From an uncultured Bacteroides sp. (lineage in GTDB: Bacteria; Bacteroidota; Bacteroidia; Cytophagales; Cyclobacteriaceae), in NCBI GenBank assembly GCA_902168185.1, contig CABHOV010000072.1:62001-126000 (forward strand): DNA of 64,000 nt, in the 5' to 3' direction. Below, piece after piece: positions 1-64,000 of the stretch (its first letter is position 1; each line of letters opens with the position of its first letter). The position numbers were made by a program, and so were the translations under genes. The notes under the pieces were generated by a model. It was not told the origin of the DNA and searched no databases. It saw only the letters and a list, made by a program, of their open reading frames with translations.

Positions 1-43
1 GGCTGCGTGAAGGGGGACTGAATTTTTTCCATGTGGTTAGATT

Positions 44-75
44 ATTTAAAAGTACTTTGTAATTCAAAGTTTAAA
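44..75. repeat. direct repeat copy 1 with inner inverted repeat
   Basis: Thirty-two bases that recur at 204-235 with one mismatch. The core, at 51-70, contains ACTTTG and CAAAGT as inverted arms around five bases, flanked by TTTAAA-like sequence on both sides. A dyad like this is typical of a repressor or activator operator. Which protein binds it cannot be told from this window. Confidence 0.55.
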
Positions 76-203
76 GGCAAATTTTTATAGCGCTACCCTA
101 CTTCCAGATCTGCTTTCTATTATCCACGGTGTAATCATCGGTATAGTTTCATTACGTTGGATTTGCTCAATGCAGTCTAACGGAACGAGCGTATTATAGT
201 TGT

Positions 204-235
204 ATTTAAAAGTACTTTGTAATTAAAAGTTTAAA
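204..235. repeat. direct repeat copy 2
   Basis: Second copy of the 32-bp repeat at 44-75, 160 bp away. It differs at one position (AATTA instead of AATTC), which breaks one base pair of the ACTTTG/CAAAGT dyad, so this copy has the weaker palindrome. Paired operator-like copies suggest regulation of a divergent or leftward gene outside the window. Confidence 0.5.
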
Positions 236-349
236 TATACTTTTGAACGTGCAGCAGTGACCTTGAATCAAAAGTCTGATTTTGACCGCACCGGTCTTTA
301 GAATGCTTTGACTACCAGGAGATTTACTGATATCGAAATGATACCCCTG

Positions 350-400
350 ACGTTCTAAAATTACTTCCCGGGATAACCTATAAAAGTAATTTCAGAACGT
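350..400. repeat. 17-bp inverted repeat (stem-loop)
   Basis: Arms 350-366 and 384-400 pair over 17 positions with one mismatch, around a 17-base loop. In a minus-strand transcript the mismatch becomes a G-U pair, so the hairpin is best formed in the RNA of the hydrolase gene ending at 442. There is no U-tract, so it is a 3'-end stabilising hairpin or a weak terminator rather than a classical intrinsic terminator. Confidence 0.5.
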
Positions 401-441
401 GCAGAGAAATAAGTATGGATGTGCTGTGAATTTGATAAAAG

Positions 442-2901
442 TTAGTTACCAACTTGTTGGCCGTTCTCAAAACTCCAATCGTTGTTGTAGAAACCGGCAA
501 GCTTAACAGCCTTTGCACCGTCCTTCAGCATGTCCGTTGTAAAGATCAGGTAATCCGGAAAACCGCTTCCGGCAGCAAAGTATTGGTTAGCCTCTGTTGC
601 TTGCATACCTGAAAGTCCGGTCCCGCTAACAACACCCACCGATGCAATTTCACTATCGGCGCGTGGCCAGGTGAAGTATGCGGCGAGGTTATCGCCCGTA
701 TACTGCTTCCCTCCTGCTTTGATACTCCCGCGCTGCACAGTAATAGGACAGTTCGCCAGTAATTTTTTCCATGCTGTGTTGGTTGTTGCATTGCCATATA
801 GAATGACACCACGATCGCGGTATGCAGCAGCACTGAATTCTTTGTCGGCTATGATATCAATTGCGCCATTACCACGGTAGTACCAAACTTCCGCATCATA
901 ACGGGCTTTGCTATACGACCACTCGTTTTCTGCTTTGGTACCGGCTGTGCTATATACGAAGACCATTTTATGATTAAAGGCTTCTTTGAATGATCCATTG
1001 CGATTGATCCCTTTGTGTTTTGGATCAGGCTTCACCCCTATTTTCCAGGCTCCCTGTTTCTGAAGATATACTATATCATTTGCCGATTTAACCGTATACT
1101 GCACAGGCGCAAGGCTATCCAGTATAATGGTCAGGGTTGTATTGGGTTTGAAATCCTCTAGCGAAAAGGCCAGTACGGATACATTTTCAGTTGTCCCCGT
1201 GATTGCGTTTTTCTTTTTGTTACGCTTGAGTTTTATGCGACTATATTTAAACGAACGCTCCTGTTGCAGTATCGATGCCCAATGAAATTGTGACGATATC
1301 GCCGTGCTCGCCGTAGTAAAGTCTACTACATTGATTGCACTATCGTCCGGTATAGTATGCCAGTTAAAGTAATCAAAGATAGGCGGCCAGTCAACGCTCT
1401 CGTTTCCGAACCAATGCGATCCGCCTGGGTATTCATAATAGCTGAAGTCCTTATGAAATGTACCTAGCAACGCTCGCATCTGCCGGGCATAATCTACGGA
1501 TACAACTTTATCGCTGTCTCCATGATGTATATATATACCTGCCGTTTTATAGTTCTGTGCCAGTTCAATCACATTGCTCGGATTGCTCGCCTGCAATAAA
1601 AGATTCTCTGCAGCCGATGCACCTTGTCCTGGAATTTTACCATCGGCAGATCCGTATCCTGTCAAGGTTGGATATCCCGCACACGGAGCAATCGCTGCCC
1701 ACTTGCCGGGATATGTTGCACCCAGATACCAGGTGCCATGACCACCCATGGAATGTCCCGTAAGGTAAATATGATGTGGCTCGGGTGTATATTTCTTCTT
1801 CGCGTGTTCAAGCACTTCGAGGGCATCAAGACGCCCCCAGTCTTCCCAGTTAAAACCACGTGGACGTCTGTTGGTAGGCGCTACCAATACTCCCCAGCTT
1901 TTAGGCTGATATGCTTTCGCCTGACCGATCGCTTCTACACCTGCACCGTGTACTGATAAAAATAACGCAGGTTGTTTACCATCAGGTTTACTCTGTGGCG
2001 CCACGCCATAATATTGAACGCTTCCATCGATAGCACTCACAAATGTATTGCTGTAATGATCTTCGGAATTAACCGCTTCAATTGTAACCGGTCGCTCATC
2101 GAGAAGTTTTCCTTTCTCTGTTAACTTTAACGAACATGTATAGCTGTTCTTTTGCTTAACGCCTGTAGCATCCAGACGGAAGCCCACCTTTCGCGTTGTC
2201 ATCGGAGGTATAGCGGGTAGTGTTGTAATGCGTTCCTTCCCTGCCAGTACACTGGTAATTGAGAGGTTGGTCAAAGTTTTATCAGTGCCGTTAATAACGA
2301 CTACAGCGCCCCACAGTTCTTCTGAAGTTTTATCAAGCAAGACGTAGGGTAGTGTTGGATCAGTGGTATTTATAGCGATGAATTTTTCCGGAAATAACAG
2401 GTGTGTACTCACACCCTGCCACCGTGCCCAGCGCGAACAGCGAATCAATATTTCATTCACACCCTTCTTAAGCTTTACAGGGATATACAGGTAGCCATGC
2501 CAGTATATATCTCCGGCGTGTGGCACACCATTTACATAAAGCATGTTATGCCCCATCACGTGAAGCAGCGCAGACTGCTCTTCTTTGGAATCGTACGTAA
2601 GATATATATAGCCGTTGGAGAGCATTTCATTTTTAAACAGACCGGCTGTATCTGCTTCCAGCGGTTTCCACGTAATGTCCTTGCCCTGGTCATTTGTAAA
2701 TATAGTTTGCCCGGCTGCGGGCTGTTTCATTGTACCGGAGTACAACTGGTGGGCTAACAGATCTTTGACCAATGCCTCGCGTCCATATTGATGGACTGGC
2801 CCTGCAACCAAACCATTTGTGAATGAGTGTGTTCGTTGAGCCTGAACGGTTAAAAAATAAAAACAAAATATACAGACAAGTGTAATGTGTTTACGCATCA
2901 A
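442..2901 (-). CDS. exported prolyl oligopeptidase-like serine hydrolase
   Basis: An 819-residue protein with an N-terminal signal peptide (hydrophobic stretch ending VQAQ near residue 21), so probably periplasmic or secreted. The middle carries an alpha/beta-hydrolase fold of the prolyl oligopeptidase/dienelactone hydrolase type: nucleophile elbow GHSMGG near residue 385, Asp in HHGDSDKV near 460, and His in GGSHWFG near 495. The regions before and after the hydrolase core look beta-rich and are probably accessory domains. In this family such proteins are peptidases or esterases; the substrate cannot be inferred. It is transcribed away from the SRPBCC gene, and a long hairpin (350-400) follows the stop. 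Confidence 0.8.
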   Translation of the reverse strand: MMRKHITLVCIFCFYFLTVQAQRTHSFTNGLVAGPVHQYGREALVKDLLAHQLYSGTMKQPAAGQTIFTNDQGKDITWKPLEADTAGLFKNEMLSNGYIYLTYDSKEEQSALLHVMGHNMLYVNGVPHAGDIYWHGYLYIPVKLKKGVNEILIRCSRWARWQGVSTHLLFPEKFIAINTTDPTLPYVLLDKTSEELWGAVVVINGTDKTLTNLSITSVLAGKERITTLPAIPPMTTRKVGFRLDATGVKQKNSYTCSLKLTEKGKLLDERPVTIEAVNSEDHYSNTFVSAIDGSVQYYGVAPQSKPDGKQPALFLSVHGAGVEAIGQAKAYQPKSWGVLVAPTNRRPRGFNWEDWGRLDALEVLEHAKKKYTPEPHHIYLTGHSMGGHGTWYLGATYPGKWAAIAPCAGYPTLTGYGSADGKIPGQGASAAENLLLQASNPSNVIELAQNYKTAGIYIHHGDSDKVVSVDYARQMRALLGTFHKDFSYYEYPGGSHWFGNESVDWPPIFDYFNWHTIPDDSAINVVDFTTASTAISSQFHWASILQQERSFKYSRIKLKRNKKKNAITGTTENVSVLAFSLEDFKPNTTLTIILDSLAPVQYTVKSANDIVYLQKQGAWKIGVKPDPKHKGINRNGSFKEAFNHKMVFVYSTAGTKAENEWSYSKARYDAEVWYYRGNGAIDIIADKEFSAAAYRDRGVILYGNATTNTAWKKLLANCPITVQRGSIKAGGKQYTGDNLAAYFTWPRADSEIASVGVVSGTGLSGMQATEANQYFAAGSGFPDYLIFTTDMLKDGAKAVKLAGFYNNDWSFENGQQVGN

Positions 2902-3159
2902 TTCTATTTATATGGTGAAACATGAGTCGCAAATTGTTACCAAGTGGGTGAAGTTTCAGTTGGGATTTACACGGGTGGAATAAAAACTATGAGACAGGCA
3001 TTTCGTTTTCCTTTTTCCGTGTATCGTTTCCGATGTCTGAAAGGCGTTCTTGTTAAAAGCGTAAATTCAAATGCCTTTATCTTCAGTTCCTGCTGACATA
3101 GGGCTGTCACTTGTCACCTGGTTCTTTGCGCTTGAAAGAAATTTAACCCCAAATAGATT

Positions 3160-3609
3160 ATGGACAAAGAACTGATTATTAAAAACAGCATCGAGATCGA
3201 TGCTCCTGCTGCCAAGGTTTGGGACGCGCTAGTTAATCCTGCGCAAACAAAAAAATATATGTATGGCTGTGAGCCTATTACTGATTGGAAGCCGGGAAGT
3301 GAAATGTTGTGGAAAGGAGTCTTTGATGGGCACGAAATGGTTGCTGTTAAAGGGCACATTGTGGATATCAGAGATAAGAGTTTTCTCGCCTATACTACAT
3401 TTGATCCCAACTCCACAACGGAGGATCTACCCGAAAACTATGCAACCGTAACGTATACACTTTCTGAAGCAAAAGGAAAGACCACCTTTACGGTAACACA
3501 AGGGGATTTTGCCAAGCTTGCCGATGGCGAAAAGAGGTATAAGGATGCAACGAATGAAGGCGGTTGGGGACCTCTTCTTGAACAGATCAAGCGTATCGCA
3601 GAAGACTGA
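3160..3609 (+). CDS. SRPBCC (AHSA1-type) family protein
   Basis: A 149-residue cytoplasmic protein with no signal peptide. The N-terminal pattern (IKNSIEIDAPAAKVWDALVNP) and the C-terminal helix after GGWGPLLEQIKRI are characteristic of the START-like SRPBCC fold, in the Aha1-homology subgroup that binds hydrophobic ligands or acts in stress responses. It starts 258 bp from the divergent hydrolase gene. The specific role is unknown. Confidence 0.85.
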   Translation: MDKELIIKNSIEIDAPAAKVWDALVNPAQTKKYMYGCEPITDWKPGSEMLWKGVFDGHEMVAVKGHIVDIRDKSFLAYTTFDPNSTTEDLPENYATVTYTLSEAKGKTTFTVTQGDFAKLADGEKRYKDATNEGGWGPLLEQIKRIAED

Positions 3610-3709
3610 CCTGAACTCTTTTTTGACGCGCAAAATGGAAAATGATCGTGCAGAAGTTATTCCGTTAAATTAGTCGCCAAAGCTCGGAAGCATGTATTTT
3701 ACAGTGCTT

Positions 3710-3717
3710 TATCTTTG
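3710..3717 (+). promoter_or_regulatory. Bacteroidota-type -7 element for the YHS gene
   Basis: TATCTTTG matches the TAnnTTTG -7 consensus of Bacteroidota promoters and sits 25 bases before the ATG at 3743. No clear TTG -33 element is seen at the expected distance. Confidence 0.45.
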
Positions 3718-3742
3718 AAGTCTGATCATCTGAATACTCTAC

Positions 3743-4201
3743 ATGAAAATCTACACTACAATCATCCTGGCATTTCTTTGCCTGAATGTTTTTGCGCAAG
3801 CCGAAAATGCTACCCGCCTCCGGAATTTTAACAATGATAATGGCATTGCTATTAAAGACTTTGACCCGGTAAGTTACTTTAAAGGTAAAGCTGCTAAAGG
3901 AACAGAAAAATTTGCCCATACTTATAAAGGACTCACATACTATTTTGTGAACAACGAAAATCTTGAAGAGTTTAAAAAATCTCCTTCGAAATATGAGCCA
4001 GCGTATGGCGGATGGTGCGCTTACCATATGTCAGTAGACGGGCAACGTGTTCGTGTTGATCCTTCAACCTTCAAGATCATTAACGGCAAAGTATATTTGT
4101 TCTCCAACTTTAACGGCAAGAATTACCTTCGTGCGTGGGAACAAAACGAAAAGAAATACAAGGAATCTGCTGATAAGCTTTGGATCAAGAAAATGCACTG
4201 A
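3743..4201 (+). CDS. exported YHS domain protein
   Basis: A 152-residue protein with a cleavable signal peptide (ends FAQA near residue 19). The rest is a YHS-type domain: IKDFDPVSYF, a Tyr-rich TYKGLTYYF segment, then YGGWCAYHMS. YHS proteins are small, likely metal-binding modules found alone or joined to copper-handling enzymes. A -7 element lies just upstream, and a bidirectional terminator follows, so this is a one-gene transcript. Confidence 0.85.
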   Translation: MKIYTTIILAFLCLNVFAQAENATRLRNFNNDNGIAIKDFDPVSYFKGKAAKGTEKFAHTYKGLTYYFVNNENLEEFKKSPSKYEPAYGGWCAYHMSVDGQRVRVDPSTFKIINGKVYLFSNFNGKNYLRAWEQNEKKYKESADKLWIKKMH

Positions 4202-4238
4202 TCCTCATTGTCAAGTATATATTCTTTAGGCATAAGAA

Positions 4239-4293
4239 CAAAAAAGACACAGAACTCACGGATAGTCATTCCGTTGTTCTGTGTCTTTTTTTT
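4239..4293. terminator. bidirectional intrinsic terminator
   Basis: GACACAGAAC (4246-4255) pairs with GTTCTGTGTC (4276-4285), and an inner ACGGA/TCCGT stem extends the hairpin. An A-run lies on the left and a T-run (4286-4293) on the right, so it can stop transcription of both convergent genes, the YHS gene and the molybdenum hydroxylase large subunit. Confidence 0.9.
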
Positions 4294-4314
4294 AATCGCG
4301 CTTCAATATATATA

Positions 4315-6486
4315 CTATAAACGCTCTCCCAGATTTACACCTTTCAGCTCTTCTTGTTTTGTAAAAGGTTGATTGTAGAGACGTTTGCCGGTTGCCTTAA
4401 ATAATGCATTTGCCACGGCTCCTCCTGTTGGAGGAAGCGCAGGCTCTCCAAGGCCGGTTGGTGCTATACCATTGTTTATAAAATGCACGTCGATCTCCGG
4501 AATCTCCTTCATTCGGATAAGACGGTACGTATTAAAGTTCTTTTGTTCGGTAACTCCGTCTTTGAAAGTAAGATTGCTATAGAGCGCATGCCCTAAACCA
4601 TCTACTATACCTCCCCTCACCTGCTGATACGCTCCGCTGAGATTTACAACAACACCACAGTCGGCAGCCGCATATATTTTCTCAAGTATGGGCTTGCCTT
4701 TCTTCATGCTGATCTCTGCAACTTGTGCTACATATGAACGATGTGAGAAATATACACTGAAGCCTTGCGCTACATCTTTCTTCTTTCCCCATTGCGATTT
4801 TTCTGCCGCCGTAGTGATCACAGCCTTCATTCTTTCGATGTCATATTTGACAGCACCTACCGGTGATTGCTTGGCTTTGTCCAGCAACGCAAGTCTGAAT
4901 GCTACAGGATCTTGCTTCACAGCGGATGCCACCTCGTCCAGAAATGCCTGTTCTGCGAATGCAAGAAAGTTAGTGATGGGCGCACGCCATGCACCCGTTG
5001 TTATAGGCGATTTATGTTCAACGGATTCGATGAGTATATTTTCAACGGCTCCGGATGGAAAATTATCTTCGCGTGTTGTATTACCGGCATTGATTCCAAC
5101 GCCTCTTAATTTATAGCCGATCATATTTCCATTGGCATCGAGTGCCGCCTCGAATCTATAGCGCACGGCAGGCCTATAGCTTCCTCCCGTCATATCATCT
5201 TCACGCGTCCAGATTACTTTTACCGGTGCTTTGATGATACTTGAAAGTTCAGCGGCCTCCAATACATAATCTGCTTTCAACCTTCGGCCAAAGCCGCCAC
5301 CAAGACGTGTCAGATCTACGGTCACTTGCTCGGGGTTAAGCCCTAGTAATTTTGCGGCTTCGTTACGCGCCATCTCCGGAGTTTGTGTGGGGCCTATCAA
5401 TTCCGCTCCATCCGCTCGCACATGTGCAAAGAAATTCATAGGCTCCATGGGAGCGTGCGACAAGAATGGGCATTGGTATTCACGCGATATAACTTTCGCT
5501 GCATTCTTAAATGCAGTGTCCACATCACCGTCCTTGCGTTTGACAACAGCATCTTTACTATCGAGTAGCGTTTTGAACAAACGGTCATGATCCGTTGTAC
5601 TCTCAATAGCTCCTTCCGCCTCGTACTCAACTTTTAATACTTTGCGCGCCTTATTCACCTGCCATGTAGATTTACCTACTATAGCTACATTATTTTTAAA
5701 AGTAACAACGGCTGTTATACCGGGCATACCTTTCGCAGCAGCTGCGTCCACCGATTTTACTTTCATACCAAATGCCTGCGGGCGCTGGATCATCGCGAAC
5801 AACATTCCTTCGAGGTAAAAATCCAATCCATACAGTGGCTTGCCGGTAATCATTTCGTGATTATCAACATTGCGTATAGGGGTACCGATAAGTTTGAAGT
5901 CCTTAATGTCTTTCAATTTTACATCGGTAGGTATAGCAACGTTGGAAGCTTCCGCAGCAAGCTCTCCATAACTCAGCTTACGACCACTCTCTGTATGCAG
6001 TACTATACTTTTATCAGCAACCAACGTGGTGGCAGAAACATTCCATCGCTTTGCTGCCGCCTCTACCAGCATGTGTCGTGCTGTAGCACCCGCTTTGCGT
6101 AAACGCTCCCATGAATGTGGAATTGCTCCACTTCCACCGGTAACCTGTCGCTCAAATTTCTTCGTATCCAAAGGAGCCTGCATTACTTTTACATTCGTCC
6201 AGTCTGCATCGAGCTCTTCAGCAACGATCATTGGAAACGAAGTTTTTATATTCTGACCCAGTTCAGGATTAGGAGAAAATATAGTAATGATACCATCGGG
6301 TGCGATGGACAGATAGCTATTAAAATCAACCGCTCCCAAAGGTATATTTGCAGCATCGCTGATCACTTCCATAGAAGCAGAAGTTGCATCTGCGCTCGCC
6401 CAATGAAATCCCAGCAACAAGCCACCACTCGCGGTCGCTGCCATCTTAAGGAAATCACGTCTGTTTGTTTTCGGAATTATAGCCAT
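4315..6486 (-). CDS. isoquinoline 1-oxidoreductase-type molybdopterin large subunit
   Basis: A 723-residue member of the xanthine dehydrogenase family, molybdopterin-binding subunit. It begins with a Tat signal (RRDFLKMAA), so it is exported folded with its cofactor. The Mo-cofactor-binding segments are visible, including TRLGGGFGRR, and near the C-terminus GLGEPALPPTGGAV holds the Glu expected to be the catalytic base. The length and Tat signal fit the IorB group, which hydroxylates N-heterocycles or oxidises aldehydes. It lies 3 bp downstream of the 2Fe-2S subunit gene, and the two form one enzyme. Substrate unknown. Confidence 0.9.
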   Translation of the reverse strand: MAIIPKTNRRDFLKMAATASGGLLLGFHWASADATSASMEVISDAANIPLGAVDFNSYLSIAPDGIITIFSPNPELGQNIKTSFPMIVAEELDADWTNVKVMQAPLDTKKFERQVTGGSGAIPHSWERLRKAGATARHMLVEAAAKRWNVSATTLVADKSIVLHTESGRKLSYGELAAEASNVAIPTDVKLKDIKDFKLIGTPIRNVDNHEMITGKPLYGLDFYLEGMLFAMIQRPQAFGMKVKSVDAAAAKGMPGITAVVTFKNNVAIVGKSTWQVNKARKVLKVEYEAEGAIESTTDHDRLFKTLLDSKDAVVKRKDGDVDTAFKNAAKVISREYQCPFLSHAPMEPMNFFAHVRADGAELIGPTQTPEMARNEAAKLLGLNPEQVTVDLTRLGGGFGRRLKADYVLEAAELSSIIKAPVKVIWTREDDMTGGSYRPAVRYRFEAALDANGNMIGYKLRGVGINAGNTTREDNFPSGAVENILIESVEHKSPITTGAWRAPITNFLAFAEQAFLDEVASAVKQDPVAFRLALLDKAKQSPVGAVKYDIERMKAVITTAAEKSQWGKKKDVAQGFSVYFSHRSYVAQVAEISMKKGKPILEKIYAAADCGVVVNLSGAYQQVRGGIVDGLGHALYSNLTFKDGVTEQKNFNTYRLIRMKEIPEIDVHFINNGIAPTGLGEPALPPTGGAVANALFKATGKRLYNQPFTKQEELKGVNLGERL

Positions 6487-6489
6487 ACC

Positions 6490-6951
6490 TTATTTTGCTT
6501 TTGAAGATGCCAGAATGATCGCCTCACGAATACGGTGATAGGTTCCACACCGGCAGATGTTACCATTCATAGCAGTATATATTTGTTCTTCTGTTGGTTT
6601 GGGATTTTTTGCAAGAAGCGCAGATGCAGACATAACCTGTCCTGCCTGGCAATATCCACACTGTGCTACATCTACTTCATTCCACGCCTGTTGCACAGGA
6701 TGATTTCCCTCTGTGGATAGTCCTTCAATGGTTGTCACTTTATTTGTTCCCACAGCAGAGACTGGTATAGAACACGAACGAACCGCATTGCCATTGAGAT
6801 GTACCGTACATGCACCACACTGCGCAATACCACAACCATACTTGGTGCCTACCAGTCCGAAGTTATCACGCAACACCCAAAGCAGCGGAGTATCTGCCTC
6901 AACATCGGCCTCGAAACTCTGCCCGTTAATTTGCAATTTGTAATGAGCCAT
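6490..6951 (-). CDS. 2Fe-2S subunit of molybdenum hydroxylase
   Basis: A 153-residue ferredoxin-type subunit. The plant-type 2Fe-2S cluster is ligated by Cys40, Cys45, Cys48 and Cys60; the C-terminal helical 2Fe-2S domain uses Cys98, Cys101, Cys133 and Cys135 (CGYC and CRC motifs). This is the IorA/CoxS family, which passes electrons from the molybdopterin subunit encoded next to it. It has no signal peptide of its own, so co-export with the Tat-tagged partner is inferred. It is the first gene of the two-gene operon. Confidence 0.93.
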
Positions 6952-7121
6952 TCCCTTATGAATTTAGAAGTTGAAGGTAGCAAAATATCGGGGTCGATAA
7001 TGTTTGACCGCGGGTCATTTGGATGGATGGTAATATCTGTCTACCAGGCGGACTATTGCACCCCACAAGATGCAGATGAATGTATCTTATTTACCCTGAC
7101 ACACCACACACGTCACAGTAT

Positions 7122-7156
7122 AAAAAAGCCCGGATGTATTTTAGCACCCAGGCTTT
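7122..7156 (-). terminator. intrinsic terminator after the sorting-domain remnant
   Basis: On the minus strand, AAAGCC-GG pairs with CC-GGCTTT and is followed by a T-run. It sits 31 bp after the stop codon at 7187, so the remnant still has a working-looking terminator. Confidence 0.7.
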
Positions 7157-7186
7157 CCATTTTGTCTGTAATAAATTCTGATTACT

Positions 7187-7378
7187 TTATTTTAGTTGAA
7201 ATACTTCTGTGCGAATAGCGGTTCCTGCTGTAACAACCAGTATATATAGTCCTGGCTTCTGTCCTGTGAGATCAAACTGCTTTGTTCCGGCACCTTCATA
7301 CGCTCCGTGAGAATCTGGTACCGATTTTTTGTACATAACACATACTACGCTGGCATCAAATTTTAGAAGCACGATCTG
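7187..7378 (-). pseudogene. remnant of a T9SS C-terminal sorting domain
   Basis: About 63 codons follow an in-frame stop with no ATG start; only a GTG is available near 7372. The end of the reading (FDLTGQKPGLYILVV, then VFQLK) closely resembles the type A C-terminal sorting domain used by Bacteroidota type IX secretion, where a conserved GLY(I/L) strand precedes the terminal basic strand. With no passenger domain upstream it is best read as the 3' stub of a deleted secreted protein. A very short genuine gene is less likely. Confidence 0.5.
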
Positions 7379-7413
7379 TTAAAATATTTCTAACATACTT
7401 TTACAACATCTCT

Positions 7414-7533
7414 ATGAACAACTTATTCCGCGGGCTTATTGCCGGCTACGGTGCCAAGAAACTTGGTGGTGGATGCTTCGGTACTATTATCGTTTTCATA
7501 ATTATATGGGTCGCATTAGGACAATGCAGTTAG
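7414..7533 (+). CDS. 39-residue small membrane protein
   Basis: A short ORF of 39 codons. The N-terminus is basic and Gly-rich (GYGAKKLGGG), followed by one hydrophobic segment (residues about 22-35) ending in CS. The GxGAKKLGGGC plus membrane-helix layout looks like a small conserved protein rather than chance. It ends 2 bp before the convergent stop of the first cargo gene. Function unknown. Confidence 0.6.
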   Translation: MNNLFRGLIAGYGAKKLGGGCFGTIIVFIIIWVALGQCS

Positions 7534-7535
7534 CA

Positions 7536-9416
7536 TTACCTGCCACTTCCTCTCATCAGTGAAAAAACCAGTTGGGCTGCACTTACAACTTCTGACGGGC
7601 ATGTTGTGGGTGTATAGGCATCCGGTACGGTTTCATCATATGGTTCCTGACGGGTAGTATCAAGCTGGAATACGATAGCCGCTCTTCGTAAAAGCGGGTA
7701 TATAACATCAGCTTGTTGTGCCGGGGTCATCCGTTGTAAACGCTGCGCCATCGCTTCGTCACGGTGAACAGACTCTGCGTCCTGAGTCATGAATTCACCC
7801 GTAGCGTGCGTTGCCAATGGATCGCCCTCAACGGTATCACTGGGAAGTGAGTATAATTCTCCATTACCCAGTGGCACAACGGAAAGTGCAGTTCCGGAAG
7901 CACATGTACCGGTAGTCGCGAGCGAAGTACATATTTCTTGTAGTCTTTGCAAGGCTGCATTGGCCCGTGCTTCTGCCAATGCTGTATTTCCCATGAAGGT
8001 GCTTCCTCTTCGTCTGGCGAGTGGCCCTTCCGGAGAAGTAAATCCTTGTATTTCTGTTACACGGTAACCGCTTCCCAATAGCTGTTGTATAGCAACGAGG
8101 TTCGCCCTGCTTTGTGCAAGGTTAATGGTGTCTGTTGCGTAATTAAAGTATATATACTTTGTGAGTATATCCGTTGAGGGTACGGTACGGGTTCGCGGCA
8201 CAGTGTGTTCAGGAACCAGTTGTTCGCATACGTACCGGGTTGTGATCCGCTGCGTTACGGAAGTACAATTGAACCTGTCCTGCCTGCGGCCTATAGTCCC
8301 TCCTATATGTATCCCGCCACTTATACCCGATCCAGTTCCGCCTTGTACATCTACCCCGACATCAACAGGTCCTAGCTCAAGATCCAGACTACCACGACCA
8401 CCGCTGACGCTTTGGGAGCTAAGTGTAATTTCTCCCCGGGCAGTTAAGCGAAATGTGCCTGACTGTGCAATGACAACTTCCAGAAAAGGTGTTGCCTCGG
8501 CTCCCTGTAGTATTCCGGAGATCTCAGATGCGGGGGCTCCGCGTGTAATCGCCTCCAGTACTTGTTGCGCTACCTGGCGCGCTGCCTCTGGTATATTCGC
8601 GCCAAGCTGTACGTCACCTCGTAAATTATCTCTGCACCACGATAGTGTTACTGAAACGGTCTCTTCATTCGCATCCGCGCTCACGCGTGGACGCGGTATA
8701 GTTCTGCGTATAGTCGTATTGATAACGCGTGTTACCCGGTAGGTTACACCTTCATGATTCACCTCTGCTGTGTTTGGACCGGTTACACGTGCGGAAGTTC
8801 GTTGTACAAGTTTTCCTGATCCTCCTTGTTGGAGGGTATGCGTAAGCTCATGTGCCAGCAGATATCTCCCGGAAGAAGACTCCGGTGTATATTTTCCGGA
8901 ATTAAAATATATATCATTTCCTACCGTGAATGCCTGCGCCTGGAGATCGGAAGATAGTTGTGCTGCATAATCTCCGGTGTGAATACGAACGCCTGAAAAG
9001 TCGGCACCGAAACGACTCTCCATAAAACTTTTGGTAGTCGTATCAAGTGTATTTCCACTCCCACGGGTTGACCCAATTTTAGCACTGACAGAATCCGATG
9101 CAACGGTGTTATTCCCCGACATTTCCTTTTTCTGTATAAAGGAAGCGAGCGGTTTCCGTTGTGCCGTTTCCTCGTCCTCGCACTGGGAACATTTACGCTG
9201 TATAAAACTACTCTCTGGCATGCGCATTACTTTGTCAGCTATAGCATCCGCTTCAGTCTCCAACGGGTCGTCCACTGCACCAACAGATAATTTACACTGA
9301 ATGGGCAACGGTGAGAAATATAGCGGCTCCGAAGTATCCTGCAACGAACTCTGTGGTACTATAGCCGAAGCCGGGGAAGTGTTTGTTGGTGATGATTGCG
9401 TAGCGCGCTCCTGCAT
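7536..9416 (-). CDS. DUF4157 cargo-type protein with OmpA-like C-terminus
   Basis: A 626-residue protein in the eCIS cargo block. Residues 39-69 resemble the DUF4157 lead-in (CKL.VGAV.DP.E..AD, VMRMPE), followed by a Cys pair (KCSQC) and the leader KPLASFIQ at 89-96. The DUF4157 core follows, with HELTH at 189-193. Then come a Gly-rich beta region and, near residues 420-500, a segment like an OmpA-C peptidoglycan-binding domain (IYFNYATD, TSPEG, then an Arg/Ala helix). The start MQER at 9416 was preferred over 9449 because sister genes begin MHEH/MHEQ; the longer start remains possible. DUF4157 proteins are known eCIS-linked putative effectors. What this one does to a target is unknown. Confidence 0.8.
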   Translation of the reverse strand: MQERATQSSPTNTSPASAIVPQSSLQDTSEPLYFSPLPIQCKLSVGAVDDPLETEADAIADKVMRMPESSFIQRKCSQCEDEETAQRKPLASFIQKKEMSGNNTVASDSVSAKIGSTRGSGNTLDTTTKSFMESRFGADFSGVRIHTGDYAAQLSSDLQAQAFTVGNDIYFNSGKYTPESSSGRYLLAHELTHTLQQGGSGKLVQRTSARVTGPNTAEVNHEGVTYRVTRVINTTIRRTIPRPRVSADANEETVSVTLSWCRDNLRGDVQLGANIPEAARQVAQQVLEAITRGAPASEISGILQGAEATPFLEVVIAQSGTFRLTARGEITLSSQSVSGGRGSLDLELGPVDVGVDVQGGTGSGISGGIHIGGTIGRRQDRFNCTSVTQRITTRYVCEQLVPEHTVPRTRTVPSTDILTKYIYFNYATDTINLAQSRANLVAIQQLLGSGYRVTEIQGFTSPEGPLARRRGSTFMGNTALAEARANAALQRLQEICTSLATTGTCASGTALSVVPLGNGELYSLPSDTVEGDPLATHATGEFMTQDAESVHRDEAMAQRLQRMTPAQQADVIYPLLRRAAIVFQLDTTRQEPYDETVPDAYTPTTCPSEVVSAAQLVFSLMRGSGR

Positions 9417-9460
9417 ACTATCTCTTTTAGAATCTATATTATACTTCAAACATTATACGC

Positions 9461-10666
9461 TTAAGCCATTCCTGTGTCTCCGCTTGGAATCGGAAAATCT
9501 CCGACCGGTGGCCGTACACGCGCAGGCATTGTCGGCCGCATGCGTGTACGCCACGTTGTTATATTTGACTGAATGAAATTATACCTTGCCGGTGAACGCT
9601 GCTGGAGTACAGAAGGGTTAGCAACGAATGCTGCTATAGATTCCGCAAAGTCTTCACTCGGGCCTCCATCTACGGCATATCTGGACATAGGCTGCTCGCT
9701 TAGCGTAGGATCAAACCAACGCGATGTCGTGATGATGTGCTGCGGAGGCAATTGTGTTTGATTGGCTATAGCAGCGCGTACGGTTGGCTGCCCTATATCA
9801 TATAGCACCTCCGGATTTCCAATCCACCCGACAACCGCCTTGAATTGTACAAACGTCTGATTGTTCTGCGAAGCCATAGCAGCTTCCGCAACACCATGTC
9901 CTAATTCATGCATGATGGTACTCGCTATATCTCTGCCTCGATCCCGTGATGCAGTCGGAGCTCCCTGCTGTGTATTTATACCAATTGCCGGGTTTGTGGA
10001 TCCACTGAATGCTTCAAATATAGTCAGGTTGCCAGCACCAAAAGATGCACCTATAGTTGTATCCGGAATGCCCGCCCCGGTTGCATCAGGCTCGTATGCT
10101 ACTTTAAAGAAAGTTATATTCGTGATGGTAGGTACTGCCCCCATTACGCTGGCCATGTTTTCAATTCCATCGATGATACTGGTATAGTCTCCTGACGCGC
10201 TTCCGGGATCCCACGACTGCCACCCGGTAATCGTTACAGGTGGTAAACCTCTTCGCGTGCTACGTTGCTCCTGCTCTTGTTGCGTACCGGTATGAATATC
10301 GATAACACCAAAGTTTTGCATGACATACGCATCGAATTCTTTCCTGGTAATGTTACCCGTGGGCCTGAACCGCGCTTTTTGATTGGCAGAAAATAAACTT
10401 CCGGGAGCTGTTGCCGGAGCTGCTTGTCGTTGAATCGATGGTGTATTATTTCGTTGTTGAATGAATGACGCGAATGGCTTTAGACAAATTGTTCCTCCAT
10501 CGGCACTATAATTTTTACGCAGCATAGAGCCCACCACCGGAACATACGGAATCTTATCTACCTCTAAGCTACTGCCTATATCTCCAACGTGTAATGCGTT
10601 GTGCGAGCATACCTGTGATGAAGGTGCCACGCTGGCAGGTTGTGGTATAGTAGTTTGCTCATGCAT
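9461..10666 (-). CDS. cargo-type zinc metalloprotease carrying the eCIS leader
   Basis: A 401-residue protein without the DUF4157 core. It keeps only the leader KPFASFIQ at residues 63-70, followed by its own catalytic region: HELGH at 253-257 and a downstream acidic segment SEDFAES (337-343) that could supply the third zinc ligand. This is a gluzincin-like arrangement, but the family was not recognised. The start MHEQ (10666) is preferred to the upstream codon at 10714 because sister genes begin MHEH/MQER. It lies between two DUF4157 genes. It is probably a delivered protease; target unknown. Confidence 0.7.
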   Translation of the reverse strand: MHEQTTIPQPASVAPSSQVCSHNALHVGDIGSSLEVDKIPYVPVVGSMLRKNYSADGGTICLKPFASFIQQRNNTPSIQRQAAPATAPGSLFSANQKARFRPTGNITRKEFDAYVMQNFGVIDIHTGTQQEQEQRSTRRGLPPVTITGWQSWDPGSASGDYTSIIDGIENMASVMGAVPTITNITFFKVAYEPDATGAGIPDTTIGASFGAGNLTIFEAFSGSTNPAIGINTQQGAPTASRDRGRDIASTIMHELGHGVAEAAMASQNNQTFVQFKAVVGWIGNPEVLYDIGQPTVRAAIANQTQLPPQHIITTSRWFDPTLSEQPMSRYAVDGGPSEDFAESIAAFVANPSVLQQRSPARYNFIQSNITTWRTRMRPTMPARVRPPVGDFPIPSGDTGMA

Positions 10667-10704
10667 CAATTTACAGTATAGTATATATGGAACATAATAT
10701 ATAG

Positions 10705-12225
10705 TTAAGGGCAAGCCGGTGGAGTATTTTGCTCTACCTGATTTGGCCCCAAAAATATTTCACGTATAGCGTCAACATGTGCCTGCACAACAACCCTCCT
10801 TGCATCCTGTTGTGCTTGTGTTTGCATGTCCTGTATGCGTTGCCCGCGTGGCATCTCTATAGTAATGATGCGCATAGCCTGACGGTTGCGTGACGGATTC
10901 GATGCATCACAGACTGCAGTACTTCCCCAGCCACCGAGACTGACACCTTCGCCCCGATGATCGGCCGTCGGTTCACCTCTGCTCCTGCGTTGACGCTGTC
11001 CAGGTTGTGCAATCGCGGGGTCAAGTGCATACGTAGTATTCTCAGGAGATGTACCCAAACGATTACCGCTTACAGCTGCACCACGGCTTTGTGCCAGGCG
11101 TGCCATTTCCAGTGCTAACGCTCTGTCGGAAGTATATCCCAAGGCAATTTGATTTTGATCTGTTCTCGGATCAGCAAAAATTCCAGCAGCACTATCACTA
11201 TGCATAGCATGTACACTTACAATTCTGCTGGGCCTGATGCTATTGATAAGATTCAGCAACATTATATTTTCACGTTCTATAGGCCTGGCTCTGCTATCCA
11301 GTGAAGTAGCCGGATCAAACGATCTTCCGAATTCCGGCATCTGCCGATTCGGATCTACACCGCGGGCACCGGTATATCTCCCTACATTTGTATCTGCCCG
11401 GATCGCTGCAGGATCGCTCTCCCGTATAGCTGCGTTATCCGGAAACAAACGCGGTACAATAGTAACAGTATAGTAAGGTCGCGGTCCGGTTCGCAATTGA
11501 TTAAGCAATGTCTCAACAACTTCAATTCCCGATAACTCAGAGCCATGTACCCCTCCCAACACCAATGCCTGGTTACTGGTTGTTCCTGTAAACTGAAATG
11601 CATCTATACTCCTGTTGCCAGCAGAATCTCCAAGATGAATGGGTGCAGGTCCACTTCTGGGTAACGCTTCGGCATGTGTAGAATATTGCCTGTCGGTATG
11701 CTCGGTAATTATTCGCTGGACAGATGTATGGTGTGTTTTTTGTTGAAGCGTATGTGTTAACTCGTGCGCCAGTAACCGTTTACCCGCTAAAGACTCCGGT
11801 GTATATTTACCGGAATTAAAGTATATATCATTCCCAACGGTAAAAGCTTGCGCGTTCAGCGCCTCAGATAATTGGGAGGCCTCTTTACCCGCATGAATAT
11901 GTACCTTAGAAAAATCCGCGCCAAAACGACTCTCCATAAAACTTTTGGTCGGTATGTCTAGCGGATTACCAGTACCTCGCGTTGATGTTATTCTATTACT
12001 GACGGAATCTGGAATAACATCAGTGCCACCAGACATTTCTTTCTTCTGAATAAATGAAGTAAGTGGCTTTGGTTGGGCATTTTTGTCTTCGTAATAAAGA
12101 CGTTTCCGTTGCACAAAATTGTTCGCAACCATATCAATAGCCTTACCAGGCATTGTGATCGCTTTAACACCAATCGCGGAGGAAGCTGGTTGCGTTTTTT
12201 GTGTGGACGTTAAATGCTCATGCAT
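10705..12225 (-). CDS. DUF4157 protein fused to M14-type zinc carboxypeptidase domain
   Basis: A 506-residue protein. The leader KPLTSFIQ is at 53-60 and the DUF4157 core at about 85-162, with HELTH at 154-158. The second half reads as an M14/succinylglutamate desuccinylase-like zinc hydrolase: HGSE (His227, Glu230) as the HxxE zinc pair, DPNR (291-294) as the substrate-binding Arg motif, His339 as the third ligand, and Glu457 in TIEMP as the catalytic acid. In bacteria this fold includes murein tripeptide amidases and carboxypeptidases, so peptidoglycan peptides are one candidate substrate and protein C-termini another. It is a strong candidate eCIS effector. Confidence 0.8.
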   Translation of the reverse strand: MHEHLTSTQKTQPASSAIGVKAITMPGKAIDMVANNFVQRKRLYYEDKNAQPKPLTSFIQKKEMSGGTDVIPDSVSNRITSTRGTGNPLDIPTKSFMESRFGADFSKVHIHAGKEASQLSEALNAQAFTVGNDIYFNSGKYTPESLAGKRLLAHELTHTLQQKTHHTSVQRIITEHTDRQYSTHAEALPRSGPAPIHLGDSAGNRSIDAFQFTGTTSNQALVLGGVHGSELSGIEVVETLLNQLRTGPRPYYTVTIVPRLFPDNAAIRESDPAAIRADTNVGRYTGARGVDPNRQMPEFGRSFDPATSLDSRARPIERENIMLLNLINSIRPSRIVSVHAMHSDSAAGIFADPRTDQNQIALGYTSDRALALEMARLAQSRGAAVSGNRLGTSPENTTYALDPAIAQPGQRQRRSRGEPTADHRGEGVSLGGWGSTAVCDASNPSRNRQAMRIITIEMPRGQRIQDMQTQAQQDARRVVVQAHVDAIREIFLGPNQVEQNTPPACP

Positions 12226-12314
12226 TAATAATATACTATTGATGTACTATTAAATTTATTTTATTTTACTAGCAACCGAGACTCAAAAAGGTGAGTAGCA
12301 TATTATTCACCTGA

Positions 12315-12902
12315 CTAATTCCTGCCCCATTCCTTATTAAGGTTTTGCTTTAATCTTTCAATTTCTTCATCTCTACTTTCCGGTTCTTTGTATACTGTAT
12401 AAGGTATATTTAATACTGTTGCCAAGAAAAAGGCAGCTAAATCCTTTATGCGATATTTATAGGCATTTCCTTGCGTAGCATCCCTACTTCCTTCATAATA
12501 CACCCTGCCTGTATTTTGTAATAGAGAACTGAAGTCCTTCACAATGGCTTGTCCTAATGCCACTACATGTTGTCCCGTTCCTCCATTAAGGAAGCCAGGG
12601 AGCCCCCAAATGTTTGCATTCACACTTCCGCCTTGTCCCAGAATAGAAGCATATAATTGAGAAAGTTCATTTTTTAAATTGTCAGGAGGAAATTTTTTTT
12701 CTTTTAGAAATAAGATTTCTGAACTTAAAAAACGTGCTTCTTCCGGAGCGTCATGATCCGTGATCACTTCATAAAGCTTATCACGATTTCCTGGATAACT
12801 CCATATTTCATTTAGCAAGGTTTCATCCATTCTGAGAAAGAGTTCTATAAATCCATGTCGAAGTAAAGTTGATACTATATCCTCATTTCTATAGGCTTCC
12901 AT
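12315..12902 (-). CDS. unrecognised 195-residue protein in the cargo block
   Basis: Not recognised. It is a soluble-looking protein with no signal peptide, a helical N-terminal half, a Gly-rich loop (GLPGFLNGGTGQH) in the middle and a charged C-terminus. It lacks the leader and the DUF4157 core of its neighbours. Local base composition looks more A/T-rich than adjacent genes. Placed between two cargo genes, and 24 bp after the DUF4157/SH3 gene, it could be an immunity protein, a loading chaperone or an effector; none of these is supported by a motif. Confidence 0.6.
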   Translation of the reverse strand: MEAYRNEDIVSTLLRHGFIELFLRMDETLLNEIWSYPGNRDKLYEVITDHDAPEEARFLSSEILFLKEKKFPPDNLKNELSQLYASILGQGGSVNANIWGLPGFLNGGTGQHVVALGQAIVKDFSSLLQNTGRVYYEGSRDATQGNAYKYRIKDLAAFFLATVLNIPYTVYKEPESRDEEIERLKQNLNKEWGRN

Positions 12903-12926
12903 ATTTCATGCTTTATAGGCTTAATG

Positions 12927-14429
12927 TCATGCTCTTTCATCCGTTAATTGACTACTTGGAATCCACCCGTCACGACCAACATGTGGACCATCCACTACAC
13001 GGATAAATACCATACCCGCCAATGCAGGATCTGGTGAAGCGCTACGCATGATATGAACACGGGTACCGGTTGGTAATAAACGTGCCGGAAGATTTCCCGG
13101 AAGGTGTTGATTAAGATTTATATTATTAACATTTGTAATCTTCACGTCTACAGCCCGTAAGGGTATATTTGCTGTACCTGCTGAAGTACTTCCTGAATTC
13201 CATATTTCAGTAGACTTTATAAACGTAGATGTCGGGACACCACGTGAGGCAATTTGAAATGGTATTTTTGTTAAGGCTCCTGCTGCATCGGTTCTCCACC
13301 CCCATCTTACGGACCCATAATACATACCAGTTTGTACTCCTTCAAATGCAAATGCCGTAGTTTCAAAAATTTGACCTGAATTTACATTAGCATCATTTAG
13401 CCCCGTTTCGTCATGTAGTTTGGCATCGTGTTGTTGTAAGGCACCGCTACTATCAGTAAATCTAAATCCATGTTCTCCCCACGTAGCATTTGGTGGCAAA
13501 GAATTTAACTGCGTTCCTGTAGATCCTTCAACAGCATACAATGGATTATTATTTGTTGCAGACTGATCAATATGAAATCCTTCATCAGTCTCTCCGGTTG
13601 TCGCATTTGTAGTAATAGCAGAAGCAGCTCCAATCGAACGACCTCTCACAGTAGCATCATTATTGATTTGATAGGGCCGACCATTCTTCACAGAATTTAC
13701 AATCTGTACAAGACCAATTTTAGTTGCATTAACATTGCCTTGGGGTTTAAATTTCATATCCATAGCAACAGAATGCTGTGCTCCGCTTACACTGGTTGTA
13801 TAATTTTCATCTTCCCACTCGCCACCATTAGTCTGCAACGTGGCGCGCTGAATAATCTTTGGTCGCATTGCATTTATTGTACCATTTTGTTGAATTGTAT
13901 GCGTCAGTTCATGCGCCAACAAATGCTTTCCATTTGATGACTCCGGAGTATATTTCCCCGAATTAAAGTATATATCACTACCAACAGTAAAGGCCTGTGC
14001 ATTTAATTCAGACGAAAGAGTAACTGCATCGTTATTCGTATGAATACGTACCCCCGAGAAGTCTGTACCAAAACGACTTTCCATAAAGCTCTTGGTCGTT
14101 GATGGTAGCGGACTACCACCTCCTTTTGTCGATTGTATTTTACTGGAGACAGCATCGGAGGCAACGGTATTGCTACTGTCGTTTTTTATTTCCTGTTTCT
14201 GTATAAAAGAAGCTAGGGGTTTTCGTTGTGCGTGCTCTTCCTCTTCACACTCCGTGCACTTGCGTTGAATCAGTGCATTCTCTGGCATGCGCATCACCTG
14301 GTCAGCAACGGCATCGGCCTGTGCCTCCATCGGATCATTAACAGCACCTACTGTCAGCTTGCATTGAACGCTTGCTGCTGCTGACTCCATTCCTATCTTC
14401 TCCGTATTTTTTGACGGCTGCATATTCAT
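12927..14429 (-). CDS. DUF4157 cargo-type protein with SH3-like C-terminus
   Basis: A 500-residue protein. The lead-in (CKLTVGAV, VMRMPE) is at 23-50, the Cys pair KCTEC at 57-61, the leader KPLASFIQ at 70-77 and HELTH at 173-177. The C-terminal part is Asn/Gly/Thr-rich and ends in a segment that looks like a small SH3 domain (LPTGTRVHIMR, then GRDGWIPSSQL). The start MNMQ was chosen over the upstream ATG at 14450, which would overlap the ATPase gene; it leaves a 17-bp gap. It is the first cargo gene after the structural operon. The middle region has no recognised fold. Confidence 0.78.
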   Translation of the reverse strand: MNMQPSKNTEKIGMESAAASVQCKLTVGAVNDPMEAQADAVADQVMRMPENALIQRKCTECEEEEHAQRKPLASFIQKQEIKNDSSNTVASDAVSSKIQSTKGGGSPLPSTTKSFMESRFGTDFSGVRIHTNNDAVTLSSELNAQAFTVGSDIYFNSGKYTPESSNGKHLLAHELTHTIQQNGTINAMRPKIIQRATLQTNGGEWEDENYTTSVSGAQHSVAMDMKFKPQGNVNATKIGLVQIVNSVKNGRPYQINNDATVRGRSIGAASAITTNATTGETDEGFHIDQSATNNNPLYAVEGSTGTQLNSLPPNATWGEHGFRFTDSSGALQQHDAKLHDETGLNDANVNSGQIFETTAFAFEGVQTGMYYGSVRWGWRTDAAGALTKIPFQIASRGVPTSTFIKSTEIWNSGSTSAGTANIPLRAVDVKITNVNNINLNQHLPGNLPARLLPTGTRVHIMRSASPDPALAGMVFIRVVDGPHVGRDGWIPSSQLTDERA

Positions 14430-14446
14430 ATATAGTATATTTATAA

Positions 14447-15964
14447 TCACATCGTCTTACCTTCTTTCTTAAACTCTTTGCGGATACCTTGTAGCAAATC
14501 ATCGATCGTGATGACCTTATCATTACGATTCAACGCCAGCAACGAAGCATACTGTACTATATTCATGATCGATCCTCCAGAGAGTTCATACTGCTGGGCT
14601 ATACGTTCCATATCACTGCTGGGGGGAGGCTGACATGCCGAACTGAAAGCACTGTTCCAAAGACGAAGTCGTTCACGGGGTTGTGGTTTCTGGAAGTGTA
14701 TAATGGATTGCAATCGTCTCGTGAAAGCTTCATCAACGTTGTTCCTCATATTGGAAGCGAGTACTACAAGTCCCGGATAATCCTCGAGTCTTTGTAGCAA
14801 GTATGCTATTTCCTGGTTAGCATATTTATCATGAGCATCTGATATACCTGTGCGTTTTCCAAAGAGCGCATCGGCCTCATCAAAAAATAAAATCCAGTTT
14901 TTATTTTCCGCTTTGCGGAATACCTTTTCCAGGTTCTTTTCCGTCTCCCCTATAAATTTAGAAATGACCATCGACAGGTCAACGCGGTATACATCGAGGT
15001 TATAGAGTTTACCCAGCAGCGCTGCCGTAAGTGTTTTACCGGTTCCGGGAGGTCCATGAAATAGAGCTTTGTAACCTGGCTTGAGTTTTTTATCCATTCC
15101 CCATTCTTCATATAGCGTACGACCGTGCTTGAGCCATACCCGAAGCTCGTCAAGTTGTTGTGCAGTAAATTCGTCTACCACCAGGTCACTCCACTCCATT
15201 TTGGTAGCCAGGCGTTTTGCAGGAAACTCCGTGCTGAAGGTTGGCTTGCGTACATTTCCTGTTGTAAAGAAATCAACATACTCTTCTGTTATCAGAATAG
15301 AACTGCTATAGAATGGTTCGCTGGCTTGCCCTTGTTCAAGACTGATAATGTTATGAGCCGCGAAGATGTGATCCGGTTCAAATAATTTATATACTCGAAA
15401 GCGGTAACTAAGATCATTGCCTGCCAGTAAAAAAAGTGCTGTTTCGATGGTGGGTATAAATCCGCTATGCCGGCTTCCTTTCACGCCACCGAATTCGGTA
15501 TAGCCTCTTCCCAATGCTTTATTGACAGAGAAAAATACATCCAGTAAGTGAGGTTGTACATGTGGGATTATCGACAGGATCAATACCAATCGTTCGTCCG
15601 CATTAAGTTTATAATAGTTGACGAACTCTGCATATATAGAGGTATCGTTGGCTAGGTCCGGTATAGATATAGTATCTGGGATAGTGGAAGGATCTTTAGC
15701 GGACTGTGTGGAAGCGCCTTTGGGCGTACCTCTGTTCAATATCTTATTGATCCAGCTGTGCTCTTCCTCCTGCTGAATTTCAAATTTCTCCCTCGGAAAG
15801 TAATCTTGCAGCCGTTCATTTACAACGCGCGCGAACCATGCGATCTCGCGTGCAAGCGTCTCTGCATTGCGGTCCAGTGGAGCGGCTGTCATTGCGGATT
15901 CTGACAGGATTATTTCTTGTCCCATACTTTCATTTTTACCATTCAACATAAATTGGATAGTCAT
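14447..15964 (-). CDS. eCIS AAA+ ATPase (Afp15/Pvc15-like)
   Basis: A 505-residue AAA+ ATPase. Walker A GPPGTGKT lies near residue 304, Walker B ILFFDEAD near 361, and sensor/Arg-finger segments follow (LASNMRNN, then FTRRL). The N-terminal half matches the helical and wing part seen in Afp15/Pvc15 proteins. These ATPases are needed for assembly or cargo loading of the injection particle. The gene overlaps the tape-measure-family gene by 29 bp. Alternative starts at Met6, Met14 or Met25 would remove part of the overlap. Confidence 0.92.
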   Translation of the reverse strand: MTIQFMLNGKNESMGQEIILSESAMTAAPLDRNAETLAREIAWFARVVNERLQDYFPREKFEIQQEEEHSWINKILNRGTPKGASTQSAKDPSTIPDTISIPDLANDTSIYAEFVNYYKLNADERLVLILSIIPHVQPHLLDVFFSVNKALGRGYTEFGGVKGSRHSGFIPTIETALFLLAGNDLSYRFRVYKLFEPDHIFAAHNIISLEQGQASEPFYSSSILITEEYVDFFTTGNVRKPTFSTEFPAKRLATKMEWSDLVVDEFTAQQLDELRVWLKHGRTLYEEWGMDKKLKPGYKALFHGPPGTGKTLTAALLGKLYNLDVYRVDLSMVISKFIGETEKNLEKVFRKAENKNWILFFDEADALFGKRTGISDAHDKYANQEIAYLLQRLEDYPGLVVLASNMRNNVDEAFTRRLQSIIHFQKPQPRERLRLWNSAFSSACQPPPSSDMERIAQQYELSGGSIMNIVQYASLLALNRNDKVITIDDLLQGIRKEFKKEGKTM

Positions 15965-17297
15965 TCCATGGCATTATGATAACAGAATATCCCCAGGGAA
16001 TTTTGTCGAGCAATACATCTATAGTCTTTCGTTCCACCTGTAGCTGCCAATGCATATTGGTTCTGACGAGTACGCCATCGCGAACGAGAAAAGCATCCCG
16101 AAGTCCTTGAACCGAACTATTTCGCAAAGCACTCCAATGTTCGATAACAGCACGCAGCAAAACCTCAGCTTCGTCAAGGTCATCGCGACTAAGAGCAGCA
16201 TTTACAGGTATTGGTTCTTCTAGTGGTACTCCGCATATAATCTTCTCCAGCACCAAACTATATTCAGGAATATATTCTTCACCTGTACCAAGAAACCCGA
16301 CAAGTTGCACAGCTTTGTACTGCGCAGGCTTATTTTTCCAGGCTACACCTTCCAGCAACCCAAGCTTCTGAAAAAAAGGACGAAGGAACTGCGCCAGTAA
16401 AACAACACCACCGTGCTTCGTTATATATTTTTCGTCAGTGGTGATTGCATCCTGAACGAATGGGGCAACCTTACCCTCTACTATAGATTCAGGCAAACCT
16501 GAACTTGCCTTTATATTCCGCCAAGCTTCCACTATACTTTGTGAATAGGCCGCGTTATCAATAAATAGATCAGGTATTGATCTGTCAAATACAGATTGAA
16601 AGGAATCCTTGGTATAGCCTTTACTTGAAAGCGAGGGGATCGCCTTTAACAGAATCGTTGTAATGAAAGACCTTGTCTTTTCAGTATACATTTCGTGCCC
16701 TATATATTTTTCAATCTTGCGAATCCATTCCTCTATAAGTATAAATCCCTGCGTGAGTTCAGTAACCATAATGGTAATAGCATGTTGTACTTCGCTGTTT
16801 AGTTGAAATACAATTCTACTCCACACAGCAGCATTCGTGGTATTCGCCTCCAGAAATAATTTTACTTCATGGGGCTGTTCCCTTACCAATATCCACGCAA
16901 TGTCATTTAAAACAACATCATTTTGATCAACCCACCAGGGCGTTGTTCCGTGCAACAATATATATTTAAACAATTCCAACTGTGAATGTCCCACAGAAGT
17001 CCTTCCTTCATGATTTGGAAGAGCCGCTATTTTTTGTACTAACGCCTGTTCAAATTTATCCGCGAAGATATCCACGAACGTGTCCTGAAAGGAATGCGAA
17101 CTAAATATACCCAAGTCAAATGCAAGTGTATCAATCTGAACCGATTCATTATCGGGTATATGTTGCGAACATACACGATCCATTACTTCTTCGATCCGTT
17201 GTTGAAAAGTCTGGGCAAAATTATGACGCATGCCAAGTGCCTGCCCTTCGTCAGGACAATGGATCTCGATTTGTAATTGATTTACTATATGTTTCAT
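15936..17297 (-). CDS. CIS tape-measure-family protein
   Basis: A 453-residue protein whose first 75 residues match the contractile injection system tape measure (CIS_TMP) signature: HIVNQLQIEIHCPDE, a Phe/Gln-rich helix (FAQTFQQRIEEVMDRV), then IDTLAFDLG. The rest is helical. In related clusters the gene sits directly before the ATPase, as here. It is short for a physical ruler of a long tail, so the family name may overstate its role. It overlaps the ATPase gene and is probably co-translated. Confidence 0.8.
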   Translation of the reverse strand: MKHIVNQLQIEIHCPDEGQALGMRHNFAQTFQQRIEEVMDRVCSQHIPDNESVQIDTLAFDLGIFSSHSFQDTFVDIFADKFEQALVQKIAALPNHEGRTSVGHSQLELFKYILLHGTTPWWVDQNDVVLNDIAWILVREQPHEVKLFLEANTTNAAVWSRIVFQLNSEVQHAITIMVTELTQGFILIEEWIRKIEKYIGHEMYTEKTRSFITTILLKAIPSLSSKGYTKDSFQSVFDRSIPDLFIDNAAYSQSIVEAWRNIKASSGLPESIVEGKVAPFVQDAITTDEKYITKHGGVVLLAQFLRPFFQKLGLLEGVAWKNKPAQYKAVQLVGFLGTGEEYIPEYSLVLEKIICGVPLEEPIPVNAALSRDDLDEAEVLLRAVIEHWSALRNSSVQGLRDAFLVRDGVLVRTNMHWQLQVERKTIDVLLDKIPWGYSVIIMPWNDYPIYVEW

Positions 17298-17321
17298 GTT
17301 CCACTGCTTTCCAAGAGATCA

Positions 17322-20300
17322 TTATTCTCCATTACATTCGTCTTCGCAGCAACCACACGGCTTCAAGGTATTGATCGCTTCTACCAGCGGATTGACATAT
17401 TCATAGGACGGCATTTCGGTAAGTGCCATTTCTTTAAGCCATTGCTGGTATACCTTTTCAAATTGCTGCATCTCATTTGTACCAATCCAGATCACTTTCA
17501 CATGTACATGTGCCGGTGCCTCGGACTGAATTGTCTTCTCTACCAACGCTCTGAACGTTGGATCACGAAAGCGCTTCGGCCAGCAAGGCAGTATCGCGGT
17601 GGCCCGGAATGAATATGGATCCTCATTATGGTCGCAGGGATTTTCCTCGCAGTATAGATCGAGTTCAAAAGCAAAAAACCGCATCAGGTTTTGAATCTCA
17701 ATCTCGATATCATTCGGCACCGATTCGTTGTTCTCTATTTGCTGCCGCGTTCTTTTGTTGAACACGAACAGACTTTGTGCCAACACAATATCATTTTCAC
17801 CATGAATGATAAAGCTATATTTCAGATCCCCGGGGTCCTCCTGCTGGTTTGAAACAATCTCATAGCTTATACGCTCGGAACCATACTCTTGTAAATCGCG
17901 AACACGCTTTGCCAGTGATTCATATCGCCTGAACTTAAGGGGTATAGACTCTTCATCCTCTTGGAGTGAAACCTCCTGGAAGAGTATAGATTGATCGTAC
18001 TTTTGTGATGTCGGATTCAATCTGAAATACTCAAGAACCCAAGGCATTTTATCATAACACTTTCGTGCCGGAATTCTTCTGATCTTCTTGCGGTAATTCG
18101 GCACTTCTGTTTCTTCCAGCCCTTTGGCGCGATCACACACATCCAGACATACATCCAGTAATTTTACTTCTATACTTGCATTGCCCTCATCCAATACTTC
18201 ATCGAATTTAGGGCGCAGCAGTATATGTTCTACCAGGTGAAGTCCTTCATTGTCGTTCATGCGATCGATCAACTGCTGCAGGCGTCTATATACTTTCTCA
18301 CGATCCTGACGTGAATTGAATTTCTCACTATATGCCAGCACTACCGCTTGTTCTTCATCGGTATTGTCCCAAAGCTCGAATGAAAATGTCCCTACTTTCC
18401 CGGCCGATTTCCGTGTATGATGTTTCAGGTCGTCCTGGAAATTAAAGTACTTGCGCTCATCCGCATACGTCAAAATCTCATTGACCAAAAGGTCCGTGCA
18501 ACATCCTTCGATCACCTCTACACTTGTAAGTAATACTTCCTTTGTTTGCGGATCTATAATTTTAATAACGTTCAGCGGCTTACCGGATTTGTTAAGCTTT
18601 TGTGATGTCGTATTTGTTTTAGAGTCCGTTACCAGGAGCGGCTCTACTACCAGGAAGTCAAGCGACAACGTATTGCGGTCTGCGCATTTAAATCCAAGCA
18701 AGCGGCTTACTCTTCTTTCCGCTCCCGATACATTTTCAGTGTCCCATATATCTGTGCGCGCATAGTTATACCCTTTACCACGATTTGTGCTTATCTTATA
18801 GTACTCGCCATGCGCAAGTATCCTGATCTTATCCTGTACAAGACGTTGCTCTACTTTATAAGGCGTTAACCATCGCGCTATATTTTCATACTCGGTAAGA
18901 TCCTCACTGAAGCGTGCGAGCATATGATTCAGGAATTTATTCCTCCGTACCAGGAATTTCTTTGGAGTCTCCACCAGGTTTTCCAGCACTTGCGTGAAGT
19001 CATTCAGAATCTGGTCCCAATGATCGGCACCTCGCCCCTGGTGATCGATGAGTAATTTTTGAAGGTCATCTATTTGCGTTAATGGGCGTGTATAGTAAGT
19101 ATGATCAACCGAGTCATCGAACGTAAACAGATCTTTTATATGATTGAGCTGCACAAGATAATCCGCCATCAACTGTTCAAAGAAAAGCAGGTAGCCCTTG
19201 AGTTGTAAAGCCTGTACTTTCCTTTTATCGGAAGCGTCTGCCGGTAATCCTGCACGCTCGCTTACACCATAGCACATCGGAAGTGATTCTGTGACGGGAT
19301 AATAGTCTTCAAGCTCCATATACTCTCCGGTGGGCACTGGCAGATCGCGCTCTACACCTTCCAGTTTATATTTACGCTCCAATACCTTATGATCGTTGAA
19401 CATCTTCAGCATACGCTCCGGCTTCCTGTCATTTGGCGATCCAAGGTTATAGGTGATGAAGTCACGCTGCTTGCAAAACATCATGGTAGACATGGCAGGC
19501 TGTATCCTGGCGATCTTCTTCTCCTCTTGCAAAAAGGTAATCCATTCATTAAAATAATTTCTTCCACTGCTATCATCGTCGAAACCCAGGAACGGAAGCC
19601 GCAGATACGTAATTGCTTTTACACCGGGTATATCTGCAATTTCGCTTATGATATCCGACAAGCGTATATCGCGGTACAGATCGGTTTTCTCCAGCTCCAG
19701 TGTTTCTATAAAGCCATGTTTCAATGCAGGGCCTTCAAAGATTTCATCTATAGCATATCCCTTTTCCATCATTTGGCCAATGGTATAAAAAGGAACAGAG
19801 GGTGTAAAGTATCGGTAAATGGTGAAATATATAGCCGCTAACACACCATCGGGATCGGCATATTCTTCGAGTGCAATGGAGCCCGCTATACCGAAGTCTT
19901 CGTACTCCACTGCCTGCACGCTCAGGAAGTCTTCGCACAGATTGCGGTGACCCGTAAGACGTTCGATCACATGCTGGCGTACTTCGTCACGTTCTTCATT
20001 CCGGATCACGTCTTCCTCATACTCTACCATTACATTATAAAGCCCTTCGAATTCCACGATCTTGGAAGGTGTAAAAGGTATAGCACGGATCAATGCTATA
20101 TTTTCTTCATATGATTTTCTCCGTGCCTCCCGCTTAATTTTCTTTTTTTCAAGCTTCGTGCGTTCGGTGATGAGCAGATCTTTCTCTTCACCATCTTCCA
20201 TGGCATCGATCTTCGCAGTGAGCTCGGCGATTTTCACTTCGAGTTCAGTGACTTTTGTATTCACTTTCGTAATCGCTTCCTGTAGTTTTGCTATAGCTTC

Positions 20301-20819
20301 TTCCTTTGATGCAGTGACCTGCTCGGGCGTAACGCGATCTAACAGTAGCTTTCCATAGCAGCCTTTATCTTCGGAATCTTCACAGCTACAATCGTGATCA
20401 TCTTTTCTATCGTAATGATTATAGTTGATCCAAAGGGGGACTTCATAATCTTTACTGGGTTCAATCCATGCATTTCGAATCCCCTTTACATCGATGATTA
20501 TTTTGCGGTAATCATTGAGGGTAAGTGGACTGTTGTGAAGGATCTTCCGTGCAGTATAGAAAATCTCTTTCCATGTATCGGGTGTGAGTTGTTCAGGAGC
20601 CAGCAGATCTTTCATTTCGAAACCCGTGCGATAGCCGAGATCTGTGATTGCATAGCTGACTGCTTCCAGTATTGTTATACCCGGATCTGAGTTGTTATAC
20701 TCTGTCCAATGATCGCTGCCTGCTTTTTCTATATGTTTAAAGCCCTGCTTGCGAAGTGACACATAGTCTTCCGCAGGTAACAAGGGGTTGGATTTTGCGA
20801 GTGTGATAGGCTCTTCCAT
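17322..20819 (-). CDS. large eCIS baseplate wedge protein (Afp12-like)
   Basis: An 1165-residue protein. The N-terminus has the gpJ/Afp12 hallmark SDPGITILEAVSYAITDLGYR (in two parts, about residues 43-64). A charged coiled coil spans about 175-235 (repeated Lys/Glu/Ile heptads). The remainder looks like the beta-rich wedge of Afp12/Pvc12, which builds the outer baseplate with Afp11. A Cys-rich C-terminus (CGCCEDEC) is unusual and might bind metal. It lies 55 bp downstream of the Afp11-like gene. Confidence 0.85.
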   Translation of the reverse strand: MEEPITLAKSNPLLPAEDYVSLRKQGFKHIEKAGSDHWTEYNNSDPGITILEAVSYAITDLGYRTGFEMKDLLAPEQLTPDTWKEIFYTARKILHNSPLTLNDYRKIIIDVKGIRNAWIEPSKDYEVPLWINYNHYDRKDDHDCSCEDSEDKGCYGKLLLDRVTPEQVTASKEEAIAKLQEAITKVNTKVTELEVKIAELTAKIDAMEDGEEKDLLITERTKLEKKKIKREARRKSYEENIALIRAIPFTPSKIVEFEGLYNVMVEYEEDVIRNEERDEVRQHVIERLTGHRNLCEDFLSVQAVEYEDFGIAGSIALEEYADPDGVLAAIYFTIYRYFTPSVPFYTIGQMMEKGYAIDEIFEGPALKHGFIETLELEKTDLYRDIRLSDIISEIADIPGVKAITYLRLPFLGFDDDSSGRNYFNEWITFLQEEKKIARIQPAMSTMMFCKQRDFITYNLGSPNDRKPERMLKMFNDHKVLERKYKLEGVERDLPVPTGEYMELEDYYPVTESLPMCYGVSERAGLPADASDKRKVQALQLKGYLLFFEQLMADYLVQLNHIKDLFTFDDSVDHTYYTRPLTQIDDLQKLLIDHQGRGADHWDQILNDFTQVLENLVETPKKFLVRRNKFLNHMLARFSEDLTEYENIARWLTPYKVEQRLVQDKIRILAHGEYYKISTNRGKGYNYARTDIWDTENVSGAERRVSRLLGFKCADRNTLSLDFLVVEPLLVTDSKTNTTSQKLNKSGKPLNVIKIIDPQTKEVLLTSVEVIEGCCTDLLVNEILTYADERKYFNFQDDLKHHTRKSAGKVGTFSFELWDNTDEEQAVVLAYSEKFNSRQDREKVYRRLQQLIDRMNDNEGLHLVEHILLRPKFDEVLDEGNASIEVKLLDVCLDVCDRAKGLEETEVPNYRKKIRRIPARKCYDKMPWVLEYFRLNPTSQKYDQSILFQEVSLQEDEESIPLKFRRYESLAKRVRDLQEYGSERISYEIVSNQQEDPGDLKYSFIIHGENDIVLAQSLFVFNKRTRQQIENNESVPNDIEIEIQNLMRFFAFELDLYCEENPCDHNEDPYSFRATAILPCWPKRFRDPTFRALVEKTIQSEAPAHVHVKVIWIGTNEMQQFEKVYQQWLKEMALTEMPSYEYVNPLVEAINTLKPCGCCEDECNGE

Positions 20820-20874
20820 AGTTTGTTCTATATACTGTATATACTATACTTCACTATTCTCTTTAACCTCCAAG

Positions 20875-23800
20875 CTATTTTTTGGGTCTCCCCGATCGCT
20901 TCTTGGCGGGAACATCCTTCTTCTCAGCTTGCTTGCCGGAGGCTGGCGCTATATCTGTATTTGTGTGTTTGACTGTTTTCACGGTCGCGACCGGTTTAAA
21001 CGCAGGCCTGGCTATATTGGCTTTTTCATTTGTAATCCGCTGCGGTGTACGTTTCGCTTCACGCAGTTTTTCGCAAGGTGTAAGCCTTGGCTTTTCCTCA
21101 TACGGAATGATGATGTGTCGTGGGGCTGATACGAGAATGGACCGCGATGTGGATGGCTTGGCAACGACCTCTCCTCTGAATTCAGATTTGTCCTGCAGCA
21201 ACTCTTCGATGTTATCGCATCCGCATACCTTGCTCAACGTTTCAATAAGATCTTCATCCTCACCGGAATCATCACCACTTACGTTTTGCAACAAGTACAC
21301 CTTCCACGACCTGTTTACGGGTGAGCTTACTTCCTTGAAAGTATAGCCCACAAAACTGAATGTCATAATTACCGAATCCATGGTACCTGGATATAGTGTG
21401 AAGACTCCACTTGCATCGGTAACCGTGCTTGCTGTCGCTCCTTTGATTTGTACCGTAACACCGGCCTGTGGCGCACCCGATGTGCTATCATATACTATAC
21501 CGGTTATGATGGGGCGGCCATCTGGCGATTGTGTCACCGATGACTGATCTTCCTGCAATTCCCCCGGCAAGCAACATTCATCTTTGCAGACTCCCATAAT
21601 GAAATCAGTTATGAAATCAACGTATGGTCTTTCTTCAATAAAGTTAATGATGGAGGATGCATATATCTTTTGACCGAATACAACATCAGCATTTTCATCA
21701 AAGGCCCATGGGGTCAGGAAGTGCACGATCTCTTCATTGAGCTTTTTAAGATAGTATCCCTTGTCTGTACCGATATAGAATTTTACGCGAAAGAAAACCA
21801 GCACTTGTTCATATACCGGGTTCTTCGCATGAACACGAACGAAGGGTGAGGTGCGTTTCTTTATATAGGATTCGATCTCCAATAGCGTTCTTCTGCTTGT
21901 TTTGGGTTGCAGGGGATTGAGTGCATTTCTGTTTTTAAAATTAGCGATCGGCACGATTAACACATGCCCGGGTGCCACCTGCGGTCCGCAGCAATCGTCT
22001 TGTCCAGCTATAGTATATATACTGGCAGGATCTGTGTGACGGCATAAACATTCCGGATCGGTATTTGGAATTGCTTTTACTTTGTAGATGGTCGGGAACC
22101 GATCCAGTATAAGATGCTCATAGTCCCATACGTTGATCGCGCGTCCCTTATGACGCAACCGCTCACTGACACGGGTATAAAATTCTTTTCCGATCTCCTG
22201 ATGCTTTCCATCCCAGGACGCGAAAGGCTGAATCACTTTGCTCACCTCTGCTACCTTAACAGCAAGCTTGCTGATGCTGCCAGCAGCCAGTGCGTTGTCG
22301 AAGTGTGTTTGATCATTCTGCCGATCTTCAAACTTTGCGATCACGGCTTGTGCCACAACATCTACCAGGTGAGGGATGCGATTCGCGTGCTCCGTAACGC
22401 TTGCGCAAAACCAATGCAAGCCATTTGTAATAATGGTATTGTTATTCGTAATGTCAGCCGGTACATCTATCTTTACTATACCGGTAGTCTGAAAACCATA
22501 GGTATCATCAGCGACTATATTTTCACCTTTCAATGGGCGCCACTCATTGTTTGTAAGATAAGACCAGTGAATTGCCGGAGGATCATTATCTTCATCTTCC
22601 GCGCTTCCTTCTGCGAACTGGAATAACAGCGAGAGTGTTTGCAACGGTTTTAGTTTTTCTATACCTATAAAGAGCATACCTTCTTCCTGCAATAATCCGG
22701 AGTATTGATTCGCGCCACCTTCGATTCTTTCCCGTACACCACTGGCATCAATCATCAACTGGTCTATGGCCGTAAGTTGTTTTCCTGCAGCGCTCTCTTT
22801 AGTATGCAATCCGGAATATACTATAGGATAGTCCGACTTCGGGTTTGCTGTTGCCGTCTTCACGGTAACAGCACTATATTTAGCGTAGGGATCCAGGTAT
22901 GTAAATTGAGGCAATAGATTACCCTTGGTATCAACGAGCAGGTCCTGGTTTGTAGATAATCGATTAAGCAGTTCATTACCCGTTGCCGATGATGCTTTAG
23001 CAGAATCCCTGGCAGCCGAATTTTGTAATCTCGAATTTCTATCACCAAGATCAGCTTCGACTATCCCGAAAGGATATACCTGAAAGAATTGATCTGTGCC
23101 GGCTTCAAGTCTGGGTAGCTTCGAATGATAGCTGATGGAAATTTCTTTTATTTTAAGATTCTGTGCAGTCTGCTGCATCACTTCAAAAATCCCTTGATCG
23201 CCCGTGGCTGTTTGTGGCCGGTTATACTCCAGCTGTAAAAAGCCCTTAGTAGATTTATGAGAGTATATTTCGTCATACACGATCGGATGACGGCTCAGTA
23301 TTTTGTTGCCACTTTCTGCCGCCAACACATTTTGGGCAAGGTCATCTATAGTTACGTAATTATCATCTGCAAGCAGGGATATCCAGCTGCGTGAAGCCAA
23401 ACCGGTTAAGGTATACTCACCGTCATTGGCAGCGGCAGCAACGGCTTTCCGACCAATGATAACACTGTCAATAGGATTTGCCAGCCTGATGTTAACAGAC
23501 AATGCATAAAGGGTTTTATTAAATACTTCGGAGCTGCCTATATATAGACTTTTACCTCTGTTGGGATAGGCCGTGAACGGGTCGAATACTTTAGACGCGT
23601 CTACAGCACCATCATCGTTTTGGAGGGTTAATGTTTTTAGTCCGTCAAAATGCGGAACTGCTGGCTGATTAGGACCTGTCTGGCTAATCGATCCCACCCA
23701 TACATCCAGGGCGGCATTTCTAAATTCTATACTCTTGAAATCTTCCTCAGTCATTTGTACGGAAGGCCCCATAAGAACCTGCATGACAGGATATATAGTA

Positions 23801-25422
23801 TCAAATGCATCTGTATGTACGGCGGCATCAAAAGAAACAATAGCGGGCTCGCCTGGAGGCACAAGCACCAGTAAAGTATCTCCGCTGAAGTGATAGCAGG
23901 CATACGTTACAGCGGTTTGCACATCAAAAACAGTGTTGCCCGCGCTGGGCAAACTTTGCGCTGTTTTGGAAGGCATTTGCTTATCAATAACAAGCCAGCC
24001 TTTTTCAGTTGTTAGTTGTATCCTTACCTTACGCTCCGCTTCATTAGCATCCGAGGTATATATTTTACTAAGTCCCGCAAGCTGATAAGCAATTAACCGC
24101 ATACCGCCCTGCAACACCAACTGTGGTGATGCAACAGCAAAACCTATAGCAGCCTCGTTCCTGCTATACAATTGGTTTTGTACTGCTTCAATTCGCTCGC
24201 ATATATTTTTAGGATTCCTATTTATATTAATCCGTTTGCCGAGTGACGGCCATTTCGGATACGGGTCTGTAAACTTTTCACCGTATCCATCCAAAGAGTT
24301 CGCCACCGGTTGCGCGTAGATGCCGTTGATGATAGTCGTAGTGTCTTGAAGCTTTTTGTCGATGAAAATCGTTTTAAGCTCCTTTACTTTAGCCTGATTG
24401 ACCACCAGGTCAGTTTCGGTTTTATATACTTGCTCTTTACCCGAAGTATCTTTCCCTGCAGAAAGTTCCGTTCCCGGGGCAACTGCATATTCGGCGACAT
24501 CTTTGGCGAGTTCAAAGACTATATGTACGCGATCCGGAACCGATGGCTTTTCGGTAAGCTGGAGAACATCACGGTAGTAAAAATTCAGCATGCGCTCCGT
24601 TATACCATTCATTTGCTCCTGTGCAAGTCTGAACAGTTTGAGAAATGCTATAAACAACGCCATGTGCGGCTGGTGCGCAGGATATTGTTCCAGCGCGAAT
24701 GCCAAATAGCCCGATGACTCATCTACAAGCTTTTGTATGAAGCCATAGAATGAGAGAAATATATCTTCCACGTAGAGCGCGGCATTTCTGATCTTTGCTG
24801 CTTCATCGGCTCCCTGGTATATACCTCCGTCTGCTATAAGGGGTTCTTCCAATCCCCATAATGCTTTATTCTTTATCTCGGAATAATCGAAGTTTAGCGT
24901 CTTGCCAGGGTCTACAAGTTTAAAACCTTCCTCATATGAGAGTATCTTTTTAAATTGTCCTTTCAGTGTTGACTGTATAGCGAGCGTGAGATCTTCATAT
25001 AATGGGTTTTCAGGAATTGCCAATGTATACCAGCGATCAATGCGCGCTGCCATACCAATGATTGGGCTGTAAAGTGCAGCATATATACCGGCATCGGGAT
25101 CCTGCTGGAGATTTTGAAGTGTCTCTTCGAAATCTTTCTTTATCTGTGCTATATCTGTGAGTGCTATACCGGCTGCTATAACGGCCATATCGCGGCTGAA
25201 GAATTCACGCCAGCTTCTCTTTGCTGCGGGCAGAGCATCGCCAGGATTACTCTCTGGCAAATCATAGAACCGGATCTGCGATGCATAGCGTTTTATAAAC
25301 ACCAATAATTCTTCGATGCTGCGTTCATCTACAGGGGCATAGGCAGGATCGAGTGCCTTGAGGTAACGGCCTAATTGACCGGAACCGTCTCGGGTTATTT
25401 CGGTGTGACAGTTACAGCTCAT
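20875..25422 (-). CDS. giant eCIS baseplate protein (Afp11/gpJ-like) with carboxypeptidase-regulatory-like domain
   Basis: A 1515-residue protein. The body (to about residue 1290) is of the baseplate J/Afp11 type, with characteristic late segments (FYTRVSERLRHKGRAI, YEHLILDRFP) and a Cys cluster at the end of the core (CKDECC). Residues about 1303-1375 form a CarboxypepD_reg-like beta-sandwich (ITGIVYDSTSGAPQAGVTV, later DASGVFTLYPG and FVGY), a domain normally found at the N-terminus of TonB-dependent receptors. Its tail is long, disordered and Lys/Arg/Pro-rich, ending KKRSGRPKK. It overlaps the gp25 gene by 4 bp. The extra domain suggests a surface or host-facing decoration of the baseplate. 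Confidence 0.88.
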   Translation of the reverse strand: MSCNCHTEITRDGSGQLGRYLKALDPAYAPVDERSIEELLVFIKRYASQIRFYDLPESNPGDALPAAKRSWREFFSRDMAVIAAGIALTDIAQIKKDFEETLQNLQQDPDAGIYAALYSPIIGMAARIDRWYTLAIPENPLYEDLTLAIQSTLKGQFKKILSYEEGFKLVDPGKTLNFDYSEIKNKALWGLEEPLIADGGIYQGADEAAKIRNAALYVEDIFLSFYGFIQKLVDESSGYLAFALEQYPAHQPHMALFIAFLKLFRLAQEQMNGITERMLNFYYRDVLQLTEKPSVPDRVHIVFELAKDVAEYAVAPGTELSAGKDTSGKEQVYKTETDLVVNQAKVKELKTIFIDKKLQDTTTIINGIYAQPVANSLDGYGEKFTDPYPKWPSLGKRININRNPKNICERIEAVQNQLYSRNEAAIGFAVASPQLVLQGGMRLIAYQLAGLSKIYTSDANEAERKVRIQLTTEKGWLVIDKQMPSKTAQSLPSAGNTVFDVQTAVTYACYHFSGDTLLVLVPPGEPAIVSFDAAVHTDAFDTIYPVMQVLMGPSVQMTEEDFKSIEFRNAALDVWVGSISQTGPNQPAVPHFDGLKTLTLQNDDGAVDASKVFDPFTAYPNRGKSLYIGSSEVFNKTLYALSVNIRLANPIDSVIIGRKAVAAAANDGEYTLTGLASRSWISLLADDNYVTIDDLAQNVLAAESGNKILSRHPIVYDEIYSHKSTKGFLQLEYNRPQTATGDQGIFEVMQQTAQNLKIKEISISYHSKLPRLEAGTDQFFQVYPFGIVEADLGDRNSRLQNSAARDSAKASSATGNELLNRLSTNQDLLVDTKGNLLPQFTYLDPYAKYSAVTVKTATANPKSDYPIVYSGLHTKESAAGKQLTAIDQLMIDASGVRERIEGGANQYSGLLQEEGMLFIGIEKLKPLQTLSLLFQFAEGSAEDEDNDPPAIHWSYLTNNEWRPLKGENIVADDTYGFQTTGIVKIDVPADITNNNTIITNGLHWFCASVTEHANRIPHLVDVVAQAVIAKFEDRQNDQTHFDNALAAGSISKLAVKVAEVSKVIQPFASWDGKHQEIGKEFYTRVSERLRHKGRAINVWDYEHLILDRFPTIYKVKAIPNTDPECLCRHTDPASIYTIAGQDDCCGPQVAPGHVLIVPIANFKNRNALNPLQPKTSRRTLLEIESYIKKRTSPFVRVHAKNPVYEQVLVFFRVKFYIGTDKGYYLKKLNEEIVHFLTPWAFDENADVVFGQKIYASSIINFIEERPYVDFITDFIMGVCKDECCLPGELQEDQSSVTQSPDGRPIITGIVYDSTSGAPQAGVTVQIKGATASTVTDASGVFTLYPGTMDSVIMTFSFVGYTFKEVSSPVNRSWKVYLLQNVSGDDSGEDEDLIETLSKVCGCDNIEELLQDKSEFRGEVVAKPSTSRSILVSAPRHIIIPYEEKPRLTPCEKLREAKRTPQRITNEKANIARPAFKPVATVKTVKHTNTDIAPASGKQAEKKDVPAKKRSGRPKK

Positions 25423-25838
25423 GAGTGTTCAATGTTAGTGGCCTCGTTCATATAGAATGGGAACACATAGTTATACCGTGTGTTGGTACTGATGATGGTA
25501 TATTGAATCGTGATCAGCAGCCGTCCCTCCTGCTGATTGACTTCCGTGGAGAGTTCTTCTACTTTGATTCTGGGTTCGTGGTATACCAACGCGTCATGAA
25601 CGATCTTTTCGATCAGAGCAATGTTGGCAACGTTCATTACTTCAAAAACTTTCGGCTGCAGGTTGCAACCAAATGTTGGAAGCATGACGCGTTCGCCCGT
25701 GACCGTAGAGAGGATTATATATATACTGCTCCGGACATCCTCTTCCTCGCTAAGCATTTCAACGCCATACCATTCTCTGCGGAATGTCGGAGGAAAATTC
25801 CAGCCTGTTCCTAAAAATGATTTATCGATTGGTTTCAT
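25419..25838 (-). CDS. gp25-like baseplate protein (Afp9-like)
   Basis: A 139-residue protein of the GPW/gp25 family: GTGWNFPPTF, then SSIYIILSTVTGERVMLPTFGC, the conserved EExR-type turn region of the wedge protein. In Afp/PVC particles it joins the spike hub to the wedge. It is preceded by the PAAR gene (25 bp away) and overlaps the giant baseplate gene downstream, which fits a single operon. Confidence 0.93.
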   Translation of the reverse strand: MKPIDKSFLGTGWNFPPTFRREWYGVEMLSEEEDVRSSIYIILSTVTGERVMLPTFGCNLQPKVFEVMNVANIALIEKIVHDALVYHEPRIKVEELSTEVNQQEGRLLITIQYTIISTNTRYNYVFPFYMNEATNIEHS

Positions 25839-25863
25839 GATGTGATTTCATTTTGTCTATACA

Positions 25864-26157
25864 TTAACCTCCAATGAGTACGGTGGGCAATCCGCCTGCT
25901 ATACTTCCACCATGGGCAGTGGTATCGCCTTGCCGCGCTGCCGGCTGCCCTCCGATCATTACCGAAGATGAACCACGTGTGATACTATCAGGTGGCCCGG
26001 CACAAACGCACATGCTTCCCATCGTAGCTGCCGGCTGTCCTCCGATCAGCACGGTAAGTATACCGGGCGGCATGATCGGTCCGCCAGTATGCGGATTACC
26101 ATTCGGGTTTGCCATCGGGCAAATATGATTATCGGTGACGCGTGCAGCGGGCGGCAT
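25864..26157 (-). CDS. PAAR spike-tip protein (Afp10-like)
   Basis: A 97-residue protein containing the PAAR motif itself near the start (MPPAARVTD) and repeated VLIGGQPAA/VMIGGQPAA beta-turn units. His and Cys residues (H12, C14, C51, C53, H82) could hold the tip metal. No C-terminal toxin extension is present, so it is a pure tip. It lies 9 bp after the VgrG-like spike gene. Confidence 0.95.
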   Translation of the reverse strand: MPPAARVTDNHICPMANPNGNPHTGGPIMPPGILTVLIGGQPAATMGSMCVCAGPPDSITRGSSSVMIGGQPAARQGDTTAHGGSIAGGLPTVLIGG

Positions 26158-26166
26158 ATATACTCT

Positions 26167-27810
26167 TTAATTTATCATTACCTGTGTACCCTTGATGACT
26201 ACATTCTTGCCGGCTCCGGCTTGGATTGTAATCCCTTGTGCATCCATCTTGATGCTGTTTTGATTTTCATCTTTCATCTCGAACGCATTCGAGTCGTTGT
26301 TGATGATGAGTGACTTCTCACCTGCCCCGGCCGGTACCCGTAACGTGAGCCGTTTGTTGGTATCATCAAAAATCAGTTTTATACCTTCACGGGTAACAAT
26401 ACCATGTTGTGTCGCTCCATCTTCTTCCGGCAGTGGCGACTTGTGTGAATCTTTACTATGAAGGCATCCGAGAATAACCGCTTCGCGCGGATCGTCGTTG
26501 AGAAATCCGATCACTACTTCATCATTTGCTTCCGGACGGAAATATATACCTCTGTCCGATCCTGCATCCAATGTGGCGACCCTTGCCCATATACCTTCAT
26601 TGCCGGTTGTTATCAAGGGTATATGTACTTTTACACGATACTGTCCACCTTCTTCGCTGTCGTCAATATCGGTTACTATACCAATCTGTAAACCGTTCAC
26701 ACCCGGAAGCAATCCCGAAGATGGTTTGTCCATTACATCTTCCTTGGTATAAAACCAATCATCACGCCAGCCGAATTGTATATCGGTATGCCAGACTTCC
26801 TCGAAGTGGTGTAGTATACCGGTTACAAATACATTTCCATTAAAGCGGTCGCCGACACCTTCGAGTGTAATCATGGTGCCAGGCTTTACTGCGGCATTGC
26901 CTTCAATGCGTACTCTGCCAACAGCTTTGGACAAATGATTGCGCAATGCATGGGCGTCAGACCAATCCTGTAATTGTTCCTGGGTAAGACGACCGGAGTG
27001 AATAAGCTTTACCTGCGCTTTGAGTACACCTGCTAATTCATCAGAAGAAAAATTTCCATTCTCAGCAAATGTAGACTCACCCGTCTCGGAATTTTCAAGT
27101 TCTTGCTGCGTATAGTCCCACGCATGACTCGTGATGGATTGCTTTACTCTGCGTGCGTCCATCTCAGCTTCAAATTCAAGTATATTCCGGCCAAACGTTG
27201 CGACCAGTACCGGCTCCGTTGTGGCGTCCGGTTTCCTTACGATCAGTGTACCATCATCGGTTAACACCAGCATTCCATTCGCTTCTGCACGTATAACTAT
27301 AAAGTCCCAATCAGTAGCGTTAAACTGTACTAATTGTTTGTGATTAAATGTCATTGCTTCTATATCTTTTTCAAGATTACCCGCCAGCGTGTCTATAACA
27401 TCGCTATCTGTTTTAGCGATGTGATATATACTTTTGCGGGCAGCCGTAAGCTTGATCGCATTGTCCTTGGCCTCGATCATCAGCAAGGATGACGACTGCT
27501 GTCTTACCTTAACAGCATGCTTTACAATGATTCCCTTGAATACTGTCTCAACTTCGCCATGATACCCGAGTTGAATTTCGATCTCGTTTCCGGGCTTGAA
27601 ATTGTTATCGTTGCTAAGCGGAAAATCCCGTTCGGATGGTGAACCGTCTGCAAAAGTAAGTTTCGCGGATGCGATCTTGTTGAATGATTTATTCACAGTG
27701 ATCTGCAAGAGCAGTGCCTCGTGATTTAACTCTACACCATTCACAAATACTTTCTGGCTGACAACATCCGTGGCAGAATCCGTTCCGGGAATCAAACTAT
27801 CCAGTCCCAT
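26167..27810 (-). CDS. VgrG-like spike protein (Afp8-like)
   Basis: A 547-residue protein in the VgrG/Afp8 family. The N-terminal part resembles the gp27-like hub. From about residue 370 the gp5-like OB-fold follows (GLQIGIVTDIDDSEEGGQYRVKV, in parts; ARVATLDAGSDRGIYFRPEANDEV), then a short beta-helix tail (NSIKMDAQGITIQAGAG). No effector extension is present. It forms the trimeric spike capped by the PAAR protein encoded downstream. Confidence 0.94.
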   Translation of the reverse strand: MGLDSLIPGTDSATDVVSQKVFVNGVELNHEALLLQITVNKSFNKIASAKLTFADGSPSERDFPLSNDNNFKPGNEIEIQLGYHGEVETVFKGIIVKHAVKVRQQSSSLLMIEAKDNAIKLTAARKSIYHIAKTDSDVIDTLAGNLEKDIEAMTFNHKQLVQFNATDWDFIVIRAEANGMLVLTDDGTLIVRKPDATTEPVLVATFGRNILEFEAEMDARRVKQSITSHAWDYTQQELENSETGESTFAENGNFSSDELAGVLKAQVKLIHSGRLTQEQLQDWSDAHALRNHLSKAVGRVRIEGNAAVKPGTMITLEGVGDRFNGNVFVTGILHHFEEVWHTDIQFGWRDDWFYTKEDVMDKPSSGLLPGVNGLQIGIVTDIDDSEEGGQYRVKVHIPLITTGNEGIWARVATLDAGSDRGIYFRPEANDEVVIGFLNDDPREAVILGCLHSKDSHKSPLPEEDGATQHGIVTREGIKLIFDDTNKRLTLRVPAGAGEKSLIINNDSNAFEMKDENQNSIKMDAQGITIQAGAGKNVVIKGTQVMIN

Positions 27811-27816
27811 ATAGAT

Positions 27817-28497
27817 CTATTTTTTTGAGAGTGGTGGAAAGAATAGTTCTGTTCCCGCCTTGAGCTTGCGGAAGTTTTTAATCCGGTTAACACGCGCCAC
27901 CTGTATATAGTAATGCTGATTATTATATACTTCACGTGTGAGCAGTGGCAACAGGTCGCCTTCTTTTACAGTCTTGCGATGGGTTAGGTCTGGCGATGAA
28001 AGCATTCCCAGCACATCGCTTAATCCTTTTATAGTACGCTCGGTAAAGGTGGCACTTACTTTTGCCCGTATCGGCAGGCCGAACATATCAAACATGGTAT
28101 AGGTTACGTTCGAGGAATTCATAATGCATACATTGATGAATGTCCCATACTGCACCATGAGGTAATGCGGCCGGTGTATACTTCCGCGGATGTTGGTTGT
28201 TACTCCACGGAACAATGCTATTTGTGCGGTTACCGGTATCTTTACTCCATTGGTATTTACGCCCGTTCCATCCAGGGTAAATTCAATTGTAAAGGTCCTT
28301 GGATTGGTCTTTACATAGGTAGGCTCAGAGCCCTGCTTTCCGGGAGGACATGGCCTGTTCCAGACAAGATCTTCATGTACACTAAAGCTCTCGGGATTGA
28401 ACATCGCTATAAATGGCAATCCCGCAGGTATACCATCCACCGTGGTGGGAATGATCTTCAGATTGAAGGGTAACTTGGCAAGACTTTGTACATCCAT
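27817..28497 (-). CDS. LysM spike/tube adaptor protein (Afp7-like)
   Basis: A 226-residue protein with a C-terminal LysM-like module (HRKTVKEGDLLPLLTREVY, then VNRIKNFRKLKAGTELFFPP). Afp7/gp53-type proteins link the spike hub to the tube and baseplate. Its ATG overlaps the TAA of the DUF5908 gene by one base (TAATG), indicating translational coupling. It lies 6 bp before the spike gene. Confidence 0.9.
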   Translation of the reverse strand: MDVQSLAKLPFNLKIIPTTVDGIPAGLPFIAMFNPESFSVHEDLVWNRPCPPGKQGSEPTYVKTNPRTFTIEFTLDGTGVNTNGVKIPVTAQIALFRGVTTNIRGSIHRPHYLMVQYGTFINVCIMNSSNVTYTMFDMFGLPIRAKVSATFTERTIKGLSDVLGMLSSPDLTHRKTVKEGDLLPLLTREVYNNQHYYIQVARVNRIKNFRKLKAGTELFFPPLSKK

Positions 28498-28667
28498 TAT
28501 CGTTCAAGTTTTTGGCGAATGATTTCCAATATTCTTTCAGCTATTTCTGCATCCGAGTCACCATCGGTGGTGCTGCTTTGCGCACTGCTTTGTGAGCTTG
28601 GTGAATTTCCATTACCGGGGGCGTCTACCACCGCCCGGATAATCACTTCATTAATTTGTACAGGCAT
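28497..28667 (-). CDS. DUF5908-type small eCIS protein
   Basis: A 56-residue protein (MPVQINEVIIRAVV...). A beta-strand start is followed by a Ser/Gln/Thr-rich linker and a C-terminal amphipathic helix (AEIAERILEIIRQKLER). Short proteins of this layout, DUF5908, recur in Bacteroidota injection-system clusters in the place of Afp6. It lies between the second tube gene (2-bp gap) and the LysM gene (1-bp overlap). Its role in the particle is unknown. Confidence 0.8.
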   Translation of the reverse strand: MPVQINEVIIRAVVDAPGNGNSPSSQSSAQSSTTDGDSDAEIAERILEIIRQKLER

Positions 28668-28669
28668 TG

Positions 28670-29137
28670 CTATAGTATTCTTTCAAAATATTGATAAGCA
28701 AATTCCAGTGTCTCAACAACAACTGAATTGTCGCTGGCGCGGAAATCGGAAGAAGACCACTTCAGCGGATAGGCCTGAAAAACTTTCCAGGCTGCTACAC
28801 CGGACTCGGTTTCATCCATGAGAGTTATGAGTATATCTGCGGGTTGGAAATCATATATAGGCACTGTGAAATATGTATTCATCGCAGACTTAAACCAACC
28901 GAGTATAGCAGTATTGGTGAGAAGTCCCCGTTTCAAGACCAGGTTTGGATACTTGGCCCGTTTGGGAAGTTTATATACAAACCGGTTCTCTCCTCCTTCC
29001 CGCAGTTCTTCCGTTTCAACTTCTACGGATAAACCGCTTACTTCCTGGAAGCGCTGCTCCGTATCACCGGACATACCGCTGACTCCGAGAAACTCAACCT
29101 TGAAATGAAAACCGGAAGGAGGATAATAGGCTGGCAT
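28670..29137 (-). CDS. eCIS tube protein 2 (Afp5-like)
   Basis: A 155-residue tail tube protein of the T4 gp19-like family: PPSGFHFKVEFLG, FQEVSGLSVEVETEELREGG, and a terminal VVVETLEFAYQYF strand. It is slightly longer than the major tube protein upstream, as expected for the initiator tube ring (Afp5/Pvc5) that contacts the spike adaptor. It lies 3 bp downstream of tube protein 1. Confidence 0.92.
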   Translation of the reverse strand: MPAYYPPSGFHFKVEFLGVSGMSGDTEQRFQEVSGLSVEVETEELREGGENRFVYKLPKRAKYPNLVLKRGLLTNTAILGWFKSAMNTYFTVPIYDFQPADILITLMDETESGVAAWKVFQAYPLKWSSSDFRASDNSVVVETLEFAYQYFERIL

Positions 29138-29140
29138 ATA

Positions 29141-29572
29141 CTATACAGGTGTTACTGTGATACCTTCGTGTGCAAGCTCAATGGTTTCAATTGCAATTTC
29201 ATTACCACTTGCTTTCAAACCCGGCCCTTCACATTTCACCGGCCACGCCTCAGATATAGTCCATACAAACACCGGATTACCTTCATCGTTGAGTAGCGTA
29301 ATGACGAGCGTGCGTCTGGTTACATTGGGTTCACCGAAGTTGTTAAACCAGGTATATAAATCATTGTTAGCACTTACCAGACCGCGCTTTAAAGAGATGT
29401 TTCCGGCTTTGCGCAGTCCTGGTCTTTTTAACGGAAGTGTTTTGGCTGACATCAGCCCGTCACGATATTCGATGGGTTGATTTTCAACGGAGAGTCCGCT
29501 TACTTCTGAAAACCCTATATTATCTCCACCCCACGACACGGTGAAGTGAAAACCAGTTAATGGATAAGGCAT
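29141..29572 (-). CDS. eCIS major tube protein (Afp1-like)
   Basis: A 143-residue gp19-like tube protein: TGFHFTVSWGG, FSEVSGLSVENQPIEYRDG, KRPGLRKAGNISLKRGL, and a final beta-strand ETIELAHEGI. It builds the inner tube that carries cargo. It follows the sheath gene by 50 bp and precedes tube protein 2, the usual sheath-tube order. Confidence 0.93.
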   Translation of the reverse strand: MPYPLTGFHFTVSWGGDNIGFSEVSGLSVENQPIEYRDGLMSAKTLPLKRPGLRKAGNISLKRGLVSANNDLYTWFNNFGEPNVTRRTLVITLLNDEGNPVFVWTISEAWPVKCEGPGLKASGNEIAIETIELAHEGITVTPV

Positions 29573-29622
29573 ATAGTATAATAGTTAATGATTACGAATG
29601 AATAAATATGAATAATGGAGCA

Positions 29623-31074
29623 CTACGATGTTTGCATCATCTGCTCAAACTTCAGGATGATAAACTCAGCAGGACGCGCAACGGCCATACCTATTTCAAC
29701 AATCATGCGACCTTCCAGTATATCTACGGAGGTCATGGTAGACCCCAGTCCTATATTTACAAAAAATGCCTGCTCGGGAGTTGCCCCTGCCAGTGCACCA
29801 TCTCTCCACTTGAGGTATAGATAATTTTCAATCATCGCTTTTACCTTTACCCAGGTGGGTGAAGTGTTCGGTTCGAAGATTGCCCAGTTCGAAGATTTCT
29901 TGATGGATTCTTCCACCACGCTGAAAAAGCGTCTTACATTTATATACCGCCATTCATTGTCGTTACCATCGAGGGTTCTTCCACCCATGACAACGGTTCC
30001 GTATCCCGGCATATTGAGAATAGCATTGACCGATTTACCAGTATCGGAATTCACGTTGAGAAGATCGTGTTCTGAACGAGACACCGATACTCTTGGCTTC
30101 ACAACGTCCATGAGACCAACGTTGGCAGGAGCCTTCCAGAAACCACGCTCGCGATCGACACGGGAATATACCCCGGCCATAGCGGCTGATGGTGGCAACA
30201 CCATATGATATTTACCATACTCTGCAGCGATGGCGTTATACATACTCGAAGCTGTATTTTTCAATACCGATAAGGCTACACCTGTTTTATCATCTGCCGG
30301 TACGGTTGGCGCAGCACCATTTATAGTATGCGTACCAATGGTGAGTGCATCGAAATCGAAGTTATAGCTATAGGAAGTTTCAAGATACGGGTAATATACC
30401 GCGCCATATCTTCTGATCGAGCCATCTACGGGTATAGTACCAATAGCGGTTGCTACATCTGCATTAACAGAGCTCGAAGTCTTCGGCACGGTGGTCAGAT
30501 ATGTATCCATGATAGCAAAGCGATCTTTGAGTGTAGCGGCCTGATTGATCATCTTCTGATTGACCGCTTCATACGCAGCTTGCGCTGCAAGATTAATCGC
30601 TTCAGGCACTACCAGCATGGTAGGTGTATCTTCATTGGCAATGATGTCCAGGCCACGTTCCAGATCGGCCTGTGCGACCGTTCCGGTATATCCGCCAATA
30701 GAAACGATATAGCATCTACCACCACCGTTGGTGAAGAAGTGTCTCATGGCATAGTATAAAATGTGGTCGCTGGTGTTTGCTGCATTTACCGTGATCGTGG
30801 TTTTGAATCCAGTTGTTTGTGTACCGGTCTTCAATTCATCTACCGCCAGTGTTACGTTCGCTGCTACTTCCGTGGGAGGTCCGCCAAAGTACTGCTTGAA
30901 ATCAGCAAGGCTGGTAATGGGAGTTGGTACATCGGTAAGATCACCTGCAACAAGCAAGGTCGCTTTTTCAGTATACCCGATAAACGCGGGCACGGCTGAT
31001 TCAACTTCAGCGATGGATGGTGGCAGAAGAGATATTTCTTCTACATAAACACCGGGTGAACGATAGTTGGCCAT
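29623..31074 (-). CDS. eCIS contractile sheath protein (Afp2-like)
   Basis: A 483-residue sheath protein. The N-terminus has the classic YRSPGVYVEE motif and the C-terminus the conserved module MVEIGMAVARPAEFIILKF (with local variation), as in T4 gp18 and Afp2/Pvc2. It is the only sheath gene in the locus, whereas Afp and PVC carry two or three paralogues, so the particle is likely built from one sheath type. Confidence 0.96.
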   Translation of the reverse strand: MANYRSPGVYVEEISLLPPSIAEVESAVPAFIGYTEKATLLVAGDLTDVPTPITSLADFKQYFGGPPTEVAANVTLAVDELKTGTQTTGFKTTITVNAANTSDHILYYAMRHFFTNGGGRCYIVSIGGYTGTVAQADLERGLDIIANEDTPTMLVVPEAINLAAQAAYEAVNQKMINQAATLKDRFAIMDTYLTTVPKTSSSVNADVATAIGTIPVDGSIRRYGAVYYPYLETSYSYNFDFDALTIGTHTINGAAPTVPADDKTGVALSVLKNTASSMYNAIAAEYGKYHMVLPPSAAMAGVYSRVDRERGFWKAPANVGLMDVVKPRVSVSRSEHDLLNVNSDTGKSVNAILNMPGYGTVVMGGRTLDGNDNEWRYINVRRFFSVVEESIKKSSNWAIFEPNTSPTWVKVKAMIENYLYLKWRDGALAGATPEQAFFVNIGLGSTMTSVDILEGRMIVEIGMAVARPAEFIILKFEQMMQTS

Positions 31075-31083
31075 TTTAATAGT

Positions 31084-32262
31084 TTAAAGTGTTAATAAGA
31101 TATCGGAATATATAGTTGGGCTTGCTGTAGCGTCTACCCGATCCGTTGCAGGATATGGTAAATTAGAACGTACAGCAGATTCTCTTGGGTCGCCCAGGTA
31201 TTTCTTCAGGGTAAAGCTTAGCGCATCGTGAGGTCCGCCGGTAGAAGATAAATATTTTTCACGCAGCTGTATAGGGCTGGTAGATATAAATTCAAAGACT
31301 GTATCACTTATGTGATTGCCGGTGAACAGTATGGTTGTATCATTGCTGACTATATTAAGACGATTGATAAAATCAGTTTTATCGGCAGGGCTAAGTGCGG
31401 CCATTTCCAGGAATAAGGGACTGGTGGGTTGCAGTATAAGTCTGTAACGCCACAAAGTTTGCCGGCTAATAAAGCGTAGCCTGTAGGCAGGCCGTTGTGG
31501 CGTGATCGATCCATCCGGTTCGACAATTCTATAGTTAGCCTGCAAGGCCGGATCAAGTGAAAAATCTACGATACCAAAGATCGGTACATCTGCAACAACT
31601 CCTCCATAGTAAAATTCTTCGGTAATTATACCACCGATCAAAAGCTGACATTTACCAGGCGCCAGCGATGAAAGATCGAAGATGAGGTAACTCTTTCCTG
31701 ATTCGGTGAGCAAGGATTTGGGCAGCATTTCTCTTCCCGAAGGAAGATGCTTTACACGTGCAGTGCCGGGTGCAACCGGAACCATGCTCATATAGGTATA
31801 GGTGCCAAACGTTACACGTATAGTATCAGCGCTTTTAACACCCAACAGATCGTTACTAAGGTGAAGATCATCGCGGGAAGCAGCCAGGTCAATTAACTGG
31901 TTTGTAAAATAATACGCTTGTGCAAGAGACGTCTGTGGCAAGTCGTTAAAGTTTGCAAGTGATGGATTTCTGAGTAGCACTAAAAATGTAAGCGCATCGG
32001 ATTTCATCGGTTTGAACTTTAACAGATCGTTACCACCGCTTGTGCCTTCTATACTTCCCCATATAGTGAAGCCGCCATGCTGATCTTCTTTTTTATATAG
32101 CAGGTTAAGGCGGCTCATGCGTTGAATACACTCTTTTGTAGGAATGAACTCCAGATCAGGGCGCGGGTCTGTGGTATATTTCTGACATACAGCATTCTGA
32201 TAAAAAGGCTGCGCTACCGACACCTTGAATAGTTCACTATATTTTACTTTCAGGATTCCCAT
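31084..32262 (-). CDS. unrecognised eCIS protein between cap and sheath genes
   Basis: A 392-residue protein without signal peptide. The start MGILKVKYSELF (32262) sits 4 bp after the cap-gene stop; an upstream ATG at 32277 would overlap it. Visible features are a FIPTKECIQRMSRLNLLYK helix, a Gly-rich GGFTIWGS turn, and a beta-rich C-terminal half (YYGGVVADVPIFGIVDF). The family was not identified. Its position between the DUF4255 cap gene and the sheath, with 9-bp spacing to the sheath gene, points to a structural part such as a cap adaptor; this is inference only. Confidence 0.7.
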   Translation of the reverse strand: MGILKVKYSELFKVSVAQPFYQNAVCQKYTTDPRPDLEFIPTKECIQRMSRLNLLYKKEDQHGGFTIWGSIEGTSGGNDLLKFKPMKSDALTFLVLLRNPSLANFNDLPQTSLAQAYYFTNQLIDLAASRDDLHLSNDLLGVKSADTIRVTFGTYTYMSMVPVAPGTARVKHLPSGREMLPKSLLTESGKSYLIFDLSSLAPGKCQLLIGGIITEEFYYGGVVADVPIFGIVDFSLDPALQANYRIVEPDGSITPQRPAYRLRFISRQTLWRYRLILQPTSPLFLEMAALSPADKTDFINRLNIVSNDTTILFTGNHISDTVFEFISTSPIQLREKYLSSTGGPHDALSFTLKKYLGDPRESAVRSNLPYPATDRVDATASPTIYSDILLTL

Positions 32263-32266
32263 AGCG

Positions 32267-32878
32267 TTAGTCTGCAAAATTCATTTCAGTGATAGCCGGT
32301 GCAGATTCTTTACCCTTCATATCGAATACGGTAAGCATGTTCGCTTTGTAGACAACACTCGGTATATATTTACCACCCAGCATAGCCCACAAATTATTCT
32401 GTTGCTCGAATGTCAGGCTGTGAAGCTTAAAGCTTAGCCGCTCGATGAGCTGCCAGGATTTACTCACGGGATCTGTAACGCCTGCATTTAAAGCGGGGAA
32501 TTTTAATTCATCAAATACCGGATTCGCCTGAAAAAAGGATACTATACTTGACAGGTCACGAAGAGCCGTTTCGTAATTGGTATTGTGCGCAGCAAACAAA
32601 ATGAAGAGATCCAGTTCAACAGGCGGGTTCAATTTCATGAACTGCTTGTTTTCCACCGGTATATAATAGGGACGCTTTCCCTCTCTGCGTTCTTCGTCAA
32701 TACCGGCAAGCACGATGGTGACGTGCGTTGCTGTATTCAGGTTGAAGGTTCCATCGGGCAAAACAACGGGCTTGAGGTCCACCACATTGTTCATGGTATA
32801 GTTTGCGGGATCCTGTTCACGGTCCACTATATATACCTCCAATTCTTTTCTGATAAATTCCAACGCTGTGCGTATCAT
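32267..32878 (-). CDS. DUF4255 tail terminator/cap protein (Afp16-like)
   Basis: The start MIRTALEFIRKELEVYI (32878) was chosen because DUF4255 proteins usually begin this way; an upstream ATG at 32917 adds 13 residues. About 203 residues. Typical family features follow: NVVDLKPVV, NTATHVTIVLAGIDEERR, PVELDLFILFAAHNTNYETALR. This family (Afp16/Pvc16) caps the distal end of the tube-sheath. It is the first structural gene of the locus and is followed after 4 bp by the unknown 392-residue gene. Confidence 0.9.
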   Translation of the reverse strand: MIRTALEFIRKELEVYIVDREQDPANYTMNNVVDLKPVVLPDGTFNLNTATHVTIVLAGIDEERREGKRPYYIPVENKQFMKLNPPVELDLFILFAAHNTNYETALRDLSSIVSFFQANPVFDELKFPALNAGVTDPVSKSWQLIERLSFKLHSLTFEQQNNLWAMLGGKYIPSVVYKANMLTVFDMKGKESAPAITEMNFAD

Positions 32879-33018
32879 AGCATTTCTTTTCAGATTAAAT
32901 CCGTTAACCACCAACAATCCGAAAAACAGTAAAAGAATAACAGGGACGACAATTATTACATTGCGTCAATGAAGAGATTCAGGGTTGTAGTGGGTCTTTT
33001 TTCTAATGACCATGCAAA

Positions 33019-33030
33019 GGTATATATACC
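33019..33030. promoter_or_regulatory. GGTATATATACC palindrome before the eCIS operon
   Basis: A perfect 12-bp palindrome lies between the regulator gene (stop at 33045) and the cap gene start, where the operon promoter could be. It might be an operator. However, GGTATA/TATACC words are very common throughout this window, so coincidence is a real possibility. Confidence 0.25.
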
Positions 33031-33044
33031 CTTGAAGCGCCACA

Positions 33045-33470
33045 TCACCCCCAGGAGTGATTTTTGAGAAAATCAAAATTTTCTACCTCTGTCATTTTGA
33101 ACAGTATATCTTTGAGATCATTCAGACAACGTACTCCTGCTTTGGATATAATGTTCTTGCGATGTGACTTTACCGTCTCCAGGCTGATGCAGAGCTTCTC
33201 GGAGATCTCTTTATTCTGAAGACGTTGACACGCGAGATTCAACACTTCACACTCGCGTTTGGTGAGTTGCTCCAGTAACTTTTTGATATTGCTATCTTCT
33301 CGACTCTTCGCCTTGGCAAGGTTCGGATCAACAATATCAATGGCAATAGTATATTGTTCATTGCATTGTTCAAGAAATGAAATAGCAGCATGGAGATCTT
33401 TATCAGCAGCATTCATATGTAGTTTGCTGATCGTGTCTTTTCCGGAATTGATCTTGAATTCTTTTATCAT
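33045..33470 (-). CDS. LuxR-type HTH regulator next to the eCIS operon
   Basis: A 141-residue protein. Residues about 73-140 form a LuxR/GerE helix-turn-helix (LTKRECEVLNLACQ, NKEISEKLCISLETVKSHRKNI). The N-terminal 60 residues contain no recognisable receiver domain: there is no phospho-Asp context, although DIVDPN is seen. It is therefore a stand-alone regulator or responds by another route. It is the first gene on the minus strand before the injection operon, 166 bp upstream of the cap gene, and is the obvious candidate to control it. Confidence 0.88.
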   Translation of the reverse strand: MIKEFKINSGKDTISKLHMNAADKDLHAAISFLEQCNEQYTIAIDIVDPNLAKAKSREDSNIKKLLEQLTKRECEVLNLACQRLQNKEISEKLCISLETVKSHRKNIISKAGVRCLNDLKDILFKMTEVENFDFLKNHSWG

Positions 33471-33711
33471 AACAGCAGCTTTTTAAAATTATACTACAAC
33501 ATCGGCACTATAGATTCGTGTTGAATCATATTTTTTATTGCCTTGATGATGACGAAGGCAACAAAAATCAAATATCGTGTATGTAAACACAATGGTCTAT
33601 AACCCATTCATGTGACCGTCATTTAACGGTAAATGCAATTACAAGGTATATTTGAATCTGTTGTTAAAACATCTGATAACAGATTGTGATTGGCGTTGAA
33701 ACAACGTCTGT
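33471..33711. other. non-coding region upstream of the LuxR-type gene
   Basis: About 240 bp without a convincing gene. It presumably holds the promoter of the regulator. Two inverted repeats are visible: TTGCCTT/AAGGCAA around ten bases near 33540-33563 and AATCTGTT/AACAGATT around 15 bases near 33653-33683. A TATATTTG on the plus strand near 33644 matches a -7 element but has no gene downstream. Confidence 0.4.
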
Positions 33712-33749
33712 AAAAAAAGAAAGCTCAAGGATTTATACCTTGAGCTTTC
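33712..33749 (-). terminator. intrinsic terminator of the MksBEF-like operon
   Basis: A perfect 12-bp stem (GAAAGCTCAAGG at 33719-33730 with CCTTGAGCTTTC at 33738-33749) and 7-base loop, followed on the minus strand by seven U. It sits 26 bp after the stop of the ATPase gene and separates the condensin operon from the eCIS regulator. Confidence 0.95.
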
Positions 33750-33774
33750 TCGATAGAAAAAAAATAATGATCTA

Positions 33775-36700
33775 CTACGGCTCGATGCTCATGGTAAGCA
33801 ACGGCACAACCTTAACAAATCCATTCTGATCCTTGCGGAATTTATAGGTATAGTTATAGTGTGTCTCAAGCTTACTTTCATTTGGCAAACCATTCACGAG
33901 GCAAATATTGCGCTCCTCTGCAAAGTTGATAAGCTCTTTCAGATAGGTTGCCGAGATCTGTCCTACTTCATCGATGATACAATGCACGAAGAAGTTACGC
34001 GCCGTCTTTTCTGTTGATTCCTTTATGAACACATTCAACAGTGTTATATAGATCACAGCTTTCACAAGCATATCCGTGCCGGTGGAACCAACCTTGTCGA
34101 TCTTTTCAATCCAGCCTGTATCGTTTTTACCTTCCTTGATTCTGAAGCGCAATTCAAATAGATCCTGCACACGAATCTCTTCATGCTTCTCTTCACTGAT
34201 TGTTTTCTGAAGATCGTTCAGTAGTTCAACCGAGCGTTTATCAATTTCGGCTTTTGCTTTATTAGCCTGGTTAAACAAATTTGCTTCACCGTATAGAAAC
34301 GGATTTTGATCACGGAACTCTGCTATACGCTGTAGCTTGCGCAATACTTTATTTTCACTGTCTTCCGACTTCAACTTGATATACTCGATCAAGCGTGAGC
34401 CTTCAAAGGAAGCCCTGCTGAAATCGGCTTCCATTTTACTTACCATCTTATCAATCCTTCCCTTATGCTCGATAAGTGCTTTCATCTTACTGGCAATGGC
34501 ATCGATCAACATACCATGGCTCTTGGCAACTTCCGCTATAGATGTCTGGATCTTGTTCTCATTATAGAAATCCTGCAAGTAAGCCGCGAAGCGTTCGTAT
34601 TCACCTTCACCGGCTTGTGCATTGATCTTAAAATTCAAATGGTTATCAGGGCGGAATCTTCCGGCAAACTCCGTGACGTTATTCCTGAACTTCTCAAATT
34701 GATTGTGATATTCTGTATCGTTGGCCAGGAGTTGAGAGCAAAGTCCAATGATACCGATCTCTGAATGCTCTGCAGGAGCAGGCTCAATAACATGACGGAG
34801 ACGATCAAACAATGCGCGCTCCCGAAAGTGTCTTTCGAAATGCTCGAGGCCATCGGTATATCTTTTTAATTCCTCGGCCAATGCGCGGGTATCGCTCTCG
34901 TATTGTGACAATCTCTTTGCATGCATCTGCTTTTCATTTGCAAATTCACGTTCCGATTGTTTAATGCGCTCTTCAAATTTCTCTTTCTCTTTTTTAAATT
35001 CTTCTATCTTATCAAAAAGCTCACGCTTGTCTTTGCGGTAATCATTGATAAGTTCAGCGTGTTTATCAAGCGCATCAAGTGCTGCTTTGGTTGTCTCAAT
35101 TTCTGATCGTAGTTTTTTTATACGCGTATCATCAACACCTTTTGTCTTGAGTACTTTTGATTTCTCCTTTTGCAGATTGGCTTTGCGCTCATCGTATTCT
35201 GCAACCTTTTCTTCTTTCTGTTCTTTTAATTTCGCGGCTTCTGCCTCGAATGCTTTTGTTACCTGGACAAGCTTATCGTTAAAGCGTTTCTGCAGAGTCG
35301 CTGTATCTTTACTCAACACTGCGTCAAGCTCTGATATTGTTTGCTTCAGTGAAGCCGATTCCTTCTTTATAGCCTCCTGTACACTATATATCTCCAGTAA
35401 ATCCTTTTCACGAAGTGCTTCACCCTTACTTTTCCATTCGAGAAGATCAAGATTATACTGTTTTTCTTTCTGTTCATCCTGACCGGCTTCGTATTCAAGC
35501 TGCGCGATCTCATTTTTCAGGTGCGCAGTCTTCTTGCCTATTGATGCGAGTCGTGACTGTTCTTCATGTGCCTGCGCTTCACGGAATTCAAGGAAAGCAT
35601 GATTGAGTTGGGCGAGCTTTTCAAGGTGCATGCTCTTCTCTTGTTCATACTCATCGAGTGTCTTCGAATATACACTTACGTTGGAGAGATCAAGTTCAAT
35701 CCCATACAAGGTGTCAATCTGTTTTTTGAGAAGCCTGGGGTTAAGATCCTGGTTGAACAAAATTTCCTCGTTACATACTTTACCAATGGTGGCATACCAA
35801 TCGGGATAGTTTTCCTGGAGGAATCCGAAGAATGTATTCTGATGTATAGATAGCTTTGCATCAATGCCCTTGATCTTCTCTTCGAGCAGGGTAACTTCTT
35901 CCTTGTTTCGTGATACATATTGCTCGGATGTAAGCTTGTTCTTATCACGAATGTGATCACCTTCTTTTTTCAGCGACTCAATGGTATTGTTCTTTATACT
36001 CAGCAAAGAAGAGCGCTCCACTTTATGGCGCGCTATATCTTCCAGGTGCCCTTTTAACAACCCGATCTCTTTGTCGAAGTATTTCTTCTGATGAATATCT
36101 TTTTCCTTGAAATCAGCGTCTTTTCTTTCAAGCTCTTTTTGATTGAGCAACTGCTTATAGCGATCGGTCTCCGAACGGAATTTTTCTTTTAACTCCCCTT
36201 CCTCTTTGCGATAATTTTCTTTCAGGTTGTTCTTGTCCTCTTCCAGCTTCCTGTCGAGTTGAAGTCCTTTTGCATTGAGTACATTTTCAAATTCCTTGCG
36301 CTCATTCTCCAGCGCACTGAACAATGTTTTGAATTGCTGCTCTACATCACTGAACCCTGCAGTGAGTGTTGCATATTCAGTTTCGCGTGCCTGCAATTCA
36401 AGGGCGAGCTGAGGTTTCTCCTCAGCTTTCAAAAGCAACTCACGTATACCTTTATCTTCGTACTCTTTCAGTTTTTTATCGGCTTCACGAAGTTTTGATT
36501 TCAACGCACCGATCTCCTGGTTGACCTCTTTATTTTTCTCCTGATGTATACTTTCTTTCTCACGGAACTCCTGTTCTACTGCCGTGATCTCTTCACGCTT
36601 GGCATTAACCTGTTCTACCAGTGTTTCTTTCTGCTCGATGCCATACTTCAATGCTCCCCCTAATTCTGTTGCCAGGGAACGTTGCTTGTGTTTGAGGTTG

Positions 36701-37461
36701 CGTATGTTTCCAAAGTTATCCTTGATAAGGTCACCCCGTTGTGAATTCTCCTTCCTGAAAAAGGTCTCTATATCCTGATAGCGTTCTGTAAACTGGCGGA
36801 GTTGCCGCTCTACGGTTTTCAGCTCGATGTTGGTATGCTTGGTGGTGATCGAGTTGGCAATACACTCCTTTACAAACTCCGCACGTATGGTGGACTCTGA
36901 ACTTAAAAAGATAGAGGTTATAGCGAGCGGTATATTGTGATAGTTGCTATTCCCCTTCATCAGGGCGAACTTCTTATACTTCTTATCAGGATCTGCGCCA
37001 TATATAATATTCCGGTAGCGCTCAAAGGTTTCAATCTGGTCGCTATAGTTTATACGCTGCTCATTAAACCGGGCCACGATCTGCTTGGGCAATAATGCTT
37101 CACTGTTATCGATATAGTGTTCCTGAACAAAGGGGCTCTCGACGAAACGATAGAAAAGCTTATTGTTGCGATATACCATTACGTGAAATATACTTTCCTC
37201 TGTAGCAATCTCGTAAATGATATAGGAGTTCGGATACTGAAAGTAATAGTCTTCAAACGACTTCTGTGAACTTGATATACCCAGACCGCGTGTATTAGCG
37301 CTGTAGAAAAACAATATAGCACGCTGCAAGGTTGTCTTGCCCATATTGTTGGTACCTACGAAACACGTGTTCCCCGCTATTTCTATGCTGGCGTAATCCG
37401 TGTTGGCTATATTAATAAATATGATCCGGTTAAGGATTCGTCTGTTCTCCATCATCTTCAA
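33775..37461 (-). CDS. MukB/MksB-like SMC ATPase
   Basis: A 1228-residue SMC-type ATPase of the MukB/MksB/JetC group. Walker A GTNNMGKTT is at residues 36-44, and the C-terminal half-head holds a signature-like GSTGTDMLVKA near 1127 and Walker B HCIIDEVG near 1160. Two very long Lys/Glu-rich coiled-coil arms (about 250-540 and 640-880) flank a hinge-like region near 540-620. It acts with the E and F partners encoded upstream to fold or extrude DNA. The gene overlaps the E gene by 32 bp; Met3 or Met4 could be the true start. Confidence 0.9.
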   Translation of the reverse strand: MKMMENRRILNRIIFINIANTDYASIEIAGNTCFVGTNNMGKTTLQRAILFFYSANTRGLGISSSQKSFEDYYFQYPNSYIIYEIATEESIFHVMVYRNNKLFYRFVESPFVQEHYIDNSEALLPKQIVARFNEQRINYSDQIETFERYRNIIYGADPDKKYKKFALMKGNSNYHNIPLAITSIFLSSESTIRAEFVKECIANSITTKHTNIELKTVERQLRQFTERYQDIETFFRKENSQRGDLIKDNFGNIRNLKHKQRSLATELGGALKYGIEQKETLVEQVNAKREEITAVEQEFREKESIHQEKNKEVNQEIGALKSKLREADKKLKEYEDKGIRELLLKAEEKPQLALELQARETEYATLTAGFSDVEQQFKTLFSALENERKEFENVLNAKGLQLDRKLEEDKNNLKENYRKEEGELKEKFRSETDRYKQLLNQKELERKDADFKEKDIHQKKYFDKEIGLLKGHLEDIARHKVERSSLLSIKNNTIESLKKEGDHIRDKNKLTSEQYVSRNKEEVTLLEEKIKGIDAKLSIHQNTFFGFLQENYPDWYATIGKVCNEEILFNQDLNPRLLKKQIDTLYGIELDLSNVSVYSKTLDEYEQEKSMHLEKLAQLNHAFLEFREAQAHEEQSRLASIGKKTAHLKNEIAQLEYEAGQDEQKEKQYNLDLLEWKSKGEALREKDLLEIYSVQEAIKKESASLKQTISELDAVLSKDTATLQKRFNDKLVQVTKAFEAEAAKLKEQKEEKVAEYDERKANLQKEKSKVLKTKGVDDTRIKKLRSEIETTKAALDALDKHAELINDYRKDKRELFDKIEEFKKEKEKFEERIKQSEREFANEKQMHAKRLSQYESDTRALAEELKRYTDGLEHFERHFRERALFDRLRHVIEPAPAEHSEIGIIGLCSQLLANDTEYHNQFEKFRNNVTEFAGRFRPDNHLNFKINAQAGEGEYERFAAYLQDFYNENKIQTSIAEVAKSHGMLIDAIASKMKALIEHKGRIDKMVSKMEADFSRASFEGSRLIEYIKLKSEDSENKVLRKLQRIAEFRDQNPFLYGEANLFNQANKAKAEIDKRSVELLNDLQKTISEEKHEEIRVQDLFELRFRIKEGKNDTGWIEKIDKVGSTGTDMLVKAVIYITLLNVFIKESTEKTARNFFVHCIIDEVGQISATYLKELINFAEERNICLVNGLPNESKLETHYNYTYKFRKDQNGFVKVVPLLTMSIEP

Positions 37462-37978
37462 TTGTAATTAGTGAAATAACCTGTTCGAGGTAATGAATAG
37501 CATCCATTACTTTATAGGTATCTTCATCTTCCTGTTCAAAAAATCCTCCGGTCGTCAGGTCGTTGGCAATCTCCGTTACTTTGTCAGTCATCTTCTCTCG
37601 CCGCGACAAGGCAAACAGTTTTTGCTTTAGGCGTTCGTTCGCATAGCACTCTTCCGCAATTTGGGTAACACGATAGCGTGTGCCCACCGCAGGCTTTGTA
37701 TCCATCGATGAAAAGAAATCCATTACATCAATGTAATACGCAAACTGCTCGAGCTTCTTTTCCATCAACGTATTGGTCTCTTCCTGTTGACTGAAATAAA
37801 AATAGTTATACCCTTTCTCCAGGTGATATCCAGTATGGCTGAAGAACTCTTTGAGAATTGCAAAGTTGTCTTCGTAGGCAATAACATCGAATAACTTTCC
37901 TTTACTCCCATTGGAGCTGATGAAGTTACCCTTACTGAGTATACTGAATATTTCCGGTGTCTGTTTAGGAATGTTCAT
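37430..37978 (-). CDS. MksE/JetB-like condensin subunit
   Basis: A 182-residue winged-helix protein of the MukE/MksE/JetB type by size, position and features: IFSILSKGNFIS, YFSQQEETN, a Tyr-rich helix (FAYYIDVMDFF), and a C-terminal segment TTGGFFEQEDEDTYKVMDAIHYLEQV. MukE-family proteins bind F and DNA and gate the ATPase head. It is encoded between the F-like and B-like genes with 56-bp and overlapping spacing, so it is one operon. Sequence similarity to the family is weak by eye; context carries most of the call. Confidence 0.82.
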   Translation of the reverse strand: MNIPKQTPEIFSILSKGNFISSNGSKGKLFDVIAYEDNFAILKEFFSHTGYHLEKGYNYFYFSQQEETNTLMEKKLEQFAYYIDVMDFFSSMDTKPAVGTRYRVTQIAEECYANERLKQKLFALSRREKMTDKVTEIANDLTTGGFFEQEDEDTYKVMDAIHYLEQVISLITIEDDGEQTNP

Positions 37979-38034
37979 TCGTTAATCTCATAAAGCTTTA
38001 GGCGCAAAGCCGAAAAGCCTGGTTATATATTTTG

Positions 38035-39627
38035 TTAGCGTGGAGCCTTTAACTTGGTGCTGCGAGCTCTTGGCTTTTTACTTTTAGGTTCTTTTACTTT
38101 CTCCTGCAACACTTCATGCTGAGTTTCTATAGTTGAGATTTCGGTGTCAACTTCCAGTACTTCATTCTCCGCTTTAAGAACAACATCGGGAGATTCGCTC
38201 TGTGGCTCGCTTTCCTGTTTCTGCTTTTTGCCCGGAGCCTTCTTCCTGGCTTTCAGTTCTTTTACCGGCTTGGCCTCCTTCTGTTCTGCCACTGCTATAT
38301 TTTCAATCTCCAGTTCAGAAGGCTTTGTTTCAACCTCTACCGCGTTCTCACTAAGTACTATACTTTGAACCTCGACCGGCTGTATTTCACTCTCTGTTTT
38401 AAGCTTTACACCTTGTGCCTGCTTCTTGGGTTTAATAATAGCATAGCCCACCCGTTGGTTCTGGTTCTTTTCATTTACGAAATTCATTTTACCGAACTTC
38501 CCGTTGATCTGGAGTTTGTCATCAAAGTCAATGGAAATACCAACGTATAGCGAGATGCGTTTTTCAAGACTGAGCTCTCCCACCTTCTCCGGAAACTGGT
38601 ATTGCATCACAAATTGAAAGAGATCATCATCCGTCTTTAAGAACTTGTCTACAAGGCCGGTAATATTCAGGCTGGATGATTCTTCCAGGTTGCTGTTATC
38701 GAATCCTGCTGCTAATCTTCCTGCCGGTTTACGATGTGTATTGCGGAGTAAATGTAGCTTCGATGCCACTTTTTTGGTAAGCATAAAACCATGATCGGAA
38801 TGTAGAAAGTCCAATGACAATCTTCCCTTTAATGGAATACGCTTATGAAAGAACAAGGCTTTTGTATTGGCGACTACTTCTACGAAATTGGTTTTATACT
38901 TCAGCTCTTCATAATCTTTCAACTCCTTGAGTCGCTGAATTTTCTTATAGATCTCTGATTGATATTGGATCTTGTTGATATAGTCGATGATCTGCGACTG
39001 GATCTCGTTGAGATAATCGCGGTTACGCACCAATGTATACCGAAGATCAAGCACGATGGAACTAAGCTCAGCATCTATAATCGTATTGAAAAATCCCTGT
39101 GCATCAGAAACGATCTGCTCGGATTCCTTAATCAGGTTAATGATATCATCACGCTTGCGTTTATACTTATCAAGCTCTTGTAGCTTGATAACATAGTTGT
39201 CCTGGTTCTTGTAAGTGTCATCTATATTCTTGTGAAGCTTCATCACTTCACGCGAAGTAGTGGAGTTGATCTTCTTTAAAGAACGCTTGATGCTGCGAAG
39301 AAACTTTGGATTGCTATCAATGCGATAGTACTTGAGACTCTCCGTTAAAGTCTGGATGTTATCGTTGATGAAACTGGTAGTGACTTCTCCGATCTCCAGG
39401 AATTCTTCGATGAATGTTGTGATGCGATCGTCAAGCCCGATGATGTTGTTGTTCTCGTGAATGAGCTCATACATCACCAGTTTTTCCAGCTTCTCGTCCG
39501 TCATGTCTTCACGGGCAAGAATCTCAGACTTGTTAACGGAATCCTTGTTGCCAAAAAGCATTTCGATCACCTCTCTGTTTTGGTAGAGCAGGTTAATAAG
39601 ATCTTTAATGCTTAACGGATTCTTCAC
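38035..39627 (-). CDS. MksF/JetA-like kleisin
   Basis: A 530-residue protein in the kleisin position of a MukF/MksF/JetA operon. The N-terminal 110 residues look like a winged-helix domain, the centre (about 115-245) is helical coiled coil, and residues about 260-395 form the C-terminal part that would touch the ATPase. The last 110 residues or so are a low-complexity tail with alternating Lys/Arg and Glu/Ser blocks (KARKKAPGKKQKQ, ending STKLKAPR). It is the first gene of the operon, with a consensus -7 element about 90 bp upstream. Confidence 0.8.
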   Translation of the reverse strand: MKNPLSIKDLINLLYQNREVIEMLFGNKDSVNKSEILAREDMTDEKLEKLVMYELIHENNNIIGLDDRITTFIEEFLEIGEVTTSFINDNIQTLTESLKYYRIDSNPKFLRSIKRSLKKINSTTSREVMKLHKNIDDTYKNQDNYVIKLQELDKYKRKRDDIINLIKESEQIVSDAQGFFNTIIDAELSSIVLDLRYTLVRNRDYLNEIQSQIIDYINKIQYQSEIYKKIQRLKELKDYEELKYKTNFVEVVANTKALFFHKRIPLKGRLSLDFLHSDHGFMLTKKVASKLHLLRNTHRKPAGRLAAGFDNSNLEESSSLNITGLVDKFLKTDDDLFQFVMQYQFPEKVGELSLEKRISLYVGISIDFDDKLQINGKFGKMNFVNEKNQNQRVGYAIIKPKKQAQGVKLKTESEIQPVEVQSIVLSENAVEVETKPSELEIENIAVAEQKEAKPVKELKARKKAPGKKQKQESEPQSESPDVVLKAENEVLEVDTEISTIETQHEVLQEKVKEPKSKKPRARSTKLKAPR

Positions 39628-40005
39628 TTCGTAAAATCTGGCTGTTATTGTTTATTGAATCTGGCGGGACTTCTTGAGTCTCGTATTTTTTCTGCTGTTC
39701 CTTCGCAGAGAATCTGCAAATATAATGAACAAGTTTAGGTAGCGTAAATCTTTTCGACAAAGCTCGATTTACTGCATTAGCTGGCACGTGATAATGTTCT
39801 GATTAAGTGATGATTATTAGATGAAAGATTAAGAAAATTATAAAACTAAAAACCTGATAAAGTGCCAATCTTTAGACATTCCAAAAATTGAAACTTTTAG
39901 GTTGTCTCTGTTCACCCTTTCTCCATATTAACAAATTTTTAATTCAACCTGAAACCACAATAGATAAAACCAGATTAGTCTATTTTTATAGCTGATCATA
40001 ATCGC
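39628..40005. other. divergent intergenic region
   Basis: About 380 bp between the leftward condensin operon and the rightward phospholipase gene. It is A/T-rich, particularly from 39800 to 40000, and presumably holds both promoters. Apart from the -7 element at 39717-39724 nothing specific is recognised. Confidence 0.4.
39717..39724 (-). promoter_or_regulatory. -7 element of the MksFEB operon
   Basis: On the minus strand TATATTTG is a perfect match to the TAnnTTTG -7 consensus. It lies about 90 bp upstream of the F-like start codon. No clear TTG is present at the usual -33 distance, so the site is moderately supported. Confidence 0.5.
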
Positions 40006-42519
40006 ATGGATTCACGCAGGGACTTTCTTAAAAAGGCGGCAATGCTTTCAGGAGCAGCGGGCTTGTCAGGTGTTCTTCCACCTTCTATTCAACGAGCACT
40101 CGCCATCAACCCGGAAGTCGGAAGTACATTTCTCGATGCTGAACATGTTGTTATACTCATGCAGGAAAACCGTTCGTTTGATCACTGCTATGGAACCCTG
40201 CAAGGTGTGCGTGGCTTCAATGACCCGCGTGCTATACGACTGCCCAATAAGAATTCGGTATGGATGCAGACCAATGCTGACCATGAAACGTATGTTCCTT
40301 TTCGGCTCAACATAAAAGATACCAAGGCCACGTGGATGGGTTCGCTTCCGCATGGCTGGACCGACCAGGTGGATGCACGCAACGGTGGTAAATATGATCA
40401 GTGGCTCGAAGCAAAAAAATCAGGACATCCTGATTACGCTAAAATGCCTTTGACGCTCGGATACTATAATCGTGAAGATTTACCTTTCTATTATTCTCTT
40501 GCAGATGCGTTTACTATCTGTGATCAGAATTTCTGTTCATCGCTAACGGGCACTACACCCAACAGGCTATATCTGTGGACGGGTACAATTCGCGATCAGC
40601 AAAACAGCACTTCACAGGCGCGTGTTCGTAATTCCGAACTGGACTATGATATACCGGCTGCCTGGACTACATTTCCAGAGCGACTGGAAGATAATAGTAT
40701 ATCTTGGAAGATATACCAGAACGAGATCAGTGTAGGGGTTGGTTTTGAAGGAGAAGAAGATGCGTGGCTCGCTAATTTTACCGATAATCCCATTGAATGG
40801 TTCTCCCAATATCACGTAAAGTTTCTGCCTGCCTATATACGGTTCCTTCCAAAGAAAATATCCTTGCTGACAGAAGAGATCAATGCCCTTGAAAAGAAAA
40901 TCCACGCTTTACCTTCCGGCAGTCCGGAGGCTGAAAAGGCTAAAGCACAATTAACACAACGGCATGGCTGGTTAAAAATTTCGATAGAAGAACAAAAGGT
41001 ATGGACGCCAGAGAACTATAGCAAGCTGTCGCAGCGTGAAAAGAATCTGCATGAAAAAGCATTCACCACCAATATACATGATCCTGACTATCATTCACTC
41101 GCTACGTTGTCCTATAAAGATGGTGAGGTTGAGCGTGAAGTAAAGATTCCCAAGGGCGATATACTGCACCAGTTCCGCGAAGATGTTAAGAACAGTACAC
41201 TGCCTACAGTATCATGGCTGGTAGCGCCCGAGAATTTTTCGGATCACCCCGGAGCGCCATGGTATGGAGCTTGGTTTGTGTCGGAAGTAATGGATATACT
41301 TACCAGTAAACCGGAAGTGTGGAAGAAAACGATTTTCATTCTTTGCTATGATGAGAATGACGGATACTTCGACCACGTCCCTCCTTTCGTTCCTCCGATT
41401 CCCAATAAACCTGAATCCGGTCTTACCTCGAAAGGAATTGATACCGGTGTTGAATATGTAACACTCGAGCAAGACCGAAAACGCAACGCTGCCGATGAAG
41501 CGCGTGAAAGTTCTATAGGCTTGGGATATCGTGTTCCATTGGTGATTGCATCTCCGTGGAGCCGCGGTGGTGTTGTGAACTCACAAGTCTTTGATCACAC
41601 TTCTGTACTTCAGTTCCTGGAGAAATTTTTAAGTCATAAGACCGGCAAGAAAATAGAAGAGACAAACATCAGCAACTGGCGAAGAACTGTTTGTGGTGAT
41701 CTTACTTCGGTCTTTCAACCCTACCAGGGAGAAACGATTAAGCTACCTTCATTCCTGGCAAAAGACGATGTGATCGAGAGTATACATAAAGCTAAATTCA
41801 AAAAAGATCCTTTCGGGTATAAAGCGCTGAGTAAAGAAGAAATTTCACTCATCAACAAAGATATATTTGCATCTCCGCTGATGCCCAAGCAGGAAAAAGG
41901 AATCCGTGCTTCCAATGCACTTCCCTACCAGCTTTATGCGGACGGAAAAATCAGTGCCGATAAACAATCCTTTCAAATTCAGATAGCCGCTCGCAATGAA
42001 ATCTTTGGCAGCAAGAGTGCGGGCGCACCGTTCACTATATATGCTAACAACCAGGGTATACCAAGGCAGTATGCCGTGGCCAGTGGAGATCAATTGACTG
42101 ACGCGTGGCCGCTAGAGGAATTCGAGGGGCAGCAATATCAATTGGCTGTATACGGACCGAATGGATTTTTTCGCGAGTTTATTGGCAATGCGCATGATCC
42201 CCTGGGAACTATAGCCTTGGAGTATGAACACAATAAAAAAGTGCTCACCGGAAATATAGTAGTGAAAATTATGAATGCTTCCTCCAAGGCAATCACCATT
42301 GATATCCATGACAATGCCTATAATGGCAAAAATCTAAGTCAAAGTATAGCAGCTAACGGCAACGGAGCAATCACCATTCATCTTTCCAACAGTTTTGGCT
42401 GGTATGATTTCAGTGTCACGGTAAAAGGCTATGAACTTTTCAAAAGACATTATGCCGGCAGAGTTGAAACCGGGAAACGCAGCTTTACTGATCCGGCGAT
42501 GGGAAGAACCATCGTATAG
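40006..42519 (+). CDS. Tat-exported phospholipase C, phosphocholine-specific type
   Basis: An 837-residue enzyme with a Tat signal (SRRDFLKKAA, residues 3-12). The acid-phosphatase-like catalytic domain shows the family motifs: MQENRSFDHCYGTL, FCSSLTGTTPNRLYLWTGT and CYDENDGYFDHVPPF, followed by PLVIASPWSRGG. The C-terminus (about 630-820) has two beta-sandwich repeats typical of bacterial non-haemolytic phospholipase C (PlcN group). It would cleave phosphatidylcholine or similar lipids outside the cytoplasm, for nutrition or attack. A charged helical insertion lies at about 285-350 (LTEEINALEKKIH). It is a single-gene unit. Confidence 0.93.
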   Translation: MDSRRDFLKKAAMLSGAAGLSGVLPPSIQRALAINPEVGSTFLDAEHVVILMQENRSFDHCYGTLQGVRGFNDPRAIRLPNKNSVWMQTNADHETYVPFRLNIKDTKATWMGSLPHGWTDQVDARNGGKYDQWLEAKKSGHPDYAKMPLTLGYYNREDLPFYYSLADAFTICDQNFCSSLTGTTPNRLYLWTGTIRDQQNSTSQARVRNSELDYDIPAAWTTFPERLEDNSISWKIYQNEISVGVGFEGEEDAWLANFTDNPIEWFSQYHVKFLPAYIRFLPKKISLLTEEINALEKKIHALPSGSPEAEKAKAQLTQRHGWLKISIEEQKVWTPENYSKLSQREKNLHEKAFTTNIHDPDYHSLATLSYKDGEVEREVKIPKGDILHQFREDVKNSTLPTVSWLVAPENFSDHPGAPWYGAWFVSEVMDILTSKPEVWKKTIFILCYDENDGYFDHVPPFVPPIPNKPESGLTSKGIDTGVEYVTLEQDRKRNAADEARESSIGLGYRVPLVIASPWSRGGVVNSQVFDHTSVLQFLEKFLSHKTGKKIEETNISNWRRTVCGDLTSVFQPYQGETIKLPSFLAKDDVIESIHKAKFKKDPFGYKALSKEEISLINKDIFASPLMPKQEKGIRASNALPYQLYADGKISADKQSFQIQIAARNEIFGSKSAGAPFTIYANNQGIPRQYAVASGDQLTDAWPLEEFEGQQYQLAVYGPNGFFREFIGNAHDPLGTIALEYEHNKKVLTGNIVVKIMNASSKAITIDIHDNAYNGKNLSQSIAANGNGAITIHLSNSFGWYDFSVTVKGYELFKRHYAGRVETGKRSFTDPAMGRTIV

Positions 42520-42911
42520 TAGCTATTATACTATACGGCTACATTAAGAATATAGGTATAGCTCTAACGATATAGCCTTCAATAAAAAAAGCCTTTGTTT
42601 GCTAGCGCGAACAAAGGCAAAAAATCATCCCCCTAAAACACCCCTCTACAAGGTGACCCTCTATCTTCAGATGATTTGTTTTTTTCTGCTTCTTCATCAG
42701 CACAACAGTGCGGGTGCTGATGCCCCAGAAGACTCCAAAAAAATTAATCTCTCAAATTGTCTGACGATATTACGGAATATGCGTGGATGAAATTGCACGC
42801 TCTTTTAATCTTGTAGATGTACCGGGCGATTGTATAGACGAAAGCAGGAATATTGAAGAAGTGCCCGGTTGTTAAGGATTCCGATTTTTGTATTATGCTG
42901 TTAGTACAACA
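42520..42911. other. intergenic region with a terminator
   Basis: About 390 bp between convergent genes. It holds a clear leftward terminator (42584-42618). A short plus-strand reading of about 34 codons near 42770-42875 follows an in-frame stop and has no clear start; no function can be assigned, and it may be decayed coding DNA. Confidence 0.4.
42584..42618 (-). terminator. intrinsic terminator, leftward
   Basis: GCCTTTGTT (42591-42599) pairs with AACAAAGGC (42610-42618). On the minus strand it is followed by seven U, so it stops leftward transcription from the barrel-protein gene at 42912, about 290 bp upstream. Confidence 0.85.
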
Positions 42912-43835
42912 TTACAGGCGTGGTGGCCGGATATAAAATTCGCAGGTAAATACAGCACCTGAAGTTTTCACGGCAAAGATATCATCAGGAAGGCGACATG
43001 ATATATTTTTACGATAACCACCGAAGACCTCAACACCCATGATCCGGTTAATTTGTTTATTATAGGCGACTCCAAAATCTACTTCTGCTCTGCGGAAAGG
43101 AGTCGAGTCTTTATCATCATACTTAATATAGTAGCTTCGCGTCATAGCTTCTGCTTTCACGTAAAGTATATCTGTTGCTGAAAGATTGTTACGCCACGAA
43201 ATTTTCTGGGGCAGGCACATTTCAAGTCCGCTTGTCTTGGAGAAATTATAGTTGAAAGCCATTACCGGCATAAATGTGAATCTATGGAAGAGGTTGTTTA
43301 CCATCAGCCCAAAACCCACTTCTTTATTGGCAGATTTCTTACGAAGAAAAAGTGATGTCAATGTAAAGTTCAGTGGTACGGCCTGGCTCACAACATCATT
43401 GAGGTTACTGCATTGATTTGCATTCAGGTTCACCAGCAGCCATGAAGTACTATCGACGTTAATCAATGATTTGAAATCTATACCCATAGACCGCAGGTTC
43501 CAATTCCCGAGTTCCTTCATCGGGTTTTCTCCGGAGCCTGTAAATTCAAGTTGTTCGGTTCTATACTGCGGGCCCACTATAACACTGAATCGCGACTTCA
43601 TCACCAGTGGAATCCATAGCTTGAAAAAAACATCCTCCTGTGTATAGCTTTGTCGTTTGGAATTGTCTGTGCGAAAAATTCTATCGGGAGCCTGGGTATG
43701 TTTTACGGTAATCCATTTTGAAGGAGCCATCCCCGGCAAACCTGGCTTCAGATCTTGTGCCTGTGTTGCAGGTGCTGCAACAAGTATACTTAACAACGAT
43801 ACTAAAACGATCTGTAGGCCTGGCAGTGAATTCAT
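42912..43835 (-). CDS. outer-membrane beta-barrel candidate (DUF6268-like)
   Basis: A 307-residue protein with a signal peptide (LLSILVAAPATQAQ). The mature part has many alternating hydrophobic strands (FKLWIPLVMKSRFSVIVGPQYR, KRTEVDFGVAYN-type strands) and ends in an aromatic-containing strand CEFYIRPPRL, which fits a small outer-membrane barrel. It resembles DUF6268-type barrel proteins of Bacteroidota. No function is known. It is a single-gene unit. Confidence 0.6.
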   Translation of the reverse strand: MNSLPGLQIVLVSLLSILVAAPATQAQDLKPGLPGMAPSKWITVKHTQAPDRIFRTDNSKRQSYTQEDVFFKLWIPLVMKSRFSVIVGPQYRTEQLEFTGSGENPMKELGNWNLRSMGIDFKSLINVDSTSWLLVNLNANQCSNLNDVVSQAVPLNFTLTSLFLRKKSANKEVGFGLMVNNLFHRFTFMPVMAFNYNFSKTSGLEMCLPQKISWRNNLSATDILYVKAEAMTRSYYIKYDDKDSTPFRRAEVDFGVAYNKQINRIMGVEVFGGYRKNISCRLPDDIFAVKTSGAVFTCEFYIRPPRL

Positions 43836-43944
43836 ATAACATTTTGTAATACTTAAAATAAGTCATTCCCCTCAAGGCAATTTCAGCGATTTCGAAAAAT
43901 CACATAAGCGTGTAAGGTTTATTGATTTCTGTGTGGATAGATGC

Positions 43945-44682
43945 TTACGGTAATTTAGCCACGAGCTGTTCAGGAAGCAAACGCAGAATGTGATAGATGA
44001 TTTTCCATTTGAATCCCGGAACGATCGTAAATGAATTCCCGGGATCGGCAACAGACTTCGCAATGAACGCTGGCTCGAGCATAAGTGATTCGGGCAAGTT
44101 TAAGCCGGCCGTCATCTTGCTTCGAATATAGCCTGCAACAATCACGTTCACGGCAACACCGCGCCCAAAGAGATGCTGACGAAGACCCGCCAGGTATTGC
44201 GTGAACGCAGACTTGGTGCTGCCATAGATAAAATTACTCTTGCGTCCGCGAACTCCAGAGAGCGATGAAAGTCCTACAATGCGCTCCAAATTCTTATTCG
44301 AAGCATCGGTGGCTATAATATTCAGAATTGAAACGGCACCGCAATAATGTACCTTCATCATTTGAAAACTTCCCTCCCAATCAAGCAGGGCTTGTAAGTT
44401 ATCCTTTAAAAAACCTGCTGCATATACCACGATGTGAGGTTTTACAGCGAGTCCGCTATAAAACGCAGCGTGCGTTTCGAATGCAGCGGCGTCAAAGTAA
44501 CATATCTCAATTTTCTCTTGCGGTATAGCGCGGTCTTGTATAAAACGATGAAGTTGATCAGTACTACGTGAGGCAGCGATCACACGATATCCTTTCTCTA
44601 TATATAGTACAATAGCCTCTTTCGCTACGTCTGAATTTGCACCGAGTATAAGTACGGTCTTGTCTGAATTTTCGGAAGGCAT
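43945..44682 (-). CDS. short-chain dehydrogenase/reductase
   Basis: A 245-residue SDR protein. The nucleotide-binding motif GANSDVAKEA is near residue 14, GLSSLSG supplies the catalytic Ser, and YGSTK holds the catalytic Tyr and Lys. The C-terminus is short. SDRs of this class oxidise or reduce hydroxyl/keto groups with NAD(P). The gene lies 9 bp downstream of the unknown 735-residue protein gene and so belongs to that operon. Confidence 0.88.
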   Translation of the reverse strand: MPSENSDKTVLILGANSDVAKEAIVLYIEKGYRVIAASRSTDQLHRFIQDRAIPQEKIEICYFDAAAFETHAAFYSGLAVKPHIVVYAAGFLKDNLQALLDWEGSFQMMKVHYCGAVSILNIIATDASNKNLERIVGLSSLSGVRGRKSNFIYGSTKSAFTQYLAGLRQHLFGRGVAVNVIVAGYIRSKMTAGLNLPESLMLEPAFIAKSVADPGNSFTIVPGFKWKIIYHILRLLPEQLVAKLP

Positions 44683-44691
44683 ATATTCTGG

Positions 44692-46899
44692 TTAGAGATT
44701 AGCGGCAGCAATATCTTTCAAGGTGAGGCAATTTCTGCGCATATAAAACTCGGTGTCGCTATACGTTTCGTATTGCTGCGCATATGCTTTTACATCTTTG
44801 GATACACTGAGCACCGCTATCATATACAGTATCTTTGCTTTATTTTCTTTTTGTTCTTCAAACGCCAAAGCCTTTTTATAATACTCCAGGGCTATGGACT
44901 TCGCCTTTTTATAAACACCCTCATCCGGGGTTATGCTGCCCCATCCGTAGCTGATCATAAACCATGAGTTGTCTGTAAAATTATACCAGGCATTCGCCAG
45001 CAACAAGTAGTTGTGCTTTTTCTTTGACACATCAGCGGCAACCTCCCGCTCCAACGCATACATCCTTTCCAGTATTTCCCTTTTGTTATACGTTGTCATG
45101 GTAGGCTCAGTCAATAACTCGCTGTTGGCTACAAACGGATCGCTGTCAATGTAAAAGGATGCGTTGGTGAAGCTGAACCAAAACGAGTCCGGTATATCTT
45201 TCAAGACAAGCATTGCATTTTTAACATCACCTTTCCGGAGATGTTTGGCCGATAGCAGATCAAGCAGGTAATACTTGTTTATGTACGGCTTCAGGAGCGT
45301 TTCCTCCAGTGCGTTTTTACCTTTGCGATCATACGTCTCAAGAAGCTTGTTTAAATCTTCAATCGAAGCATAACGATCCAAGTAGCTGATCATGGAATAT
45401 TCAAATGTATTCGAATGACACGTGGAACAGAACTTGTTCACTGCATAATTATCGAATAGTCCCGCCAGGTGAACCATTCCTTTCTTCGCAAAAGTATAGC
45501 GCAAATAGGAACTCAGTGAATATAGTATCTTTTGTGATTCAAATTTAAGCTCTCGCTGATCCAGCAATTGCTGGTATAGCTTTCCAATTTCATCCTGAAC
45601 GTTTGAATCCGCTATATCGTTTTTAAGGGTCAGCAAAACAAGTTTAAATACCGTTAACTGAAAAGCCTGTTCTGCGCCTGATGGTTTAATGCGAGCTATA
45701 TATTTTTCTGCCTGTACTGCATCGCCTTTGATGAGGTTGAGACAGGCAAGTGAAAAATTATAATATACCGGATGAGACTTGGCTATAGATTGCATTTCCT
45801 CCAGGGCGGTGATAAAATTTTTCAGGTATTCGTAATCGCGCTGCCAGTTTTGCATCAACGGTTCATCATCGTCACCCCAATAACTTTCTGTAACGATTTC
45901 ACTATTGGCGAACTTGGTTGTTTCCAGCCAATCTTCCAGCTTATTGATTTCCCGACTGATGAGCAGGGGTAAGTGTCTGTGCGTTGGCAAGAATTGATAT
46001 ACTTTTAAAATCCCATCCAGCGATCGCCCGGGATTAATGACTTCACGCATCAGGTATATATCGGCTCGCTCCTCGTCATTTTTAGCAAGCGCTATCACCG
46101 CATCAAAATTCTTCGATGAAAAGTACTGCTTGGAGGCAAACATCTTATTGCTTGAATGTGAAAACACCAGGGCGTGCAGGTAGTTGGCCGAATCCATTTT
46201 ATTCTCACGCTCCAGCACCATGGATTTATAGTGCATAGCCCACCAATCCAGCACGGTTCTCTCCTTAACGTTTTTAAAGTATTGATTATATACTTTATGG
46301 AAGAGTATAGAGTCCGCGGAATAGAACGCGAGCTTCGTTAATTGAAAGGCATACTTTTTTTGAAAGAACGGATTGGTTTCCTTTTTAAGAAGATCAATTA
46401 CCTCCTGTGTTGTCTCGTTAAATTTAATATCAACGTCTCTCTTTATAGCCTCATCCTCTTCCCATGCCGAAGACCAGCCGGTAACCGCTTCACTGCTTCT
46501 GGCTATATCGAAGTATCTTTTGAAATCCGGCTTCCTCTGGATCTCCTTGTAAAATTCATTATGCTGGAGAGCGGAATCACTCAAGCTTCCAAATAGACAA
46601 TCAAAGGCCTGGTCAACACGTACCGATACCTTTGTGGCGCGTACCCATTCCGTTGCAAGGACCATCTCATCGTCAGCTGAAAATGTTGTGCCATCCAGGT
46701 AGTTGAGCTTACCATTGTAAAAGAAGCTCCACCAGGATTTATCCTGGAGCAGATCGGGATTGAAAAGCATATAGCGGAGCTCCTCCGGCTCGGGTCCGTA
46801 CCAGCAAGCCTTCACATCAGCTCCGGTCGGAAAGAGCAGCAAAGCGCTAAAAAGAATCGAATATAGCTTTGATTTCTTTCGAATGTTTTTGAAGATCAT
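44692..46899 (-). CDS. exported 735-residue protein of unknown function
   Basis: Not recognised as a named family. It has an N-terminal hydrophobic signal (LYSILFSALLLFPTGADVKA), a conserved-looking start of the mature part (CWYGPEPEELRYMLFNP), and then a long helical body with repeated Ala/Leu/Tyr pairs that suggests TPR-like repeats. A Cys pair (FCSTCHSN) lies in the middle. It overlaps the upstream lipoprotein gene by 53 bp and is followed after 9 bp by the SDR gene. The tight coupling suggests it works with the lipoprotein. Confidence 0.75.
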   Translation of the reverse strand: MIFKNIRKKSKLYSILFSALLLFPTGADVKACWYGPEPEELRYMLFNPDLLQDKSWWSFFYNGKLNYLDGTTFSADDEMVLATEWVRATKVSVRVDQAFDCLFGSLSDSALQHNEFYKEIQRKPDFKRYFDIARSSEAVTGWSSAWEEDEAIKRDVDIKFNETTQEVIDLLKKETNPFFQKKYAFQLTKLAFYSADSILFHKVYNQYFKNVKERTVLDWWAMHYKSMVLERENKMDSANYLHALVFSHSSNKMFASKQYFSSKNFDAVIALAKNDEERADIYLMREVINPGRSLDGILKVYQFLPTHRHLPLLISREINKLEDWLETTKFANSEIVTESYWGDDDEPLMQNWQRDYEYLKNFITALEEMQSIAKSHPVYYNFSLACLNLIKGDAVQAEKYIARIKPSGAEQAFQLTVFKLVLLTLKNDIADSNVQDEIGKLYQQLLDQRELKFESQKILYSLSSYLRYTFAKKGMVHLAGLFDNYAVNKFCSTCHSNTFEYSMISYLDRYASIEDLNKLLETYDRKGKNALEETLLKPYINKYYLLDLLSAKHLRKGDVKNAMLVLKDIPDSFWFSFTNASFYIDSDPFVANSELLTEPTMTTYNKREILERMYALEREVAADVSKKKHNYLLLANAWYNFTDNSWFMISYGWGSITPDEGVYKKAKSIALEYYKKALAFEEQKENKAKILYMIAVLSVSKDVKAYAQQYETYSDTEFYMRRNCLTLKDIAAANL

Positions 46900-48013
46900 A
46901 CCTGTTCAAGTGATAGAGACTTATAATAGCTTCCTTATTATTCTTGTGTGCCGCGAGCCAACCGGCCAACTCCTTCACGGCCTCCAGGTCTGGCTGTTCA
47001 AACCTGATCTCATCGCCCTTTCGGATAAATATACCTTCGTTGGTATATCCATACACGAAATCTTCCAGTACAACCGATACGTTGGTCTCTTCATTTCTCG
47101 GACCTATAAAAGATTGGTAGTCTTCCTGCAAGGTGAAAGCAGAAAGTATATTTTTAAATTCTTTGTTACCGCTATATAATACGGCCCATTCAAAAACCGG
47201 CAAAGCATAATCAAGCGGTATAGGATATTCACCGGCATCCAAATAAGACATGACTTCCTGGTGATCGAAAATAGAATTCTTTGTGTCTGCGCTCTTTATA
47301 TTTCCTGCATTGTAACACATCAGCATGCCTCTCTTAACCGGTGGCAATCCGGCTTCCTTTGGATATTTATACTGATATAGCCGGATGGTGGAAGATATCA
47401 ATTGTTGTTCAAAAAGCTTCTTGGATTCTTCAAGAAAAGCAAAGTATTTATCTTTTGTACTTTTAGTCCAGTCACAATCAAACTGTATCTGCTTTATCTT
47501 TTTCACCCGCGCTATATAGATTGAGTCATGCCTTTGCTGTTCATCAAAATTCCTGGACTTGAGGTTATACGGATTTTGCTCCCACCATTCTTCTTCATAA
47601 AGATCGGTGCCATACCTTCCCATCAGCATCGCGTTCAACTTCCCCATCAGCTTTTTATACACTTGCCGGGCTAAGTCTGCCGACTGAGTTTTATCAAGAT
47701 GCGTAAACGTTTCATTCGTAATAAAGACAACCGGTACCATCTCCGTTGTGTCGTCAAAAGTATAGTATGTTTCGATTGGCGATACGGGGACGGGCGCGTG
47801 AGCCGACTCACTCCAATCCACATCGAAGAAGCGGATATAGAGCTTACTCACGTGGAGAGATTCATACACCGAATCCTGGCGAGGGAAATCATACAGGCTC
47901 GTTTGCCAATAATAAAACGCGTTTCGATTGGATTGACCAGAGGCCTTATCAGCGTTATCAGTGCCACATGCAAACAAGAGAAGGATGAATCCAGCGAAAC
48001 TAAGTCGGTACAT
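46847..48013 (-). CDS. lipoprotein of unknown function
   Basis: A 388-residue lipoprotein; lipobox LLFAC at residue 16. The mature part has segments such as IQFDCDWTKSTKDKYFAFLEES and MCYNAGNI that recall (alpha/beta)8 glycoside-hydrolase-like proteins of the DUF3142 sort; this resemblance is by eye only. It is the first gene of an operon: its 3' end overlaps the start of the 735-residue protein gene by 53 bp. Confidence 0.75.
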   Translation of the reverse strand: MYRLSFAGFILLLFACGTDNADKASGQSNRNAFYYWQTSLYDFPRQDSVYESLHVSKLYIRFFDVDWSESAHAPVPVSPIETYYTFDDTTEMVPVVFITNETFTHLDKTQSADLARQVYKKLMGKLNAMLMGRYGTDLYEEEWWEQNPYNLKSRNFDEQQRHDSIYIARVKKIKQIQFDCDWTKSTKDKYFAFLEESKKLFEQQLISSTIRLYQYKYPKEAGLPPVKRGMLMCYNAGNIKSADTKNSIFDHQEVMSYLDAGEYPIPLDYALPVFEWAVLYSGNKEFKNILSAFTLQEDYQSFIGPRNEETNVSVVLEDFVYGYTNEGIFIRKGDEIRFEQPDLEAVKELAGWLAAHKNNKEAIISLYHLNRYDLQKHSKEIKAIFDSF

Positions 48014-48208
48014 TTATAGACTTGAATAGATTGTTAAATTAGAAAAAAGTATTTCCATGGAACAAGCACAACCGAATATAAAGATCAGTCATTTTTTTGC
48101 TTCCTGCACGCTGCACCAATCCAGAACGTACCATGCTGTATAGAAGTGTTACAAGCGTTCAACTATTTTTTTCAATGAAGCAATGTACCGATCACGATCT
48201 GTATAAAT

Positions 48209-48233
48209 AAAAAACCCCGGATTTGATCCGGGG
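48209..48233 (-). terminator. intrinsic terminator, leftward
   Basis: Perfect 8-bp G/C-rich stem (48215-48222 with 48226-48233), 3-base loop and six U on the minus strand. It ends either the candidate small RNA or the lipoprotein transcript from 48462. Confidence 0.88.
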
Positions 48234-48300
48234 CAAAGGGTACGGTAGAGAGGGTCTACTAGGGTTGACGGGAACCGTACACTTCAATTTAACCTAAAAC
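48209..48300 (-). ncRNA. candidate small RNA or terminated leader
   Basis: On the minus strand, GTACGGT (reverse of 48274-48280) pairs with ACCGTAC (reverse of 48240-48246) around 27 bases, followed directly by a strong terminator (CCCCGGAT/ATCCGGGG with 3-base loop, then six U). Upstream, TAATCTGT near 48310 is a possible -7 element. This fits a small RNA of about 90-100 nt, or a 5' leader that terminates 195 bp before the lipoprotein gene. No known family was recognised. Confidence 0.4.
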
Positions 48301-48461
48301 CTAAATACAGATTACCAACTACAGACATTTATTCAACAAATGTATAGAGCCTGGTATGTACAGTTCAATGTGCAAATGACTATTCCGGTACCGTTATTTA
48401 ACGGAGAATCCTGGCCATAAAAATATACTTACCGGTATAAGAATGAACCAGAAGGCGATGA

Positions 48462-49127
48462 TTACAGATTCTCAATCTTTACAAGATTCCACACATATGC
48501 TTCGTCTTCGGAATTCGTGGAGTACTGAATTAACCCGATGCCCTTGGCAACAAACGCTTCTCCTGTATATTTCTCCTCTTCGCCGAAAAGCGGAATATAG
48601 GCGTGGTTTGTTCCCATGGTTGATGTGGTGCTGAACTTCAATGCCGGAACTATAGTATCACCCCATCGAAATGCGGTATCCTTCTGAAAGGTCTCGCGTG
48701 AATTAAAAACTGATTTTGTGTTATCATCTGTCACAAAGCGCGCTTTGATCTTTAGACCTTTATACTTCGTGTCATCCTCTACATTGCGGAATTCAATGAT
48801 CTCGCCCTTTACTTTGCCCAGCGTATCATATGAAGAGTAGAAATACCATTCCGTTAACTGCCTGTGGCTTTTCGTTATTTCGTATTTTCGTTCATAATAA
48901 AGTTGTCCGTTGGTATAACCTCTTTCGATCAGGAACTGGTTGCCATTTTCTTCTCCCAGTGTCAGCTTCACGCCCAACGTCTCTCCTTCCGGTGTACGCT
49001 CAAAGGTAAACAGCTTTCCATTGCCAATCGAATCTATAGGATAATCATACTCACCTAGTGACTCTACCGGTTCATACCTTGAACAACCCCACAGAATCGC
49101 TGCCGCCAGAAATACAAATCGGTACAT
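48462..49127 (-). CDS. lipoprotein of unknown function
   Basis: A 221-residue lipoprotein (lipobox AILWGC, Cys15). The mature protein is predicted mostly beta, with many aromatic and charged strands (YYERKYEITKSHRQLTEWYFYSS in parts). No family was recognised. It stands alone: a leftward terminator follows about 230 bp after its stop. Confidence 0.75.
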   Translation of the reverse strand: MYRFVFLAAAILWGCSRYEPVESLGEYDYPIDSIGNGKLFTFERTPEGETLGVKLTLGEENGNQFLIERGYTNGQLYYERKYEITKSHRQLTEWYFYSSYDTLGKVKGEIIEFRNVEDDTKYKGLKIKARFVTDDNTKSVFNSRETFQKDTAFRWGDTIVPALKFSTTSTMGTNHAYIPLFGEEEKYTGEAFVAKGIGLIQYSTNSEDEAYVWNLVKIENL

Positions 49128-49197
49128 ATATAGTATAGAAGATCAATCTTCTAGATAGCTAAAATTATCCGCACTGTATACAGATCGAACAAAAAAA

Positions 49198-49998
49198 TTA
49201 AAACAACGAAACTCCGTACGATTCCAGAAACGCTGCACGGGCGTATGCATAGGATGCGTAGCCATAACCTTTATCGCCCCACTCTTCCGTGCCCCAACTG
49301 TTGCGGATTATAAAATGGTTCTTTGTGTACCCTACAATAGCAACTGCATGACCTCCGTATGTAGGACTGGTATATTTGGTTAGTTTACCTTTGGTATTGC
49401 CAGCATTATACCACGTATCATCAACATCCAGCGCGGTAAACACTGGCCCATTGCTGGCGATCCATTTCTTCCAGTTCTCAAGCCTGTCACCAGTGTGTAA
49501 ATTATAGTATGCCCTGATTTTAAAGGCTGAAGCCCGCGAATAGAATATATCTTCTTTCTCAGGATTAAGCTTGCCGCTGCCGAAAGGAAGATCTTCATCC
49601 AGTACACATCCATATTTACGAGCAATGTCAAGTGCCGCCTTCAGCGAAGTGCCGGCTTCCTCTATAAATGTAGTGGGCCGCGAAGTAAACTCATCTTCCT
49701 CCTTGGACGCCATCCATATAAACCGGGTAGATAACAATTTCGTCTTGGGCAATTTACCGGCTTCAACAAAATGCCAGCGCAATACGGAGTCTGCCAGCGA
49801 CCAGCCCACACACGATCCTGTAGCTCCCTGATCGTTAATCTTCCACCACGCTTCCCGCAGATCTTTACCGGATGGTAATTTCCCGGCACTGAACACATCG
49901 GATTTCTGCGCAGTCGCGATGTCCCAATCTTTGTCTGTATTTACAGAAGGAACTATATTGAGGATGCGCTTGGATGAGGGTATTTTTTTCTTGGCCAT
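49198..49998 (-). CDS. papain-like (C1 family) cysteine protease
   Basis: A 266-residue C1 peptidase. Catalytic residues are visible: Gln57 and Cys63 in NDQGATGSCVGWS, His217 in YGGHAVAIVGY and Asn233 in IRNSWG. It lacks both a signal peptide and an inhibitory propeptide, beginning with a basic MAKKKIPSSKR segment, so it is either cytoplasmic or exported by a non-classical route. A strong hairpin (50034-50078) lies in its presumed 5' leader. Confidence 0.92.
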   Translation of the reverse strand: MAKKKIPSSKRILNIVPSVNTDKDWDIATAQKSDVFSAGKLPSGKDLREAWWKINDQGATGSCVGWSLADSVLRWHFVEAGKLPKTKLLSTRFIWMASKEEDEFTSRPTTFIEEAGTSLKAALDIARKYGCVLDEDLPFGSGKLNPEKEDIFYSRASAFKIRAYYNLHTGDRLENWKKWIASNGPVFTALDVDDTWYNAGNTKGKLTKYTSPTYGGHAVAIVGYTKNHFIIRNSWGTEEWGDKGYGYASYAYARAAFLESYGVSLF

Positions 49999-50033
49999 AC
50001 ATTAAAACGGTTAGGATTGAGGGTTCGTAAACT

Positions 50034-50078
50034 AAAAAAGTCCATCATCGCCTTTCTTTCAAAAGGTGTTGATGGACT
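50034..50078 (-). terminator. terminator-like hairpin upstream of the protease gene
   Basis: AGTCCATCA (50039-50047) pairs with TGATGGACT (50070-50078), and inner GCCTTT/AAAGG pairs lengthen the stem. On the minus strand a U-run follows. It lies 36 bp before the protease start and no other leftward gene is nearby upstream, so it may act as a leader attenuator. Confidence 0.55.
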
Positions 50079-50188
50079 CTGCATCGAATATAGTAAAAAG
50101 AAATTTATAGATGAAAATAATATAGATATATAATAGTATATCCTATACTAAGCGCTCCTGCTATGCGTTAACATGGTAACCCTACTCT

Positions 50189-50899
50189 ATGATTAAACCT
50201 TGGTTGTCCCCGTTGTCACTGGCAGTATTACTATTGTTTTTACTCTCGTGTGCAAAGCCGTTGTTTGTGTCGCACTTGTCACCTGAAGGAATCGCGCTCA
50301 CAAAGAAAAAAGGGTATGGCATGCCGACCCATAATTACTTCTCCCGCTTCATTTGCTTTGACGAAAAGTGTTTAAAGAAAGCAGCCTATATAAAGAAACA
50401 ACGAAGTCACCGGTTTAAAGGATATAAAGATGGAGGAAAACCACCCCGGAGTATACCGCGTAACAACACCATACCTTCACCGGACTCAACAGTTATAGCA
50501 CGGCAAGAGAGTCCTGTAAAAGAATCATTGAACAGTGCTGTTCCAACTCCCGATAGTATCATCGTTTTGAATGAAGTTCTGTTTGAGGTGGACAGCTATA
50601 AACTTAGACCGGAGATCTTTCCAAAGCTTGATTCCGTTGCTTCTTTTGTAAACAGTAAATCAGGCCTTACTATTTCTATCTCCGGACATACCGATAATAC
50701 AGGCACTGAAAATCACAATGCTCAGTTGTCGGAAAACCGCGCAGCTGCCATTGCAACGTATCTGATTCGGAAAGGAGTAAAATCGGATTGGGTTACCTCT
50801 AAAGGATATGGCAGTACTGTTCCGGTAATGAGTAATGATACTGCGGAAGGGAGACTAAAAAACAGAAGAGTAGAAATTTTAATTCACAACCGAAGATAG
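50189..50899 (+). CDS. OmpA-family lipoprotein
   Basis: A 236-residue lipoprotein (lipobox LLSC, Cys21). A basic, Pro-rich linker (about 60-115) leads to a C-terminal OmpA-C peptidoglycan-binding domain: ILNEVLFEVDSYKLRPE-like start, SGHTDNTGTENHNAQLSENRA and GRLKNRRVEI (in parts). It anchors the outer membrane to peptidoglycan. A separate promoter follows before the TldD-like gene. Confidence 0.92.
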   Translation: MIKPWLSPLSLAVLLLFLLSCAKPLFVSHLSPEGIALTKKKGYGMPTHNYFSRFICFDEKCLKKAAYIKKQRSHRFKGYKDGGKPPRSIPRNNTIPSPDSTVIARQESPVKESLNSAVPTPDSIIVLNEVLFEVDSYKLRPEIFPKLDSVASFVNSKSGLTISISGHTDNTGTENHNAQLSENRAAAIATYLIRKGVKSDWVTSKGYGSTVPVMSNDTAEGRLKNRRVEILIHNRR

Positions 50900-50933
50900 T
50901 GATCGCTATACGGGCTACAAAAGTCATGTGAGA

Positions 50934-50964
50934 TTTTGTCTTCACCTGTTTTTAGGATATTTTG
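50934..50964 (+). promoter_or_regulatory. putative promoter of the TldD-like pair
   Basis: TTTTG (50934-50938), 19 bases, then TATTTTG (50958-50964), close to the Bacteroidota TTTG/TAnnTTTG arrangement. It lies about 90 bp before the chosen start at 51057 and supports starting the protein there rather than at 50928, which would place the promoter inside the gene. Confidence 0.45.
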
Positions 50965-51056
50965 CTCACGCAATAGAAGTCTCTCCTTTTCAAATAATTC
51001 TAACCTTAAACTTTTTAAGATTGGTGAACGTATTTCAAGGCTTTTCCGCAAGACGG

Positions 51057-52742
51057 ATGTTTATATGCCTTTCACTATTTTCAGTCTCATCTTCCGTGTG
51101 GGCACAGCAGGATTCGTTGATGAACATTCTCCAGGGCGAGCTCACCAGAAGTATGCAGGAATTGAAAAAGGCTACAACCCCTGCATACTATATTGACTAT
51201 AGGGTGCATGATATACAGTATGCCCATCTTCAAGCTTCTTTTGGAAGTCTCACACAATCTGTTTCCAATAAAAACCGCGTGCTCATGACACGGGTAAAAG
51301 TCGGTGACTATAAATTTGACAACACACATCCGATGTCTCTTCGGGAGATGAACTATATGCCTGGATCGGGTGGCTCAGGAAGAGCGATGCTTCCCTATGA
51401 AAATGATGCACTTGCTATAAAATATGGTGTATGGACTGCTACACAAGGTGAATACAAGCAAGCGCTTGAAACGTATAAATCCGTGAAGGCTTCCTCCGAA
51501 CGAGTCGGTGCACAACCTTCGGTGATTCCTGATTTTTCAAATGAACAGCCTGCCTCCTACTATGAGCCTCCGTTGCCTGACTTTTCAACTACTGTTAACT
51601 TAACCGTATGGCAGGAGAAAATCAAAAAATATTCCGCGTTGTTCCTGCAGAATAAAGACCTGGTAACAGCCGATGTAAATTTAAGTGTAACGGCAGAGCG
51701 CAAATATTTTCTATCCACGGAAAATACGAAGATCGCGCAAAACAGTACTGCAGTATATATGAATATAGCAGCGAGTATACGCGCCACGGACGGTGACATA
51801 GTACCGCTGCACATTTCGTATTATGCTGCCATGCCGGAAGGACTGCCCGGTGACGAGAAGATCATGGAGGATGTAAAAAAAATGATCGCTACACTTGTGA
51901 AGCTTCAGAACGCCCCGCTGGCAGAACCCTATAGCGGACCTGCTATACTGGTAGCACAGACAGCCGGCGTATTTTTTCATGAGATCTTCGGACATCGTAT
52001 CGAGGGACATCGCCTGAAGAATGAAGAGGACGGACAAACGTTTAAAGCAAAAGTAGGTGAACTTGTATTACCAAAAACACTAAATGTATATTTTGATCCA
52101 ACCTTGCATGCGGTAGCAGGAAAACCGGTCAACGGCTGGTTTCAATATGATGATGAAGGTATAAAAAGCCAGCGCGTGAATGTTGTTGAGAAAGGTATAC
52201 TTAAGAATTTCCTGATGTCACGTACCCCGCTTGAAAATTTTGCTCATTCCAATGGACATGGAAGAGCATCTGTCGGAGCAGATCCGGTATCCCGGCAATC
52301 GAACCTGGTTGTTGAAACGGACAAGCCGGTATCCATGACCGACTTGCGCAAGATGCTGATCAAAGAATGCAACAAGCAAGGCAAAGCATACGGCTATTTA
52401 TTTAAAGATGTAGTGGGTGGCTTCACCGTGACAGACCGGTATAATCCAAATGCGTTCAATATTTTTCCAACGGAAGTATACCGGATCTATACCGATGGAA
52501 GGCCTGATGAGTTGGTACGCGGTGTAGACCTGATCGGCACTCCCCTTGCCATGTTTGCTGAAATACAGGCTGCAGCAAATGACCGTGACGTATTTATAGG
52601 TTTCTGCGGAGCGGAGTCCGGCAGCGTTCCGGTGAGCGCTTCTTCTCCTTCACTGTTTGTACGAAGAATAGAGACTCAAAAGAAACCTAAAGAACACCTG
52701 GAGACCATGCTGTTGGAACGTCCGGGATCTGTTAATCCTTAA
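51057..52742 (+). CDS. exported TldD-like metallopeptidase (HExxxH)
   Basis: A 561-residue protein of the TldD/PmbA family. The start at 51057 gives a clean signal peptide (MFICLSLFSVSSSVWAQQ). The zinc motif HEIFGH is near residues 308-313, with GHRL following, as in TldD, the catalytic half of the TldD/TldE protease. Further family motifs are VNVVEKGILKNFLMSRTP and NGHGRASVG. TldD proteins are normally cytoplasmic, so the signal peptide is notable. The paralogue gene starts 12 bp downstream. Confidence 0.88.
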   Translation: MFICLSLFSVSSSVWAQQDSLMNILQGELTRSMQELKKATTPAYYIDYRVHDIQYAHLQASFGSLTQSVSNKNRVLMTRVKVGDYKFDNTHPMSLREMNYMPGSGGSGRAMLPYENDALAIKYGVWTATQGEYKQALETYKSVKASSERVGAQPSVIPDFSNEQPASYYEPPLPDFSTTVNLTVWQEKIKKYSALFLQNKDLVTADVNLSVTAERKYFLSTENTKIAQNSTAVYMNIAASIRATDGDIVPLHISYYAAMPEGLPGDEKIMEDVKKMIATLVKLQNAPLAEPYSGPAILVAQTAGVFFHEIFGHRIEGHRLKNEEDGQTFKAKVGELVLPKTLNVYFDPTLHAVAGKPVNGWFQYDDEGIKSQRVNVVEKGILKNFLMSRTPLENFAHSNGHGRASVGADPVSRQSNLVVETDKPVSMTDLRKMLIKECNKQGKAYGYLFKDVVGGFTVTDRYNPNAFNIFPTEVYRIYTDGRPDELVRGVDLIGTPLAMFAEIQAAANDRDVFIGFCGAESGSVPVSASSPSLFVRRIETQKKPKEHLETMLLERPGSVNP

Positions 52743-52754
52743 TGCATATATACC

Positions 52755-54425
52755 ATGTCATATAAATCACCAACACTATATTTACTCGTTCTTATAGTTG
52801 CCTCCTGTTCTCTATCGGTTGCTCAGGCACAGGAAAAAGAGTCCGTCGTTCTTCGTGCCATGCAGGACGAAATGAAGCGAAGCATGACTGAACTAAAGTA
52901 TGAAGGACACGATGCTCCGTTTTTTATCAGCTATGGGATAACGGACGCTACAAACTATAACGCCTATTCCGCACTTGGTGCACTGGTTCAATCCGGTGAA
53001 TATAAAAATCGCGATAAGTCCGTTCGCGTCATGGTTGGAAACTATGAATTCAACGATGAGAGCCTCGATAACAATTCGTATCGCGAGCCGACAGCCAATG
53101 AAATCCCGATACCGGTTGACGATGATTACTTTGGTATCAGGCGTTCCCTGTGGACAACGACAGATATAGTATATAAGGGTGCTGCACAGCAATACAAAAA
53201 GCACCAGGTCGCACTGAAAGAAAAGGACAAAAACATCGGTGATCTCCCCCACCGTGAGTTTGCTAAAGTGCCGGTTCTTAAAAAGATCGAGCCCGGAAAA
53301 CCCTATATATTGGATAAGAGCAAGTGGGACAATTACTGCAACCAGCTATCGGCTGTTTTCAAATCATATCCGGATCTCAAATCAACGAAGGTAACGATGA
53401 ACGTTTCGTTCGGCACGCAATACTTCATAACCAGCGAAGGGACCATTGTAATAACCCCGTTCACAAAAGCGATGATCCATTGCCGGGCGGAAGCCAAAAC
53501 AAAAAAAGGTGAACACACTTCCGATAACATTGTATACTATGCAAATATACCGGAAGAATTTCCGGCTATAGATAAAATGAAGGCGGAAGCTAAAGCACTC
53601 GCCGAGCGACTAACAGCTGTGCATGAAGAGAGTGCACTGGAAGAAGATTATAGCGGCCCTGTCTTATTTACTGGTGCAGCCTCTGCCCAGGTATTTGCCA
53701 GTATATTTCTTTCATCGCGAGAAAGCCTGGAAGCTACTGATCGAATCCCGAGTATCACCGATACCCGGCCTGATCCCGTCACCTCACTAGAAACGCGCAT
53801 CGGCAAACTTATCGTTGACAATGGTATAAGTGTGATCGCTAGATCTACCTTGAAAACATTCAATGGTAAATCACTGATCAGTGCTTTTGATGTGGATGAT
53901 GAAGGCGTTGTACCACCCGATCAATTTATACTGATTGAGAAGGGTATATTAAAGAACCTGCTCAACGATCGTTCCCTGGCAAGGCCTGCGCAGACGGCTA
54001 ACGGTCATGCAAATGGACCAGGCGTGCTGGAGGTTGTAAGTGATAAAGGTATACCGATGCCTGCGCTCAAGCAGGCACTGATCGAGGCTGCCCGCAAAGA
54101 AGGACTTGATTTCGGTATTATGATCAAGGAGGAATCTGAAACCGGAGAAAGTATACCGCAGTTCTTTAAAGTATATGTTACCAATGGCAAAGAAGAACGC
54201 ATACGGCCTGTACGAACAAACTCGATTGCATTGAAGAATCTCAAGCGGGTATCGGGTATAGCAAAACAACAACATGCCTATACACTTGAATCCGGAAACG
54301 GTCGCCTGTTGTCTATTATTGCACCTGAAGCATTGCTGCTGGATGGCATTGAATTATCTCCCGTGCAGATGCCGTTGCAGGAGCCTGAGGTAACGTACAT
54401 AGAAAGTCCACTCAAGATCAATTGA
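52755..54425 (+). CDS. exported TldE-like partner without HExxxH
   Basis: A 556-residue paralogue of the preceding TldD-like protein, with signal peptide (LIVASCSLSVAQAQ). The matching block ALEEDYSGPVLFTGAASAQVF has lost the His/Glu residues of HExxxH, while the downstream VDDEGVVPPDQFILIEKGILKNLL and NGHANGPGVLE segments are kept. This mirrors TldE, the non-catalytic partner in the TldD/TldE heterodimer. Twelve bases separate the two genes, so they are co-expressed; a heterodimer in the periplasm is the natural inference. Confidence 0.85.
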   Translation: MSYKSPTLYLLVLIVASCSLSVAQAQEKESVVLRAMQDEMKRSMTELKYEGHDAPFFISYGITDATNYNAYSALGALVQSGEYKNRDKSVRVMVGNYEFNDESLDNNSYREPTANEIPIPVDDDYFGIRRSLWTTTDIVYKGAAQQYKKHQVALKEKDKNIGDLPHREFAKVPVLKKIEPGKPYILDKSKWDNYCNQLSAVFKSYPDLKSTKVTMNVSFGTQYFITSEGTIVITPFTKAMIHCRAEAKTKKGEHTSDNIVYYANIPEEFPAIDKMKAEAKALAERLTAVHEESALEEDYSGPVLFTGAASAQVFASIFLSSRESLEATDRIPSITDTRPDPVTSLETRIGKLIVDNGISVIARSTLKTFNGKSLISAFDVDDEGVVPPDQFILIEKGILKNLLNDRSLARPAQTANGHANGPGVLEVVSDKGIPMPALKQALIEAARKEGLDFGIMIKEESETGESIPQFFKVYVTNGKEERIRPVRTNSIALKNLKRVSGIAKQQHAYTLESGNGRLLSIIAPEALLLDGIELSPVQMPLQEPEVTYIESPLKIN

Positions 54426-54432
54426 ACACTAC

Positions 54433-54475
54433 GCGGTTTCAGTGCGATGGATATATACTATAGCACTGAAACCGC
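54433..54475. terminator. hairpin between convergent genes
   Basis: A perfect 13-bp stem (54433-54445 with 54463-54475, GCGGTTTCAGTGC and its complement) with a 17-base loop. It lies between the convergent ends of the TldE-like gene (54425) and the response regulator (54481). There is no U-run on either side, so it is a shared 3' hairpin, perhaps factor-assisted terminator or RNA stabiliser. Confidence 0.55.
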
Positions 54476-54480
54476 AAGGG

Positions 54481-54831
54481 CTATGATAGCTGCAAATTCA
54501 TTTTGAATTTTTCCAGTGTGAGAGGCTTTTCTATGATTGCCAGAAAGCCATCTTTTTTTAGTCCTTCATACTCATGTCCATCAACGTAGTTGGTTAACAG
54601 GTAGGGTTTAAACACAGGACCTTTTAATGCGAGCAACTCTTTGAGGAGTTCCTTTCCAAGCTTACCCTTGTTGAGATAATAGTCAATCAGCACAACATCG
54701 AAGTGATTCTCTTTCGCCCACTGCAAGCCTTGCTCATACGATGAAACTCCGGTAGTATCAAATTCCAGGCTTAACAGTTTTTGTGAGATGAATACATCCA
54801 ACTCCTCGTCATCGATCAATAAAATTTTCAT
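54481..54831 (-). CDS. single-domain response regulator
   Basis: A 116-residue receiver domain without an output domain. The acidic pocket Asp7/Asp8, phospho-acceptor Asp50 (VLIDYY), Thr80 and Lys102 (EKP) are all present, so it should be phosphorylatable. Such CheY-like proteins act by protein contact or in phosphorelays. No histidine kinase gene is adjacent, so the partner lies elsewhere. Confidence 0.93.
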   Translation of the reverse strand: MKILLIDDEELDVFISQKLLSLEFDTTGVSSYEQGLQWAKENHFDVVLIDYYLNKGKLGKELLKELLALKGPVFKPYLLTNYVDGHEYEGLKKDGFLAIIEKPLTLEKFKMNLQLS

Positions 54832-55015
54832 AGGCAGGCATCGACCATTTTACGGTCGGCTTTTTCAATTCCAGGTTAAAGTAAATACAAGAATTGAATT
54901 TAAAACAAGTTTCCGGAGATGATTTTTAGGGCTGATACTTTTTTACCCACGCGATGATTTCCGATAGCTTGTCTTATGCGTTGAGCTGCATGATGATAAG
55001 CTTTTGAACCAGAGC

Positions 55016-55384
55016 TTACTTGTGAACTCTATACGAAATAAAAAGATTGATCCACGCGGCACGCGACATCCTGAAATTCAATGGCAGCACCAGAATGGAA
55101 CCCAGGATCATAAACGCAACATACGTCCATGTTCCGGGATCATACGTGTATTGCAGTACCAGGTATACAAGCACGAAGACCACCACCTGGAATGCATAAC
55201 TGAAATACATCGCACCAAAATAAAAGGATGGCTCTTGTATAAAATCCAATCCACATGCAGGGCAATTCTTATGCATACGCGAGAAGGCAGGGCTCCAAAC
55301 AGGGTGAGAGAACATATCGCCTTCCTGGCAGCGTGGGCATTTCTGATGCAGCACACTATATAGTTTTGTTCCTTTGTTAAACAT
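55016..55384 (-). CDS. DUF983 membrane protein
   Basis: A 122-residue DUF983 protein. The N-terminal part has two CxxC zinc-ribbon pairs (KCPRCQEGD and NCPACGLDF), followed by two predicted membrane helices (about 52-75 and 83-103). Common in Bacteroidota; function unknown. Confidence 0.9.
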   Translation of the reverse strand: MFNKGTKLYSVLHQKCPRCQEGDMFSHPVWSPAFSRMHKNCPACGLDFIQEPSFYFGAMYFSYAFQVVVFVLVYLVLQYTYDPGTWTYVAFMILGSILVLPLNFRMSRAAWINLFISYRVHK

Positions 55385-55454
55385 CTTATTTCAGCATTTA
55401 TCTCACTGTAAAAAACGCTCTGAAAGGACAAAAAGTTAGCGCACAGATTATCGT

Positions 55455-56348
55455 TTATATAGCACGCTTTAGCTGTTCACGAAATTGCTCGGGTGTTACA
55501 CCCGTATGTTTTTTAAAAAAGCGAATAAAGTATGACGCTTCCGTGAAGCTCAGTTTATTGGATACCTGGCTAATGGTCAGATCAGAATAGGCAAAGTATC
55601 GTTTGGCTTCCAGTATAACCCGCTCCTGAATCAATTCACTCAGCGTCTTTCCCAGCATTTGTTTGCAGAGATTGTTCAGGTATGATGCAGACAAGTTCAT
55701 GAGCGAAGCATAGGCATGGGGTTGCTTCAGCTCGATATAGTGCTGATCGATCAACTCCTCAAGCTTTCGTAATTTGAAAGTGGTGTTGACGGAGTTTGTT
55801 TTCTTTTCAAATTGATAATGCTTAACAAGCTTCAGTAAAATGATGTCGAGATAACTTCTGAAGAGTGGCAGACTAAGCTCACCTGACTCCATATACTCTT
55901 TGGCCATTTCACGGATGATCAGATCGATGACGGGCTCCGTATTTTTACCAAGTTGAATGTGAGCGTGCGGATTAATCGATTTGAAGAAAGGAAATTCCAG
56001 CAAGTGCTTCTCACTTTTTTCCATCTGATAAAACTCCGGTGTGAAGAAAAGAATTAAGCCGTCAACATCTGCGCTTAAATTCCAGGAATGCACCTGACCG
56101 GGTGTCATCAGAAAAAAACTATTGGGCTTAACAGGATACGTAACAAAGTCGATGGTGTGATCGCCAGTGCCTTTGGTAATATATAGTATCAAATAGAAAT
56201 CATGTCGGTGCGGCTTGCTCACAAAGGCGTGATCACGTAAATGTGTGCGAAGGTCTTCGATATAGAAAGAATGTTCTTTTGCCTTCTTGCTGAAAGAGTC
56301 AAGGCAATATACCGGTGTATCAGTTTTCGGTCTGGAAGTCCGGGCCAT
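55455..56348 (-). CDS. AraC-family transcriptional regulator
   Basis: A 297-residue regulator. A cupin-type sensor domain at the N-terminus (HRHDFYLILYITKGTGDH, LMTPGQVHSWN) is followed by two helix-turn-helix motifs at the C-terminus (YASLMNLSASYLNNLCKQ, TISQVSNKLSFTEASYFIRFFKKHTGVTPEQFR). It lies 107 bp downstream of the ankyrin gene in the same direction, so it could be the last gene of the catalase row or a separate unit. The ligand is unknown. Confidence 0.93.
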   Translation of the reverse strand: MARTSRPKTDTPVYCLDSFSKKAKEHSFYIEDLRTHLRDHAFVSKPHRHDFYLILYITKGTGDHTIDFVTYPVKPNSFFLMTPGQVHSWNLSADVDGLILFFTPEFYQMEKSEKHLLEFPFFKSINPHAHIQLGKNTEPVIDLIIREMAKEYMESGELSLPLFRSYLDIILLKLVKHYQFEKKTNSVNTTFKLRKLEELIDQHYIELKQPHAYASLMNLSASYLNNLCKQMLGKTLSELIQERVILEAKRYFAYSDLTISQVSNKLSFTEASYFIRFFKKHTGVTPEQFREQLKRAI

Positions 56349-56455
56349 TCTTAAATATAGTTATGCGTATACTACTGTGTTGTAAAGTTAGTTTAAATTT
56401 TACATTTGTATATCGGATAGCGATTGCAACGAGCAGGCTACTACTTCTCTCCTCT

Positions 56456-56986
56456 TTACTTCAATGGTAAAGATGGCGCAGTCAGCACGGCAATAATCTC
56501 CTCGTTTCCCTGGAGCTGAGCATGTTGCAAGGCAGTCTTCCCGGTATTATCAACGAGTCGCGTATCTGCGTTTGCCTTCAACAGAAGCTTTACAATCTCA
56601 ACATGTCCAAAGGTAGCTGCGAACGTAAGCGCAGCCGCTCCGTTGTAGTTCACCTGGTTGATGTCCGTGTGATGTGCAATTAATAATTCTGCCAGATCGG
56701 TATAGCCACGGAAACATACACCCATCAAAGCCGTGTTGCCCATGCGGTCTTGCTTATTTGACTGAGCGTTTGCCGCGAGCAACATCCGGCTCGCTTCTAC
56801 CTGGTGATTATATACTGCAATAATCAACGGTGTCGATCCTCGTGCATCGGTTGTATCCACGGATACGCCTTGCTGTATATATAGCTGTAGCTGCTGCACG
56901 TCATTGTTGCGAGCAGCCGAAAATATATCCTGCCCCTGAGTTGTCAGGGTTGTAATGATGATTAGAGCAAAAATGCGTAGTGTCAT
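56456..56986 (-). CDS. exported ankyrin-repeat protein
   Basis: A 176-residue protein with a signal peptide (IFALIIITTLTTQGQ) followed by four or five ankyrin repeats (GSTPLIIAVYNHQVEASRMLL, GNTALMGVCFRGYTDLAELL, GAAALTFAATFGHVEIVKLLL, GKTALQHAQLQGNEEI, each quoted in part). An exported ankyrin protein next to a catalase recalls Pseudomonas AnkB, which supports periplasmic catalase KatB. It lies 26 bp downstream of the GluTR-like gene. Confidence 0.9.
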   Translation of the reverse strand: MTLRIFALIIITTLTTQGQDIFSAARNNDVQQLQLYIQQGVSVDTTDARGSTPLIIAVYNHQVEASRMLLAANAQSNKQDRMGNTALMGVCFRGYTDLAELLIAHHTDINQVNYNGAAALTFAATFGHVEIVKLLLKANADTRLVDNTGKTALQHAQLQGNEEIIAVLTAPSLPLK

Positions 56987-57012
56987 TTATTGATAGTGTA
57001 AGACTAGCGATA

Positions 57013-58044
57013 TTATCTGGAAGTATATTCGTTTACCGATGAGGCGGAAAGTCGCAAAGACCTGTTTGATATCCACTTCCGGTATATATCACTTTCCTCT
57101 TCGATAATTTTCCTCGCGGGGACAATGGCCTTTGCCTGTAAAGCATCTTGTAAGTCGCGCTCTTCACCCAGGTCATCGATCGAGAAGAACGTAAAATTCT
57201 CTTTATGCTTCAGATCTATGCTTTTATAGGTTGTAAGATCGATCAGTATCTGGTTGTCAGCCGGATTCAAATCCGCTTCGGTAATTAGTCCCTGCACGGA
57301 AGCCCCCGATACAATTACATCAAAGGATGCAACGTGTGATCTGAAATTTTCAAAAGGGAGCATTTTTATATTAAACCGACTGGCCAATGCAACAGCGCGT
57401 TCATTCGTACGATTGGTAATCGTAACGTTGTATCCCTTTGCCGTAGCGTACTTCAGAAAATCAGCTGCAATTTCACCCGCACCAGCCAAGAGTATAGATA
57501 CATTGCCGGCAGGCTGCATAATTACATTCCTGATCTTTTTAAGCGCTATAAAACTGATGGACCGTGAACCGGTATGCAATGTCGTTTCATTGTGAATTCT
57601 TTTATAGCTTCTGAACACAGCCTGAAAAAGTCGTTCAAGAAGCGTAGTAATACCGTCAGCCTCCAGGCTTTCGCGGTATACATTTTTAAGTTGCGCTATA
57701 ATTTGTTTGTCGCCCATCACCATGGAATGAAGTCCATTGGCAACCTCCATGCTATAGGATATACCCTCGTCTTGCGAAATCACCTCGAACAATTCTTCCG
57801 GTATAGCAGATCCCTTGAGTCGCTGCATCTCTGCGAGAAATGATACGGGCGAAAAATCCGCATTCGTCTCCATGTAAAATTCAGTGCGGTTACAAGTTGA
57901 TAGTACCATGCCTCCGATCAGTCCCCGGGTTGTGCGCATGCTGGCATACCATTGCTTCCGTTCCTGGTCATCAAACTGAAATGCTGACCGGATATCGAGC
58001 GGAGCCCGTTTATAGGACAATGAAAGTATCGTTATCGTATTCAT
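57013..58044 (-). CDS. hemA: short glutamyl-tRNA reductase-like protein
   Basis: A 343-residue protein of the glutamyl-tRNA reductase (HemA) family, first enzyme of tetrapyrrole synthesis by the C5 route. Cys51 in STCNRTEFY is the catalytic nucleophile, GLHSMVMGDKQII is a diverged form of the usual GLxSxVxGExQI, and GAGEIAADFL plus TNRTNERA bind NADPH. The usual length is about 415 residues; the C-terminal dimerisation helix bundle appears missing or much reduced. The start at MNTITIL removes 14 implausible residues. It lies between an exported catalase and an exported ankyrin protein, which suggests heme supply for the catalase. The symbol is by family only. Confidence 0.8.
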   Translation of the reverse strand: MNTITILSLSYKRAPLDIRSAFQFDDQERKQWYASMRTTRGLIGGMVLSTCNRTEFYMETNADFSPVSFLAEMQRLKGSAIPEELFEVISQDEGISYSMEVANGLHSMVMGDKQIIAQLKNVYRESLEADGITTLLERLFQAVFRSYKRIHNETTLHTGSRSISFIALKKIRNVIMQPAGNVSILLAGAGEIAADFLKYATAKGYNVTITNRTNERAVALASRFNIKMLPFENFRSHVASFDVIVSGASVQGLITEADLNPADNQILIDLTTYKSIDLKHKENFTFFSIDDLGEERDLQDALQAKAIVPARKIIEEESDIYRKWISNRSLRLSASSVNEYTSR

Positions 58045-58105
58045 CAGGAGTATAAAAGTGGCTGCCCATGGTATATATATACCCACAGGCAGCCATTATA
58101 AATGA

Positions 58106-59623
58106 CTAGAAAAGTTTCTCTACTTCTTCACGTGTAAGTTTCAAGGCGGCAGCCAGGCGTTTGCCATAATCGGCATCAGCCATATAGAAATAGCCAACCA
58201 TCTTTCTTACAACATCTCTGTTCTTCACCTGTGACAGATCACCCGTCAGGTTCTTGATCAGATTTACTTTGTCTTTTTCGGAAAGGCTTCTATAGAATTC
58301 ACCTGCTTGTTTAAAATCATCAGGTTTGGATATTTTCTGCTGTACACTTGCCGTGTTGGTAAATGTACTCTGCGAATATTTATACTGATTGTTGTCAGGT
58401 AAATTACTGCCTGTTACAGAAGGCTGATAGTTTACATCCGAATTTTCATGGCGATTGCTGAATGCACCGTCCTGGTTGTTGGAAGCAACAGACACCTTGG
58501 GCGCATTCACTGGGAGTTGTTGAAAGTTTGCTCCAATGCGGTAGCGTTGCGTATCAAAATAAGAGAACAGGCGACCTTGCAATAATTTATCTTCCGATGG
58601 TTCAATACCGGGAACGAGTGTGCCGGGGGCGAATGCTGATTGCTCAACTTCTTCGAAGAAGTTTCCAGGTATCTGATTCAGCGTCATCCTTCCAACCAAT
58701 ACCGGTTTAGAGATTTGCTCAGGCCATATTTTAGTAGGGTCGAGCGGGTTGAAATCAAGTTTATCAAAAGCAGATGCTTTCAGTAACTGTACATATAGAT
58801 CCCATGAAGGGAAACTGCCTTTCTTAATATTGTCGTATAGATCTACCGTTGCATGCTGAAAATCCTGCGCCTGCATTTTGGCTGCATCTTCTGCCGTGAG
58901 GTTGCGTACACCTTGCTGTGTTTTCCAGGTATACTTCACATAGGTAACTTCACCTTTCTCATTGATCCATTTGAAAGCATGTACACCTGATCCGTCCATC
59001 TCGCGATAGCTTGCCGGTATACCTAAATCAGAATATACCCGTGTAAGCATGTGCGTTCCTTCCGGTACATGCGAAAAGAAATCGAACACACGGTTGGGAT
59101 CCTGCTTGTTATAGATCGGTGATGGCTTGAAAGCGTGAACCATGTCGGGAAATTTCATGGCATCACGTATGAAGAAAACCGGCAGGTTGTTTCCAACCAG
59201 ATCATAATTACCTTCATCAGTATAAAACTTGGTGGCAAATCCTCTTGGGTCGCGAAGCGTTTCCGGTGAACCGGAACTGTGTACCACTGTTGAGAAGCGC
59301 ACAAATACCGGAGTCTTTTTACCTTTCTCTTTTAAGAAAGATGCTTTCGTTATTGCTGAAAAATTATCGGCTGCTATAAATTCGCCATACACACCAACAC
59401 CACGAGCATGCACTACACGTTCTGGAATACGTTCGCGATCGAACGCTGCAAGCTTCTCAATCAAATGTATATCTTCGAGTAGTACCTGACCATTTTGCCC
59501 TACAGTTTTTGAATTTTGATTGTCGCCAACAGGTGCACCGGTATTGGTAGTAAGATGCTGTTGTGCGTATGCCCCTATCGCCAGCAAGAAGCTTCCCGAC
59601 AGGAGGAGAATTCGTTTTCTCAT
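58106..59623 (-). CDS. exported monofunctional heme catalase
   Basis: A 505-residue catalase with a signal peptide (LLLSGSFLLAIGAYAQQ), so periplasmic. Catalytic His72 (VVHARG) and Asn145/146 (LVGNNLPVFF) are present, and the heme-ligand Tyr lies in RLFSYFDTQ near residue 356. It breaks hydrogen peroxide down to water and oxygen outside the cytoplasm. It is the first gene of a row with the GluTR-like (61-bp gap) and ankyrin genes. A perfect palindrome lies 74-90 bp upstream of its start. Confidence 0.95.
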   Translation of the reverse strand: MRKRILLLSGSFLLAIGAYAQQHLTTNTGAPVGDNQNSKTVGQNGQVLLEDIHLIEKLAAFDRERIPERVVHARGVGVYGEFIAADNFSAITKASFLKEKGKKTPVFVRFSTVVHSSGSPETLRDPRGFATKFYTDEGNYDLVGNNLPVFFIRDAMKFPDMVHAFKPSPIYNKQDPNRVFDFFSHVPEGTHMLTRVYSDLGIPASYREMDGSGVHAFKWINEKGEVTYVKYTWKTQQGVRNLTAEDAAKMQAQDFQHATVDLYDNIKKGSFPSWDLYVQLLKASAFDKLDFNPLDPTKIWPEQISKPVLVGRMTLNQIPGNFFEEVEQSAFAPGTLVPGIEPSEDKLLQGRLFSYFDTQRYRIGANFQQLPVNAPKVSVASNNQDGAFSNRHENSDVNYQPSVTGSNLPDNNQYKYSQSTFTNTASVQQKISKPDDFKQAGEFYRSLSEKDKVNLIKNLTGDLSQVKNRDVVRKMVGYFYMADADYGKRLAAALKLTREEVEKLF

Positions 59624-59696
59624 AATTAAGAATGTTTAATTTTTGTGAGCTCAAAAATCAATCATTACCCTGCACTGGAACAAAGCGATTTTATTT

Positions 59697-59713
59697 ATTG
59701 CCAAATAGGCAAT
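59697..59713. promoter_or_regulatory. palindromic operator candidate upstream of catalase
   Basis: ATTGCC-AAATA-GGCAAT is a perfect 6-5-6 inverted repeat, 74-90 bp upstream of the catalase start codon. It could bind a peroxide or heme-responsive regulator. It does not match the PerR box; a match to OxyR sites cannot be judged by eye. Confidence 0.35.
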
Positions 59714-59891
59714 CTCTATAACACTTGAAAGAAGTGGTTATTATGGGTATAAATACCTTATTATAGGTTATGGAATTAATTTGGGCTATACTCATTTAGC
59801 CGAAACGGGCTCCGAAGATATACTCAAAAATATTCTGGAGAAGGAAGATTACTTTGAGAATCTAAGAACATCAGAGCCAATCACTGAATGA
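59709..59891 (+). pseudogene. possible gene remnant (60 codons, no start)
   Basis: An open stretch that begins right after a TAG and has no ATG or GTG, with a plausible protein-like reading (YLIIGYGINLGYTHLAETGSE then DYFENLRTSEP, each shown in part). The end overlaps the next small ORF as TGATG. It could be the 3' end of a decayed gene; chance is possible. No family was recognised. Confidence 0.25.
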
Positions 59892-60034
59892 TGAGCCGTA
59901 AATATCTATTTCTTGGAGAAACTATATATGTGATTGGTGCCGGATATATATCCTGGCACAACAGAATGAACGAGTATATATACTTATTCATTTCCAGGTA
60001 TCGCAGACGATTCTATAAATGGAAGAACTATTGA
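59891..60034 (+). CDS. possible 47-residue protein
   Basis: ATG at 59891 overlaps the TGA of the preceding open stretch (TGATG). The product is basic and Tyr/Arg-rich with a short hydrophobic part (LFLGETIYVIGAGYI). Its 3' end overlaps the convergent TerB-like stop by 7 bp. There is no promoter or homology evidence, and it may be spurious. Confidence 0.2.
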   Translation: MSRKYLFLGETIYVIGAGYISWHNRMNEYIYLFISRYRRRFYKWKNY

Positions 60035-60402
60035 CTCTGCTTGGCCAGCAGTTCAAGTTTTGCAGTATGTGTGTGAATGATCTGATCCAGTTCCGTTTGA
60101 CTAAAGCCGAGCTTTTCAGATACCATGGTGATCAACTCAAGTTCAGCGGGAGCAAAATCACCATCAACATACGCCAGCTCGATCATGTCTTCGAGTTGCT
60201 TTTCGCGCTCGTGATTATTTTGTGGAATTAGAAAACGATATTCATGGCCGCGCTCCAGCATCAGGTTGAAACGATCCAACGGCAGCCCTAGATCATACGC
60301 GATCTTGAAGAGAGCAACTCGCTCCACTTCTTCAATTTTACCATCGGCGGTGATGAGGGAAACCAGGTTTCTGAAGTGTTCAAGTTTAGTAGGATCGATC
60401 AT
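60028..60402 (-). CDS. TerB-like domain protein
   Basis: A 124-residue all-helical protein like the TerB/DjlA N-terminal family: LVSLITADGKIEEVERVALFKIA and the second half MIELAYVDGDFAPAELELITMVSEKLG (both in part) with two acidic DGxxxxxE turns that may bind metal. TerB-like proteins occur in stress and envelope functions; no ter operon is present here. It lies 53 bp downstream of purT. Confidence 0.8.
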   Translation of the reverse strand: MIDPTKLEHFRNLVSLITADGKIEEVERVALFKIAYDLGLPLDRFNLMLERGHEYRFLIPQNNHEREKQLEDMIELAYVDGDFAPAELELITMVSEKLGFSQTELDQIIHTHTAKLELLAKQSQ

Positions 60403-60455
60403 GACAGGTTCGTAACAGCCTTTAAAGATAGGTAGAATTAATTTTAGTTATACGG

Positions 60456-61658
60456 TTACGCAAGGCTATACGCAATATTATTTGCAGCCGCATTAGCTTT
60501 TAACCGCGCTTCCTCAATGGTTGCTCCTTTTGCCAGGCATACACCCATGCGCCTTTCCCCTTTTACTTCGGGCTTTCCAAACAGACGAAGTTGTGTATCC
60601 GGTTCTGCCAGCGCTTTTTCAAATCCAGTAAAAGATATATTGACAGACTCACCTTTCACCAGAATCACCGATGATGCCGATGGCCCCAGCTGCCGGATCA
60701 CCGGGATCGGCAATCCCAGTATAGCGCGCACGTGTAATGCAAATTCAGAAAGATCCTGAGAGATCATGGTCACCATACCGGTATCGTGAGGCCGTGGTGA
60801 TACTTCGCTGAAGTATACAACATCACCTTTCACAAAAAACTCGACACCAAAAATTCCATGACCACCGAGCGCGTCCACAACACTGCGTGCTATAGCGTGT
60901 GCATCAGCAAGGGCTTTGGTTGTCATCGGGTGTGGCTGCCATGACTCCTGGTAATCGCCATGCTCCTGCCGATGACCGATCGGATCACAAAACGATACTC
61001 CATCTTTATGACGAATTGTTAGCAAGGTGATTTCATAGTCGAAATCGACAAATCCTTCTATGATTACGCTGCCGCCACCACTGCGACTTCCCTCCTGCGC
61101 ATAGCGCCATGCATAGTCTATATCTTCTTTTGATTTCATTACACTTTGTCCTTTGCCTGATGAACTCATGATGGGCTTAACGACACAGGGAAAACCGATT
61201 GCCGTAACAGCATCTATAAATTCCGGTTGTGTATTTGCAAATCTATAGGGTGAAGTTTTCACCTTGAGTTTTTCCGCAGCCAATGTCCGGATCCCTTCAC
61301 GGTTCATGGTGAGTCGCGCAGCGGTAGCAGTAGGGATCACGTTGAATCCCTCCTTCTCTAATTCCACCAATGTCGCGGTTGCAATCGCCTCAACTTCCGG
61401 AACGATATAGTTTGGCTTTTCCTTTTCAATGATGTCACGCAACGCTGCACCATCAAGCATGGAAATAGTATAGGAACGATGTGCCACCTGCATGGCAGGT
61501 GCTGAATCATAGCGATCAACTGCGATGACTTCAACCCCATAGCGTTGAAACTCGATGACGACTTCTTTACCCAACTCTCCCGAGCCAAGCAACATAACTT
61601 TTACTGCCGATGAGGTTAACGGTGTTCCGATGGAAACAGGTTGGGTAGATGAGTTCAT
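60456..61658 (-). CDS. purT: formate-dependent phosphoribosylglycinamide formyltransferase
   Basis: A 400-residue ATP-grasp enzyme. PurT uses formate and ATP to make formyl-GAR in purine synthesis, an alternative to folate-dependent PurN. Motifs: [29 protein letters not shown] at the N-terminal Rossmann-like domain, [15 protein letters not shown] as the ATP-grasp loop, [18 protein letters not shown] and [13 protein letters not shown] as active-site segments (quoted in part). The start MNSSTQP (61658) was chosen; the 10 residues before it are not family-like. Length matches the E. coli enzyme (392). Confidence 0.97.
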
Positions 61659-62089
61659 GAATTTATACGTTACGCTAAAAGCCCACAATATAGAGACATT
61701 GTCTTTACATCAGCAAGTCAGGAGATTGCTTATTTGCCTGCGATGTGACTCTGGTATATTAAACGTGTCAATATTTTCCGGATATATACTTTACATCAAT
61801 GGCAATTATGTGCGCCCTTCAATACTATCAATCCTGGAAAAAATTATTTATCATCCTACATGCTCCCACCGCGTGAACATCACTGTACTTGAGCCTCAAA
61901 AATAAGATAAAATTAAAATCGCAATTTTTATGAATGCCTTGTCAGGGAATCGCTATACCATCGCTATCACTTTTTTACCAATGGTATAATTTAAGTCAAA
62001 AAAATTCCTGTGTGTTCATGTGTGCTCCCTAAATATTTCTCTTGCCAAAGCAATATTTATATCTTCGTATACACCCAAAAAAAAGTATT
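61659..62089. other. divergent intergenic region
   Basis: About 430 bp between purT and the GH20 gene, A/T-rich. No gene or structured RNA is recognised. A TATCTTCG near 62060-62067, 22 bp before the GH20 start, resembles a -7 element. Confidence 0.4.
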
Positions 62090-63187
62090 ATGAAACTATC
62101 TCTTCGCATAGCGTGTATTGCAATGCTTGTATGCATCCAAGCTATACATGTGCGAGCGCAACAAAAACAAATCACTACACTTCCTGTACGAGGCTTCTGT
62201 ATTGCAGCTCCTGTTCCGTCCGGTGTTGATGCATTTGTGAAATTTATAAAAGAAGAACTGGCCACCCGCCAGGTAAATACCTTGATTCTTCGTGTAGACT
62301 ATAACTATCAGTTTGAGCAACATCCTGAGTTGCGTGACAGCATTGCACTTTCAAAGGCTGATGTCAAGAAACTCGTTCGTGTTTGCAAAGAGTATAACAT
62401 CCGTCTCATTCCCCAGATCAATTTACTGGGTCACCAGTCATGGGCAAGCACAACGCACAACCTACTGCGCGCCTATCCGCAGTTTGATGAAACACCACAT
62501 GTGAAGATGCCCGCTAAATATGTATGGCCGAATGCTGATGGACTATATTGTAAAAGTTATTGTCCGCTACATCCCGATGTACACGGGATCGTGTTTTCAT
62601 TGGTCGACGAAATTTGTGATGCCTTTGAGAGCAATGCTTTTCATGCCGGTATGGATGAAGTGTTTTACCTGGGAGATGATAAATGTCCGCGCTGTGGCGG
62701 TCGTGATAAAGCAGAATTGTTTGCAGGCGAAGTTCGTACCATCCGTGATCATCTCCGGCAGAAGAACCGTGAACTATGGATTTGGGGCGATCGGTTGCTG
62801 GATGGAAAAACGACTGGCATGGGCATGTGGGAAGCAAGCTTTAACAATACGCATCGTGCTATAGACATGGTACCGAAAGATATAGTGATCTGCGACTGGC
62901 ACTACGAACGTGCGGACAAGACAGCGGTATATTTCGCAATGAAAGGATTACGAGTGATTACTTGTCCCTGGAGAAATCCACAGGTTGGCGCTATACAAGT
63001 TGCCGATATGGCAACCTTCCGCAAAGATGCTACGCCCGAACTAAAGGAAAATTACCAGGGAATTATGCAGACCGTCTGGTCGGATGCCGAAAGCTTTCTG
63101 ACTGGTTTCTATGGCAAAAAGAAAGACGCCAAAAGCAATGAAGAGAATACTCCCTGGAATTGCTTCCGGGTAATTTACTCTAAATAG
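62090..63187 (+). CDS. exported GH20-type glycoside hydrolase
   Basis: A 365-residue protein with a signal peptide (IACIAMLVCIQAIHVRAQQ). The (alpha/beta)8 barrel shows HAGMDE with catalytic Asp189-Glu190, the GH20 hallmark of beta-N-acetylhexosaminidases, plus a CPRCGG loop (199-204) typical of a Bacteroidota GH20-like subgroup. It lacks the N-terminal GH20b domain, so it is a minimal barrel. It probably removes N-acetylhexosamine residues from glycans or cell-wall fragments. The start at 62090 gives the clean signal peptide. Confidence 0.88.
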   Translation: MKLSLRIACIAMLVCIQAIHVRAQQKQITTLPVRGFCIAAPVPSGVDAFVKFIKEELATRQVNTLILRVDYNYQFEQHPELRDSIALSKADVKKLVRVCKEYNIRLIPQINLLGHQSWASTTHNLLRAYPQFDETPHVKMPAKYVWPNADGLYCKSYCPLHPDVHGIVFSLVDEICDAFESNAFHAGMDEVFYLGDDKCPRCGGRDKAELFAGEVRTIRDHLRQKNRELWIWGDRLLDGKTTGMGMWEASFNNTHRAIDMVPKDIVICDWHYERADKTAVYFAMKGLRVITCPWRNPQVGAIQVADMATFRKDATPELKENYQGIMQTVWSDAESFLTGFYGKKKDAKSNEENTPWNCFRVIYSK

Positions 63188-63213
63188 TATCTATACCTAT
63201 ATCGCTAAATATA

Positions 63214-63247
63214 ATGGGCGCAACGAAATTCAATTCGTTGCGCCCAT
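63214..63247. terminator. hairpin between convergent genes
   Basis: A perfect 14-bp stem (63214-63227 with 63234-63247, ATGGGCGCAACGAA and complement) and 6-base loop between the convergent GH20 and serine hydrolase genes. No U-run follows immediately, so it resembles the hairpin at 54433-54475. A T-run on the plus strand starts 20 bases later. Confidence 0.6.
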
Positions 63248-63271
63248 GCTATATATGAAATATCTCTTTTT

Positions 63272-64000
63272 TTATTCTACGCGTGAAGATTCTTTCTTCT
63301 GCCCTGCTAGATCAACAATGAGCTTGCTGATCTTTCCCGCGGGTTCGCGAACAAACGTCAAACGCGCATTGAGTTCCTTCACTGTAAATTCTGTTTCCGA
63401 CACAGGGAAAATTTCATACTTCGGCTGGTTTGTCGCCTGCACAAACAGCTTGCTGTTCTCATTGGTGACCGTAATGAAAATATTATTACCATAATCGTAT
63501 TTACCGGCATAGGCTGTATATAGCTCCGGGTTTATACTTACAATCACATCGTCCTTTAGTTTCTTTGCATCAATTGCAAATGCACCTTGCACAAAATGAC
63601 CGTGCGTTATAGTTCCCTTTTCGTCTTTTACAAACTTTATACGTGCTTCCACTACTTTCCAGAAAAATTCGTCCGGACCGGAGGGGAATATAGGGAACTT
63701 AGGTTGTCCTGAAATTTGAGCGAACAACTCCTTCCCTTCCGCAGTGATAGTCATGACTGCACCGTTTTGAAAATCATAGCGGCCGGCATATATACTTACG
63801 TCAACATCCGGAACAGATGCCACCGCGTAGGAACTTTGCTTGTCCATTTTATCCCACAGGAAATACTCCGCTACTGTGTAAGGATTCATATTCACTTCAG
63901 GTGGAACCAGGTTGCTCAGCAAAACAACGGTTACATTCTCCTTGGGAAAGCGTACAAGCTGTGAAGTAAATCCATGCAGTCCGCCACTGTGTCCGATCGA
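63272..64000 (-). CDS. serine hydrolase, beta-lactamase family (3' part)
   Basis: The gene runs off the right edge; 243 codons without its start are in the window. The first visible residues, GHSGGLHGF, are the KTG-box region (here HSG) of class C beta-lactamase/esterase-like serine hydrolases. They are followed by VVLLSNL and then two DUF3471-like beta domains (VSIYAGRYDF and YTAYAGKYDYG mark their starts). Such proteins are exported esterases or peptidases in Bacteroidota. The Ser and Tyr motifs lie outside the window. Confidence 0.85.
   Translation of the reverse strand, partial: SIGHSGGLHGFTSQLVRFPKENVTVVLLSNLVPPEVNMNPYTVAEYFLWDKMDKQSSYAVASVPDVDVSIYAGRYDFQNGAVMTITAEGKELFAQISGQPKFPIFPSGPDEFFWKVVEARIKFVKDEKGTITHGHFVQGAFAIDAKKLKDDVIVSINPELYTAYAGKYDYGNNIFITVTNENSKLFVQATNQPKYEIFPVSETEFTVKELNARLTFVREPAGKISKLIVDLAGQKKESSRVE

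Follow-up and report, generated by a model that had tools for sequence, protein, structure and literature searches.

The motif KP(L/F)(A/T)SFIQ, found in four cargo-type genes of a Bacteroidota contractile injection system locus, is not a self-contained leader: it is the final member of a series of short repeats, here called boxes ([ILVF]Q[RK]), that lie in a linker. Whichever the domain order, these boxes flank the folded peptidase pieces on both sides and hardly ever occur inside them. We propose, at a rough probability of 0.4, that the boxes belong to a disordered linker of the DUF4157 peptidase module and are recognition or cleavage sites for DUF4157; the motif may thus mark where cargo is recognised or cut. 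Several lines indicate that the upstream half of the leader, the ExEAD helix, most likely provides the third zinc ligand of DUF4157 from a circularly permuted position.

The window, the whole 64,000-nucleotide stretch of DNA that was analysed, contains an AlgoCIS-type eCIS locus with sheath, tape measure protein, AAA ATPase and, at the 3′ end, DUF4157 cargo (Table 1). One of the best solved relatives of the sheath, All3325, comes from the Anabaena tCIS. Among named relatives, Ohtaekwangia koreensis came out nearest (95% over P1). P1, P3 and P4 match eCIS_core/DUF4157 (PF13699) with E values of 9e-31 to 1e-31 (106-109 bits, cut-off 22) and have HExxH. P2 gave zero Pfam matches and is not a member of PF13699, in agreement with the original prediction that three of the four proteins carry the core and that P2 has its own HELGH instead. 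None of the four cargo proteins exceeded the NCBIfam cut-offs, and a PADLOC search of P2 returned no match. Between P4 and P3 lies a 195-aa gene (12315-12902), possibly an immunity or accessory gene, with no Pfam, NCBIfam or PADLOC match. Elsewhere in the window, three adjoining genes (33775-39627), one of them encoding a 1228-aa protein that is SMC-like by eye, also had no PADLOC match.

Table 1. Features of the cargo genes and of the surrounding locus, in window positions.
Feature	Position	Strand	Basis
P1 cargo gene: leader, DUF4157 core and a C-terminal domain with a weak, sub-threshold OmpA-like match	7536..9449	-	
P2 cargo gene: leader boxes, own HELGH metallopeptidase-like domain, without DUF4157	9461..10714, likely start 10666	-	
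P3 cargo gene: boxes, DUF4157 core and Peptidase_M14-like C-terminus; lacks the ExEAD residues of P1	10705..12225	-	
P4 cargo gene: leader with ExEAD helix, DUF4157 core, C-terminus of no assigned family	12927..14450	-	
eCIS_core (DUF4157) of P1	8820..9047	-	Pfam
eCIS_core (DUF4157) of P3	11734..11964	-	Pfam
eCIS_core (DUF4157) of P4	13878..14111	-	Pfam
HELGH of P2	9896..9910	-	
KPLASFIQ, last box before the P1 core	9132..9155	-	DNA pattern
KPFASFIQ in core-less P2	10457..10480	-	DNA pattern
KPLTSFIQ in P3	12046..12069	-	DNA pattern
KPLASFIQ in P4	14199..14222	-	DNA pattern
Upstream box FIQRKC in P1	9189..9206	-	sequence
Upstream box FVQRK in P3	12103..12117	-	sequence
Upstream box LIQRKC in P4	14256..14273	-	sequence
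Post-core box VQRTS in P1	8793..8807	-	sequence; post-core enrichment
Second box SIQRQ in P2, at the would-be post-core box site	10424..10438	-	sequence, alignment
P1 ExEAD helix DPLETEADAIADKVM, proposed permuted third-zinc-ligand helix	9222..9266	-	model helix 25-39, block pLDDT 87-96
P4 ExEAD helix DPMEAQADAVADQVM	14292..14336	-	homology
AAA ATPase, candidate cargo-handling partner	14447..15964	-	AAA PF00004, E 1.7e-25
Contractile injection system tape measure protein	15936..17297	-	PF19268, E 1.7e-107
Sheath protein	29623..31074	-	best solved relatives 7b5h (All3325), 7adz (AlgoCIS)

We searched for the motif with a 24-base degenerate DNA pattern that is blind to DUF4157, using the same pattern read backwards as control. 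Across the sample of 245 family genomes the pattern gave 13 matches in 5 genomes and the backwards pattern 0. Twelve of the 13 lie in cargo genes of this genus; for the thirteenth (G093) no ORF of at least 60 aa with that peptide was listed. In this genome, all four matches fall inside P1-P4 on the minus strand and none elsewhere, confirming that the motif is common to the four cargo genes. The KP is not the conserved part, and homologues of P2 at 70-75% identity have SQLASFIQRKK or SNLSAFIQRK, with a second IQRQ 17 and 21 residues further on. The exact form KP(L/F)(A/T)SFIQ occurs in 21 of the 206 distinct DUF4157 proteins of the window and the fetched loci.

The same 206 proteins were used to count [ILVF]Q[RK] boxes against shuffles. 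Upstream of the core we found 580 boxes against a shuffle mean of 45 (max 63), a 13-fold enrichment, and in the 60 residues after the core 218 against 16 (max 28), compared with a single box inside the core (shuffle 17) and a background level in the rest of the protein (90 against 76). At least one upstream box is present in 189 of the proteins, and at least one box lies within 60 residues after the core in 174. In both domain orders the boxes sit at the edges of the folded pieces, with background levels elsewhere, and post-core boxes were found in 192 of 229 units. The 664 non-core ORFs of the loci show a mild excess (432 boxes, shuffle mean 328). Some leaders hold box arrays, with eight [IV]QKK copies in one fragment (G127) and nine-residue units in one AlgoCIS cargo protein. 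The idea that box spacing is set by the ring rise of the tube was rejected, the spacings having modes at 8-9, 13, 22 and 42 aa and no single period.

In the AlphaFold2 model of P1 the ExEAD part is ordered and the box linker has a block pLDDT of 46-69, which we take as disorder; the linker around DUF4157 is therefore probably disordered, and P1 has in it a disordered N-terminal segment, as have eCIS signal peptides of the PVC/Afp type. P2, modelled from 6 sequences, reached a mean pLDDT of 33. In 152 of 190 leaders of related loci the first box is followed by a CxxC pair (QRKCxxC-like), which may bind metal or act in redox chemistry; P2 and P3 lack it.

Next we examined the placement of the ExEAD helix in all core units found, scoring a C-terminal helix by pattern and an N-terminal one by profile. 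Among the 317 units with HExxH, ExEAD lies only before the core in 241, only 29-33 residues after HExxH in 35, in both places in 1 and in neither in 40. Gluzincins, MA(E), have a third Glu ligand on a helix C-terminal to HExxH; as judged from sequence position, the predicted ligand helix ExEAD is N-terminal instead in P1 and P4, lies 29-33 aa after HExxH in the relatives of the other order (order A), and is lacking in P3. HExxH is intact in 200 of 200 cores examined. A fold match over the DUF4157 core suggests a zincin-like fold; Foldseek gave no match at E < 1. The effector domain of VgrG2b (6h56) resembles these cores in its HExxH core and eCIS/T6SS cargo context, and may share the zincin-like fold over the core. 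Its third ligand, E983, lies C-terminal to HExxH, whereas ExEAD is N-terminal in the majority of the Bacteroidota cores that we examined, as it is in relatives from cyanobacteria and some proteobacteria, and the box-bearing linker separates it from the core. Given the permutation, this linker would join two halves of one enzyme in P1 and P4.

Our own prediction of strictly one ExEAD helix per core was rejected, with 40 of 317 units lacking a detectable helix, so the third-ligand rule holds for most cores only. Within loci, ExEAD identity is not significantly correlated with that of its own core (r = 0.10, p = 0.21), against the naive expectation for one enzyme; ExEAD identities vary less than those of the box part (sd 0.10 vs 0.14). 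Because the leaders of our alignment (A2) were picked by the ExEAD pattern, with 22 of 72 segments dropped as running into the core, short or containing long arrays, ExEAD conservation within this alignment is no evidence. In P3, nine residues spanning ExEAD are missing relative to P1, and HELTH and the boxes are kept. An Acaryochloris plasmid protein (L214, 3294-5009) has a permuted-order and a canonical-order core in tandem. Very large ORFs (about 2600-2970 aa) occur in genomes G398 and G307 (loci L234-L236); each contains two or three DUF4157 cores in canonical order, and one of these ORFs also holds a P2-like HELGH domain.

The original prediction held that the leader is separable from DUF4157 and should occur with and without it near related eCIS loci, including in other cargo proteins. 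We searched 1051 distinct ORFs, called mechanically and with between-locus duplicates removed by sequence, with a profile of 50 A2 leaders built without the core, which misses leaders with a decayed helix. Both forms were found: 190 ORFs have leader and core, 7 the leader only (two truncated or very short) and 14 the core only. The complete leader-only genes are L072 and L073 (Chitinophaga), L100 (a Chitinophagales MAG), L126 (Hufsiella arboris, a P2 homologue) and L165 (G449). P2 and its orthologues in three genomes, in which the ExEAD helix has decayed, were recognised by their boxes. The leader is thus seen without a core in five families, namely P2 with its orthologues, the Chitinophaga pair, the Chitinophagales MAG, G449 and a Pseudanabaena (cyanobacterial) plasmid gene, and the claim of separability therefore stands. 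The further claim of a compact leader with one job is not supported, since the upstream helix is most likely part of the peptidase fold and KPxxSFIQ is a repeated box that also occurs after the core.

In a census of 296 phylum genomes, DUF4157 was found in 65 and the leader in 54 among the matches listed. One leader ORF without a core (G449) appeared among these matches, paired by open-frame length, indicating that the core-less form is rare. The P2 HELGH domain is likewise rare, occurring in 2 of the 296 genomes among the matches listed. In a MAG protein (L069, 8480-9865), boxes, DUF4157 and a post-core IQRQ are followed by a P2-type HELGH domain (E 2e-44 to P2), and the same effector domain therefore exists with and without the core. 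From its sequence, P2 appears to be a variant that has lost the core from between two boxes. The notion that every core-less leader protein has its own HExxH is true for the P2, L072/L073 and L100 families and false for G449/L165 and the Pseudanabaena gene.

Leaders of this type occur in cargo that has been studied by others. The sheath of genome G616 is identical to 7adz over 691 of 691 residues, and G616 is therefore Algoriphagus machipongonensis or a very near relative; 7adz was deposited by the AlgoCIS paper (Xu 2022). The two DUF4157 genes of G616, taken to be Cgo1 and Cgo2 from their position in the cluster, reach 9.3e-16 and 6.5e-13 with the leader profile, and the ATPase homologue is downstream of the second. 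They have the ExEAD helix, boxes, DUF4157 and post-core boxes, with the difference that the boxes are often VQSQ rather than IQRK. Cgo1 and Cgo2 both fill the tube and have a common disordered N-terminal domain, and the accessible part of that paper describes no motif, permutation or core-less cargo (Xu 2022).

That Cgo1 and Cgo2 match the leader argues for a loading signal, in which the AAA ATPase or the tube would read the disordered N-terminal region and its boxes as the particle assembles, in the manner of the unstructured signal peptides of PVC/Afp effectors; P2 would keep its boxes because it too is loaded. PVC signal peptides are disordered and ATPase-dependent in the accessible part of one report (Evans 2024), and PVC/Afp effectors share with the leader a disordered hydrophilic cargo N-terminus and a locus with an AAA ATPase. 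No conserved sequence was found in these signal peptides, as far as the accessible part of another report goes (Danov 2024), whereas here a short recurring box is tied to DUF4157. The one hint of the predicted docking on tube, spike or ATPase is that, between loci, leader similarity tracks ATPase similarity, though not exclusively (partial Mantel r 0.28-0.40 over variants): r is 0.34 (p = 0.0005; 57 and 37 loci) after control for core, tape measure and baseplate-like gene, and 0.28 (p = 0.001) by ranks or 0.40 with conserved-column controls (41 loci). The core does not track the ATPase (partial r -0.40). However, the baseplate-like gene predicts the leader as well as the ATPase does in the rank test (0.29, p = 0.001; 0.20, p = 0.02 with conserved columns), and joint inheritance may explain the correlation, the ATPase gene lying near the cargo genes. 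Boxes also occur after the core, where no leader is needed, and the leader profile was found in none of the 231 census genomes without DUF4157 among the matches listed. Given the covariation with the ATPase and the PVC/Afp precedent, we retain loading as a possible, less favoured explanation.

Leaders are also more alike within loci than core identity predicts (46 of 56 loci, p = 3e-7), as loading would have it. The within-locus excess is nearly equal for the ExEAD part (+0.078, 42 of 55 loci) and the box part (+0.082, 40 of 55 loci), and therefore does not separate the hypotheses. Homogenisation of both parts would fit gene conversion, and together with the weak conservation of KP, tandem arrays of differing periods (9, 12 and 14 aa, by eye) that fit repeat expansion and the mild box excess in other ORFs of the loci, it favours a passive linker, that is, a lineage habit of low-complexity acidic/basic linkers spread as cargo N-termini duplicated and recombined, and lacking any specific partner; this we consider unlikely, as the 13-fold enrichment spares the rest of the protein, boxes recur by eye in cyanobacterial, proteobacterial and archaeal relatives, and core-less P2 has kept them while its ExEAD decays.

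Recognition or cleavage by DUF4157 is put first on the strength of the boxes at the module edges, the intact HExxH and the covariation, within loci, of box identity with the core of the same protein (r = 0.30, p = 0.006; 0.21 on a smaller joint set). Under this reading, the ExEAD helix would give the third zinc ligand to HELTH after the circular permutation, and most cargo would be recognised or cleaved at its boxes in cis, core-less P2 in trans. The cargo would lose its N-terminal part, by trimming or release, either around loading or once injected. The peptidase and loading readings may be compatible, with a loading segment removed at the boxes.

A more specific version, which we regard as quite improbable, makes the permuted DUF4157 a split enzyme, its zinc-ligand helix tied to the core only by the long disordered box-bearing tether. 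The narrow tube would hold the threaded halves apart and keep the peptidase off; upon ejection the chain would collapse, the helix dock and the zinc site be completed, so that the boxes are cut and the effector freed. Cutting its own tether would switch the enzyme off; P2 and other cargo without a core would be cleaved in trans.

Among the papers listed by a literature search of mainly open-access journals, we found none on the boxes or the permutation. PDB sequences were searched with the leader-core profile and, separately, with one order A protein; neither search turned up a relative, the sole match (E 0.37) being of the kind expected by chance. A leader-core piece of P1 (182 aa) matched nothing in the phage collection.

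In the accessible parts of the literature, the function of DUF4157 in contractile injection systems is described as elusive (Danov 2024) or as a matter for further study. With a third ligand predicted in the so-called signal region, and with defined boxes where the module begins and ends, this function becomes open to tests by point mutation. Should the boxes prove to be signals for processing or loading, they would provide a sequence handle where, in the accessible parts of the literature, none had been reported.
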